DNA from: Chloroflexota bacterium
Lineage (GTDB): Bacteria; Chloroflexota; Anaerolineae; Anaerolineales; Villigracilaceae
DNA length: 43,746 bases
NCBI GenBank assembly: GCA_016208355.1
Contig: JACQYE010000138.1
Location: 1-43,746, forward strand
Direction of reading: 5' to 3'
The notes below the pieces were generated by a model. That model was not told the origin of the DNA and searched no databases. It saw only the letters and a program-made list of their open reading frames with translations. Within the stretch, counting starts at the first letter, position 1; every line of letters starts with the position of its first letter. The position numbers and the translations under genes were made by a program. Below, piece by piece: positions 1 to 43,746 of this stretch.

Positions 1-1
1 G

Positions 2-298
2 ACGCAGGCCGAAGGTCGCCGCCGCTTCGAGATGTTCTTTACAAAATATGATTTACTGCTCCTGCCGACCACTCCCATCCCTGCGCCGCTCATCGAGGGG
101 ACCGGCGCCATCGAAGCCGCCCGCCGGTTGACGCGTTTCACGGCACCCTTTAACCTGACCGGCCTCCCGGCGCTTTCCATCCCATGCGACCAGGTGTATG
201 GCTTGCCCTTTGGGGCACAACTAATTACCTCGCATTGGAGGGAGGCGAACCTTTTACGAGCGGGAGTTGCCCTGGAATCAGGCTATGGTCATGGGTAG
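2..298 (+). CDS. Amidase family protein, C-terminal end only (5' truncated by the window edge)
   Basis: The reading frame is open from base 2 and ends at TAG 296-298, so only about 98 C-terminal residues are present. The segment reads like the last part of the amidase signature family (GatA-type or general amidase). It has an Arg-rich helix, then 'YDLLLLPTTPIPAP', then 'FNLTGLPALSIPC', which match the conserved tail where the family closes its active-site fold. The Ser-cisSer-Lys catalytic triad would lie upstream, outside the window. It cannot be decided whether this is GatA of the tRNA amidotransferase or a free amidase; the residues after the GLPALSIPC motif are short, as in free amidases. 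It converges on the next gene and their ends overlap by 10 bases. Confidence 0.85.
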   Translation, partial: TQAEGRRRFEMFFTKYDLLLLPTTPIPAPLIEGTGAIEAARRLTRFTAPFNLTGLPALSIPCDQVYGLPFGAQLITSHWREANLLRAGVALESGYGHG

Positions 299-2115
299 GT
301 GCAGTACTCCGGCACTAATGCGGCAGGCACCCAGCGGCAGAATGCAGCTTCACAGGAGGCTTTATCCTTATACTGGCCTGGATTTTGGCATACGGTGACT
401 TGAGGTGCTTCACATGAGGGAATGTAAAAGGAGAACGAAGTACATTGATATCCAGGGTCCTCCGCGACGCATTGCATTAGATCAGGGTCATAGTTGTAGC
501 CGGTAGGACAGATGGGATCGAATTCTGGTGGGTAGGCGCAGCAATCTGAATCGGGGACATAGGTCAACCCGGGCAGGCACTCTGTGTTGGTCGAGCAATT
601 CGGGTCATCTTCGCAATCCTGTGAGCCATCAACCGGCAGAAGTAACACCAAGGGTGAGGATTCACCAAGCCATTTTCCATCATCGATAATCACTCGAAAT
701 CCCGGCTTAAAGAAATGCAGATCATTTTTCCCTCTTGGTGTTTCTGGGTCGGAATCTGCCCAAACCCAAACACATCCGAACCCCTCTAGTTGCACTTGCC
801 CTTCTTCGCAATCTTTGCCAGGCATGAGGGCTAAATATTGGCATTTTCCGGTTTCGGGGTCGAGGATGAAATCAGCTGGACAAAAACCAGGCTCCTCGAT
901 GAGAGTTTGGGAGATGACCACCACCGGGCAGATGGTCAGTTCGAAGGCCTGGTCAACCGGTATGCCCGGGCCGTAGAGGACGAGTGTATCCGGGTGGTTT
1001 TCAGCCTGTTCACCGCCGACCTCCCCTGCGGTGGATGTGAAGACAAAGTCATCCATCTCTATGGGTCCATCGAAGACCAGGTTCACATATCCATGAGAGA
1101 AACCATAAAGGATGCAATAACTGGTTGCAGTTATGGAAGGAATGTCCGGCTCGAGCGGCTGTCCGGTGTCAACGGCAGGTGGAGAATAGGCTGGCATTTC
1201 GCAGACCGATGGCGGCGGGTCACCGATTGTCTCTCCAGTCAACACGCAGCGGAAGCCCACCTCGGCATGATGTTCCAAGGGATCAACAGCCGCCCGCAGG
1301 TAGACAGGCACGTCCCCGGCCACGCTATCATAATTGCTGCCGCGCACAACACGAAAGTCGCCATCGGCTGGCCCGGTCGGGTTCTGTGAGGGGGGGACGG
1401 CATAATATTCTTCATCGTACCAATCGAGCACCCACTCGGAGACGTTGCCGGCAGTGTCTGCCAGTTCGAAGGGGCTGGCGCCGTAGAAATAACTGCGCAC
1501 GTCCACCGGGCTGACAGGCTCGAAGCAACCGGCGAAGTTGAGCAAGTTACAAGTCGGGTCTTCGTCGCCCCAGGGGTTGGGATCGCCCTCCGTCCCGCGG
1601 GCAGCTTTCTCCCATTCGGCTTCGGTCGGCAGGCGGCCATCAATCCATTCGCAATAGGTCTCTGCCTGGTACCAGTCCACGCCCACGACGGGAGCATCGG
1701 CATGAGCCGGATTGGCGTACCAGTATGGCTTGCCGGTTTCATGGTAAGGAGTGGAGCAGATTACCAGGTCAACGCACAGGGCATACATGCGGTTGGTGAC
1801 TTCAGTCTGGTGGATCCAGAAGCCATCCAGAGTGACGGTGTGGGCGGGCGAATGGTCGCTCGGTTCCGTCTCATCCTCTCCCATCTGGAAATCGCCCGGT
1901 GGGACGTAGACCACATAACTCATATCCACCCAGGGGATAGTGGTGCCGGCGACGGGCTCATAGTCCACCGGCTCGTTTACCATGAACGCAGGTTCGGTAC
2001 CTACTGAAGTCGGAGTTGTTTCGGGCGTTGAAAATAATGGACCGCAGGCGACGATGATCAAAATCAGACCAGCCGCCGCGGTGATGTAGATCAAAACATC
2101 CAAGTGCTTTTTCAT
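289..2115 (-). CDS. SUMF1/FGE-fold lipoprotein with Cys-rich C-terminus, paralogue 1
   Basis: 608 residues. The ATG at 2115 is chosen over an in-frame ATG at 2151 because a GGGGAGG ribosome site sits 7 bases before it and the protein then starts with a lipoprotein signal (MKKHL..., lipobox IVAC, Cys near residue 24). Residues from about 60 to 290 form a SUMF1 (formylglycine-generating-enzyme-sulfatase) domain: 'VPPGDFQMGEDE', 'HQTEVTNRMY', 'RLPTEAEWEKAARG', 'ELADTAGNVSEWV' and a closing 'GFRC'. The region that carries the two catalytic cysteines in true FGE reads 'RGSNYDSVAGDVPVYLR', with no Cys, so formylglycine formation is unlikely. A beta-rich segment and about 20 cysteines follow (C-P-x-G-Y and C-x-NP-x-QY motifs, end 'YCTYP'). 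It is probably an extracytoplasmic anchored binding or structural protein. Function is not known. Confidence 0.85.
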   Translation of the reverse strand: MKKHLDVLIYITAAAGLILIIVACGPLFSTPETTPTSVGTEPAFMVNEPVDYEPVAGTTIPWVDMSYVVYVPPGDFQMGEDETEPSDHSPAHTVTLDGFWIHQTEVTNRMYALCVDLVICSTPYHETGKPYWYANPAHADAPVVGVDWYQAETYCEWIDGRLPTEAEWEKAARGTEGDPNPWGDEDPTCNLLNFAGCFEPVSPVDVRSYFYGASPFELADTAGNVSEWVLDWYDEEYYAVPPSQNPTGPADGDFRVVRGSNYDSVAGDVPVYLRAAVDPLEHHAEVGFRCVLTGETIGDPPPSVCEMPAYSPPAVDTGQPLEPDIPSITATSYCILYGFSHGYVNLVFDGPIEMDDFVFTSTAGEVGGEQAENHPDTLVLYGPGIPVDQAFELTICPVVVISQTLIEEPGFCPADFILDPETGKCQYLALMPGKDCEEGQVQLEGFGCVWVWADSDPETPRGKNDLHFFKPGFRVIIDDGKWLGESSPLVLLLPVDGSQDCEDDPNCSTNTECLPGLTYVPDSDCCAYPPEFDPICPTGYNYDPDLMQCVAEDPGYQCTSFSFYIPSCEAPQVTVCQNPGQYKDKASCEAAFCRWVPAALVPEYCTYP

Positions 2116-2231
2116 GGTGGTTCCTCCCCGGCGAAGGATCGCCGAAAACACAGAAACAACCCGCCGAAGCGGGCTGTCTGCGATGCCGGGAATAAGGCGC
2201 CCGTCGGCGTTGAACCATATTGTTTATTGTA
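2116..2231 (-). promoter_or_regulatory. Structured 5' leader and -10 of paralogue 1
   Basis: Read on the minus strand: a TACAAT -10 (2231-2226, preceded by TTG), then a small hairpin CGCC-GACG-GGCG, then CATCGCAGACAG. A terminator-like hairpin CCCGC-TTCG-GCGGG (2173-2160) follows, trailed by TTGTTTCTGTGTTTT. A last hairpin CGGCGA-TCCT-TCGCCG abuts the GGGGAGG ribosome site. The same order of parts precedes paralogue 2, and a diverged form precedes paralogue 4. No good -35 hexamer is visible. An attenuator or cis-regulatory RNA is inferred from this conservation; no known riboswitch class was recognised. Confidence 0.5.
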
Positions 2232-2301
2232 CAAGAAATCACTATGAAATGCTACTACTTTTCTAAACGCTCTCCAAAAATATTCATAAGGATGACCATC
2301 T

Positions 2302-4116
2302 TTATGGATATGTACAATAGGATGGCGCTCCCGCGACGACCACCCAGCGGCAAGAAGCGGCTTCACAGGAAGTTGGATCTGAATATTGGCTTGGGTTTTG
2401 GCAGGTGGTCAGTTGCGGCACATCGCACGACGGAATGTAGAGATAGAGCGATGTGCATTGAGAGCCAAAATCTTTCGGGATGCACAGCATGAGGTTGGCG
2501 TTATATCCGTATCCAGCCAGACAGACCGGATCCACTTCTGGCGGGAAGGCGCAGCAATCCAGGTCTGGGACATAGGTCGTCCCGTGCAGGCATTCGGTAT
2601 TGAAGGAGCAATTGGGATCACCATCGCAATCCTGTGGACCATCAACCGGTAGACATGCGTACGTCATGGGGGAATCCGAGAGTTTAACCAGATCAAATCC
2701 TGGATTGAAAATGCAGGCAAGCATCAACCAGAGTTGATCGATAGGGTCAGTCGGGGTCCAGATACAACCATATCCTTCCAGCCAGGCTGCATCTTCAAAC
2801 TCTCCACACATCTCTTCGGGATCAAGATCCAAGTACCTGCATTTTCCGGTGATGGTATCCAGGATATAACCAGCCGGACAAATTGGTTCTTGGTTGGACG
2901 CTGGCGGGGGGGCCAGAGGGGGGCAGATGGTCAATTCGAAGACCTGACCAACCGGTATGCCGGGACCGGAGAGGATGAGGGTGTCGGGGTGGCTACTGTC
3001 CTGGGAAATCATGACCATACCCGCGGAAGATGTGATTTCGTATGTACCTACTTCCACAGGCTCGTCAAAGACCAGATTTACATACCCATGTGGTAAGCCG
3101 GCATCATCCATGATGCAATAGCCCGTTGCGGTCACGGATGGGATGTCCGGTTCGGGCGACTGGCCGGGGTCCACGGGAGTAAAGGAAAAGGCTGGTATTT
3201 CGCAAGCCTGGGGCGGCGGGTTGCCGACCGTTTCACCAGTCAGGACACAGCGGAAACCCACCTCGGCGTGATGTTCCAACGGGTCGACTGCTGATCGTAG
3301 ATATACAGGGACAGCCTCAGCCTCGCTCTCGTAATAACTGCCGCGTACCACGCGCAGGTCGCCTTCGGCAGGCCCGGTCGGGTTCTGCGAGGGTGAAACG
3401 GGATAGTATTCATCGTCATACCAGTCGAGCACCCACTCGGAGGCGTTCCCGGCAGTATCAGCCAGTTCGAAGGGACTGGCTCCATTGAAGTAACTGCGCA
3501 CGTCAATTGGACGGACCGGCTCGAAGCAGCCGGAAAAATTGAGCAGGCTGCAATCCGGGTCTTCGTCGCCCCATGGGTGGGGATCGCCCTCCGTCCCGCG
3601 GGCGGCTTTCTCCCATTCGGCTTCGGTGGGCAGGCGGCCTTCGATCCACTCGCAGTAGGTTTCTGCCTGGTACCAGTCCACGCCCACGACTGGGGCATCA
3701 GCATGAACCGGATTGGCGTACCAGTAGGGCTTGCCGGTTTCCTGGTAGGGAGCGGTGCAGATTCCCAGGCCCACGCACAGGGCATACATGCGGTTGGTGA
3801 CCTCGGTCTGGTGGATCCAGAAGCCATCCAGAGTAACGGTGTGGGCGGGTGAGTGGTCGCTGGGTTCCGTCTCGTCTTCTCCCATCTGGAACTCACCAGG
3901 CGGGACGTAGACCACATAACTCATATCCACCCATGCGACAGTGGAACCCACCCCCGGCTCATAGTCAACCGGCGCAAAGGTCGCAACCGCAGGCTGGGTG
4001 ATGACCAATGTTGGGGTAGTTTCGGGTGTTGAAAATAATGGGCTGCAGGCGACGGCAATCAGGATCAAACCGGCTGCCGCGGTGATGTAAATCAATATAT
4101 TCAGGTTCTTTTTCAT
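2302..4116 (-). CDS. SUMF1/FGE-fold lipoprotein with Cys-rich C-terminus, paralogue 2
   Basis: 604 residues from the ATG at 4116, which has GGGGAGGG just upstream. The frame is open to 4212, but that stretch is the untranslated leader. It has a lipoprotein signal MKKNLN... with lipobox VAC-S. The SUMF1 domain is closely related to paralogue 1: 'VPPGEFQMGEDE', 'HQTEVTNRMY', 'RLPTEAEWEKAARG', 'TAGNASEWVLDWY', and end 'HHAEVGFRCVLTGE'. The site of the FGE catalytic cysteines reads 'RGSYYESEAEAVPVYLR', again without Cys. The middle segment ('EITSSAGMVMISQDSSHPDT') is nearly identical to paralogue 3 but not to paralogue 1. The C-terminus is Cys-rich and ends 'SYCTYP'. It is likely exported and lipid-anchored. 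Function unknown. Confidence 0.85.
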   Translation of the reverse strand: MKKNLNILIYITAAAGLILIAVACSPLFSTPETTPTLVITQPAVATFAPVDYEPGVGSTVAWVDMSYVVYVPPGEFQMGEDETEPSDHSPAHTVTLDGFWIHQTEVTNRMYALCVGLGICTAPYQETGKPYWYANPVHADAPVVGVDWYQAETYCEWIEGRLPTEAEWEKAARGTEGDPHPWGDEDPDCSLLNFSGCFEPVRPIDVRSYFNGASPFELADTAGNASEWVLDWYDDEYYPVSPSQNPTGPAEGDLRVVRGSYYESEAEAVPVYLRSAVDPLEHHAEVGFRCVLTGETVGNPPPQACEIPAFSFTPVDPGQSPEPDIPSVTATGYCIMDDAGLPHGYVNLVFDEPVEVGTYEITSSAGMVMISQDSSHPDTLILSGPGIPVGQVFELTICPPLAPPPASNQEPICPAGYILDTITGKCRYLDLDPEEMCGEFEDAAWLEGYGCIWTPTDPIDQLWLMLACIFNPGFDLVKLSDSPMTYACLPVDGPQDCDGDPNCSFNTECLHGTTYVPDLDCCAFPPEVDPVCLAGYGYNANLMLCIPKDFGSQCTSLYLYIPSCDVPQLTTCQNPSQYSDPTSCEAASCRWVVVAGAPSYCTYP

Positions 4117-4229
4117 GGTGATCCCTCCCCGGCGAAGGTTCGCCGAAAACACAAACAACCCGCCGAAGCGGGCTGTCTGCGATGAAATATTTATTGCGCC
4201 CATCGGCGACATTTGATGAACTTATTGTA
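4117..4229 (-). promoter_or_regulatory. Structured 5' leader and -10 of paralogue 2
   Basis: The minus strand shows a TACAAT -10 (4229-4224), hairpin CGCC-GATG-GGCG, the shared stretch CATCGCAGACAG, then the terminator-like CCCGC-TTCG-GCGGG (4172-4159) followed by TTGTTTGTGTTTT. Hairpin CGGCGA-ACCT-TCGCCG comes immediately before GGGGAGGG. It matches the leader of paralogue 1 element by element. The first hairpin keeps its pairing in paralogue 4 with different bases (AGCC/GGCT), which favours a structural role. The roughly 100 bases further upstream, to 4328, hold no gene. Confidence 0.5.
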
Positions 4230-4328
4230 TATGAAACTGAAAGGAAATACCACTCTTTCTTTTGAGTGATTTAATCGTTGACCATCAGAATTACTGGAGC
4301 AAGTTCCTGCCCCAGGGCTATAGACCGG

Positions 4329-6407
4329 TCAATCGTTTGGCCGCAGCAGGATGATCCCATCCAGGGGCGGGAGGGTCACCTCGGTGACCGTGCTCCCGTT
4401 GTTGACGGAGCGATCCTGCGTGCCGTCAATCTTCTGGAAAGTCCCGCCCAGTGGGATGATGACCGGGTCAGCGGAGGCGTTGACGAGTACAATGCCGTTC
4501 TCGAAGTCACGCCGGTACACATCCGGTGCGCCCGCTTTCAGGTTCACGTCGTCCAGCCAGACGGACCCGGCGACCTCCCCCAGCCCGAAGATGAATTGAG
4601 CCTGGCTGTCGTCTCCTGTGGACGAGGCAGCGAGAGAGTATTCCTGCCAGTCAGTGGTCAATGGGATGGCATCGTAATACACCCAGCCTTCCCAGGGGGC
4701 ATGGCTTTGCTGGATCCAGGCGCTGATGCTGCGCGGACGGTCGGCGCGGGCGCGGAAGGTCAGGGTATAGTTGACGCCTTCTGAGACGCCAATATTTTCA
4801 GTAATAAGTGAGACCTGCCAGTCGCTGCCGAGCGTTTCACTCACATCCACGCGCAGGGACCTGGAGCCTGCCGCGGGGTCAGACGCGTCAATCGCGGCCG
4901 AGGCGGCGTACCCGGTATCGGCCCACAGGTCCCAGGTCGCGAGGTCCGTTTCGGAATCGAAACCAGCGTTGATGAGCACTTCGGGGATGAATGTCCCGGA
5001 GGCGATTTGGACTGCCGGTCCGAGCGGGTAGCCCAGGTAACCGCGCCCGGCCCCGGCGTTGTCGTACTCGTCGAACCACATCAAACACAAGGAACCGTGC
5101 CCCTCGGTATTCATTTCGTAACTGAAGTAGCCGTCGTTCAGCAGGGCGGTGGCCAGCCCGAAGCGCATCTTGCGGTAATCGGGGGTGAAGAAGAGACTGT
5201 TGCAACGGTTGGGGTAGCCATCGGTATCGCTCGGGTCGGGACCGCTGTCGTCTTCGTAGGTTTCGATCATGGTCAGGTTGGGCTGCAGGGCGTTAGAAAG
5301 CCACTCGAAGTAACTGCCTCTGCCGGTCCATGGGCCGAACATGGTGGTGTGCCATGAGGAATTGTAGGAATCGCCCGAGTCGGTGGGGAAGCCCTCGAAG
5401 TTGTTGCCGTTGACCAGGTCGTAATACGGAATGCCCCAGTTGAGGTAGATGATCTTCTCCGGGCCAATGCGGTTGCGCAGTTCCTGCAAGTAGAGGCGCA
5501 GGCCTTCGTTCCAGGCGGCGTCGAAGACGGAGTAATCGGTCAACAGGGTATTGGACTGGTCCGGGTCAATCGTGCGGGCGGTGGAGTTGTCAATCAACCA
5601 GGACTCGTTTGGGTCAGAACGGTCCACCAGGATGCCGGCCCAGCGCGGGTCTCCCAGCAATTGCGCGTCGAGACGGGCGTGGTAACTGGACCAGGTTTCG
5701 GGTCCGACCGCCGGATCGGCGATGCCCTCGGGCGAAAGGATACTGACGTTGAGCAGCCAGGAGTCCGGCCAGAAGGAGATATGGGCGGCGATGCGCGTCC
5801 CGGCGCTGTGGGCCGCGGCCGGGCGGACATACCCGCGCTGGACGGTGAGTGTCCGATTAGAACGGTTCACGGTTTTCACGTAGACGCTTTCACCTTCGAT
5901 GAGCACCGTGTCGCCGGGAACGAACAGGTCGTAGGTGATCCCCCCATCACTGACGGTCAGCGCTTCCACCGGCAGGACAGTCTGCGCGGAGTCCACGTCG
6001 GCGCGCAAGGTCGTGCCCACCTGGGTGAGGTACCATTCGGGCGGGATTGCCTGCAAGTAATTATTGTAGTCCGGGTCGTCGGGATCGTAGTCCACTTCGC
6101 AGGCGTTGGTGGAGTTAAGCAGGAGGATATCGGGGTTGAGCGCCAGGAGCGGGTCGAGGAATTCAGAGGCCCAGTCGCCCAGGATGGCCCAGTCATAGCG
6201 GGCGATGTCTTCGAGCGGTTGTTCCCACGGGTCAGGCCACCACATGCCCAGGCGCGGGAAGGCTGGTCCCGGGAGGGATGGTTGCAGGGTTTGGATTTCA
6301 ACTTGGGCAGGGTCGGCTGTCCCTGGCGTCTCAATGAGCGGTGTGGCGGTCGTCATTGAGCAGGATGCCAGCGTCAGCAGGATGATGAGACCGATGAGTT
6401 TTTTCAT
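4329..6407 (-). CDS. Putative secreted glycosyl-hydrolase-like lipoprotein with carbohydrate-binding-like module
   Basis: 692 residues. The lipoprotein signal MKKLIGL... has lipobox LASC (Cys 16). From about residue 50 to 470 the sequence resembles the hypothetical glycoside hydrolase group of (beta/alpha)8 barrels (GHL15-like): 'RLGMWWPDPWEQPLEDIARY', a central 'GILVDRSDPNESW', 'IIYLNWGIPYYDLVNGN' and an end with 'FDEYDN' and 'GRGYLGYPLG'. An inserted beta module (residues about 140-205) contains a GYVRPAAAHSAGTRI-type tail-fibre-like repeat. Residues about 474-630 look like a CBM4/9-type jelly roll ('LINAGFDSE', 'LDDVNLK'), followed by a small beta domain. Substrate unknown. It begins 29 bases after paralogue 3, so it may be co-transcribed. 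No strong ribosome site is visible before the ATG. Confidence 0.7.
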   Translation of the reverse strand: MKKLIGLIILLTLASCSMTTATPLIETPGTADPAQVEIQTLQPSLPGPAFPRLGMWWPDPWEQPLEDIARYDWAILGDWASEFLDPLLALNPDILLLNSTNACEVDYDPDDPDYNNYLQAIPPEWYLTQVGTTLRADVDSAQTVLPVEALTVSDGGITYDLFVPGDTVLIEGESVYVKTVNRSNRTLTVQRGYVRPAAAHSAGTRIAAHISFWPDSWLLNVSILSPEGIADPAVGPETWSSYHARLDAQLLGDPRWAGILVDRSDPNESWLIDNSTARTIDPDQSNTLLTDYSVFDAAWNEGLRLYLQELRNRIGPEKIIYLNWGIPYYDLVNGNNFEGFPTDSGDSYNSSWHTTMFGPWTGRGSYFEWLSNALQPNLTMIETYEDDSGPDPSDTDGYPNRCNSLFFTPDYRKMRFGLATALLNDGYFSYEMNTEGHGSLCLMWFDEYDNAGAGRGYLGYPLGPAVQIASGTFIPEVLINAGFDSETDLATWDLWADTGYAASAAIDASDPAAGSRSLRVDVSETLGSDWQVSLITENIGVSEGVNYTLTFRARADRPRSISAWIQQSHAPWEGWVYYDAIPLTTDWQEYSLAASSTGDDSQAQFIFGLGEVAGSVWLDDVNLKAGAPDVYRRDFENGIVLVNASADPVIIPLGGTFQKIDGTQDRSVNNGSTVTEVTLPPLDGIILLRPND

Positions 6408-6436
6408 TAATTGGTGGCAGCAATGTTATGGTGTTT

Positions 6437-8230
6437 TCATGGATATGTACAATAGGATGGCGCAACCGCGAGAGGAACCCATCTGCAGTTCGCGGCTTCG
6501 CAGGAGGTCTCGTCCGTATACTGGCTTGGATTCGTACAGGCACTGAGTGGTGGCGCTTCGCATGATGGGATCAAGAGGTAGAGCGATATGCACTGGGAAC
6601 CAGGATATTTCGGATAACATAGCAGGTTAATAGGGTCGTATTTATATCCAGCCAGGCAGACGGGGTCGATGGTCGGAGGGACCGCGCAGCAGTCCAAATC
6701 CGGGACGTAGGTCAGCCCGGGCAGGCATTCCGTGTTGAGTGAGCAATTTGGATCATCGCCGCAATCTTCCGGACCATCCACCGGCAGACATGCCAGCGTT
6801 AGAGGAGAATCCGATAGTTCGACGATCTGATATCCCGGCACGAGGGCACAAATCAATTGCAACCACAATTGATCGAGAGGATCAGTCGCGGCCCAGATGC
6901 AGCCATATCCCTCCAGCCAGGCAAATCCTTCTCCACAAGGTTCACCTGGATCCAGGTCCAAATACCGGCATTTTCCGGTGATGGTATCCAGGATATAACC
7001 GGCAGGACAAATCGGCTCTTCGGGTGGCAGCGGGGGGGCAACCAAGGCTGGGCATACGGTCAGTTCGAAGACCTGATCAATCGGTATGCCTGGGCCGGAG
7101 AGGATGAGCGTATCCGGGTGGCTGCTATCCTGGGAAATCATGACCATACCCGCGGAAGATGTGATTTCGTATGTATCTACTTCCACAGGCTCGTCGAAGA
7201 CTAGATTTACATACCCATGTGGTAGGCCGGCATCATCCATAATGCAATAGGCCGTTCCGATCACTGAAGGAATATCTGGTTCGAGCGGCTGTCCTGTGTC
7301 GACAGCTGGAGGCATTTCGCAGGCCTGGGGTGGCGGATTGCCGACCGTTTCACCGCCAAGCACACAGCGGAAACCGACCTCAGCGTGATGTTCCAGCGGG
7401 TCAACAGCTGAACGCAGGTAGACAGGCACAGCCTCGGCTTCGCTGGTGAAGTTGCTGCCGCGCACCACGCGCAGGTCGCCATCCACTGGACCGGTCGGGT
7501 TCTCTATAGGCGACACAGCATAGTATTCCTCGTCGTACCAATCAAACACCCACTCGGAGGCATTCCCGGCGGTATCTGCCAGTTCGAAGGGACTGGCGCC
7601 ATAGAAGTAACTGCGCACGTCAATTGGATTGGAAGGTTCGAGGCAGTCATCGAAGTTGAGCAGGTCGCAGGTTGGGTCTTCGTCACCCCAGGGGTAGGGA
7701 TCGCCATTCGTCCCGCGGGCGGCTTTCTCCCACTCGGCTTCGGTGGGCAGGCGGCCTTCGATCCACTCGCAATATGCCTCCGCGTTGTACCAGTCCACGC
7801 CCACGACCGGAGCGTCGGCATGGGCTGGATTGGCGTACCAGTACGGCTTGCCGGTTTCATGGTAGGGGACGGTACAGATACCCAGGTCGACACACAGGGC
7901 ATACATGCGGTTGGTAACTTCAGTCTGGTGGATCCAAAAGCCGTCCAGATAGACCGTGTGAGCCGGAGAATGGTCACTGGGTTCCGTCTCGTTCTCCCCC
8001 ATCTGGAACTCTCCAGGTGGCACATAAACCACATAACTCATGTCAACCCAGGCTACGGAGGAACCCGCCGCAGGTTCGTAGTCAACCGGCTCGAAGGTCG
8101 CAACCGGGGGCTGCGTAACGACTGAGGTGGGTGTCTCAGGCGTTGAAAATAATGGACCGCAGGCGACGGCAATCAGGATCAGACCGGCTGCCGCTGCGAT
8201 GTAAATCAAGATTTCCAGGTTCTTTTTCAT
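6437..8230 (-). CDS. SUMF1/FGE-fold lipoprotein with Cys-rich C-terminus, paralogue 3
   Basis: 597 residues from the ATG at 8230 (GGGAGGG 7 bases upstream). The longer open frame to 8401 would run into the upstream gene and has no lipoprotein signal. The signal MKKNLEI... ends in lipobox VAC-G. The SUMF1 domain matches paralogues 1 and 2 ('VPPGEFQMGENE', 'RLPTEAEWEKAARG', 'ELADTAGNASEWV', 'EVGFRCVLGGE'). The catalytic cysteine region reads 'RGSNFTSEAEAVPVYLR', without Cys. The middle segment shares a roughly 120-base, near-identical tract with paralogue 2. The C-terminal Cys-rich region ('CPAGYILDTITGKCRYLDLD') ends 'SYCTYP'. Function unknown; expected outside the cytoplasmic membrane. Confidence 0.85.
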   Translation of the reverse strand: MKKNLEILIYIAAAAGLILIAVACGPLFSTPETPTSVVTQPPVATFEPVDYEPAAGSSVAWVDMSYVVYVPPGEFQMGENETEPSDHSPAHTVYLDGFWIHQTEVTNRMYALCVDLGICTVPYHETGKPYWYANPAHADAPVVGVDWYNAEAYCEWIEGRLPTEAEWEKAARGTNGDPYPWGDEDPTCDLLNFDDCLEPSNPIDVRSYFYGASPFELADTAGNASEWVFDWYDEEYYAVSPIENPTGPVDGDLRVVRGSNFTSEAEAVPVYLRSAVDPLEHHAEVGFRCVLGGETVGNPPPQACEMPPAVDTGQPLEPDIPSVIGTAYCIMDDAGLPHGYVNLVFDEPVEVDTYEITSSAGMVMISQDSSHPDTLILSGPGIPIDQVFELTVCPALVAPPLPPEEPICPAGYILDTITGKCRYLDLDPGEPCGEGFAWLEGYGCIWAATDPLDQLWLQLICALVPGYQIVELSDSPLTLACLPVDGPEDCGDDPNCSLNTECLPGLTYVPDLDCCAVPPTIDPVCLAGYKYDPINLLCYPKYPGSQCISLYLLIPSCEAPPLSACTNPSQYTDETSCEAANCRWVPLAVAPSYCTYP

Positions 8231-8355
8231 GGTGTTCCCTCCCGGCGAAGGTTCGCCGAAAACACAGAAACAAAGTAGGGAGGCAAAGATGCTGCAGGCG
8301 AGTGTCGTATTCGAATCGCCGGTTATGAAAAATACCTCTCTACGACAAGAGTTAT
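8231..8355 (-). promoter_or_regulatory. Leader between paralogues 4 and 3
   Basis: It keeps the RBS-proximal hairpin CGGCGA-ACCT-TCGCCG and the preceding TTTCTGTGTTTT of paralogues 1 and 2, but not the CCCGC-TTCG-GCGGG hairpin. Instead the minus strand has GTAGAGAGG far upstream and CCTCCCTAC just before TTTGTTTCTGTG. These can pair with one mismatch and enclose a GGCGA/TCGCC hairpin. A terminator-like fold of different sequence thus sits in the same place. No clear promoter is visible, so read-through from paralogue 4 is possible. Confidence 0.35.
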
Positions 8356-10113
8356 CTATGGATAGGTGCAATATGGTGCAGACACAGATGGCTCGAACCA
8401 CCGGCAGTTTGCGGCTTCACATGAAGATTTGGATGAATACTGACCAGGATTTGTACACACTAATTGCGTTGGTTCTTCACAGGGAGGAATATAGACTGTC
8501 AGCGTTGTGCAAGTGTCCTCTTCATAACCTGGCATACATATACTACACCCCGGATCGAATATATATCCCGGGGGACAGGTGGGTTCATAAGAGTCCGGCG
8601 GCAGTTGGCAGCAGGCATTCTCAGGATCATATTCCATGCCCTCCAGGCAGTCGACGAGCGTATATAAATCCGGTATACCGACCGGGACACATACATCCAT
8701 CCCTTCATATTCGCTCGGGAAGTAACCAACCGGACAAATACCACAGATAGGTTTTGGGAGACAGCCGAACCCTGGAATAGCAATGGCGTCCCCGGAGCAC
8801 ATGAATACATCGCCTGGTTCATGGTCAAAGTAACAAAGATCATCGTGATTGTCGTAGTAATAACCTGGCGGGCATTCGGGGGTGGTGGGAGGAAGCAGAA
8901 CGGCAGGCAGATTGGGGCAAATGGTCAATTCGAAGGTGGTATCCAAGGGCACGTTGGTAATGGTTAATATGTCGGGGAATGCCGGATCGTGGTTGACGAT
9001 GGGGACTCCAATCGAAGAAGTGATGAAGTAATCAATCTCTTCAACCGGCTCACCAAAATCCAGGTTGACCACGCCATAGTCGGTGCCATCCTGGCTGACC
9101 ATGCAAAACGCATTGACAATTGGATCCGGCGACTCTGAGACTACTGGCGTTGGCTGGTCGAGCGGGGGGATGTACATGGCCTGCACTTCACAGGCGGGTG
9201 GCGGAGGATCGATAATCGTTTCCCCAGTGAGGATGCAGCGAAATCCGAGGTCGGCAGTATGTTTTTCAGGCTTCAGGTCTATGCGCAGGTAAATAAGTAA
9301 TTCTTCCAACGGTGTCAGGTAGCTTGAGCCACGTACCACGCGCGTATCGCCCGTGGAAGGCCCGGTCGGGTTGGAGGTCGGGGACTGAGCGTAGTACTCG
9401 GCATCGTACCGGTCGAGTACCCACTCATACACATTGCCTGCCGTATCCGCAAGTTCGTAGAAACTGGCTCCCAGCAGGTAGGAGCGGACGTGCTGAGGTC
9501 CGTCGGGGTCGAAACAACCCTCGAAGTTGAGCAGGTTGCAGGTCGGCTCGTCTTCGCCCCAGGGATAAGGATCCCCTTCATCGCCACGGGCTGCTTTTTC
9601 CCATTCGGCCTCCGTGGGGAGGCGGCCTTCGATCCACTCGCAGTATGTCTCTGCCTGATACCAGTCCACCCCAACCACAGGGTCGCTGGCGTAGGAAGCG
9701 AGACTAAACCAGTAGGGTACGCCGTTTTCGACTGCCGGAGGGGTACAGACGCCAAGAGCAACACATTGGGCGTACATCCGGTTGGTGACTTCGGTCTGGT
9801 GGATCCAGAACCCGTCCAAGGTGATGGTATGAGCGGGATTGTGATCACTTGGTTCCGCCTTGTCTTGCCCCATGATAAAATCACCCGGCGGGACATAGAC
9901 AACAAAACTGTTGTCTGTCCACAAAATTGCCGTTCCAGCCTCCGGTTGGGGGATATCAATGTCCAGTTCCTGGTTTTGGATGGCGGGCACATCCGTCTCA
10001 ACGATTTCGGGTGTCCCGGTGGCAGGTTGCCCAAAGTCCAGATTGCATCCCACCAGGAAGCAAAGCAGGATGATACAAAGCCCTTTTCCGATGTGTTTCA
10101 TAGATGTTTTCAT
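8356..10113 (-). CDS. SUMF1/FGE-fold lipoprotein with Cys-rich C-terminus, diverged paralogue 4
   Basis: 585 residues. Start chosen at 10113 (GGGGAGGG, 5-base spacing); MKTSMKH follows, then the lipobox LVGC. The SUMF1 domain is complete: 'VPPGDFIMGQDK', 'HQTEVTNRMYAQC', 'RLPTEAEWEKAARG', 'ELADTAGNVYEWVLDRY', 'DLGFRCILTGE'. It is clearly more distant from the other three copies. The site of the FGE cysteines reads 'RGSSYLTPLEELLIYLR', without Cys. The middle beta segment and Cys-rich tail have the same plan ('CPPGYYYDNHDDLCY', 'CTNPGQYSSKSSCEAANCRW', end 'YCTYP'). It is the first gene of the minus-strand array and possibly the ancestral copy. Function unknown. Confidence 0.83.
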   Translation of the reverse strand: MKTSMKHIGKGLCIILLCFLVGCNLDFGQPATGTPEIVETDVPAIQNQELDIDIPQPEAGTAILWTDNSFVVYVPPGDFIMGQDKAEPSDHNPAHTITLDGFWIHQTEVTNRMYAQCVALGVCTPPAVENGVPYWFSLASYASDPVVGVDWYQAETYCEWIEGRLPTEAEWEKAARGDEGDPYPWGEDEPTCNLLNFEGCFDPDGPQHVRSYLLGASFYELADTAGNVYEWVLDRYDAEYYAQSPTSNPTGPSTGDTRVVRGSSYLTPLEELLIYLRIDLKPEKHTADLGFRCILTGETIIDPPPPACEVQAMYIPPLDQPTPVVSESPDPIVNAFCMVSQDGTDYGVVNLDFGEPVEEIDYFITSSIGVPIVNHDPAFPDILTITNVPLDTTFELTICPNLPAVLLPPTTPECPPGYYYDNHDDLCYFDHEPGDVFMCSGDAIAIPGFGCLPKPICGICPVGYFPSEYEGMDVCVPVGIPDLYTLVDCLEGMEYDPENACCQLPPDSYEPTCPPGYIFDPGCSICMPGYEEDTCTTLTVYIPPCEEPTQLVCTNPGQYSSKSSCEAANCRWFEPSVSAPYCTYP

Positions 10114-10218
10114 TCGACCCTCCCCGAAATAAAACAACCCCAGTGCGTGGGGCTGTTGGCAGGATGAAAAATAATGCGAGCCCTTCGGCTACATTACAAA
10201 TTTGATAAGTTTATTATA
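10114..10218 (-). promoter_or_regulatory. -10 and structured leader of paralogue 4
   Basis: TATAAT (10218-10213, preceded by TTG) is followed by AAAC as in paralogue 1. Then come hairpin AGCC-GAAG-GGCT, CATCCTGCCAACAG, and a terminator-like hairpin CCCCA-N5-TGGGG (10152-10138) followed by TTGTTTTATTT and GGGGAGGG. Both hairpins are kept but with different bases from paralogues 1 and 2. The third, RBS-proximal hairpin is missing here. The -35 region is weak. Confidence 0.5.
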
Positions 10219-10260
10219 CAACGATAATAAAAAACAACCATCCCCCGCCGGTCATAAGAA

Positions 10261-10851
10261 CTATTTCTGGAGGCATGGGAGGATACCCATAATCGCGGCA
10301 TTTGGTTCAGACAAGGTCAGCGCCAGCACTGGGACGGTGTCAACAGTGTAAACATCGGAGACGTTGCCCATCTTCCAATGACGCGTCAGGATGCCAACCG
10401 TGTTGACATCTCCGGCGATGGCCTGCGCCATCTCTTCGGGATCTGGAGCCAGTCGCGCCAGCGAAGTGACCGGCGCGCCGCCGAGAGCGGTCTGCTCGAA
10501 GATCTGCTGGACGTCTTCTCCCGCGGCGAAGACCCAGACCTGCACTTTGGCATCGTCGCCATTGACTTCCTGCCAGTTCTGGATTGAGCCGGTGAACAAG
10601 CCGAGCACTTCGTCGGCGGTCAGGCTGTTGATCGGGCTCTGTGGGTTAACAATGACCAGTATTTCCTCTGTATCTATTTGGTAAGCCGGGGAGGTGATAT
10701 TTGCGTCACCAATGCGGAGAGCCAGGTCGGTGCTGGAAAGATCGAGATAGTCGGCGGCGCGCAGTTCGGCGCTGACGATGTTCTCGCCAGCGCAGTCGTA
10801 CACGTCTGCCAGCCAGGGCTGGGCGGCGGAGGTGTACTGGACGGTAGTTAA
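10261..10851 (-). pseudogene. Phosphate-type periplasmic binding protein, 5'-truncated remnant
   Basis: The frame is open from 10851 to the stop at 10261 (about 196 codons). It reads as the C-terminal two thirds of a PstS-like PBP domain: 'VQYTSAAQPWLADVYDC', 'NPQSPINSLTADEVLGLFTG', 'IQNWQEVNG', 'VWVFAAGEDVQQIFE'. Such proteins begin with a signal peptide and lipobox directly before the 'VQYTSAA' strand. Here that part is replaced by the coding sequence of uppP in another frame, and a TGA lies just upstream. The first in-frame ATG/GTG codons are inside the domain and give no export signal, so a working binding protein is unlikely. It is read as one half of a deletion junction. Confidence 0.7.
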
Positions 10852-11593
10852 TCAGCCACTTGACCGCCAACCAGCCAATCACAGCAGCGGTCACGAAACC
10901 AACTGCCAGCGGCAAGAGGAAACTTGCCAGGTCGGGCATTTTGATCACATCCAGCATCTCGTAGCCGCCTGCCGCCAGCATGACCGGGATGGACATGAGG
11001 AAGGCGAAACGCGCCGCCGATTTCCGGTCGAGGCCGCGGAACATACCGGCGGAGATGGTTGTGCCGGAGCGGGAGGCGCCCGGGAATACGGCGATGACCT
11101 GGAAGAGGCCGACGATGAGCGCGTCCAGCCAGGTCATCGAGTCTAGGCCGCGGGATTTCTTCGTCAACCACTCGGCCATGGTCAGCAGGAGGGCGGCAGT
11201 AAAGAGACGGATGGACGCCTCCAGCAGGGGAGTCTTGAACAGGGCTTCCACCGCGTCCTTGAGCAGGTAGCCGGCGAGCAGCGCGGGGACGGTGGCGATG
11301 AGGATGTACCAGCCCAGGCGTGCTTCCGTGTCAAGTCTTCCCGTGTTACGCTTGATTAGTAGGGGAATACTGGCAAGTGTGGCCCGGACGATTTTCCACA
11401 AGTCTTTCCAGAAGAAGATAAACAGCGAGACGATGGTCCCCAGCTGGACGATAACCAGGAACGAGAACATGGCATCGCCCGCGGGGAGGCCGAGCAGTTG
11501 CTGGCCGATGAGCAGGTGGGCGGTGGATGAGACGGGGATGAATTCAGTCAGGCCTTGGATGAGGCCGAGGATGAAGGAGTGAAAGAGGGTCAT
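10706..11593 (-). CDS. uppP: Undecaprenyl-diphosphatase, C-terminus replaced by out-of-frame sequence
   Basis: Dephosphorylates undecaprenyl pyrophosphate at the membrane to recycle the lipid carrier of cell-wall synthesis. Family motifs are present: 'GLIQGLTEFIPVSSTAHL' near the N-terminus with the Glu and Ser residues of the active site, and 'PGASRSGTTI' in the middle, within several hydrophobic helices. Homology holds for about 248 residues up to 'GWLAVKWLINY'. There the usual last transmembrane helix is missing, and the frame runs on through 47 basic residues ('RRPALAGRRVRLRWREHR') that are the binding-protein sequence read out of frame. The enzyme core is intact, but the last helix is lost. 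The ATG is GC-neighboured by TTAACC repeats. Confidence 0.85.
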   Translation of the reverse strand: MTLFHSFILGLIQGLTEFIPVSSTAHLLIGQQLLGLPAGDAMFSFLVIVQLGTIVSLFIFFWKDLWKIVRATLASIPLLIKRNTGRLDTEARLGWYILIATVPALLAGYLLKDAVEALFKTPLLEASIRLFTAALLLTMAEWLTKKSRGLDSMTWLDALIVGLFQVIAVFPGASRSGTTISAGMFRGLDRKSAARFAFLMSIPVMLAAGGYEMLDVIKMPDLASFLLPLAVGFVTAAVIGWLAVKWLINYRPVHLRRPALAGRRVRLRWREHRQRRTARRRLSRSFQHRPGSPHW

Positions 11594-11609
11594 GGTTAAT
11601 GGTTAATCC
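11592..11609 (+). repeat. Left arm of inverted TTAACCAT repeat flanking the four-helix-bundle gene
   Basis: ATGGTTAATGGTTAATCC on the plus strand. It covers the uppP start codon and the stop codon of the neighbouring four-helix-bundle gene. ATGGTTAATGG is the exact reverse complement of the outer end of the right arm at 12065-12089. Confidence 0.6.
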
Positions 11610-12055
11610 TGTTCAGTGGAATCTTCGATTAGATAAGGTGCTTGTATTTCGTGAACAACATGATTTGCCCCCGGTTCATTGATGCCAGTTTTGGCTTTCT
11701 TGAGATAACTGATCCATCCGCCAATGGAACGGGCAACAGATTCCGCCTCGCGGGTTGTGCTTGTATAGATTTCGTTGTTGATAAATCCCAGTTCTTTTGC
11801 CAAACAAAGATGGCTCTGCGCTTCGGTCAATGAACCGCGTGCGATGTAACAAAACCGAACATTATCTTGAAAGTAGAACCGTCCATGCCCTTCTGCGATA
11901 TTCGCCGGGACACTGGATGCGGCGCGCTTGAGTTGGTCTGCCAGATTGTATTTTTCGCTGGCGGGCAATAGTGGAACGATTTTTGTGTAAATCGTTATGG
12001 CAAAACCGCGCGCCAATCTCCACACTTCCAACTGGTCAAGGTTCATCACGGTCAT
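11603..12055 (-). CDS. Four-helix-bundle protein of the S23 / 23S rRNA intervening-sequence family
   Basis: 150 residues. The start at 12055 has GGAG 7 bases upstream. The pattern 'LEVWRLARGFAITIYTKI', 'YNLADQLKRAASSVPANIAE', 'GSLTEAQSHLCLAKELGFI' and 'SVARSIGGWISYLKK' is typical of the four-helix-bundle family (TIGR02436). That family is found in 23S rRNA intervening sequences, as free-standing genes, and as the Avd partner of diversity-generating retroelements. Its molecular role is poorly known; basic pentamers binding nucleic acid are described for relatives. This copy has an extra acidic C-terminal tail of about 25 residues. No rRNA or reverse transcriptase is nearby. It sits between uppP and tgt with short inverted repeats at both ends. 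Confidence 0.85.
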   Translation of the reverse strand: MTVMNLDQLEVWRLARGFAITIYTKIVPLLPASEKYNLADQLKRAASSVPANIAEGHGRFYFQDNVRFCYIARGSLTEAQSHLCLAKELGFINNEIYTSTTREAESVARSIGGWISYLKKAKTGINEPGANHVVHEIQAPYLIEDSTEQD

Positions 12056-12064
12056 ATCCCAACT

Positions 12065-14606
<2,542 letters not shown>

Positions 14607-14609
14607 CTA

Positions 14610-15410
14610 ATGGAAAACAGAGAACTGAATCGTTATGCCAAAATTCTGGAAGCAATCTTTTTGAAGCGATTCAAGAAAGGCGTCGCTGAAATTGATTTCG
14701 AGCGAGCTGAGTTCGGCAAGATTGCAGAAGAGTTGGGAATTATCTTGCCAAAAAATCTGGGCGATGTGCTGTATTCCTTTCGATATCGGACTCTCCTGCC
14801 CAGGTCCATCACATCCAAAGCGCCAAAGGGCTATGAATGGATTATCCGACCTGCAGGCAAAGGGAAATATAAACTTGTGATTGCCAAGCAATCAATCATC
14901 GCGCCGTCCAATGTCTTGGTTGAAACTAAAATTCCCGATGCTACGCCGGGTGTGATCGCCGCGTATTCCATGAACGATGAGCAATCCCTTTTGGCAAGGC
15001 TTCGCTATAACCGCTTGGTGGATATTTTCACCGGGTTGACTTGTTATTCCCTACAAAATCATCTGCGAACAACCCTGCGCAATGGCTCGCAAGTCGAAAC
15101 CGACGAAATTTACATCGGATTGGATAAACGCGGTGCTCATTATGTTTTGCCAGTTCAAGCAAAAGGCGGCAAAGACAGGATTGGCGTTGTTCAAATCGAG
15201 CAGGATTTTGAGATATGCAGTCTCAAGTTTCCCCGCTTGATCTGCCGGGCGATCGCGGCGCAATTTGTGGAAGATAATCTCATTGCGCTCTTTGAATTCG
15301 AGCAGTCGAAGGATGGGATCAAAGTCGCATCCGAAAAACATTATCGACTTGTAAGACCGGATGAATTATCCCCCGAGGAACTTCAGAGTTATTCTGCTCG
15401 ATTATCTTGA
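14610..15410 (+). CDS. Putative type II restriction endonuclease (PD-(D/E)XK-like)
   Basis: 266 residues, starting three bases after the methyltransferase stop. The centre has 'VETDEIYIGLD' (about 162-172) and 'YVLPVQAKGGKD' (about 178-189). An acidic residue followed by Q-A-K is a frequent variant of the PD-(D/E)XK nuclease core, with Gln or Glu before the catalytic Lys 185. The N-terminal 100 residues contain a helical part and a possible winged-helix-like strand region ('GYEWIIRPAGKGKYKLVIAK'). The pairing with an SPPY methyltransferase supports a restriction enzyme. Recognition site and cleavage pattern are unknown. A weaker alternative is a DNA-repair nuclease of the same fold. Confidence 0.72.
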   Translation: MENRELNRYAKILEAIFLKRFKKGVAEIDFERAEFGKIAEELGIILPKNLGDVLYSFRYRTLLPRSITSKAPKGYEWIIRPAGKGKYKLVIAKQSIIAPSNVLVETKIPDATPGVIAAYSMNDEQSLLARLRYNRLVDIFTGLTCYSLQNHLRTTLRNGSQVETDEIYIGLDKRGAHYVLPVQAKGGKDRIGVVQIEQDFEICSLKFPRLICRAIAAQFVEDNLIALFEFEQSKDGIKVASEKHYRLVRPDELSPEELQSYSARLS

Positions 15411-15414
15411 AACA

Positions 15415-15440
15415 AACACGCGGTCAACAGGCCGTGTGTT
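15415..15440 (+). terminator. Terminator of the restriction-modification pair
   Basis: AACACGCGG pairs with CCGTGTGTT (one G-U) around an 8-base loop, followed by CTCTTTCCTTCTC. It starts 5 bases after the nuclease stop. Confidence 0.55.
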
Positions 15441-15466
15441 CTCTTTCCTTCTCACGATTCATTGCC

Positions 15467-16722
15467 TTACTCGTTATACTCCTTCTCCTCCGGATACTCC
15501 ACCCCGCGCGCATCTGACTCCACGTCGCGGGCGGTGGATTCCGCCGCCAGGAACTCGCGGAAATATTCGTGCTGGATGACCAGGTCCATGATCTCGTTCG
15601 TGCCGGTCCAGATGGTGATGAGACGCACGTCGCGCAGCAGTCGCTCGACCGGGAAGATGTCGGTGTAGCCGATGCCGCCCAAAATCTGCATGGCGTGGTT
15701 GACGACCGTCCAGGCGGTCTCGGTGGAGAACTTCTTGGCCTCCGAGACCAGCCGCCGGACGCGGTCTGGATGTTCTCCGGCGTCCACCGCCCGGCAGACG
15801 GAGTAGTCGAGGGCGCGGGCGGCGTCCAGCAGCGTCACGCTCTCGGCGACCTTGAAACTGACCCCCTCGAACTGGCGGATCTTCTGCCCGAAGGCCTTGC
15901 GCCGGTCGGCGTAACGGGCAGCGATCTCGATCGCAGCGCGTCCCATGCCGACCGCGCCGCAGGCGGAGGTCATCCGCTCCGGGACCATCATGCGGTGGAA
16001 GACTTTCGTCCCGTTGCCGATGCCGGCCTTGCCGCCGAGCACGTTCTGGACCGGGATCGGGGCGTCGTGGAAGACCAGCCTCCCGGTCCCGCCGCGCCGC
16101 CGCGCGTGCCCATCAGCCCATAGACGTGCTCCACGCTGACGCCCTCGCCGCGCTCCACCAGGAAGGCAGTCATAGCTTTCTTCGGGTCGTCCATCCCCTC
16201 GACTTTGGCGTAGACCAGCAGCAGGTCCGCGCCTTCGGCGCCGACGACGAAACGCTTCTGGCCGTTGATGTAGAATATATCTCCCTCGCGGCGGGCGCGG
16301 GTGGTGGCCGCGAAAAAGTCTGAGCCGCCGCGCGGTTCGGTCAGCCCTTCGGCAACGGTCATCTTGCCGCGCAGCACCGGTTTGAGATATTTCTCCTTTT
16401 GCTCCTGGCTGCCAAACTCGTGGATCGCTTCGCCAACGATGGAGACCAGCGAGTAGAGGCAGGCCAGCGAGGTGCCGAGCGTCCCGGCTTCCTCCAGCGC
16501 GACCAGTTCCGAGGTCCAGGGCAGGCTGCGCCCGCCCCACTTCTTGTCGAAGCGCAGGCCGAGCAGGTTGCGGCGCGCCGCCTCCTGCAAATATTCACGC
16601 GGATAGGTCACTTTGTCCGCGTCCATGTCCAGCAGCAACTGGCGCGGCACCCGGCGGACGAAGTCCTGCATTTCGAGGCGCAGGGCTTTTTCTTCGGAGG
16701 TCAAGAGAGATTCGATGGACAT
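15467..16722 (-). pseudogene. Acyl-CoA dehydrogenase, frameshifted by an 8-bp tandem duplication
   Basis: It would oxidise acyl-CoA to enoyl-CoA with FAD. From the ATG at 16722 (GGAGG, 5-base spacing) the N-terminal and middle domains read normally: '[12 protein letters not shown]', '[16 protein letters not shown]', '[20 protein letters not shown]', up to 'LMGTRGG'. After that the homology moves to another frame: '[19 protein letters not shown]', '[17 protein letters not shown]', '[21 protein letters not shown]', '[17 protein letters not shown]'. The shift falls on two exact copies of CGCGGCGG (minus strand). Removing one copy restores a single 415-residue frame with '[12 protein letters not shown]'. 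It is the last gene of a likely minus-strand operon behind the SDR gene (21-base gap). Real mutation versus assembly error cannot be decided here. Confidence 0.85.
16089..16104 (-). repeat. Exact 8-bp tandem duplication inside the acyl-CoA dehydrogenase gene
   Basis: The plus strand has CCGCCGCG twice in a row (16089-16096 and 16097-16104). The 8-base insertion accounts for the frameshift: gene length from start to stop is 1256 bases, and 1248 (416 codons) without one copy. Confidence 0.85.
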
Positions 16723-16743
16723 GCCTTCCTCCATCTTTCTTTC

Positions 16744-17529
16744 TCAGTGCATAAATTGATTGGCTGCGGCGGCCAGGGTTTGGCGGGGTAACAGGCGTGT
16801 GAACCAGGCAAAGAGGGCATTCATGTTTCCTGTCACCACACAGGAACGGCCTTTCAGCAACGCCTTGATCCCGATGCGGACTACGTCAGCGCTTTCCATC
16901 GCCGTCCGTCGTTGGTAAGCGGTTATTTTTTGGTCGGCGACAGCGAGGAATTCCGTGCGGGCGACGCCTGGGCAAAGGACAGTGCACTTCACGTTGGTTT
17001 TTCGGAGTTCATAATGCAGCGCCTCGCCAAAACTGAGCACGTAACTTTTGGCAGCGGAATAGACGGCATAGGTGGGCGTAGGCTGGAAAGAACCGGTCGA
17101 GCCAATCAACAGGATATACCCGCTATCGCGCGCCGCCATGTCCGGTACGAACAGGCGCGTCAGGTGGGTGAGCGCCACAACGTCCACTTCCAGCATCTGG
17201 TGCAGTCGCTGCCAGGGGGTGTCTTTGAATTCACCATACACGCCCAGCCCGGCGTTGTTGACCAGGATGTCCACGGCCTGATTGGCGTTCTTGAGCTGGT
17301 CATAGAGACGCTGTGGGGCATCGGCCTCGAGCAGATCCATGACGATATTTTTTATCGGGACATCACATTGTTTGGAAATTTCTGCCTGCAATGCAGCCAG
17401 GCGTTCCCCCCGCCGTGCTACGAGAACCAGGTTGCAGCCTCGTTCAGCCAATTGACGGGCGAAGTCCGCCCCCAGGCCGCTCGACGCCCCAGTGATGAGG
17501 GCAGTTTTACCACGCAGAGTATCGGTCAT
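16744..17529 (-). CDS. Short-chain dehydrogenase/reductase (SDR)
   Basis: 261 residues, standard length for classical SDRs. It has the nucleotide-binding motif TGASSGLG (13-20), NNAG (91-94), Ser 144/146 and the catalytic Y157-x3-K161 ('AVYSAAKSY'). An Arg pair after the second strand ('VARRGERL') favours NADP(H). The sequence resembles DltE/YqjQ-type SDRs acting on lipid-like or unknown carbonyls; the substrate cannot be assigned. The C-terminus is hydrophobic ('MNALFAWFTRLLPRQTLAAAA'-like), suggesting membrane contact. The ribosome site GGAGGAGAGG is good. It lies between a membrane protein gene (30-base gap) and the acyl-CoA dehydrogenase (21-base gap), so lipid metabolism is a fair guess. 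Confidence 0.9.
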   Translation of the reverse strand: MTDTLRGKTALITGASSGLGADFARQLAERGCNLVLVARRGERLAALQAEISKQCDVPIKNIVMDLLEADAPQRLYDQLKNANQAVDILVNNAGLGVYGEFKDTPWQRLHQMLEVDVVALTHLTRLFVPDMAARDSGYILLIGSTGSFQPTPTYAVYSAAKSYVLSFGEALHYELRKTNVKCTVLCPGVARTEFLAVADQKITAYQRRTAMESADVVRIGIKALLKGRSCVVTGNMNALFAWFTRLLPRQTLAAAANQFMH

Positions 17530-17559
17530 GTCCTCTCCTCCAAACTACAAATTAGTATT

Positions 17560-18294
17560 TTACGCCGCTCCGGTCGTCATCGTTTCGATGGGGATATCGC
17601 CCAGTTCCGGGACCAGCGCCGTTTTCCGTTCGATGACCGCCAGCCGGCCGAGGAAGGCCGCCAGCAGCAAGGCGAAATGGCACATGATGGAGGGCAGGGC
17701 TTTGTCCGCGATCGGGATGACCGCCACGGTGACTAGCGAGGGAAAGATGAAAGCCATCGAGCCGAGCAGCACCTGTCCCAGCAGGAGACGCTGGCGGCGG
17801 TCGTCGCAGACTGTTACGCCATAGGCTGAGAGCAGGAGCATGCTCATCAGCCCGGCCTGATAGAACATGCCGTAGAGTCCGTAGAGCGGGGTCGGGTTGG
17901 TGTAACGCGCAAAGACGATCATGCAGACCGATGCGCTCACGAAGGTTTTTTCGATGGCGATGCCAATCACCAGCGCCAGGCAGAACAGGTACATGCCGTA
18001 GGCGAAACGGTAGACCGTCTGCGTGCGGGTGGGATAGAGGTGGGCGACCAGGAGCAGACCGGTGGGCGGGAGCCAGGCGACGACGATGAAAGCCAGCCGG
18101 GGCAGCAGCGACCCGCTAATGGGCAGCAGACCGGTGCACAGGACGGCCTCGACGATCTGGTACCCCGCCAGGAACAGCAGGATGGCGGCCGTGGTGCGGA
18201 CGATGGGCTTGCGGCCCGGCCCGCGCAAGGCCCAGACCGCTGCGCCAATCTCGAGCGCGGCGGTGGCGACGGAGAGAAATGGGTTGTAGTTCAT
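17560..18294 (-). CDS. Unknown integral membrane protein, about seven transmembrane helices
   Basis: 244 residues, mostly hydrophobic, with about seven predicted helices separated by short polar loops ('RGPGRKP', 'YPTRTQTVYR', 'CDDRRQRLL'). No signal peptide is seen. I do not recognise a family; the layout (seven helices, Trp/Pro in helix 3 'VAWLPPTGLLLVAHLYP') recalls the N-terminal membrane sensor regions of histidine kinases, but no cytoplasmic domain follows. It lies in a tight minus-strand row, 24 bases after the upstream unknown gene and 30 bases before the SDR gene. Function unknown. Confidence 0.75.
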   Translation of the reverse strand: MNYNPFLSVATAALEIGAAVWALRGPGRKPIVRTTAAILLFLAGYQIVEAVLCTGLLPISGSLLPRLAFIVVAWLPPTGLLLVAHLYPTRTQTVYRFAYGMYLFCLALVIGIAIEKTFVSASVCMIVFARYTNPTPLYGLYGMFYQAGLMSMLLLSAYGVTVCDDRRQRLLLGQVLLGSMAFIFPSLVTVAVIPIADKALPSIMCHFALLLAAFLGRLAVIERKTALVPELGDIPIETMTTGAA

Positions 18295-18318
18295 GTTTTT
18301 AAATCCTTGAAAATAAGG

Positions 18319-18837
18319 TTATGGCATTCCGATGAGTACTTTTGTCGGGCTGAAAAGCGCCATGGGAACCTGGTATTGGAGGGTCGGCATGTTGGGGTTG
18401 CTGACCGCGATATCGTAAATCGAGATCCAGGGTGAGTGCGCCGCTTCCAGTTGTCCGCCTACGGTCGAATTGCCGGCGATGCGCACGATGCCTCTAAAGA
18501 TGAATGTTCCCACGTGCAGCATGACTGGCTGCATGATTCGGTTGATCTCGTGCTGGTCATAATCCAACGGGTCGGCGGCGGGTGGCGCCAGGTGGAAGGC
18601 GATCACTTGTTGGGTTGGCAGGTAGAACTCGGCGTACTGGCAGGGCTTGACCGGGCTGACGCTGAATACCAGCATCTGCACGTTGACCAGGTGGAGGTAC
18701 TCCGGCGCGCCCTGTGTCCGCAACCATGTGCTGACGCGGGTCAGCGCGCTCTTGACCACCGCTTCACAACGCAGCATGGCAGTCTGTGTGTAGATCATCA
18801 CCAGGGCGGTTTTCTCGTCCGAGGCAAGTGTGTACAT
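18319..18837 (-). CDS. Unknown protein, 172 residues
   Basis: The start at 18837 (MYTLASDEK) is preferred over the in-frame ATG at 18861 because AGGAGG lies 4 bases before it. No signal peptide, membrane helix or known motif is seen. The sequence is mixed alpha/beta with a hydrophobic strand 'LHLVNVQMLVFSVSPV' and a C-terminal half rich in beta-type residues ('GTFIFRGIVRIAG', 'WISIYDIAVSNPNMP'). It could be a regulatory or binding protein for the neighbouring membrane protein, but that rests only on the 24-base gap. It diverges from recJ with 76 bases between the two starts. Confidence 0.7.
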   Translation of the reverse strand: MYTLASDEKTALVMIYTQTAMLRCEAVVKSALTRVSTWLRTQGAPEYLHLVNVQMLVFSVSPVKPCQYAEFYLPTQQVIAFHLAPPAADPLDYDQHEINRIMQPVMLHVGTFIFRGIVRIAGNSTVGGQLEAAHSPWISIYDIAVSNPNMPTLQYQVPMALFSPTKVLIGMP

Positions 18838-18913
18838 GCTTCCTCCTGTATTGCCTCTCAATTATACAACAACCCTTCCCCCGCCCCTATTCTGCGTTTA
18901 TACTCCAGCCACC

Positions 18914-20665
18914 ATGACCCACCGAACCCGCTGGCTGATTTCCCCCCCACTGACTCCCCAGGCAAACGAAAACCTGTCCGCGTTCCCCCCGGTATTGCGC
19001 CAACTGCTGTTCAACCGCGGTTACGCCACCGACGCCGAGGGGCGCGCCTTTCTCAGGGCCGAGTCCACCTCCGACTCTTCTCCCTTCCAGATGAAGGGAA
19101 TGCAGGTTGCGGTGGAACGCATCCGCCGCGCCATCGAACAGGAGCAACCGGTTGCCGTCTACGGCGACTACGACGTGGACGGCGTCACCGCCACCGCGCT
19201 GCTCGTCCAAGCCTTGAAGACCCTGGGCGGGAAAGTCCGCGCCTACATCCCCAATCGCTTCGACGAAGGCTACGGCCTGAATAACGAAGCCCTGGACCTG
19301 TTGGCTGCCGAGGGCGTGAAACTGGTCATCAGCGTGGACTGCGGCATCCGCTCCCCGGAAGAAGCGCGCCACGCCCGGACCCTGGGCCTGGACCTCGTTA
19401 TCACTGACCACCACGAACCTGCTGGCGAAATTCCCCAGGCTTTCGCGGTCATCAACCCGAAGCAGGAAGGCGACCTCTATCCGGAGAAATACCTGGCCGG
19501 GGTTGGGATTGCCTACAAGATCGCCCAGGCGCTTTACGAAAATGTTGAAAATTCAGCAATGGGCTTTCAACTCGAGGATTTGCTCGACCTGGTTGCCCTG
19601 GGCACGGTGGCCGACCTGGCCCCGCTGACGGGGGAAAACCGTCTACTCGTCCGCCTCGGGCTGAAACAGATGCGGCAGACGAAGCGCCAGGGGTTGTTCT
19701 CGCTGGCGAATGTGTCGGGAGTATCCCTCCCGGCCATCAACGCCACCCACATTGGCTTCATGCTCGGTCCGCGCCTGAACGCCGCCGGGCGGCTCGAGTC
19801 GGCAGAGGCGTCCTACGAGTTGTTGACGACAACCGACATATTTGCCGCCGGACAACTGGCCCAAAAACTGGATGTGCAGAACCGCGAGCGCCAGGCGCTG
19901 ACGCGCAAGATCCAGGCCGAAGCGGAAGTGCTGGCTCTGGCAGAAGATGCTGAGGCCCCGATCCTGTTCGCCGTCCATCCCGAATTCAACTCCGGTGTGG
20001 TGGGGCTGGCGGCGGCGCGGCTGGTGGAGACCTATTACCGTCCGGCCATCGTCGGCCAGCAGAATGGCGAGACGACGCGCTGCTCCTGCCGTTCCATCCC
20101 TGAATTCCATATCACCGCCGCCCTCGACCAGTGCGCCGACCTGCTCGTCCGTCACGGCGGGCATGCCGCTGCAGCGGGATTGACCGTCCGCAACGAGAAT
20201 CTGGAAACCCTAAAGGGGCGACTTAAGGAGATTGCGCGCCAGCAGTTGGGAGGTCTCGACTTGCGTCCCACACTGACAGCCGATCTCGAAGTACCGCTCA
20301 CCGACCTGCGGTCCGATTTACTGAAACACCTCGAATACCTCCAACCAACTGGCTACGGCAACCCGGAAGCGGTTTTTGTCACTCGTAACTTGCAGGTCAA
20401 GAGTGCCCGCACAGTGGGAGCCGAGAGCAAGCATTTAAAACTGACGGTCAGCGACGGACGGCTCACCTTCGACGCGATTGGCTTCCGGTTGGGGCATTTG
20501 TTGGGGAACATGACGGAGCGGGTTGACCTTCTGTACACCTTTGAGTCGAATGAATACAACGGGCGGTCCTCCCTGCAACTGAACCTCAAGGATGTTAAAC
20601 CAACGGGACACTGGATTGATAGTGTGGGCGCGGAGGGGCTCGAACCCCCGACCTCATCAATGTGA
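18914..20665 (+). CDS. recJ: Single-stranded-DNA-specific exonuclease RecJ
   Basis: 583 residues. The start at 18914 (MTHRTRWLIS) fits the usual RecJ N-terminus; the longer frame from 18830 overlaps the divergent gene's leader. A 5'-3' ssDNA exonuclease in recombination and mismatch repair. DHH-family motifs: 'AVYGDYDVDGVTATALL' (81-97), 'VDCGIRS', 'VITDHHEPAG' (162-171), and later the DHHA1 'GGHAAAAGLTV' near residue 415. These supply the metal-binding Asp/His residues. A C-terminal OB domain ('LQVKSARTVG...LKLTVSDG') is present. The last 14 codons run antisense through the 3' half of a tRNA gene, so the C-terminal residues after 'DVKPTGHW' are set by tRNA sequence. Confidence 0.95.
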   Translation: MTHRTRWLISPPLTPQANENLSAFPPVLRQLLFNRGYATDAEGRAFLRAESTSDSSPFQMKGMQVAVERIRRAIEQEQPVAVYGDYDVDGVTATALLVQALKTLGGKVRAYIPNRFDEGYGLNNEALDLLAAEGVKLVISVDCGIRSPEEARHARTLGLDLVITDHHEPAGEIPQAFAVINPKQEGDLYPEKYLAGVGIAYKIAQALYENVENSAMGFQLEDLLDLVALGTVADLAPLTGENRLLVRLGLKQMRQTKRQGLFSLANVSGVSLPAINATHIGFMLGPRLNAAGRLESAEASYELLTTTDIFAAGQLAQKLDVQNRERQALTRKIQAEAEVLALAEDAEAPILFAVHPEFNSGVVGLAAARLVETYYRPAIVGQQNGETTRCSCRSIPEFHITAALDQCADLLVRHGGHAAAAGLTVRNENLETLKGRLKEIARQQLGGLDLRPTLTADLEVPLTDLRSDLLKHLEYLQPTGYGNPEAVFVTRNLQVKSARTVGAESKHLKLTVSDGRLTFDAIGFRLGHLLGNMTERVDLLYTFESNEYNGRSSLQLNLKDVKPTGHWIDSVGAEGLEPPTSSM

Positions 20666-20698
20666 GTGATGCGCTCTAACCGACTGAGCTACGCGCCC
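20625..20698 (-). tRNA. tRNA-Val (anticodon CAC)
   Basis: 74 bases forming a full cloverleaf on the minus strand. The acceptor stem is GGGCGCG/CGCGCCC with discriminator A. The D arm contains AGCTCAGTCGGTTAGAGC. The anticodon stem CATCA/TGATG has loop CTCACAT, giving anticodon CAC. The T arm is GGGGG-TTCGAGC-CCCTC. CCA is not encoded. It overlaps the 3' end of recJ on the other strand by 41 bases and lies 50 bases from the M23 peptidase stop. Confidence 0.97.
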
Positions 20699-20714
20699 TT
20701 TTTCAAGCGACGGG

Positions 20715-20743
20715 ATTATAGTCGAGGAGCCCCGCTTTTGCAA
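20715..20743 (-). promoter_or_regulatory. Promoter of tRNA-Val
   Basis: The minus strand has TTGCAA (20743-20738), a 17-base spacer and TATAAT (20720-20715), ending 16 bases before the mature tRNA 5' end. Spacing and position are those of a sigma-70-type promoter with a leader of roughly 10 bases to be removed by RNase P. Confidence 0.75.
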
Positions 20744-20747
20744 TGGT

Positions 20748-21929
20748 TTACGGCGCCGGCAGGAAATTAAGCGGGTTCACCCTGCCATACGTTGCATTCA
20801 CAAGTTCAAAGTGCAAATGGGGGCCGGTCGAAGTGCCGCCGGTCATGCCCACCAGGCCGACCATGTCGCCCTGCCCGACACTCTGCCCGCAGCCAACGTT
20901 GATCTGACTGAGGTGGGCATAGCGCGATTCCCATCCATTTCCATGATCAATGATGACAAGGTTGCCGTATCCCCAGGTATTCCAGCCAGAATATACCACT
21001 GTGCCCGCATCTACTGCGTAGACCGCGTTGCCCTCCGCGCCGGCGAAATCTACAGCATAGTGTCCAAGGTCTGGCAGGTAGGGCGTTCCCGATAACCAGT
21101 GCTCGACTGTCGGGTAAATGAATGTGCCATAACCGACTTGAACATACGTGATGCCGGCGCAGAGTCCTGGCCCCCACACGCCAACTGATGGATCGGCCAA
21201 AACGAGTGCCGCTGGCGCAGACCATGATGTGAATTGGCGCACGCCGCCAGGGATCACTAACCAGGTACCGGCTGGGATGTCGGGGCGCTCCAAATCGTCG
21301 ATTGTATCCGGGTCGAGATGGTTGGCTGGGCTGTCGAGGATAACCTCCGCCTCCACACCGAAATACCTGGCAATACTTGTCAATGATTCACTCCCCTGCC
21401 ATTGGTAATAGGTCCCATCCACCGGAAGGATGATCAATACTTGCTCAGGCTGTATTAGGTTCGGTTGATCCTTAAGCGTGTCATAATTGCCCCACAGGAT
21501 GGTCCTGGGATCAAGGTTGAACTTTTCGGCAATTGTAAAGAGCGAATCGCCTATCTGGACGGTATATGTGGTGACATCAATTCTGGGGCGGCTGGGGATG
21601 ATGGTATTCAATTTAGCCTTGCGGGCAATACCCTCCAGAGGAGCAGAGATAGGTTCAGGGAGGAGCGGGGAGGCGTCGGGCGGGGAGGTTGTTCCAGTAC
21701 CGGCGGGCAGGTTCGAGGTCCCTACCTGGATTGTGCCCTGGTAAAGGAACTGCATCAGCCAGACGACGCCAAGGATGACGAGTATGGACAGGAAGTTCGT
21801 CCCGAATCGCAAGGCAGTTTCACCCAGGCCCAGGCGCGCCAGTCCGTTCATCATGCGGCGGAAAAGGTTGGTTTTGGGCTGCGAATCCTGTCCTTGTTCG
21901 GGCAATTCTTCCAAAGGTTGGTTATCCAT
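20748..21929 (-). CDS. Membrane-anchored LysM / M23-family metallopeptidase
   Basis: 393 residues. A single hydrophobic helix (about 42-62, 'FLSILVILGVVWLMQFLY') anchors it. Then comes a Pro/Ser/Thr-rich stretch and a LysM peptidoglycan-binding repeat 'YTVQIGDSLFTIAEKFNLDP', followed by a weaker second LysM ('SESLTSIARYFGVEAEVIL'). The C-terminal M23 (lysostaphin/NlpD-type) domain has the first zinc motif in 'GHYAVDFAG' (H-x3-D, near 290) and 'GPHLHFELVN' (H-x-H, near 373), plus 'DHGNGWESRYAHLS'. All metal ligands are present, so it is probably an active peptidoglycan endopeptidase facing the outside. It has its own strong promoter ending nine bases before the ATG. Confidence 0.93.
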   Translation of the reverse strand: MDNQPLEELPEQGQDSQPKTNLFRRMMNGLARLGLGETALRFGTNFLSILVILGVVWLMQFLYQGTIQVGTSNLPAGTGTTSPPDASPLLPEPISAPLEGIARKAKLNTIIPSRPRIDVTTYTVQIGDSLFTIAEKFNLDPRTILWGNYDTLKDQPNLIQPEQVLIILPVDGTYYQWQGSESLTSIARYFGVEAEVILDSPANHLDPDTIDDLERPDIPAGTWLVIPGGVRQFTSWSAPAALVLADPSVGVWGPGLCAGITYVQVGYGTFIYPTVEHWLSGTPYLPDLGHYAVDFAGAEGNAVYAVDAGTVVYSGWNTWGYGNLVIIDHGNGWESRYAHLSQINVGCGQSVGQGDMVGLVGMTGGTSTGPHLHFELVNATYGRVNPLNFLPAP

Positions 21930-21937
21930 GGCGAGTC

Positions 21938-21966
21938 ATCATAACATGCCCCAAAATGACCGTCAA
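21938..21966 (-). promoter_or_regulatory. Strong promoter directly before the M23 peptidase ATG
   Basis: The minus strand has TTGACG (21966-21961), an exact 17-base spacer and TATGAT (21943-21938). Only 8 bases separate the -10 from the ATG at 21929. Transcription should start within about 2 bases of the start codon, and there is no room for a ribosome site. Confidence 0.75.
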
Positions 21967-21985
21967 GCAGGGTATTAAGCGTGCC

Positions 21986-23245
21986 TTAAGCAAGTTTCCG
22001 GCGCACCACAGGGTAGCGGGCGTGGATGAGACTGGCTGCCAGCAGGCAGATTCCCCCGGCCGCCAGCGCGGCGCGCGGCACTCCCTGGGTTTGCGCCATC
22101 CACCCGATGAACAGACTCCCGAAAGGGGCAACGCCCTGGATCGCCCACAGATAGACGCTGAAGACCCGCCCGCGCAGGGCGTCGAGCGTTTCGATCTGGA
22201 TGAGCGTGTTCATCATCGCCAGTTGCGAGACGAGCGCCCAGCCCAGCATGGCAATCAGCCCCAGCGCCAGCGGCAGGTTGGTGACCATCGAAACGACAAT
22301 CAAAACGGTTGCAAAAACGAACTGGCCGATTGTCAGCAGCAGACCCTTGCGGCGGAACTGGCTGAAGGCAGAAATGAACAACGCCGCCGCCAGCGCCCCG
22401 ATTCCCTGCGCCAGGTAAAGGCTGCTGGTGCGCGCCTTGACAAGGGCTTCGGTATCCCCGGCTGCAGCCAGCACGTCACGCGCCAGGGCCGGGATTTGCT
22501 GGGCAAAAGGGAATCCGAAGAACCCAATCAGCGCGGCGAGCAGGATGATGGCCTGCACCAATGTGTTGCCGCGAATATATTTCAGTCCCTCTTTGAACTC
22601 GGTTGCCATTGCGCCTTTTTTATAGTCTACGGGGGGAGCGGCAGCCCTGTATGGCGTGCGGACGAAAAACAGACTGCCGATGACGAACAGGAAGCTGACT
22701 CCATTGATGAAAAACGCCCAGCCCTCCCCCTGGTTTTCCACCAGCAGGAGCACCACGGCGGTCAGCGACGGCCCCAGGACACGCGCCAAATTGAAGATGG
22801 TGGATTGCAAAGCAATCGCGTTGGGAAGCGCCTTTTTGCCTACAAGTTCCACCAGCATGGACTGGCGGGCGGTGATCTCGACGGCGTTGGCCGATCCGAG
22901 AACGAAAGCCAGCAGGATGATATGCCAGATCTGGAGGATACCGGTGAGTGCCAGGAAAGCCAGTGCGAAGGCCTGCACCATCATGATGGTTTGCAGGACG
23001 ATGACGGCCTTGCGTTTGTCCAGCCGCTCGACAATCACCCCTCCCGGCAGAGCCAGCAGCAGGGTTGGGAGTGTGGCTGAAAAGCCGATGATGCCCAGGT
23101 CGAGCGGGCGTCCGCTCAAACGGTAAGCCAGGTAGGGTAGGGTGGTGCTCTGCATCCAGGTGCCAACCAGTGAAAGGAATTGGCCGACCCAGAAGATGAC
23201 GAAATCGCGCGAGGCGAGGGCGGGGAAGCGTACGGTCAGTTTCAT
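21986..23245 (-). CDS. MFS transporter (MFS_3 / enterobactin-exporter-like)
   Basis: 419 residues with about 12 hydrophobic helices. The start 'FPALASRDFVIFWVGQFLSL', then 'GTWMQSTTLPYLAYRLSG', 'LPTLLLALPGGVIVERLDKR' and the mid loop with 'TARQSMLVELVGKKALPNAI' are typical of the MFS_3 group of drug and siderophore exporters. The D-x-x-x-R-R/K-type loop after helix 2 reads 'ERLDKRK'. Substrate not assignable. The ATG at 23245 lacks a Shine-Dalgarno sequence, and a terminator-like hairpin ends about 5 bases before it. This implies weak translation or a nearby promoter I do not see. Confidence 0.9.
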   Translation of the reverse strand: MKLTVRFPALASRDFVIFWVGQFLSLVGTWMQSTTLPYLAYRLSGRPLDLGIIGFSATLPTLLLALPGGVIVERLDKRKAVIVLQTIMMVQAFALAFLALTGILQIWHIILLAFVLGSANAVEITARQSMLVELVGKKALPNAIALQSTIFNLARVLGPSLTAVVLLLVENQGEGWAFFINGVSFLFVIGSLFFVRTPYRAAAPPVDYKKGAMATEFKEGLKYIRGNTLVQAIILLAALIGFFGFPFAQQIPALARDVLAAAGDTEALVKARTSSLYLAQGIGALAAALFISAFSQFRRKGLLLTIGQFVFATVLIVVSMVTNLPLALGLIAMLGWALVSQLAMMNTLIQIETLDALRGRVFSVYLWAIQGVAPFGSLFIGWMAQTQGVPRAALAAGGICLLAASLIHARYPVVRRKLA

Positions 23246-23250
23246 GGGCA

Positions 23251-23273
23251 GAAAAGACCGCCATTCCTGGCGG
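23251..23273 (-). terminator. Terminator-like hairpin between SRAP gene and MFS gene
   Basis: On the minus strand CCGCCA-GGAA-TGGCGG is followed by TCTTTTC. It lies 11 bases after the SRAP stop and just before the MFS start codon, so it may separate the two genes. Confidence 0.6.
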
Positions 23274-23283
23274 CCCGTACATT

Positions 23284-24009
23284 TTACACCTTAACGATAA
23301 TTTCCGGCCTGTCGTTGGCAGTGCTGTTGACCAACGTGGAGACCGGGTAGGCTTCCATCTCCCCGGCAGGGTAGGGGACGAGCAGGCTGTTCAGGTCCAC
23401 CGGGAAATGTGGGGTGGGATCAATCCACTGCGCGTAGGCATTACGAGGCAAGATGACCGGCATCCGGTTGTGGATGGGACTCATCAACTCGTTCGGTTCG
23501 GTGGTGATGATCGCTGCCGAGCGGACCTCGGACCCGTCCGCCGTTTGCCAGTGTTCCCACAACCCGGCGAAGGCGAACGGTTCCCCTGTTTTAAGACGGA
23601 TGAAATGCGGTACCTTGGTTTTCGTCCCAGGCCGCGCCTGCGCCGACGGCTTCGTGCCGTCGGCATGGCGCTCGGGCGGCATGAGTCCGCCCGGCTGCCA
23701 CTCGTAGAAACCATTTGCAAAGACGAGGCAGCGGCGATACTTGTATGCCGACCGGAATGCCGGTTTCTCCGCCAGCGTCTCGGACCGCGCGTTGATGAGA
23801 CGCGAACCAATAGACGGGTCTTTGGCCCACGATGGGATGAGACCCCAAACGAAGAAATCGGCTTTGTTCGTGCCATCGTTGGGGAGAACGAGGATGGGTT
23901 GGGTGGGGGCGATGTTGTAGCGCGGCGCTATCTGCGCCGGGAAGGTGTATTCCGGGAAGGCGTCTGCCGGCTCGGGAGGGTTGAGGAAAAAGGCGTATCG
24001 TCCGCACAT
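23284..24009 (-). CDS. SRAP-domain protein (HMCES/YedK family, abasic-site crosslinker)
   Basis: 241 residues. It starts MCGRY; Cys 2 is the nucleophile that forms a thiazolidine crosslink with abasic sites in single-stranded DNA once Met is removed. Other family positions are visible: 'YNIAPTQ', 'WGLIPSWAKD', 'LINARSET' (Asn), 'GFYEW' (Glu) and 'IHNRMPVIL' (His). Length matches YedK. The ribosome site GGAG stands 6 bases before the ATG, and the gene follows selB by 35 bases on the same strand. A short insert rich in polar residues ('PPERHADGTKPSAQARPG') follows 'YEWQ', at a spot where family members vary. No LexA-type box is evident. Confidence 0.95.
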   Translation of the reverse strand: MCGRYAFFLNPPEPADAFPEYTFPAQIAPRYNIAPTQPILVLPNDGTNKADFFVWGLIPSWAKDPSIGSRLINARSETLAEKPAFRSAYKYRRCLVFANGFYEWQPGGLMPPERHADGTKPSAQARPGTKTKVPHFIRLKTGEPFAFAGLWEHWQTADGSEVRSAAIITTEPNELMSPIHNRMPVILPRNAYAQWIDPTPHFPVDLNSLLVPYPAGEMEAYPVSTLVNSTANDRPEIIVKV

Positions 24010-24044
24010 ATTATTCTCCGAATTCGAATCATTCCACGGAAATG

Positions 24045-25934
24045 TTACTGTTTCAGCCGCCGAAAATCCCCATCCCTGATTGTCACTCCTACAGCGTCCA
24101 AATGCTCCAGAAATGCCTGCACGTACTTGCGGCTGGTGCCGAGCAGGTCGCGCACCTCGGCCAGGGAGACCTGTCCCTTTTGCCCGATGGCCTGGCGGAC
24201 TTTTTCCACCATTGCCTCGAAATCGGCTTTGCGGAAAACCACCTCGTCGGAGACGGCGACCAGGTTGCCCGAGTCGAGCAGGGCGGAGAAAACATCTTCA
24301 CCGGTCTCGGCCTGGCATTCCTTGACCGACGGCGGGGCGAACGGTGCGGCCGCGAAGCGCGCCATCAACTGGTCCACTTTCACCTGCTGGAACGGCGAGA
24401 AACGGACAATGTGCCCGGGCAAGGCGGCCCATTTCGGGCCCTCGGTCAGCGCGCCCTCATCTGCCAGACGCGGCAGGACGAGGTTGAACACGCGCGGCGG
24501 AAGTTTTAATTTTGATTTCAACTCCTCACGGGGCATACCGCGCCGGAGAGGATATATCTTGTGATAAGCGACCAAAGTCGCCACTACGGTTTCTCGCAAG
24601 GCGGAAAATTGTGACGCGGCAAGCACCACACTGTCCATCGTCCATGGTCCATCGTCCAGATTGATCAGTTGGCTGCTGTCGAGCAGCTCCTTCAGAGCCG
24701 ATTCGGCGGCGGGACCATCCAGCCGGGAGCGGGTACTTACATCTTTCGCCGACGCCGGGCCAAGGGCGAGCGCGGCCTGGAGCAGCACCTCGGCGGGCGA
24801 GCCTTGCGCCATGCTTTCCAACCCCTTGAGTACCGACTCGTCGAAGCGTTTGTGCCGCCTCTTCGGCTGGGGGTCAACGACAATCCCGCCCCCCAGCGTT
24901 TCGCCCGGGGACGGGCGGCGCAGGATGTAGCGGTCGCCGCGCACGGCAATGACCCGTTCGCGCAATTCGAGTTGCAGCCAGCCGGTCTCGCCGGGGTTGA
25001 GGACTTCCACGCCCAGCAGACGCACGTTGGCGACAGTTTCGGCCGCGCCGATGAAGAGTTTGACTTCGGTATGGTGCCGCAGGGGGGAGGACACATCCGC
25101 CAGCAGGCGGAAGCGGACATCCATCCTTTGGGTGGGAATATATTGGCCTGGATGGGTCACCACTTCTCCCCGGCGGACTTGTTCCATATCCACCCCGGAG
25201 ATATTCACTGCTGTGCGGCTTCCGGGTACTGCTTTTTCTTCCTGCTTCTTGTGGGTTTGCAATCCGCGGACGCGGCCTTTCAGGCCGGAGGGCAGGAGTT
25301 CCACTTCGTCGCCCAGGGAGAGATGACCATCCGTCAGCGTGCCGGTGACGAACGTTCCGAAGGCGGACATGGAGAAGACCCGGTCCACGGGCAGGCGCGG
25401 GCGGCCCAGGTCGGGGCGTGCGGGTGCGTTTTGCAGGAGCAGGCCAAGGGTCCGGGTGAGTTCCGGGAGGCCTTCTTGCGTACGGGATGAAACGCGGACG
25501 ATGGGGGCACCCTGCAAAACGGTGCCGCTCAGGGCAGCGCGCACGTCTGCTTCCACCAGGTCCAGCCAGGCAGGGTCGTCTGCCAGGTCAATTTTGGTCA
25601 GCACCACCAGGCCGGAGTTGATTTGCAGGAGGTCTAGGATGGCAAGGTGTTCGCGAGTTTGCGGCATTACGCCTTCGTCGGAGGCAATGACCAGCAGGGC
25701 GGCGTCAATCCCACCCACTCCCGCCAGCATGTTCTCGATAAAGTCGCGATGACCGGGAACGTCCACGATGCCGATTTCCTGGCCGTCGGGCAGGGTCAGC
25801 CAGCCGAAGCCCAGGTCAATCGTCATTTCGCGCTCTTGTTCTTCTTTGAGGCGGTCGGGGTGGACGCCGGTAAGGGCGGCAATGAGGGTGGACTTGCCGT
25901 GATCTACATGCCCGGCTGTGCCGATGACGCGCAT
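24045..25934 (-). CDS. selB: Selenocysteine-specific elongation factor SelB
   Basis: 629 residues from the ATG at 25934 (GAGG upstream). The frame stays open to 26363, but that part is a shadow of the next gene. The GTPase domain has 'GTAGHVDHGKSTL' (P-loop), 'DVPGHRDFIENMLAG' and 'TKID'. The invariant 'DPTRLKEEQEREMTIDLGF' stretch here reads 'HPDRLKEEQEREMTIDLGF', which is SelB rather than EF-Tu or IF2. EF-Tu-like domains 2 and 3 follow, then about 270 C-terminal residues with winged-helix repeats ('LAEVRDLLGTSRKYVQAFLE') that bind the SECIS hairpin. It delivers Sec-tRNA to UGA codons. selA, selC and selD are not in the window. Confidence 0.95.
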   Translation of the reverse strand: MRVIGTAGHVDHGKSTLIAALTGVHPDRLKEEQEREMTIDLGFGWLTLPDGQEIGIVDVPGHRDFIENMLAGVGGIDAALLVIASDEGVMPQTREHLAILDLLQINSGLVVLTKIDLADDPAWLDLVEADVRAALSGTVLQGAPIVRVSSRTQEGLPELTRTLGLLLQNAPARPDLGRPRLPVDRVFSMSAFGTFVTGTLTDGHLSLGDEVELLPSGLKGRVRGLQTHKKQEEKAVPGSRTAVNISGVDMEQVRRGEVVTHPGQYIPTQRMDVRFRLLADVSSPLRHHTEVKLFIGAAETVANVRLLGVEVLNPGETGWLQLELRERVIAVRGDRYILRRPSPGETLGGGIVVDPQPKRRHKRFDESVLKGLESMAQGSPAEVLLQAALALGPASAKDVSTRSRLDGPAAESALKELLDSSQLINLDDGPWTMDSVVLAASQFSALRETVVATLVAYHKIYPLRRGMPREELKSKLKLPPRVFNLVLPRLADEGALTEGPKWAALPGHIVRFSPFQQVKVDQLMARFAAAPFAPPSVKECQAETGEDVFSALLDSGNLVAVSDEVVFRKADFEAMVEKVRQAIGQKGQVSLAEVRDLLGTSRKYVQAFLEHLDAVGVTIRDGDFRRLKQ

Positions 25935-25981
25935 GGGTCCTCGTAAATTTGTGGGGGCACGATATTTCGTACCCCTCCGGG

Positions 25982-27157
25982 TTATTTTGCGCTCATGATC
26001 CGCTCGTAGGCGGAGAGCAGTTCGTGAATCTGGGAGAGCATGCCCTGGAAGAGTTGCTCGTTGGCATCCTTGGTCTGCTCGATCACATCCTGCTGGGTCT
26101 GGGTCTGGTCCGCCAGGGCGGTGAGTTGTTCCTGGAGTTTTCCCAGTTCGTTGCGGAGGTCCTTGCGGTTCTCGTCCTGGGAAAGATTGAAAGATGTCCA
26201 GCGTTTCTGATCGTCGGCTTTGAAGGTAATCCATTCCTGCCGGAAGCGGTCTTCGGACAGCCGCTGCATTTCGGAGATTTCGTTGATGCGACGCTCGAAT
26301 TTCTGGACCAGGTCTTCGTAGGTTTCCTGGGCGCGTTTGACGGCGCGCTGGGCAATTTCCCATTCCTGGAGACGGCGTTCGAGCATATCGGCGTTTTTAT
26401 TGAACGAGTCCAGGCCGCCTTCCCAATCTTTCCAGGCGCGTTCCCGCTCGACCTGGAGCCTGCTTTGCGATTCGATGAAATTGGTTTGGGCCTGACGGCG
26501 GTCTGCTTCGCTGGAGAGGAGTTCGTTGAGACGGGTTTCCACCCGGCGCAGGTTGTCGTTAAAAATGTCGTGTTTTTCCCGTACTTCGTCCAGCCGCTTG
26601 CGGGCTGCGGACAGGTCGCCTTGCAAGTCCGCCAGGCGCTTGGTTTCTTGTTTGCGGCTTTCTTCCAGAACACGCTGGGCGCGCTGGACTTCCTCGAAGG
26701 TCTTGACCATTTCCAGCATCCGCGCTTCCCAATCGGCCATGAGTTGGCTGCGGCGCGTTTCTTCGTCGGTGCGGGCTTTGAGTTCGCGCTTGATCTCTGC
26801 GACGGTATTTTTCAACTTTCGCAATTCAGCCATGGACTTGTTCATGCCCTCGAACTGCAATTGATAGCGCTTATCGGTTTCTTGCTGGGATTCCTTCCAT
26901 TTCCGGTCCAGTGAATCTGCATACTTGGTCAGTTCCACCCGGTGCTGGGTCAGGGCGGCTTCCATCTGGTCGAGCCGTCCCGGTGTAACGCCAACTTTGG
27001 ACATACTATCGTTGAGTTCTTTGATCTTCTTATTGGCAGTTTTCAGATCCCCATCCAACCCGTTGACGCGTTCTTCCAGCGCAGCAATGGTGGTCTTGTC
27101 TTTGCGGCGCTCTTCGTCGAGCCAGTCCAGGCGTTTGATGAGTTGTTCGAATTCCAT
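25982..27157 (-). CDS. Long coiled-coil protein of unknown function
   Basis: 391 residues, almost wholly helical and highly charged, with heptad patterns throughout ('IAALEERVNGLDGDLKTANK' and 'RRLQEWEIAQRAVKRAQE'-like runs). No signal peptide, membrane helix or catalytic motif is visible. Short breaks near residues 50-60 ('VGVTPGRLDQ') and 190-200 divide it into segments. Such proteins are often cytoplasmic scaffolds or SMC-like accessory proteins; nothing more specific is supported. GGAGG lies 8 bases before the ATG, and an extended -10 is about 40 bases upstream. selB follows after 47 bases, possibly on the same transcript. Confidence 0.8.
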   Translation of the reverse strand: MEFEQLIKRLDWLDEERRKDKTTIAALEERVNGLDGDLKTANKKIKELNDSMSKVGVTPGRLDQMEAALTQHRVELTKYADSLDRKWKESQQETDKRYQLQFEGMNKSMAELRKLKNTVAEIKRELKARTDEETRRSQLMADWEARMLEMVKTFEEVQRAQRVLEESRKQETKRLADLQGDLSAARKRLDEVREKHDIFNDNLRRVETRLNELLSSEADRRQAQTNFIESQSRLQVERERAWKDWEGGLDSFNKNADMLERRLQEWEIAQRAVKRAQETYEDLVQKFERRINEISEMQRLSEDRFRQEWITFKADDQKRWTSFNLSQDENRKDLRNELGKLQEQLTALADQTQTQQDVIEQTKDANEQLFQGMLSQIHELLSAYERIMSAK

Positions 27158-27198
27158 CGGGGGAGCCTCCGTGGGCGCAAAAGAAATGGTCGCGGCTG

Positions 27199-27207
27199 AT
27201 TATAGCA
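27199..27207 (-). promoter_or_regulatory. Extended -10 promoter of the coiled-coil gene
   Basis: The minus strand reads TGCTATAAT (27207-27199), an extended -10 with a perfect TATAAT, 41 bases before the ATG at 27157. The -35 is poor (GGACAA at about 18 bases), as is common with extended -10 promoters. Confidence 0.6.
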
Positions 27208-27219
27208 CGCCAAAACGGG

Positions 27220-28617
27220 CTATTGTCCGAGATGTTCAAACAGGGATGGGAGCCTTGCCCAGAACGACGCTGCCCACGAAGGGAGGATGCCGAGTAGGAA
27301 GAGGAGCAACCAGCCTATAAGGAGAAATACCCGCTGAGACCACGTCTCCCGCACTCCCCAGGGTGACCCCTCCGGGGCGCTGGCCAGGGCCGTCAGGACG
27401 CGGATGGCGCTGATAGCCAACCCCAGGCTGCCCAGGAATACCCAGGTAGTGGCTGCCAGCGACTGGCGCGCCAATCCATCCCAAATGGCCTGGTGGGCCG
27501 GGAAGGATGCCAGCATAGGCGCGCCTGCCAGCGAAAGGCTTGCCAATATCGCTCCAGTGGATGAAAAGGACCAGATGCGCCCTGCGCCTTTCAAATTGTC
27601 CAGGGTCAGGGAGGGGGCGTGCTCCAGCAAGTTCGAGAGCGCCAGTGACCAGAGTGCCAGACCGATGACGCGGGGAATGCAGAGCAACAGGAATGTATTC
27701 AGCCCGTAACTCCCTCCCAGTCCCAGGCCGAGGAGCGAGAAGCCGGTCTCCGCGATAACGGCATACCCCATCATGCGGCCAAGATGACGCTGGAAAAACG
27801 CCAGCAACCCGCCGGTAAAAATCATCAACACACCGACTGTGGTCAGGATGGAGGGTAACACTGCGGCGTCGCGTAACCAGGCGTACCGGTCCAGGAAGCC
27901 CAGGCCGAAGAACATGGTGACGGTCGGGAATATCCACAGGATAAAACCGGCAACGTAGGGATGCGCTTCCTCGGTCAGGAGCGGGATCCAGGTATAAAAC
28001 GGGAAGACTGCCAACAGCAGGGCAAAGCCCAGGCCAAGCAGGGTGGCAGAGCGCGCCACCAGCATCAAGTCGCCGGGATTGGCTTCGATCCCGGCGAGCA
28101 GCCAGCCCGAGAACAGGATGAAAGGCATGGCAATGGTTTGGTAGATCAGGAAACGCAGGATGCCTTTTCCGGGTTTCTTGTCAGGCGGGGACAGGAGCGG
28201 GATGGCGAGCAGGACGGCGGTCTCGATGAGCAGGGCGGCATAGAGAAAGGGTTCGACTGCCAGCGCAGCCACCAGAAAACCGGTAATTGCCATACCAAAC
28301 GGGATCAGGCGGCGGGCGATTTTTATGGATGAAGCCGCCATGAACCAGAATGCTGACCCTCCATATAGCAATGCAAGCCAGGCGCGGTCAGAGTTCGTCA
28401 GTGTCAGGCGGCGGCCAAGCAGTTCGAAGGAAGGCGCAAGTTTGAAAGTCAACGCCTGGACTGCCAGCGGTGTATCAATCGGGAGAAGCAAGGCAGTGAT
28501 GGCGAGGAATGCGCATACAATCCCCGCAACCAGCGTAATCAGTTTCTGGTTGCGCAGCAAGGACAACAGGCCTCCCAGAGCGATGGGGAAGAAAATCCAC
28601 AGGGCAGGGGCGCTCAT
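27220..28617 (-). CDS. NuoL/M/N-type proton-antiporter-like membrane subunit (divergent)
   Basis: 465 residues from the ATG at 28617, which overlaps the stop of the upstream gene (ATGA). There are about 13-14 hydrophobic helices. The segment 'AVFPFYTWIPLLTEEAHPYVAG' corresponds to the 'FPFHxWLPDAHxxAP' signature of the proton_antipo_M family, and 'LIETAVLLAIPLL' carries the helix-5 glutamate. The helix-7 lysine normally just before FPFH is absent: the sequence is 'GFALLLAVFPFYTW'. It is a relative of complex I and Mrp/hydrogenase-4 antiporter subunits whose ion route may be changed. It is the last of three coupled genes; no hydrophilic Nuo or hydrogenase subunits are nearby. Exact role unknown. 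Confidence 0.75.
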   Translation of the reverse strand: MSAPALWIFFPIALGGLLSLLRNQKLITLVAGIVCAFLAITALLLPIDTPLAVQALTFKLAPSFELLGRRLTLTNSDRAWLALLYGGSAFWFMAASSIKIARRLIPFGMAITGFLVAALAVEPFLYAALLIETAVLLAIPLLSPPDKKPGKGILRFLIYQTIAMPFILFSGWLLAGIEANPGDLMLVARSATLLGLGFALLLAVFPFYTWIPLLTEEAHPYVAGFILWIFPTVTMFFGLGFLDRYAWLRDAAVLPSILTTVGVLMIFTGGLLAFFQRHLGRMMGYAVIAETGFSLLGLGLGGSYGLNTFLLLCIPRVIGLALWSLALSNLLEHAPSLTLDNLKGAGRIWSFSSTGAILASLSLAGAPMLASFPAHQAIWDGLARQSLAATTWVFLGSLGLAISAIRVLTALASAPEGSPWGVRETWSQRVFLLIGWLLLFLLGILPSWAASFWARLPSLFEHLGQ

Positions 28618-29198
28618 GACTGTTCCTTTTCGGGTGGATGGCTCAAGAAATAGGCCCCGGCCAGCGCCAGGCCCAGGTTGATCAATGCCAACAGCCCGGC
28701 CACCAGGGCCGAACTCTCCACCGCCGCATAGATGACCTCGAATCCGGAGAGAGCCGTCAATAAGCCGACGACCACCCGGAAAGGCTGGACGGTGATCCCA
28801 GTATGGAGCAGTCCCATGCTGATGAGCAACAATCCGCCCCAGGCTACCGGGAGGGGCATTCCCAGCCAGTCGCCCAGGCCGACTCCTCCGGCAAAGGCAA
28901 CGGTCAGGATCAGGCCGATTACCGCCAGCCGGAACAGTCGTCCTTGCGGCCAGGAGGATTCCACTGTCGTTTCTTCCTCTGCGTTGATGTGCGCAATCCC
29001 CAGCGCAGCGCAGATCATCCAACCGGTGACCAGTTTGACGGCCGCCAGCGACGTGCTCCAGGATGCCTGCACCAGCCAGAAGAGGCCGAGATATTGGGCT
29101 GCCAGCAGGCCGATATTCCAGCGCCAGTCGCGGCGCAGGAGGATCCCGCTCGCAGCGGCAAAGGTGAGCCCAAAGGCAACCCAGTTCACGATGACCAT
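28614..29198 (-). CDS. Membrane subunit of the antiporter-like gene trio, unknown family
   Basis: 194 residues. The ATG at 29198 overlaps the upstream stop (TGATG) and has GGGAGG 6 bases before it; a TTG one codon earlier is less likely. There are five to six hydrophobic helices with an acidic loop 'INAEEETTVES' after helix 3. In size and position it resembles the small membrane subunits (NuoJ/NuoK or HyfE type) that accompany antiporter-like subunits, but no diagnostic motif is readable. Overlaps of 1 and 4 bases with its two partners indicate translational coupling and a shared complex. Function not assigned. Confidence 0.65.
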   Translation of the reverse strand: MVIVNWVAFGLTFAAASGILLRRDWRWNIGLLAAQYLGLFWLVQASWSTSLAAVKLVTGWMICAALGIAHINAEEETTVESSWPQGRLFRLAVIGLILTVAFAGGVGLGDWLGMPLPVAWGGLLLISMGLLHTGITVQPFRVVVGLLTALSGFEVIYAAVESSALVAGLLALINLGLALAGAYFLSHPPEKEQS

Positions 29199-30748
29199 CA
29201 ACCGCCTCCCGCAGAGAGCAAGGACAGGATGAGCACCAGCAGCAGGATGGACCAGAAAATCCCGCCCTCGCCTTCCAGAGTGGTGGTCACGAAGCGCGCC
29301 AGCCCTTCGAGGAAGCGCACGATGGAGTTGAGGAACTTATAGAACGGGTCCAGCCGCAGAACATCGCCCCATTGCGAGATCGCACTTTGAGTGCGGGCGA
29401 GGACTTTTAACGCCAGGATAACTGCCCCCCCTGCAAGCAGGGCGACCGGGATGGCAGCCCACCAGACGCCGAATGTTCGCGACCCATCCCAGCCCCATAG
29501 TCCCAGCAGGACCGAGGAGGCGGCCAGCAAAAACAATCCGGCGGGATACAAAATCCTGGCCCAGCGTTCCTGTGACTCGAGGCTCGTTTCCCCCGGGTGC
29601 AACGCGTGGCGGACAAACCCTGCTATCAACAGGGCTTGGGCCGGCAGGAAGGGGAGCAGGAAGAACCAGGAAGCGCCGTTCCCGGTTGTCCATGCTGCCG
29701 CCGAAGGCGAAAACGGCAAAGCCGAGATTCCCCACAGCCCAAGCAGGGGTAGCCAGAGAATGCTGCGTTGACGCGCTGAGTAAAGGAAAACCAACCCGCC
29801 GCAAAGGATAAGCGCCACGCCCCAGCCGATACTCCCCTCCGGACTGGCGCGCAGCGTGGAAGCGACGGCCAGCGCGGCCATCCCCAGCACCCAGAATGGG
29901 CGTCCGAGTATCTCGTCCGACGCCCTCAGCCACATCCATCCAGCATAGATGGCTGGGAGGGCGGTCAGGGCCAGCAGAAATGGCGTCCAGGGCGAATCCA
30001 GCGTCCCGGCCGGGATGCGCGCCAGTACCGAGAGGCTGGCGGCGGCTGAGACAAGGCGCAAACTGGTTCCAAACCCCCGCCGGAGGACGTTCTCTTTACG
30101 ATAGGGCAGGTGCAGGGGTAAAACACCCAGCCGCAGCCCGGACGCGAACAACAGGTAGATGCCAGCATTGCTGGTGATCCTGTCAAAGTTCATCGGGAGG
30201 TGCGCGGCAGAGCTGACCGCGCTGGCCCAAATGACGAAACCGGTCCCCACGAGGCGGATCGCAAAGGCAACGACAACCGCCCGGTTCTGGCTTTCGCCTT
30301 CGGTGGAGCGTAACATTGTGATGAGTTCGGCCAGGTCAATTGCAGTCCAGGCCAGGATCAGGGTCAGGGGATCGCCCGCAGAGACGGCCAGAATACCAAG
30401 GGCGGTCAGGAGCAGGGTCCCTGCCCAGGGCATTGGGGCGTTCTCGTTGCGGACGACCGAGGTGAGGATAATGGCCGCGGCCAGTGTTGTCAGCGAGAGC
30501 GCATACGGCCAGGATACCCCGTCTGCCAGCCAGGTGGGGATGTAGTTGAAAACGCTCAGTGGTTGCCAGGCTGGCAGGGAGGCGGAGGCCGGGAAGCGCA
30601 CCTGCCAGAGCATGACACCTGCAAAAGCCAGGATTGCCCCGCTGAGAGCCACGACCCATGGATATTTGAAATTTGGCCGGAAAAGACGCAAGATCAGGAG
30701 CGCCAGCGCGGCCAGAACCAGGAACAGGACGGGTAAGGAGATAAGCAT
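29198..30748 (-). CDS. NuoM/N-like membrane subunit (divergent), first gene of the trio
   Basis: 516 residues with about 13 hydrophobic helices and a final amphipathic plus membrane segment ('FLEGLARFVTTTLEG', 'ILLLVLILSLLSA'). The stretch 'FASGLRLGVLPLHLPYRKE' corresponds to the NuoN/NuoM helix-7 to loop signature, with Arg in place of the key lysine and LPLH for FPFH. 'WTAIDLAELITML' carries an acidic residue where helix 5 has its glutamate. The C-terminal 'LDPFYKFLNSIVRFLEGLARF' recalls the extra tail of NuoL/HyfB. It diverges from the lipid kinase gene (85 bases between starts). It is probably an ion-conducting or structural subunit of an unrecognised membrane complex. Confidence 0.72.
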   Translation of the reverse strand: MLISLPVLFLVLAALALLILRLFRPNFKYPWVVALSGAILAFAGVMLWQVRFPASASLPAWQPLSVFNYIPTWLADGVSWPYALSLTTLAAAIILTSVVRNENAPMPWAGTLLLTALGILAVSAGDPLTLILAWTAIDLAELITMLRSTEGESQNRAVVVAFAIRLVGTGFVIWASAVSSAAHLPMNFDRITSNAGIYLLFASGLRLGVLPLHLPYRKENVLRRGFGTSLRLVSAAASLSVLARIPAGTLDSPWTPFLLALTALPAIYAGWMWLRASDEILGRPFWVLGMAALAVASTLRASPEGSIGWGVALILCGGLVFLYSARQRSILWLPLLGLWGISALPFSPSAAAWTTGNGASWFFLLPFLPAQALLIAGFVRHALHPGETSLESQERWARILYPAGLFLLAASSVLLGLWGWDGSRTFGVWWAAIPVALLAGGAVILALKVLARTQSAISQWGDVLRLDPFYKFLNSIVRFLEGLARFVTTTLEGEGGIFWSILLLVLILSLLSAGGG

Positions 30749-30833
30749 GACGCCGATTATTTTATCAGAAACACTGTGCTTTGCCGGGTGTTCTCATGTA
30801 AAATACAGTCATTCTGTAATTAGGAGGCTCTCC

Positions 30834-31763
30834 ATGTCCAGTGTTCTGCTCATTGTCAATCCCGTTTCCGGGCGCGGTTTTGCCGGGCGTTCGCTTCCAG
30901 AGCTCGAAGCGAAATTGAAGGAATGCAAGTTTGATTATAAACTTGTGCTTACCGAACGTCCCTGGCACGCCGCCGACTTGGCCGAGCAGGGTGCGCGTGA
31001 CGGCTACGAGACTGTCATCGTTGCCAGCGGCGACGGGACAGCCAACGAAGTCTTGAACGGCCTGATGCGGGCGAAGAAGGCCGGGTTCGACAAGACCGCC
31101 ATGGGGCAGATCGCCGTCGGCACCGGGAACGACTTTGCCTTTGGCATGGGCATCCCCGGCGGGATAGACGAAGGCTGCAAGATACTGGCCGAGAATTACC
31201 GCCGCCGCATGGACGTGGGCATCGTCAAGGGCGGCGATTATCCGGAAGGCCGCTACTTTGGCAATGGTGTGGGCGTCGGTTTCGATGCCGCCACCGGTTT
31301 CGTGGCGGCAAAAATCCGCTGGATCCGGGGTCTCCTGCTCTATCTTATTGCCGCCATTGAGACCATCTTTATTTATTACAAAGCGCCATCTGTCAAACTC
31401 CAGTACGACGACAAGACAATGGACATTTCCCCGCTGATGATTTCCATCATGAACGGACGGCGCATGGGCGGCGGCTTCTTCTTCGCCCCCAGGGGCGACC
31501 CCGGCGACGGCATCTTTGACCTTTGTCTGGCGCGCTCGGCCAGCCAGTTGCGCATCTTTGGCCTCATCCCTTATTTCATGAAAGGCACGCAGGCCACGCA
31601 GAAGGAAGTCAGCATGGCCCAGGCGCGCAAGGTGACGGTCACAGCGATTGAGGGCACCCTCCCGGTCCACTGTGACGGTGAAACGGTGTGCTTCGAAGGC
31701 AAGGAATTGGTTATCGAACTCCTCCCGGCCCAGATCGAATTCATCACCCAGAAACCTGCATGA
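30834..31763 (+). CDS. Diacylglycerol/lipid kinase family protein (DagK_cat)
   Basis: 309 residues. The start at 30834 is set by AGGAGG 7 bases upstream; the frame open before it has no homology. The lipid-kinase catalytic domain has 'VNPVSGRG' (8-15), the ATP-binding 'ASGDGTANEVLNGL' (64-77) and 'GTGNDFAFGMG' (96-106). The C-terminal beta domain has 'CDGETVCF' and 'DPGDGIFDLCLA'. It phosphorylates diacylglycerol or a related lipid alcohol. The stop overlaps the start of the acyltransferase gene (ATGA), so the two products, a lipid phosphate and an acyltransferase, probably work in one phospholipid route. First gene of the lipid kinase-plsC-rnc-smc row. Confidence 0.92.
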   Translation: MSSVLLIVNPVSGRGFAGRSLPELEAKLKECKFDYKLVLTERPWHAADLAEQGARDGYETVIVASGDGTANEVLNGLMRAKKAGFDKTAMGQIAVGTGNDFAFGMGIPGGIDEGCKILAENYRRRMDVGIVKGGDYPEGRYFGNGVGVGFDAATGFVAAKIRWIRGLLLYLIAAIETIFIYYKAPSVKLQYDDKTMDISPLMISIMNGRRMGGGFFFAPRGDPGDGIFDLCLARSASQLRIFGLIPYFMKGTQATQKEVSMAQARKVTVTAIEGTLPVHCDGETVCFEGKELVIELLPAQIEFITQKPA

Positions 31764-32431
31764 AATCTTTTTATCGTTGGTTTATGAATACCGTCATCCG
31801 GCTGGGGACTGGCCTCCTTTGCCGGATTGATAAACGCGACTTCGATAAAATCCCGGCGCGCGGACCACTCATCCTGGCTACGAACCATATTGGCTCGCTC
31901 GAAGTCCCGCTCCTGTTCGTCCACCTCCAGCCCCGGAAGATGACCGGTCTGGCAAAGATCGAGACCTGGGACAGCAAGTTCTTGGGCTGGCTCTTTGACC
32001 TGTGGGATGCCATCCCGGTTCGCCGCGGCGAAGCAGACCTGGAGGCTGTCCGCCGCTGCCTGGACGTGCTCAGGGCCGGGGATATGCTTGCCATCGCCCC
32101 GGAGGGGACGCGCTCCTATCATGGGCGTCTCCTGCGCGCCCAGCCCGGTGTGGTAATGATCGCCCTGCGCGCCGGCGTACCCATCCTGCCGATTGCACAC
32201 TGGGGCGGCGAAAACTTCAAGGCAAACCTCAAAAAACTCAAGCGGACCGATTTCCATGTCCGCGTGGGCAGACCCTTCACACTAAACCCGCGCGGCGGAA
32301 AAGTAAGCGGTGAACTCCGCCAGGAAATGGCCGACGAGATCATGGGTCAGATTGCCGCCCTGATGCCGGGAGAATATCACGGGGAATATGCCGGGAAAGC
32401 CGGGAAGGACCAATATCTGGAATGGGTTTGA
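31760..32431 (+). CDS. PlsC-type 1-acyl-glycerol-3-phosphate acyltransferase, with HX4E instead of HX4D
   Basis: 223 residues from the ATG at 31760, overlapping the kinase stop by 4 bases. The frame open from 31688 is a shadow of the kinase. The PlsC family uses an H-x4-D dyad to transfer an acyl group to a glycerol phosphate. Here motif I reads NHIGSLE (42-48), so Asp is Glu. Motif III 'APEGTRSYHGRL' (113-124) and a motif IV-like 'GVPILPIAHWG' are intact. A short hydrophobic N-terminus ('FMNTVIRLGTGLL') suggests membrane association. Some PlsC relatives of other specificity tolerate Glu, so activity is plausible but the substrate is open. Confidence 0.9.
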   Translation: MKSFYRWFMNTVIRLGTGLLCRIDKRDFDKIPARGPLILATNHIGSLEVPLLFVHLQPRKMTGLAKIETWDSKFLGWLFDLWDAIPVRRGEADLEAVRRCLDVLRAGDMLAIAPEGTRSYHGRLLRAQPGVVMIALRAGVPILPIAHWGGENFKANLKKLKRTDFHVRVGRPFTLNPRGGKVSGELRQEMADEIMGQIAALMPGEYHGEYAGKAGKDQYLEWV

Positions 32432-33151
32432 TTTCGGAGTGAAGAATCCCCGGCCGCGCTGGCGCAGCGGCTGGGACTTCCCTTCAGAAATTTACTCCTG
32501 CTCTCGCGCGCCCTCACGCACCGTTCCTACATCAACGAACATCCTGAAGCCCTCGAGGATAACGAACGATTGGAATTCCTCGGCGATGCCGTGTTGGATT
32601 TCTTGAGCGGCGCCTGGCTCTACAACCACTTCCCTGAAATGGCCGAGGGCGAACTGACGCGTATGCGCTCCGCCCTGGTGCGGACGGAGCAACTGGCCGA
32701 ATTCGCCCGCGCCCTGTCCATCGGGCCGGCCATGCGCCTCGGACGGGGTGAGATCGTCGCCAGGGGGCGCGACCGGGATGTGCTCCTGTGTGGTACCTTC
32801 GAAGCCCTAGTCGGCGCGCTGTATTTACAGGCCGGGATCGAAGCCGCAATGGAATTCGTCCACCCCTTCCTCGAGAAAGCCGCCCGCGCTTTGGCTCTTG
32901 AACCGGATACGTTTGACCCCAAGAGCCGCCTCCAGGAATGGTCGCAGGCCCGGCGTTATGGCATCCCGCAGTATGCCACCATCCTGACCAGCGGACCTGA
33001 CCACGAGCGGCTGTTCATGGTCGAGGTACACATCAAGGGCGAAGTCTACGGGCGTGGCTCCGGGCACAGCAAGTCGGCTGCGGCGCATGCCGCTGCCCAG
33101 GCAGCGCTCGATTTCATCAGCCAACCATCAATGACAAATAGTAAAGCGTAA
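32432..33151 (+). CDS. rnc: Ribonuclease III (start region broken or unusual)
   Basis: Homology is continuous from about 32447 to 33151. The catalytic signature 'NERLEFLGDAVLDF' has the metal-binding Glu and Asp. 'EGELTRMRSALV', 'LLCGTFEALVGALYL' (second acidic pair) and a dsRNA-binding domain 'DPKSRLQEWSQARRYG...GRGSGHSKSAAAHAAA' follow. Frame 2 is open right after the acyltransferase stop but has no ATG, GTG or TTG before TTG 32570, which lies inside the signature. A sensible start ATG at 32422 (overlapping the acyltransferase end) is in another frame and would join if one base near 32436-32440 were removed. The enzyme cuts dsRNA in rRNA maturation. It lies 9 bases before smc. Confidence 0.88.
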   Translation, partial: FRSEESPAALAQRLGLPFRNLLLLSRALTHRSYINEHPEALEDNERLEFLGDAVLDFLSGAWLYNHFPEMAEGELTRMRSALVRTEQLAEFARALSIGPAMRLGRGEIVARGRDRDVLLCGTFEALVGALYLQAGIEAAMEFVHPFLEKAARALALEPDTFDPKSRLQEWSQARRYGIPQYATILTSGPDHERLFMVEVHIKGEVYGRGSGHSKSAAAHAAAQAALDFISQPSMTNSKA

Positions 33152-33160
33152 CTCGAACCC

Positions 33161-36100
33161 ATGCCTCTCCGCCTCAAATCTCTCGAACTTCACGGTTATA
33201 AAACCTTCGCCGCAAAATTCGACTTTGAATTTGCCGAAGGCATCACTGCCATCGTCGGTCCGAACGGTTCTGGTAAATCCAACATTGCCGACGCCCTGCG
33301 CTGGGTGCTCGGCGAACAATCCTACAGCCTCCTGCGCGCCAAGAAAACCGAAGACATGATTTTTGCCGGGTCGGAGCAACGCCCGCGCGCCGGCATGGCC
33401 TCCGCCACTGTCACCTTCGATAATGCCGATAACTGGCTGCCGGTGGATTTTTCCGAGGTCGGTCTTTCCCGCCGCGCCTACCGCGATGGCCGCAATGAAT
33501 ACCTGCTTAACAGCCAGCACGTCCGCTTGAAAGATATCAACGAACTCCTGGCTCAATCCGGCCTCTCCGAGCGGACGTACACCATCCTCGGCCAGGGATT
33601 GGTGGATGCCTCCCTGGCGCTCAAAGCCGACGAGCGTCGCCGCCTCTTCGAGGAAGCAGCCGGTATCGGTCTTTACCGTTCCCGCCGTGAAGAAGCCCTG
33701 CGCCGCATCGAGACCACCCGACGCAATCTTGACCGCGTTCTCGATGTCCTGGCCGAACTCGAACCGCGTCTGCGCTCCCTGGAACGCCAGGCCGCCCGCG
33801 CTCAGGAGTACGCCCAGGTGCAGGCCGACCTGCGCCTCCTCTTGCGTGATTGGTACGGCTACCACTGGCATCACACTCAACACGAACTGGCCGAGGCCAT
33901 GGAGGGCGCCCGCACCCAGGAAACCCGCCTGTTCGAGGGGCGCGAAGCCTACCAGGGTGTGCGCCAGAATTTCGCCTCCTTCCGCGACCGGCTTAACGGA
34001 CTGCGCGCCCGGCTGAACTCCTGGCATCGCCAGTCGGCGCAACTCCACGCCAGCCGCGAATCCATCTCCAGCGACCTGGCCGTGCTCGAGGAGCGCCAGC
34101 GCTCCCTGCTCGATAACCGCCAGTCGGCGATGAGCGAACATGCCCGCCTGGAAGAAGAAATACGCATCGCCGCCGAACGCCTGGCTGAGACCGAAGCCGG
34201 GGCGACTCGCCTGCAATCCGATTTCGACGAGGCGCGTACGCAGGTCAGCGCGGCTCAAGACGCCCTCAACGCCTCCCAGTCTGAAAAAACCAGCCTCGAA
34301 TCGGACCTGGCAGCTGCCCGCCGTCAGACCGGCGAACTCGCCGCCCGGCGCGCCAGCCTGCAGGCCCGGCTGGATGAACTGGCAGCCCGTTCCGATTCCC
34401 AGCAGATAAAACTGGCCGCCGCCGACCAATCCATTGCTTCCGCCGAGGCCGATGTCGAAAAGTCCGAGGAGGAATACCAGCGCCTGATCGGCGTCCGTAA
34501 ACAGGCCGAAGCCGCGTTGCAGAAGGCCCAAACCGAACTGGATACTGCCCGCCGCCGCGCAACCGACTTGGAGGAACAGGTCAAGCAGAAACAGGCCGCC
34601 CGCGCCTCTGCCCAGGCCGAAGGAGCGCGCCTGCAAGCCCAATTGGGGGTACTCGAACAGGCCGAACAGTCCCTGGCCGGGTTCGCCGATGGGGCAAAAC
34701 TTCTCCTGGATGCAGCCCGTCGGTCGGAATTGGGTGGAGCAAGAGGAGCGCTCTCTGCCGCCCTCGACGTTCCTGCCGAGTTGGAGATTGCCATCGCCGC
34801 CGCCCTGGGTGAGTACACCGACGCTGTCCTGCTGCAATCCGGTATGGATGCGGAACAGGCGCTGGCCCTGCTCGACACCGACCAATCTGGCCGCGCCTCC
34901 CTCCTGCCGCTCGACTGGCTCCAGCCGGGCGAGTCTCTTTCCGTTCGCGCTGGAGGAGACATTCTGGGCGTCGCTGCTGACCTGGTGACATCTCCCGCCG
35001 AACTGCGCCCGGCCGTGGACTTGCTCCTCGGCCAGGTGCTCGTCGTCCGCGACCGGGCTGCGGCGCGCAAAGCGCTGGCAGGCCAGCCGCGCGCCGTCCG
35101 GGCAGTGACGCTCAAGGGCGAGGTTTTCCATGCCAGCGGACAAGTGCTGGCGGGCAAGCCGGCCAAAGTGGCCGCCCTCGGACGCCCGCGCCAGCGGCGC
35201 GAGTTGCAGGAATCCATTTCCAAGAACGAACGCCAGGTTGCCGCCCTTGACTCTGAATTGAAAAAACTCACCGGCCAGGTGGAAACCGCACAGGAGTTCG
35301 TCGCCGATTGCGAGACAGGGACGGCGCAGGAACGCCTCAGCCTGGAATCTGTCCGCCGTGACGAGCAGCAGGCCCAGGTCCGGGAAGAGGCGGCGCGGCA
35401 GCAGTGGGAGTGGCAAAAGAGCCAAAAAACGGCGCTCGAGTCCGAGGTCGGGCAGGCGGAAAAGGAACGGCAGGAGGCTGCCGCCGCGCTGTCCGTCAAC
35501 GAGGCTGAAATGTCCGCTGCGCAGGAGTCTGTGCGGACAAAGACAGCCACGCTGGCGGGGATCGTCCTGGACGAGTTGCAGGAACAGGTCACGTTCTGGA
35601 CGGCGCGCCTGGCCGTGGCGGAACAAGCCGTTGCCAACGCCCGGGTGCGGCAGGGGGAGCGCAGTCAGTCAGTTGACCGTTTGCAGGGCCAACAGGCCAG
35701 TCTGGAAACCCGCCTGGCTGAAATGGAGCGCGGCCTGGCCGGGGTTGAGACGGAGCGCGGTGAACTGCACGGTAAGGCGGCTGAGTTCAACGCCCAGTTG
35801 GAGGAATTGCGGACTCTGATTGAACCAGCGGAAAAGGAACTGGAGACCGCCGAGCGCCAGGAGAGCGAACTCCAGAAGCAGGAGACCGATGGGCAGGCAG
35901 CGCTGGCGCGCGTGGAACGCCTGAACAACCAACTCCAGTTGGATTTGGGCCGCAAGCAGGAGGCGCTCGAAACCCTGCGCGGCAGGATCGAAGACGATTT
36001 CGGGCTGGTGATGTTCGAGTACGCCGCCGATGTTTCCGGCCCGGTGCCGCTTCCGCTGGATGGCATGGTGGAGCAGTTGCCGGTGGTGACAGAACTCGCC

Positions 36101-36766
36101 CCGGACCTGGAGGATGATCTTACCCGCCAGCGGGCGCAGTTGCGGCGCATGGGGGCGGTCAACCCGGAGGCGCAGCAGGAATACCAGTCGGTGAAGGAAC
36201 GCCATGCTTTCCTGACCACGCAGGTAGAGGATTTGCACAAGGCCGAAGCCGACCTGCACCAGGTCATCGCTGAACTGGACGAGTTGACCCGCCGTGAGTT
36301 CCAGAAGACATTCGATGCCGTGGCGGAGCAGTTCCATACCATCTTCCATCGTTTGTTTGGCGGGGGCGCGGCGCGTCTGGTGCTGACCGACCCGGAAAAT
36401 CTCACCGATACCGGCATTGACATCGAGGCGCGCCTGCCGGGACGCCGCGAGCAGGGGCTGTCGCTGCTTTCAGGCGGCGAGAGGAGCCTGACGGCGATTG
36501 CGCTCGTCTTTGCCCTGCTGAAGGTGTCGCCGACCCCGGTCTGCGTGATGGACGAGGTGGATGCCATGCTCGACGAGGCCAACGTGGGCCGCTTCCGTGA
36601 CCTGCTGGCTGAACTCAGCAAGGAAACGCAGTTTGTCATCATCACCCACAACCGCAACACGGTCCAGGCGGCGGATGTGATCTATGGCGTGACGATGGGC
36701 CGCGACTCTACCAGCCAGGTCATCAGCCTGAAACTGGATGAAGTGTCGGATGAGTATTTGAAGTGA
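33161..36766 (+). CDS. smc: Chromosome segregation protein SMC
   Basis: 1201 residues, normal length. Walker A 'GPNGSGKSN' (33-41) is in the N-terminal head. Two long coiled-coil arms surround a hinge at roughly residues 475-660 ('[19 protein letters not shown]', '[20 protein letters not shown]'). The C-terminal head has the ABC signature '[14 protein letters not shown]' (about 1101-1114) and Walker B '[15 protein letters not shown]' (about 1127-1141). The arms have fewer Lys and more Ala/Gln than usual, matching the window's GC-rich style. It forms the condensin ring that compacts and separates chromosomes. ScpA/ScpB are not here. A 9-base gap after rnc and a strong terminator downstream mark it as the end of the operon. 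Confidence 0.97.
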
Positions 36767-36782
36767 ATTATGAAGCAATGAG

Positions 36783-36815
36783 AAACTCCCGGAGATTTCG
36801 AGTCTCCGGGAGTTT
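36783..36815. terminator. Bidirectional terminator between smc and ppiC-type gene
   Basis: A perfect 13-base stem AAACTCCCGGAGA / TCTCCGGGAGTTT with a 7-base loop, followed on the plus strand by TAGTTTTT; the minus strand ends the stem with TTT and then CTCATTGCTTC. It sits between two converging genes. Confidence 0.85.
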
Positions 36816-36849
36816 TAGTTTTTGAACGCTGAATGCCTGCCGCTGCTTG

Positions 36850-38226
36850 CTATGGTGTGACCGTGGGTGGGAGCGGGGTGGCGGAAGGCGTGAGCGCCAG
36901 TTCGGCATCAGAAGTCTGCTGTTGCGCCAAATAGGTTGGGGCGGCAGCAGTCTGCGTGGCGAACATGTTGTTGAAAGCGTCCTGCAAGGTCGGCTTGTCG
37001 GGAGTGAAATCCATGTAATTGTCAATGACGACGATGGTGGCCGCGGCGCGCTGTTCGGCCAGCCAGGCATCGAAGGCGGCGTCCACTGCGGTCTGGTATT
37101 CGGAATCAGTCAGCGGGCGGTTTTCATGTCCCAGTACCTGAATGATGTGGAATCCATGCTGGGACTGCACTGGCTGGCTGATCTCGCCGATCTCAAGGCT
37201 GAAAGCAGCAGTCTCGAATTCGGCAACCATCTCGCCTGTGCCAAACCAGCCCAGGTCGCCGCCAATGTCTTTCGTTCCGTCAGTCGAGTAGGCAGCAGCC
37301 AGGGTGGCGAAGTCGCCGCCGGCCATTAGCAGGGTATAGACAGTTTCCGCGGTGGCCTGGTCGGCCACAAGGATATGCCGCGCCCAGACCTTTTCGGCTT
37401 CGTGAGGTACATCGGCGGTCACCAGCGCCTTGACCCGTTCGCGATATAGGGCGTCTTCAAAGAAGACCCGGCGGAACATTTCTTCGTTATATCCGAGGGT
37501 GCGATAATGCACCAGCGCATCTGCATATAACTCCGTGTAACCTTGTTCTGTCATGGGGGTGGCAGACGGCGCGGCGGTCCCTTCCAGCGTGGCTGTCAGG
37601 GTTGGGCCGAGGGTCGGGGTGAAGGTGGGTTCCAGGGTGGGCGTGGCAGTCACCAGGTCCAACTGCGCGGCGGACAGGGTTGAATAAGCCAGCAGGGTGC
37701 TGGTGGGGGTCGGTGTTTGCGTCCCGTTCGGGAAGTAGCCGTATGTATTCCGAATGGCGTCTTCCACATCCGCCTCTGTGACGGTAATGCCGTTGGCGAT
37801 GCCATATTGCTTGACGAGCAGGGTATCTTCGATGCTCGTCAGCACCTGGTCGGCCAGGCTTTTCGCGTCGGAGAGCTGGTATTCGATATTCGAGAATAAC
37901 TGGGACAGCGATGAATCTGTGGAGGGATCCATCCCGAACATCATTGCCAGTTGGTAGTAGTACATGTACTGGTCAATCAACTGCTCGCGGGAGGCTTTGG
38001 CCTGGGCCTGGAATTCATGAACGGTGACTTTCTCCCCGTTTACAGTGACGATGGTTTTGTAGTTCAGGAGTATCGTTTCGCTCAAGGCTCCATACACAAT
38101 GGAAAGGAGCACGATGGCGAGGATGACAATAGACCCTATCATGATGGCGCGTGTCTGGCGGCGTTCGCGTTCCAGGCGCGCCAGGTGCTTTTTGGAGACG
38201 ATCTTGGTGGACTTGCGTTGTGCCAT
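36850..38226 (-). CDS. Membrane-anchored parvulin-type peptidylprolyl isomerase (SurA/PrsA-like) with Thr/Pro linker
   Basis: 458 residues from the ATG at 38226 (GAGG 5 bases upstream). A very basic N-terminus (MAQRKSTKIVSKKHLARLER) precedes a membrane helix (about 29-51), so the rest faces outside. A SurA_N-type helical region ('VTVHEFQAQAKASREQLI') is split by a roughly 60-residue linker of TPT/TPTL repeats. The parvulin domain then follows: 'VWARHILVADQATAETVY', 'GGDLGWFGTGEMVAEFE' and 'GEISQPVQSQHGFHIIQVL'. It should help fold exported proteins, which fits the many lipoproteins nearby. It is the last gene after rpsR, separated by 99 bases with two hairpins. The tail ends in 'TPSATPLPPTVTP'. 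Confidence 0.92.
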   Translation of the reverse strand: MAQRKSTKIVSKKHLARLERERRQTRAIMIGSIVILAIVLLSIVYGALSETILLNYKTIVTVNGEKVTVHEFQAQAKASREQLIDQYMYYYQLAMMFGMDPSTDSSLSQLFSNIEYQLSDAKSLADQVLTSIEDTLLVKQYGIANGITVTEADVEDAIRNTYGYFPNGTQTPTPTSTLLAYSTLSAAQLDLVTATPTLEPTFTPTLGPTLTATLEGTAAPSATPMTEQGYTELYADALVHYRTLGYNEEMFRRVFFEDALYRERVKALVTADVPHEAEKVWARHILVADQATAETVYTLLMAGGDFATLAAAYSTDGTKDIGGDLGWFGTGEMVAEFETAAFSLEIGEISQPVQSQHGFHIIQVLGHENRPLTDSEYQTAVDAAFDAWLAEQRAAATIVVIDNYMDFTPDKPTLQDAFNNMFATQTAAAPTYLAQQQTSDAELALTPSATPLPPTVTP

Positions 38227-38239
38227 AATTGCCTCGATT

Positions 38240-38308
38240 GGATGCAGGGCAACCGTGCCCGGCATCCGGGTGATTCAAGTCTACGGGGCATGAGCATAAC
38301 CATGCCCC
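38240..38308 (-). promoter_or_regulatory. Two strong hairpins between rpsR and the isomerase gene
   Basis: Hairpin A (38308-38285): GGGGCATG / CATGCCCC around an 8-base loop. Hairpin B (38267-38240): GGATGC-C-GGGCA / TGCCC-T-GCATCC with a 4-base loop CGGT, an 11-pair stem with one mismatch. Neither is followed by a T run. They could be mRNA processing or stability elements that set different levels for the ribosomal genes and the isomerase. Confidence 0.45.
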
Positions 38309-38325
38309 ATCAACAAGTGCAAAGA

Positions 38326-38601
38326 CTAGCGCCCGTCGTCGCTTGGCCCGGTAAAGGGCAGGAGGGCGATCTGGCGGGCGCGTTTGATGGCTGCCGCCAG
38401 GACGCGCTGGTGTTTGGCGCAGGTGCCGGTCTGGCGGCGCGGGCGGATCTTGCCTTCTTCGGTGACGAAGCGGCGCAGAACATCGCCCTGCTTGTAATCA
38501 ATCGCCAGGTGCTTGTCGGCGCAGAACTGGCAGATCTTGGGACGCGCGTAATAACGGCGTTCCTGTCCCTGCTCGTTATCAGATTCGTTACGTTGTTCCA
38601 T
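38326..38601 (-). CDS. rpsR: 30S ribosomal protein S18
   Basis: 91 residues. It has the S18 core '[25 protein letters not shown]' with '[24 protein letters not shown]'. An N-terminal 'CQFC' plus the Cys and His in 'TCAKHQR' make a zinc-binding C+ version. It binds S6 on the 30S platform. Order rpsF-ssb-rpsR is the usual bacterial operon. The ATG has GGAG 7 bases upstream. Confidence 0.97.
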
Positions 38602-38660
38602 TTTCCAACTCCACAGGGATGGCCTTTGGTAACAGCCATCGCTGTTTTTTGAATATCAGC

Positions 38661-39083
38661 CTAGAAGGGGAATTCGTCTTCGCCTTCCGGCTGGGCTTCG
38701 GGTTCGGCGGCGGCAGGCTCCTCGCTGGCCGGGGCATGGTTGGCCTCGCGGCGTTCGCCGAGCATCATCATTTCAGTCGCGACGATCTCGACGGTGGAGT
38801 GCTTGACGCCTTCCTTGTCTTCCCAGCGTCGGGTTTGCAGGCGGCCTTCGATGTAGACTTGTTGGCCTTTGGTCAGGTATTGTTTGCAGATTTCAGCCAG
38901 GTTGCCCCAGGTGACGATGTTGAACCACTCGGTTTCGGTGTGGCGTTCGCCGTCAGCGCTGTTCCAGGAACGGCTGGTGGCGACGGTGAAGGTGGTGACC
39001 GGGCGGCCGGAGGGGGTGTAGCGCATCTCGGGATCGCGTCCCAAATGGCCGATGACCATGACTTTATTCAATCCTCGACTCAT
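38661..39083 (-). CDS. ssb: Single-stranded DNA-binding protein
   Basis: 140 residues. The OB fold begins '[20 protein letters not shown]', with '[20 protein letters not shown]' and '[19 protein letters not shown]'. The disordered Pro/Glu tail ends DEFPF, the acidic tip that recruits partner proteins. It is slightly short, as in many operon-encoded SSBs. AAGGAG lies 8 bases before the start. The gap to rpsF (39084-39145) holds a 7-base stem GCGGCAG/CTGCCGC (39136-39119) that could attenuate or stabilise the transcript. Confidence 0.97.
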
Positions 39084-39145
39084 ATCCTACTCCTTCCTAA
39101 AATCCGACGAAGGTACTTGCGGCAGAGGGCTGCCGCCTTCCAAAA

Positions 39146-39430
39146 CTAATCTACAACCGTGAGCATGTAACGGATGACCGCTTCCAGGAAGCGCAGATTC
39201 TGGTCCAGCACGGCGGTGGCTTCGGGCGGAAGGGTGACGTTGAAAAGCACGTATTGGCCTTCCTTCTGCTTGCGGATGGTGTATGCCAGCCGCTTGCGGC
39301 CCCAGACATCCACCTTATCCACCGTGCCGCCGGATTCATTGATCCAACCCTTGACCTTCTCGACGATGGCGTTGAACGCGGCCTCATCCTGGTCGGGGTG
39401 GACAATGCACACTAACTCGTACTTACGCAT
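39146..39430 (-). CDS. rpsF: 30S ribosomal protein S6
   Basis: 94 residues, typical for S6: 'YELVCIVHPDQDEAAFNAIV', 'VDVWGRKRLAYTIRKQKEGQ' and 'RFLEAVIRYMLTVVD'. It pairs with S18 on the 30S platform. A near-perfect AAAGGAGG lies 9 bases before the ATG, inside the 3' end of the PHP gene; the two genes overlap by 8 bases. It is the second gene of the operon PHP-rpsF-ssb-rpsR-isomerase. Confidence 0.97.
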   Translation of the reverse strand: MRKYELVCIVHPDQDEAAFNAIVEKVKGWINESGGTVDKVDVWGRKRLAYTIRKQKEGQYVLFNVTLPPEATAVLDQNLRFLEAVIRYMLTVVD

Positions 39431-40373
39431 AGGGATTAACCTCCTTTCCTCGGGATATGCTCCCGGTCAATCGCCGTGGCGGAGCCGGGAATTTGACCTG
39501 GAAGGTGATCCCGCCATCCGCCTTGATCTCGTCGCCCATCACAACGGTCTGATCGCGCCCATGGGCGGAAAAGCGGAACCCTTGTGTGGAGGCAGGCAGG
39601 TCGTAACCGACGAAACAATGCCCGGCAGCCAGGGCTTCATAGATCATCTTTTTATCGCTGGCAATGTCGCCGAGAAGCGGATTGGGGACAAGCACGTGCG
39701 TATTGACCGCCGAGAAATGATACGTATACGGAAAGATGACCCTGCGCAGCGGCCCCAGCGACATGTGCCGGGCGTGCGCGTCGGACCCGCCCACTGCCAC
39801 CGTTTTCTGGCCGTTATTCAGCAGCCGATCCCACAGCGCCAGGGTTTCGGGCAGGGGACCGCGGGCGATGGCTTCGGGGAAATAGGCGTAGAACAGCCCA
39901 TCCAGTTTGTTTTTGACAACCGACTTGAGTTCGCTGAAACCATTCCAGAGTTCGATGCCGGTGAAGCCGGAAACGTCCCAGTCCACCCACGAGATATCGT
40001 CCTCGCCGAAAACCGGCAGGGGCGGGTCTACGGGATGGGCGATGAAGCAGAGGCCTCCCGCGGCGCGGACGGCGTTGACCAGCGCCTGGGGGTCGTCGGC
40101 CAGGGGGGCCAGTTCCCGCTCCGCGCCGAAGATGAGCAGGTGGTTCTTCTGCGGGTCGCGGTCCTGGTCATGGACTTCCTCGCCGGCCAGCAGGAGGACG
40201 CGTTTCTTCCCGTCCCGGTGGTAGGCGTCCACCCCTTGCACCCAGGCATTATGGTCGGTGACGAGGAGAACATCCACGCCAGATTTAATGGCGGCACGCG
40301 CCAGGTCCGTGTGTGAGCCGGAACCGTCGGAGTAGGTGGTGTGCATGTGCAGGTTGACAGTCAATTCGTGCAT
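39423..40373 (-). CDS. PHP-domain metal-dependent phosphoesterase
   Basis: 316 residues. The PHP metal site is seen in 'NLHMHTTYSDGSGSH' (H-x-H, D), 'VLLVTDHNAW' (DH), 'LAGEEVH', 'LCFIAHPVDPP' and the later 'VGGSDAHARH'. These ligands suit a trinuclear metal centre as in YciV/histidinol-phosphatase-like enzymes acting on phosphoesters or nucleotides. The C-terminal 80 residues form a beta region unlike the core, perhaps a substrate lid. It overlaps rpsF by 8 bases and so is cotranscribed with the ribosomal operon. Substrate unknown. Confidence 0.9.
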   Translation of the reverse strand: MHELTVNLHMHTTYSDGSGSHTDLARAAIKSGVDVLLVTDHNAWVQGVDAYHRDGKKRVLLLAGEEVHDQDRDPQKNHLLIFGAERELAPLADDPQALVNAVRAAGGLCFIAHPVDPPLPVFGEDDISWVDWDVSGFTGIELWNGFSELKSVVKNKLDGLFYAYFPEAIARGPLPETLALWDRLLNNGQKTVAVGGSDAHARHMSLGPLRRVIFPYTYHFSAVNTHVLVPNPLLGDIASDKKMIYEALAAGHCFVGYDLPASTQGFRFSAHGRDQTVVMGDEIKADGGITFQVKFPAPPRRLTGSISRGKEVNPYA

Positions 40374-40402
40374 GGGCGCTCCTGATTGGCCTGGGAAAAG
40401 GT

Positions 40403-40432
40403 TTGACTGTTTCCTCTCTTCACAGGTATAAT
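40403..40432 (+). promoter_or_regulatory. Promoter of secG
   Basis: TTGACT (40403-40408), 18-base spacer, TATAAT (40427-40432), 29 bases before the secG ATG. GGAGG at 40451 is the ribosome site. Confidence 0.8.
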
Positions 40433-40461
40433 TTGGCGGCTAAAATTTCTGGAGGCAGTAA

Positions 40462-40689
40462 ATGGAAAATATTCTGAATGTTGCGATGATTTTAACATCA
40501 ATTGCCCTGGTTGCCAGCATCATCCTGCAAAGCAAAGGTGCCGGGCTGGGTGGTCTTTCGGGCGCGGATACGGGCGGCGTGTTCACGGCCCGACGCGGTA
40601 TCGAGAAAACTCTCTTCCGCGTAACCATTGTTTTCAGTGTGCTGTTCTTTGCCCTGGCGATCACGTCGGTCATCCTCGCTGCTAAATAA
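40462..40689 (+). CDS. secG: Preprotein translocase subunit SecG
   Basis: 75 residues with two hydrophobic helices (about 5-22 and 50-72) joined by the typical Gly-rich loop 'QSKGAGLGGLSGADTGGVFTARRGIEKTLFRVT'-type region, of which QSKGAGLGGL is the SecG hallmark. It is the small subunit that helps SecYE move proteins across the membrane. It has its own promoter and GGAGG at 6-base spacing, and is followed by a hairpin terminator before the solute-binding protein gene. Confidence 0.95.
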   Translation: MENILNVAMILTSIALVASIILQSKGAGLGGLSGADTGGVFTARRGIEKTLFRVTIVFSVLFFALAITSVILAAK

Positions 40690-40700
40690 CCAGGTATTAG

Positions 40701-40746
40701 GAAAGGCCATCGCCGGCACGTTTCCGCGCCCCGCGAGCGGCCTTTC
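40701..40746 (+). terminator. Terminator of secG
   Basis: GAAAGGCC and GGCCTTTC form an 8-base perfect stem around a GC-rich 30-base loop, followed by TTTATTT. It ends 10 bases before the ATG of the next gene, so it may also act on that gene's expression. Confidence 0.65.
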
Positions 40747-40756
40747 TTTATTTCCC

Positions 40757-42442
40757 ATGAAAAAACTTCGCTGGCAAATCCTGATCGTAATCGTTACGCT
40801 GGTCATCGTTGGCGTCCTGTTGCTGACCCAGCAGCCGGCCCTCACTCCGATATCCATCGAGCCGGCCAGTGGGGGAATTTACACGGAAGCGCTGGTCGGT
40901 TCATTCGGACGCCTCAATCCCCTGTTTGACCTGAATAACCCGGCGGACCGGGATGTGGACCGCCTTATTTTCAGCAGTCTTATCCGGTTCGATTCGCGCG
41001 GCACCCCGCAGGCTGACCTGGCTGAATCGTGGGGCGTCTCTGCGGACGGGATGATCTATAACATCACCCTGCGCCCGAACGCGTTCTGGCACGACGGCGC
41101 GCCGGTCACCAGCGACGATGTCATTTTCACCTTGGGCCTGGTGCGCAGCCAGTTCTCGGCCTATTCGGACGACGTGCGCGCCATGTGGGACCTGGTGGAG
41201 ATTACCCGGCTGGACGAGAAAAATCTCAAATTCGTCCTGCCCGAACCTTTTGCCCCCTTCCTCGATTACCTGACTTTCGGGGTCCTGCCCAAGCACCTCC
41301 TGGAAAACGTTCCGGCTGACCAATTGATCAACGCCGATTTCAACCTGTCACCGGTGGGGAGCGGGCCGTATCGCTTCGAGGACTTGGTAGTGGAGGACGG
41401 GCAGATTGCCGGCGTGGTGTTGACCCGCTCGGAGAACTACTACGGCCAGGCCTCTTTTGTAGACCAGATTGTATTCAGATACTACCCGGACGCCGCTTCC
41501 GCCCTGGTTGCCTACCAGGACGGCGAAGTGCTCGGCATCAGCCAGGTCACCACGGATATCCTGTCCGAGGCGCTGGAGGAACCGAACCTTTCGTTCTATT
41601 CCAGCCGTCTGCCGCGCCTGACGCTGGTGTTGTTCAACCTGAACAACCAGGACAAGCCGTTCTTCCAGGAGAAGAACGTCCGGCGGGCGCTGATGATGGC
41701 GCTCAACCGCCAGTGGATGGTGGATACCTACCTGCGGGGCCAGGCCATCGTGGCCGACAGCCCCATCCTGCCGGGGACCTGGGCTTACTACGACGGTGTG
41801 GAACACCTGACATTCGACCCGACAGCCGCCGAAGAATTGTTGCAAGATGCCGGGTACACGCTTTCCGGTGGAGGGACGGCGCGCGTCAAGGATGATGTCG
41901 CCTTATCCTTCACGCTGGTCTACCCGGATACCGAACTGCACCAGAAACTGGCGCAGACCATCCAGGAAAATTGGGCGGCGATTGGTGTGGAAGTCAATAT
42001 CCAGGCGGTCTCTTACGAATCCCTGCTCAACGATTACCTGACCCCGCGCGCCTACGAAGCCGCGCTGGTGGACCTGGACCTGAGCCGTTCCTACGACCCG
42101 GACCCTTACCCCTTCTGGCACCAGACGGAAGCCACCGGCGGTCAGAACTACTCCCAGTGGGATAACCGCGCGGCCAGCGAATACCTGGAACAGGCGCGTG
42201 TTGTTGCCGATTCGGATACCCGGATGCGCCTGTACCGCAATTTCCAGGTCATCTTTGCCCGCGAATTGCCGGCCCTGCCGCTGTTCTTCCCTGTTTATAC
42301 CTACGGTGTGGATACGCGTGTGCTCGGTGTCCAGTCACCGCCGATGTTCGAGCCGGCTGACCGGTTCAACGGAATCTCATCCTGGTATCTGATTACCCGC
42401 CGCGCCCTCGAAGAGACCCTGCAACCGACCGTCGCTCCCTGA
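40757..42442 (+). CDS. ABC transporter substrate-binding protein, family 5 (peptide/nickel type)
   Basis: 561 residues from the ATG at 40757 (MKKLRWQILI). The N-terminal hydrophobic segment lacks a clear lipobox Cys and probably stays as a membrane anchor. Family 5 signatures: 'LNPLFDLNNPADRDVDRLIF', 'LAESWGVSADGMIYNITLRP', 'WHDGAPVTSDDVIFTLG', 'GSGPYRFEDL' and 'NVRRALMMALNRQWMV'. The late 'YSQWDNRAASEYLEQAR' matches the closing part. It binds oligopeptides or other solutes for an ABC importer whose permease and ATPase genes are not adjacent. No good ribosome site precedes the ATG, and the secG terminator stem is directly upstream. Confidence 0.92.
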   Translation: MKKLRWQILIVIVTLVIVGVLLLTQQPALTPISIEPASGGIYTEALVGSFGRLNPLFDLNNPADRDVDRLIFSSLIRFDSRGTPQADLAESWGVSADGMIYNITLRPNAFWHDGAPVTSDDVIFTLGLVRSQFSAYSDDVRAMWDLVEITRLDEKNLKFVLPEPFAPFLDYLTFGVLPKHLLENVPADQLINADFNLSPVGSGPYRFEDLVVEDGQIAGVVLTRSENYYGQASFVDQIVFRYYPDAASALVAYQDGEVLGISQVTTDILSEALEEPNLSFYSSRLPRLTLVLFNLNNQDKPFFQEKNVRRALMMALNRQWMVDTYLRGQAIVADSPILPGTWAYYDGVEHLTFDPTAAEELLQDAGYTLSGGGTARVKDDVALSFTLVYPDTELHQKLAQTIQENWAAIGVEVNIQAVSYESLLNDYLTPRAYEAALVDLDLSRSYDPDPYPFWHQTEATGGQNYSQWDNRAASEYLEQARVVADSDTRMRLYRNFQVIFARELPALPLFFPVYTYGVDTRVLGVQSPPMFEPADRFNGISSWYLITRRALEETLQPTVAP

Positions 42443-42445
42443 CCC

Positions 42446-42892
42446 ATGCCGACGCTTGCCCAGGATTTGGCCTTTGTCCAGGCCGGACTGGACGAATTGG
42501 AAACCTACCTCCATTCGGAGGTTTTGTACTGGCCGCTTTCCGGACCCGCCAGCCTGCCGCGCCTGACCCTGGGCGGCCTGCTGTTGGGATTGATGCGCCT
42601 TCGGGCGCGGTGCAAGTTCCCGGCGAAAGCAGCGCAGTTGACCGGGCTGGAGAACCGGCTGGATGCCGTCCGCTCGAAGTGGCGCTCGGCCTGGGAACGG
42701 AAGTGCCGGCGCGAGGTCCATGCCCGGCTCGACCTGTGGAAGAATTATCTTGCCGAGTACCGCCAGTCGCCCGAATCGCAGGCAGAGTCCTACCCCGAGC
42801 AGGTAAAGGGACGCGTACTCCTGCAATTGCTGGCGCTTGAATTGGAAGCCCAAACTGAAGAGATTTTCCTGTACGGCAAGTTGAAATCATAA
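42446..42892 (+). CDS. Unknown helical protein, 148 residues
   Basis: Starts 3 bases after the solute-binding protein stop (ATG 42446). Mostly helical and charged, with a short hydrophobic stretch ('LTLGGLLLGLMRLRAR') and a helix-rich C-terminus ('VLLQLLALELEAQTEEIFLY'). No signal peptide, metal motif or known family is recognised. The tight spacing suggests translation coupled with the binding protein, and the M20 peptidase gene follows after 10 bases. It might be a cytoplasmic helper; function unknown. Confidence 0.75.
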   Translation: MPTLAQDLAFVQAGLDELETYLHSEVLYWPLSGPASLPRLTLGGLLLGLMRLRARCKFPAKAAQLTGLENRLDAVRSKWRSAWERKCRREVHARLDLWKNYLAEYRQSPESQAESYPEQVKGRVLLQLLALELEAQTEEIFLYGKLKS

Positions 42893-42902
42893 AGGAGTTT
42901 TC

Positions 42903-43746
42903 ATGTCCACCCAGCAGCGCGATGCAGCCATTCAATATGTGCGTAAGAACAAGGAAAAATTCCTCGGTTCTTTGAAGGAAGTCCTGAATATCCCCTCGAT
43001 CTCCACCGACCCTGCGCACAACTCGGACATGCGCCATGCCGCCGATTGGGTAACGGTGCAGTTGCGCGCCCTCGGGATGCAGAAAGTGCAGACATTTCCC
43101 ACGGCGCGTCACCCGATTGTGTACGGCGAATACCTTGGGGCAGCCGGAGCGCCGACGGTCCTCGTCTACGGCCATTATGACGGCCAACCGGCCGACCCGC
43201 TCGAACTCTGGAAGACCGGCCCCTTCGACCCGATTGTGCGCGGCGAGAACCTCTACTCACGCGGCGTTTCTGATATGAAGGGCCAACTCGCGGCGGTGCT
43301 AAAGGCGGTGGAAGCGCTGTATAAAAACGGCGGCATCCCGGTCAATTTAAAGTGGCTGGTGGAAGGCGAAGAGGAAATCGGTTCGCCCAACCTGGCAAAC
43401 TTTATTTCCGGCCACAAAGACTTGCTGGCCTGCGACTTTGCCTTCAACCCGGATGCGGGCATGATCAGCAAAGACGAGCCGACCATCACCTTTGCCCTGC
43501 GCGGACTGGCTTATTTCGAACTGCGCATCAGCGGCCCGGCAAACGACTTGCATTCCGGCGTGTTCGGCGGTATCGTCCACAATCCGGCCATTGCGCTGGC
43601 GGAACTGATCGCCGGGATGCACGATTCCAAAGGCCGCATCACTTTGCCCGGCTTTTATGACAAGGTGCGCAAACTCAGCAAGGAGGAACGCGATGAATTG
43701 GCGCGCATTCCCTCCGGCGAGAAGTATTACCTCGAAAAGGCCGGTG
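42903..43746 (+). CDS. M20-family dipeptidase/deacylase, 3' end outside the window
   Basis: 281 residues seen; the window cuts the gene. AAAGGAG lies 6 bases before the ATG. The M20 metallopeptidase motifs are present: 'VLVYGHYDGQPAD' (first zinc His with nearby Asp), 'RGVSDMKGQLAA' (bridging Asp) and 'WLVEGEEEIGSPN' (general-base Glu and metal-binding Glu). A dimerisation lid region starts at 'FALRGLAYFELRISGP' with 'DLHSGVFGG'. The family cleaves dipeptides or N-acyl amino acids. Co-location with a peptide-type binding protein suggests use of imported peptides. Confidence 0.93.
   Translation, partial: MSTQQRDAAIQYVRKNKEKFLGSLKEVLNIPSISTDPAHNSDMRHAADWVTVQLRALGMQKVQTFPTARHPIVYGEYLGAAGAPTVLVYGHYDGQPADPLELWKTGPFDPIVRGENLYSRGVSDMKGQLAAVLKAVEALYKNGGIPVNLKWLVEGEEEIGSPNLANFISGHKDLLACDFAFNPDAGMISKDEPTITFALRGLAYFELRISGPANDLHSGVFGGIVHNPAIALAELIAGMHDSKGRITLPGFYDKVRKLSKEERDELARIPSGEKYYLEKAG

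Follow-up and report, generated by a model that had tools for sequence, protein, structure and literature searches.

A joint between truncated uppP and PstS-type binding-protein genes in a draft Chloroflexota genome, consistent with a simple deletion

Two truncated genes meet at one point

The stretch of DNA analysed (43,746 nucleotides, hereafter the window) makes up contig C105 in a bin of 205 contigs and 2.76 Mb that is 90.6% complete. On its minus strand, the beginning of an uppP gene runs directly into the mature part of a gene for a PstS-type periplasmic binding protein (PBP). The features around the joint are as follows.

10261..10842, minus strand: domain of a PstS-type periplasmic binding protein, lacking signal peptide, lipobox and a start codon of its own (PF12849, AF2 model, Foldseek)
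10706..10843, minus strand: out-of-frame, arginine-rich tail of the uppP ORF, 45 residues plus stop codon, without a hydrophobic helix
10843..10844, no strand: deletion junction (blastn to locus L003 on G008:C253, and flank comparison)
10844..11593, minus strand: UppP/BacA codons 1-250, without the last transmembrane helix (PF02673 and TIGR00753)
11603..12055, minus strand: 23S rRNA-intervening-sequence protein gene (PF05635), between tgt and uppP
12082..13269, minus strand: tgt (PF01702), the conserved upstream neighbour of uppP, which it adjoins in same-genus relatives

The uppP ORF (11593-10706, minus strand) encodes 295 aa. Pfam BacA (PF02673) matched residues 7-250 over profile positions 2-238 of 257 with 242.3 bits (cut-off 33.4), and TIGR00753 scored 219.5 bits (cut-off 217.5); ten or so narrower NCBIfam UppP models stayed below cut-off for the window ORF and the full-length G008 protein alike. 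Codons 1-250 aligned without gaps to those of G008, a genome of the same genus and the closest by uppP, and contained no stop codon. Judging from motifs, both UppP active-site regions presumably lie within these codons. The first-pass annotation had stated that UppP homology stops without the final helix, and this was borne out by the early end of the BacA profile match and by a tail that is not hydrophobic: its best 19-residue Kyte-Doolittle mean was -0.83, versus 2.15 to 2.29 in the native tails of three relatives. The 45 tail residues had no Pfam match at E 0.01. Two reports on E. coli UppP structures describe six spanning helices and two re-entrant pairs, with both termini placed on the periplasmic side (PMC5852022, PMC5861054). 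Compared with known UppP/BacA proteins, the window product has lost the last helix (helix 10 in the E. coli structures) and carries the out-of-frame residues instead, from which we infer that activity would be lost or strongly reduced.

The PBP frame, +1 relative to the uppP frame, is open from 10851 to 10261 (minus strand), C-terminus included. PF12849 (PBP_like_2) scored 26.7 bits against the frame at 10851-10264, just under the cut-off of 27, and TIGR02136 scored 47.6 bits, below its cut-off of 206.6; the intact PBPs of relatives pass PF12849 (37.6 bits in G002, 34.4 bits at L068). The best of five AF2 models had a mean pLDDT of 83.4 (range of the five, 83.4 to 45.4). Foldseek matched the model to 9l8j_B and 1twy_B (TMq 0.79) and likewise to 4exl, and its rows 1-16 were all phosphate-binding-type proteins. 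The predicted structure has the phosphate-binding-protein fold, and profile and model both match proteins of this type, phosphate being the putative ligand. The fold, as predicted, is common to PstS-type phosphate-binding proteins, from which the window PBP differs in falling under the Pfam and NCBIfam cut-offs and in being linked to uppP instead of pst-type genes. No export signal or lipobox was found in the window PBP, and the first ATG, GTG or TTG past the upstream stop in its frame is a GTG at 10803, inside the mature domain. In the relatives inspected, the PBP begins with a hydrophobic stretch followed by Cys, as read by eye without a signal-peptide program. As it has neither a signal peptide nor a proper start, the PBP half is expected to yield no exported product, and both genes of the window are probably broken.

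Read along the minus strand, the last codon with UppP homology is number 250, at 10844, and PstS-like sequence takes over from 10842. The domain does start in another frame, as had been noted; the junction, placed earlier at 10845-10852, lies a base or two away, at 10843-10844. Aligned to G008:C253 by blastn, the window gave two segments that both break at base 10843 and are separated by 192 bp of G008; identity to G008 was 85% on the uppP side up to 10843 and 73% from 10843 onward. In G008, uppP and PBP are intact and adjacent, and the 192 bp take in nearly all of the last 26 uppP codons, and with them the last membrane helix, then the stop codon, a short spacer and the beginning of the lipoprotein, signal included. 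This comparison with a close relative, proposed in the first-pass annotation, agrees with its view that the uppP 3′ end and the PBP signal peptide were removed together. The deletion ends have 1 bp in common with the G008 right flank; were the missing right flank like that of L068, this would rise to at most 3 bp. A clean gap with a short shared end sequence is the pattern of a short-homology deletion. No repeats were found in 10600-11100, the 192-bp stretch of G008 gave chance-level matches alone elsewhere in the bin (best E 0.25, 19 bp), and viral contigs contained no exact match to the joint. A pseudogene pair formed by short-homology deletion would likewise have both genes cut at one point with such short common ends, and the window is nothing special in this respect, except that a second uppP was not found in its bin.

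Gene order in relatives and the size of the missing DNA

Genes of both flanks of the joint occur in the window's order in G008:C253 and G005:C125, and genes farther from the joint also keep the order seen in relatives. The 23S rRNA-intervening-sequence protein gene has a 54% match at the equivalent position in G004 (L095). Among 14 named records encoding UppP relatives, 12 are labelled Anaerolineae, Chloroflexi or Herpetosiphon MAGs. Within 10100-13400, promoter-like sites were at the level of shuffled sequence, and terminator-like sites numbered 5 versus 2.9 +/- 1.7 after shuffling. Four related large ORFs lie near one another on the minus strand (289-2151, 2302-4212, 6437-8401 and 8356-10137); all match one region of G005, and both of the ORFs scanned contain an FGE-sulfatase domain.

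A PBP match lay within 2.6 kb of uppP on one contig in 46 of the 58 uppP-bearing genomes (window included) of a 61-genome sample, a count tabulated by hand in which some more distant PBP matches are weak and G039 has a better match elsewhere. In several of the 12 unlinked uppP-bearing genomes, uppP sits where a contig ends. A single 540-aa open frame of G058 (L107, 959-2578), which includes ambiguous bases, fuses UppP, last helix included, in frame to a PstS-type binding domain; its BacA match is near-complete and its PBP_like_2 match lies above cut-off. That uppP and PBP are neighbours in so many genomes and fused in one suggests a shared periplasmic task. We found no literature on point concerning such a gene neighbourhood or fusion.

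The spacing between the two genes varies. An M20 peptidase orthologue occurs in 7 of the 10 other same-genus genomes (G002, used as the query, G003, G004, G005, G007, G009 and G010; 70-81% to the G002 query), and in 6 of the 10 it lies between uppP and PBP on one contig. In G003, M20 and PBP share a contig and uppP is on another. In G006 and G008, uppP and PBP are close together and no M20 match exceeds 29%; in G001, the contig ends directly after uppP. No M20 orthologue was found in the window's bin, where the best match was 29% over most of the protein, plus one short match of 36%. Across the 46 linked genomes, the uppP-to-PBP gap was <600 nt in 30 and at least 1259 nt in 16, and arrangements with short and long gaps are both present beyond the genus. 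Depending on which relative the earlier state resembled, the deletion may have taken about 0.2 kb (if like G008) or about 1.3 kb (if like G002). The larger size comes into question because M20 separates the two genes in six of the ten relatives and the search of the bin turned up no orthologue.

Rarity, selection and ancestry of the two sides

In a family sample of 110 genomes, 101 had a uppP match, and 99 of these, with rows read by eye, have a copy reaching at least profile position 252. The two exceptions are the window (profile end 238) and G128, whose sole match is a fragment that starts at the first base of a contig and includes the C-terminal end. G009 carries, beside a full uppP, a second partial match (profile 1-166) that ends 2 bp before the contig end. 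The window's uppP is the only one cut short inside a contig among the 110 genomes, so a real uppP loss of this kind would be rare. The last helix was present in the UppP C-termini of relatives at 40 of 41 loci in one set, in which two pairs are identical contigs counted twice, and at 20 of 20 in another; the exception, L028, had no motif match, and its genome (G018) reaches profile position 256. We found no literature on point concerning uppP pseudogenes in Anaerolineae.

Median pn/ps in pairs with the window was 0.30 for uppP (14 pairs) and 0.44 for PBP (11 pairs), and among relatives 0.33 (91 pairs) and 0.55 (55 pairs), respectively. No relaxed selection was seen in either gene of the window by this pairwise measure, which is not a branch test. 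As there is no rise in pn/ps, the event would be either very young or an assembly error.

By identity, the window's uppP is nearest to G008 and its PBP to G003, and the uppP protein tree set the window apart from the G003 group; a two-organism chimera was suspected from these observations. Nucleotide trees were compared on codon alignments of 12-15 rows for PBP, tgt and uppP, with AU tests. The window grouped with the G002/G003 group in the PBP tree (99/98) and, weakly, in the tgt tree (77/83), and a window+G008 clade was rejected in both (AU p 0.004 and 0.002). The uppP tree did not resolve the window's surroundings (61/88) and did not reject window+G008 (AU p 0.38). PBP and tgt lie on opposite sides of the joint and each rejects window+G008, which separates the window from G008 on either side. 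For PBP, the test did not reject a clade of window+G003+G005+G010+G007 (p 0.196), whereas for uppP (1e-53) and tgt (1e-7) it did. This contrast is not clean, because the set omits G001, G002, G004 and G009, which sit among its members in the uppP and tgt trees and preclude the clade there. Our overall reading is a single ancestry in which the window branches immediately outside the G002/G003 group, a placement compatible with all three trees. The conserved gene order, the shared cut point and the clean 192-bp gap, without any firm break in the phylogeny, clearly support a simple deletion when the window is compared with its relatives, and the earlier proposal that one such event cut both genes at the same point stands in that sense.

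A second broken gene lies 5 kb from the joint: an acyl-CoA dehydrogenase gene (15467-16722, minus strand) is split by a frameshift near 16087-16099, where the window has a 5-bp tandem duplication compared with the intact G002 gene. In a scan for frame breaks using 56 ORFs of at least 150 aa from four relatives, redundant between genomes and with window matches at >50% identity, the flagged rows numbered three and pointed to two places in the window: the acyl-CoA dehydrogenase gene, and the uppP/PBP joint, detected via an out-of-frame G008 ORF. The second break could be a sign of local assembly trouble. Type II methyltransferase and restriction enzyme genes (PADLOC) lie between tgt and the acyl-CoA dehydrogenase gene at 13248-15410 (plus strand); tgt and acyl-CoA dehydrogenase are closer to each other in G002 than in the window.

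Origin of the joint and its meaning

We lean slightly, with a probability of roughly 0.53, to a recent simple deletion by illegitimate (short-homology) joining that is present in cells. Such joining would have removed the uppP 3′ end, the intergenic DNA, and the start and signal peptide of the PstS-type lipoprotein gene. The truncated UppP would be inactive or barely active, the binding protein would no longer be made as an exported lipoprotein, and PAP2 phosphatases would take over undecaprenyl-pyrophosphate recycling. A second uppP copy, one of two outcomes that the first-pass annotation expected of a real deletion, was not found in the 90.6% complete bin, in which the window's was the one match; pst-type genes, also to be looked for, were found. 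Contig C162 of the bin (G000; L127-L129) has three PstB-like ATPase matches, of which two exceed the curated cut-off and one has a PstS-like match nearby, so the window PBP locus is not the genome's pst operon. Two PAP2 matches above cut-off are present in the bin, the first with an unbroken reading frame and the other truncated where its contig begins, and both proteins are far below the cut-offs of undecaprenyl-diphosphatase models. Three of the 61 genomes (G026, G031 and G045) have no uppP match and all have PAP2 matches, absence from a draft bin being weak evidence. E. coli survives bacA loss while PAP2 enzymes remain, and the triple deletion is lethal (PMC12401180); in B. subtilis, uppP and bcrC are jointly essential (PMC5723303). 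PAP2 enzymes could cover this recycling in the window organism as well.

Somewhat short of even odds is an assembly artefact: uppP and the lipoprotein gene would both be intact in the organism, with M20 present or absent, and 0.2-1.3 kb would have been passed over in assembly, a chimeric read or gap closing being examples of how. The draft state of the bin, the constraint still apparent in uppP and PBP, the near-universal full-length uppP in the family and the frame break 5 kb away all fit such an error; the overlap of just 1-3 bp at the joint, the zero N bases in the window, the bin's lack of any leftover of the G008 stretch or of an M20 orthologue, and the confinement of flagged rows to two loci speak against it. 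With so little sequence in common at the joint and no repeats within 500 bp, a repeat-driven assembly-graph error is not an obvious cause, and nothing on point was found in the literature on misassembly of this type. A contig joining two organisms at a homologous locus would account for the discordant nearest relatives, for the rejection of window+G008 by PBP and not by uppP, and for the five-member set tolerated by PBP alone; it is nevertheless very improbable, as tgt, on the uppP side, also rejects window+G008, the four omitted genomes blur the five-member contrast, the codon trees allow one placement, and the distant gene order is that of relatives. Least credible of all is a functional UppP-binding-protein fusion made by +1 frameshifting at the joint. 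The G058 fusion and purifying selection on both halves are in its favour. Against it, the topology given in the structural reports (PMC5852022, PMC5861054) has the last helix carry the C-terminus to the periplasmic side, and with that helix missing from the window a fused binding domain would be predicted to stay cytoplasmic.

Viewed as a deletion, the joint is ordinary, one damaged pair of genes in a draft assembly; should it be real, a widely kept cell-wall recycling enzyme would have been lost in an environmental lineage. A wider reading, which we consider speculative and rather unlikely, is that UppP and the PstS-type lipoprotein make up a two-part periplasmic module, conserved in this bacterial order and sometimes fused into a single protein, in which the lipoprotein might, for example, capture or sense phosphate released by UppP; the window would then represent a natural lineage in which one deletion took both parts and recycling passed to PAP2. 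Of more use as a lead than the deletion is the conserved uppP-PBP linkage: together with its single natural fusion, it hints that UppP has a partner in the periplasm.
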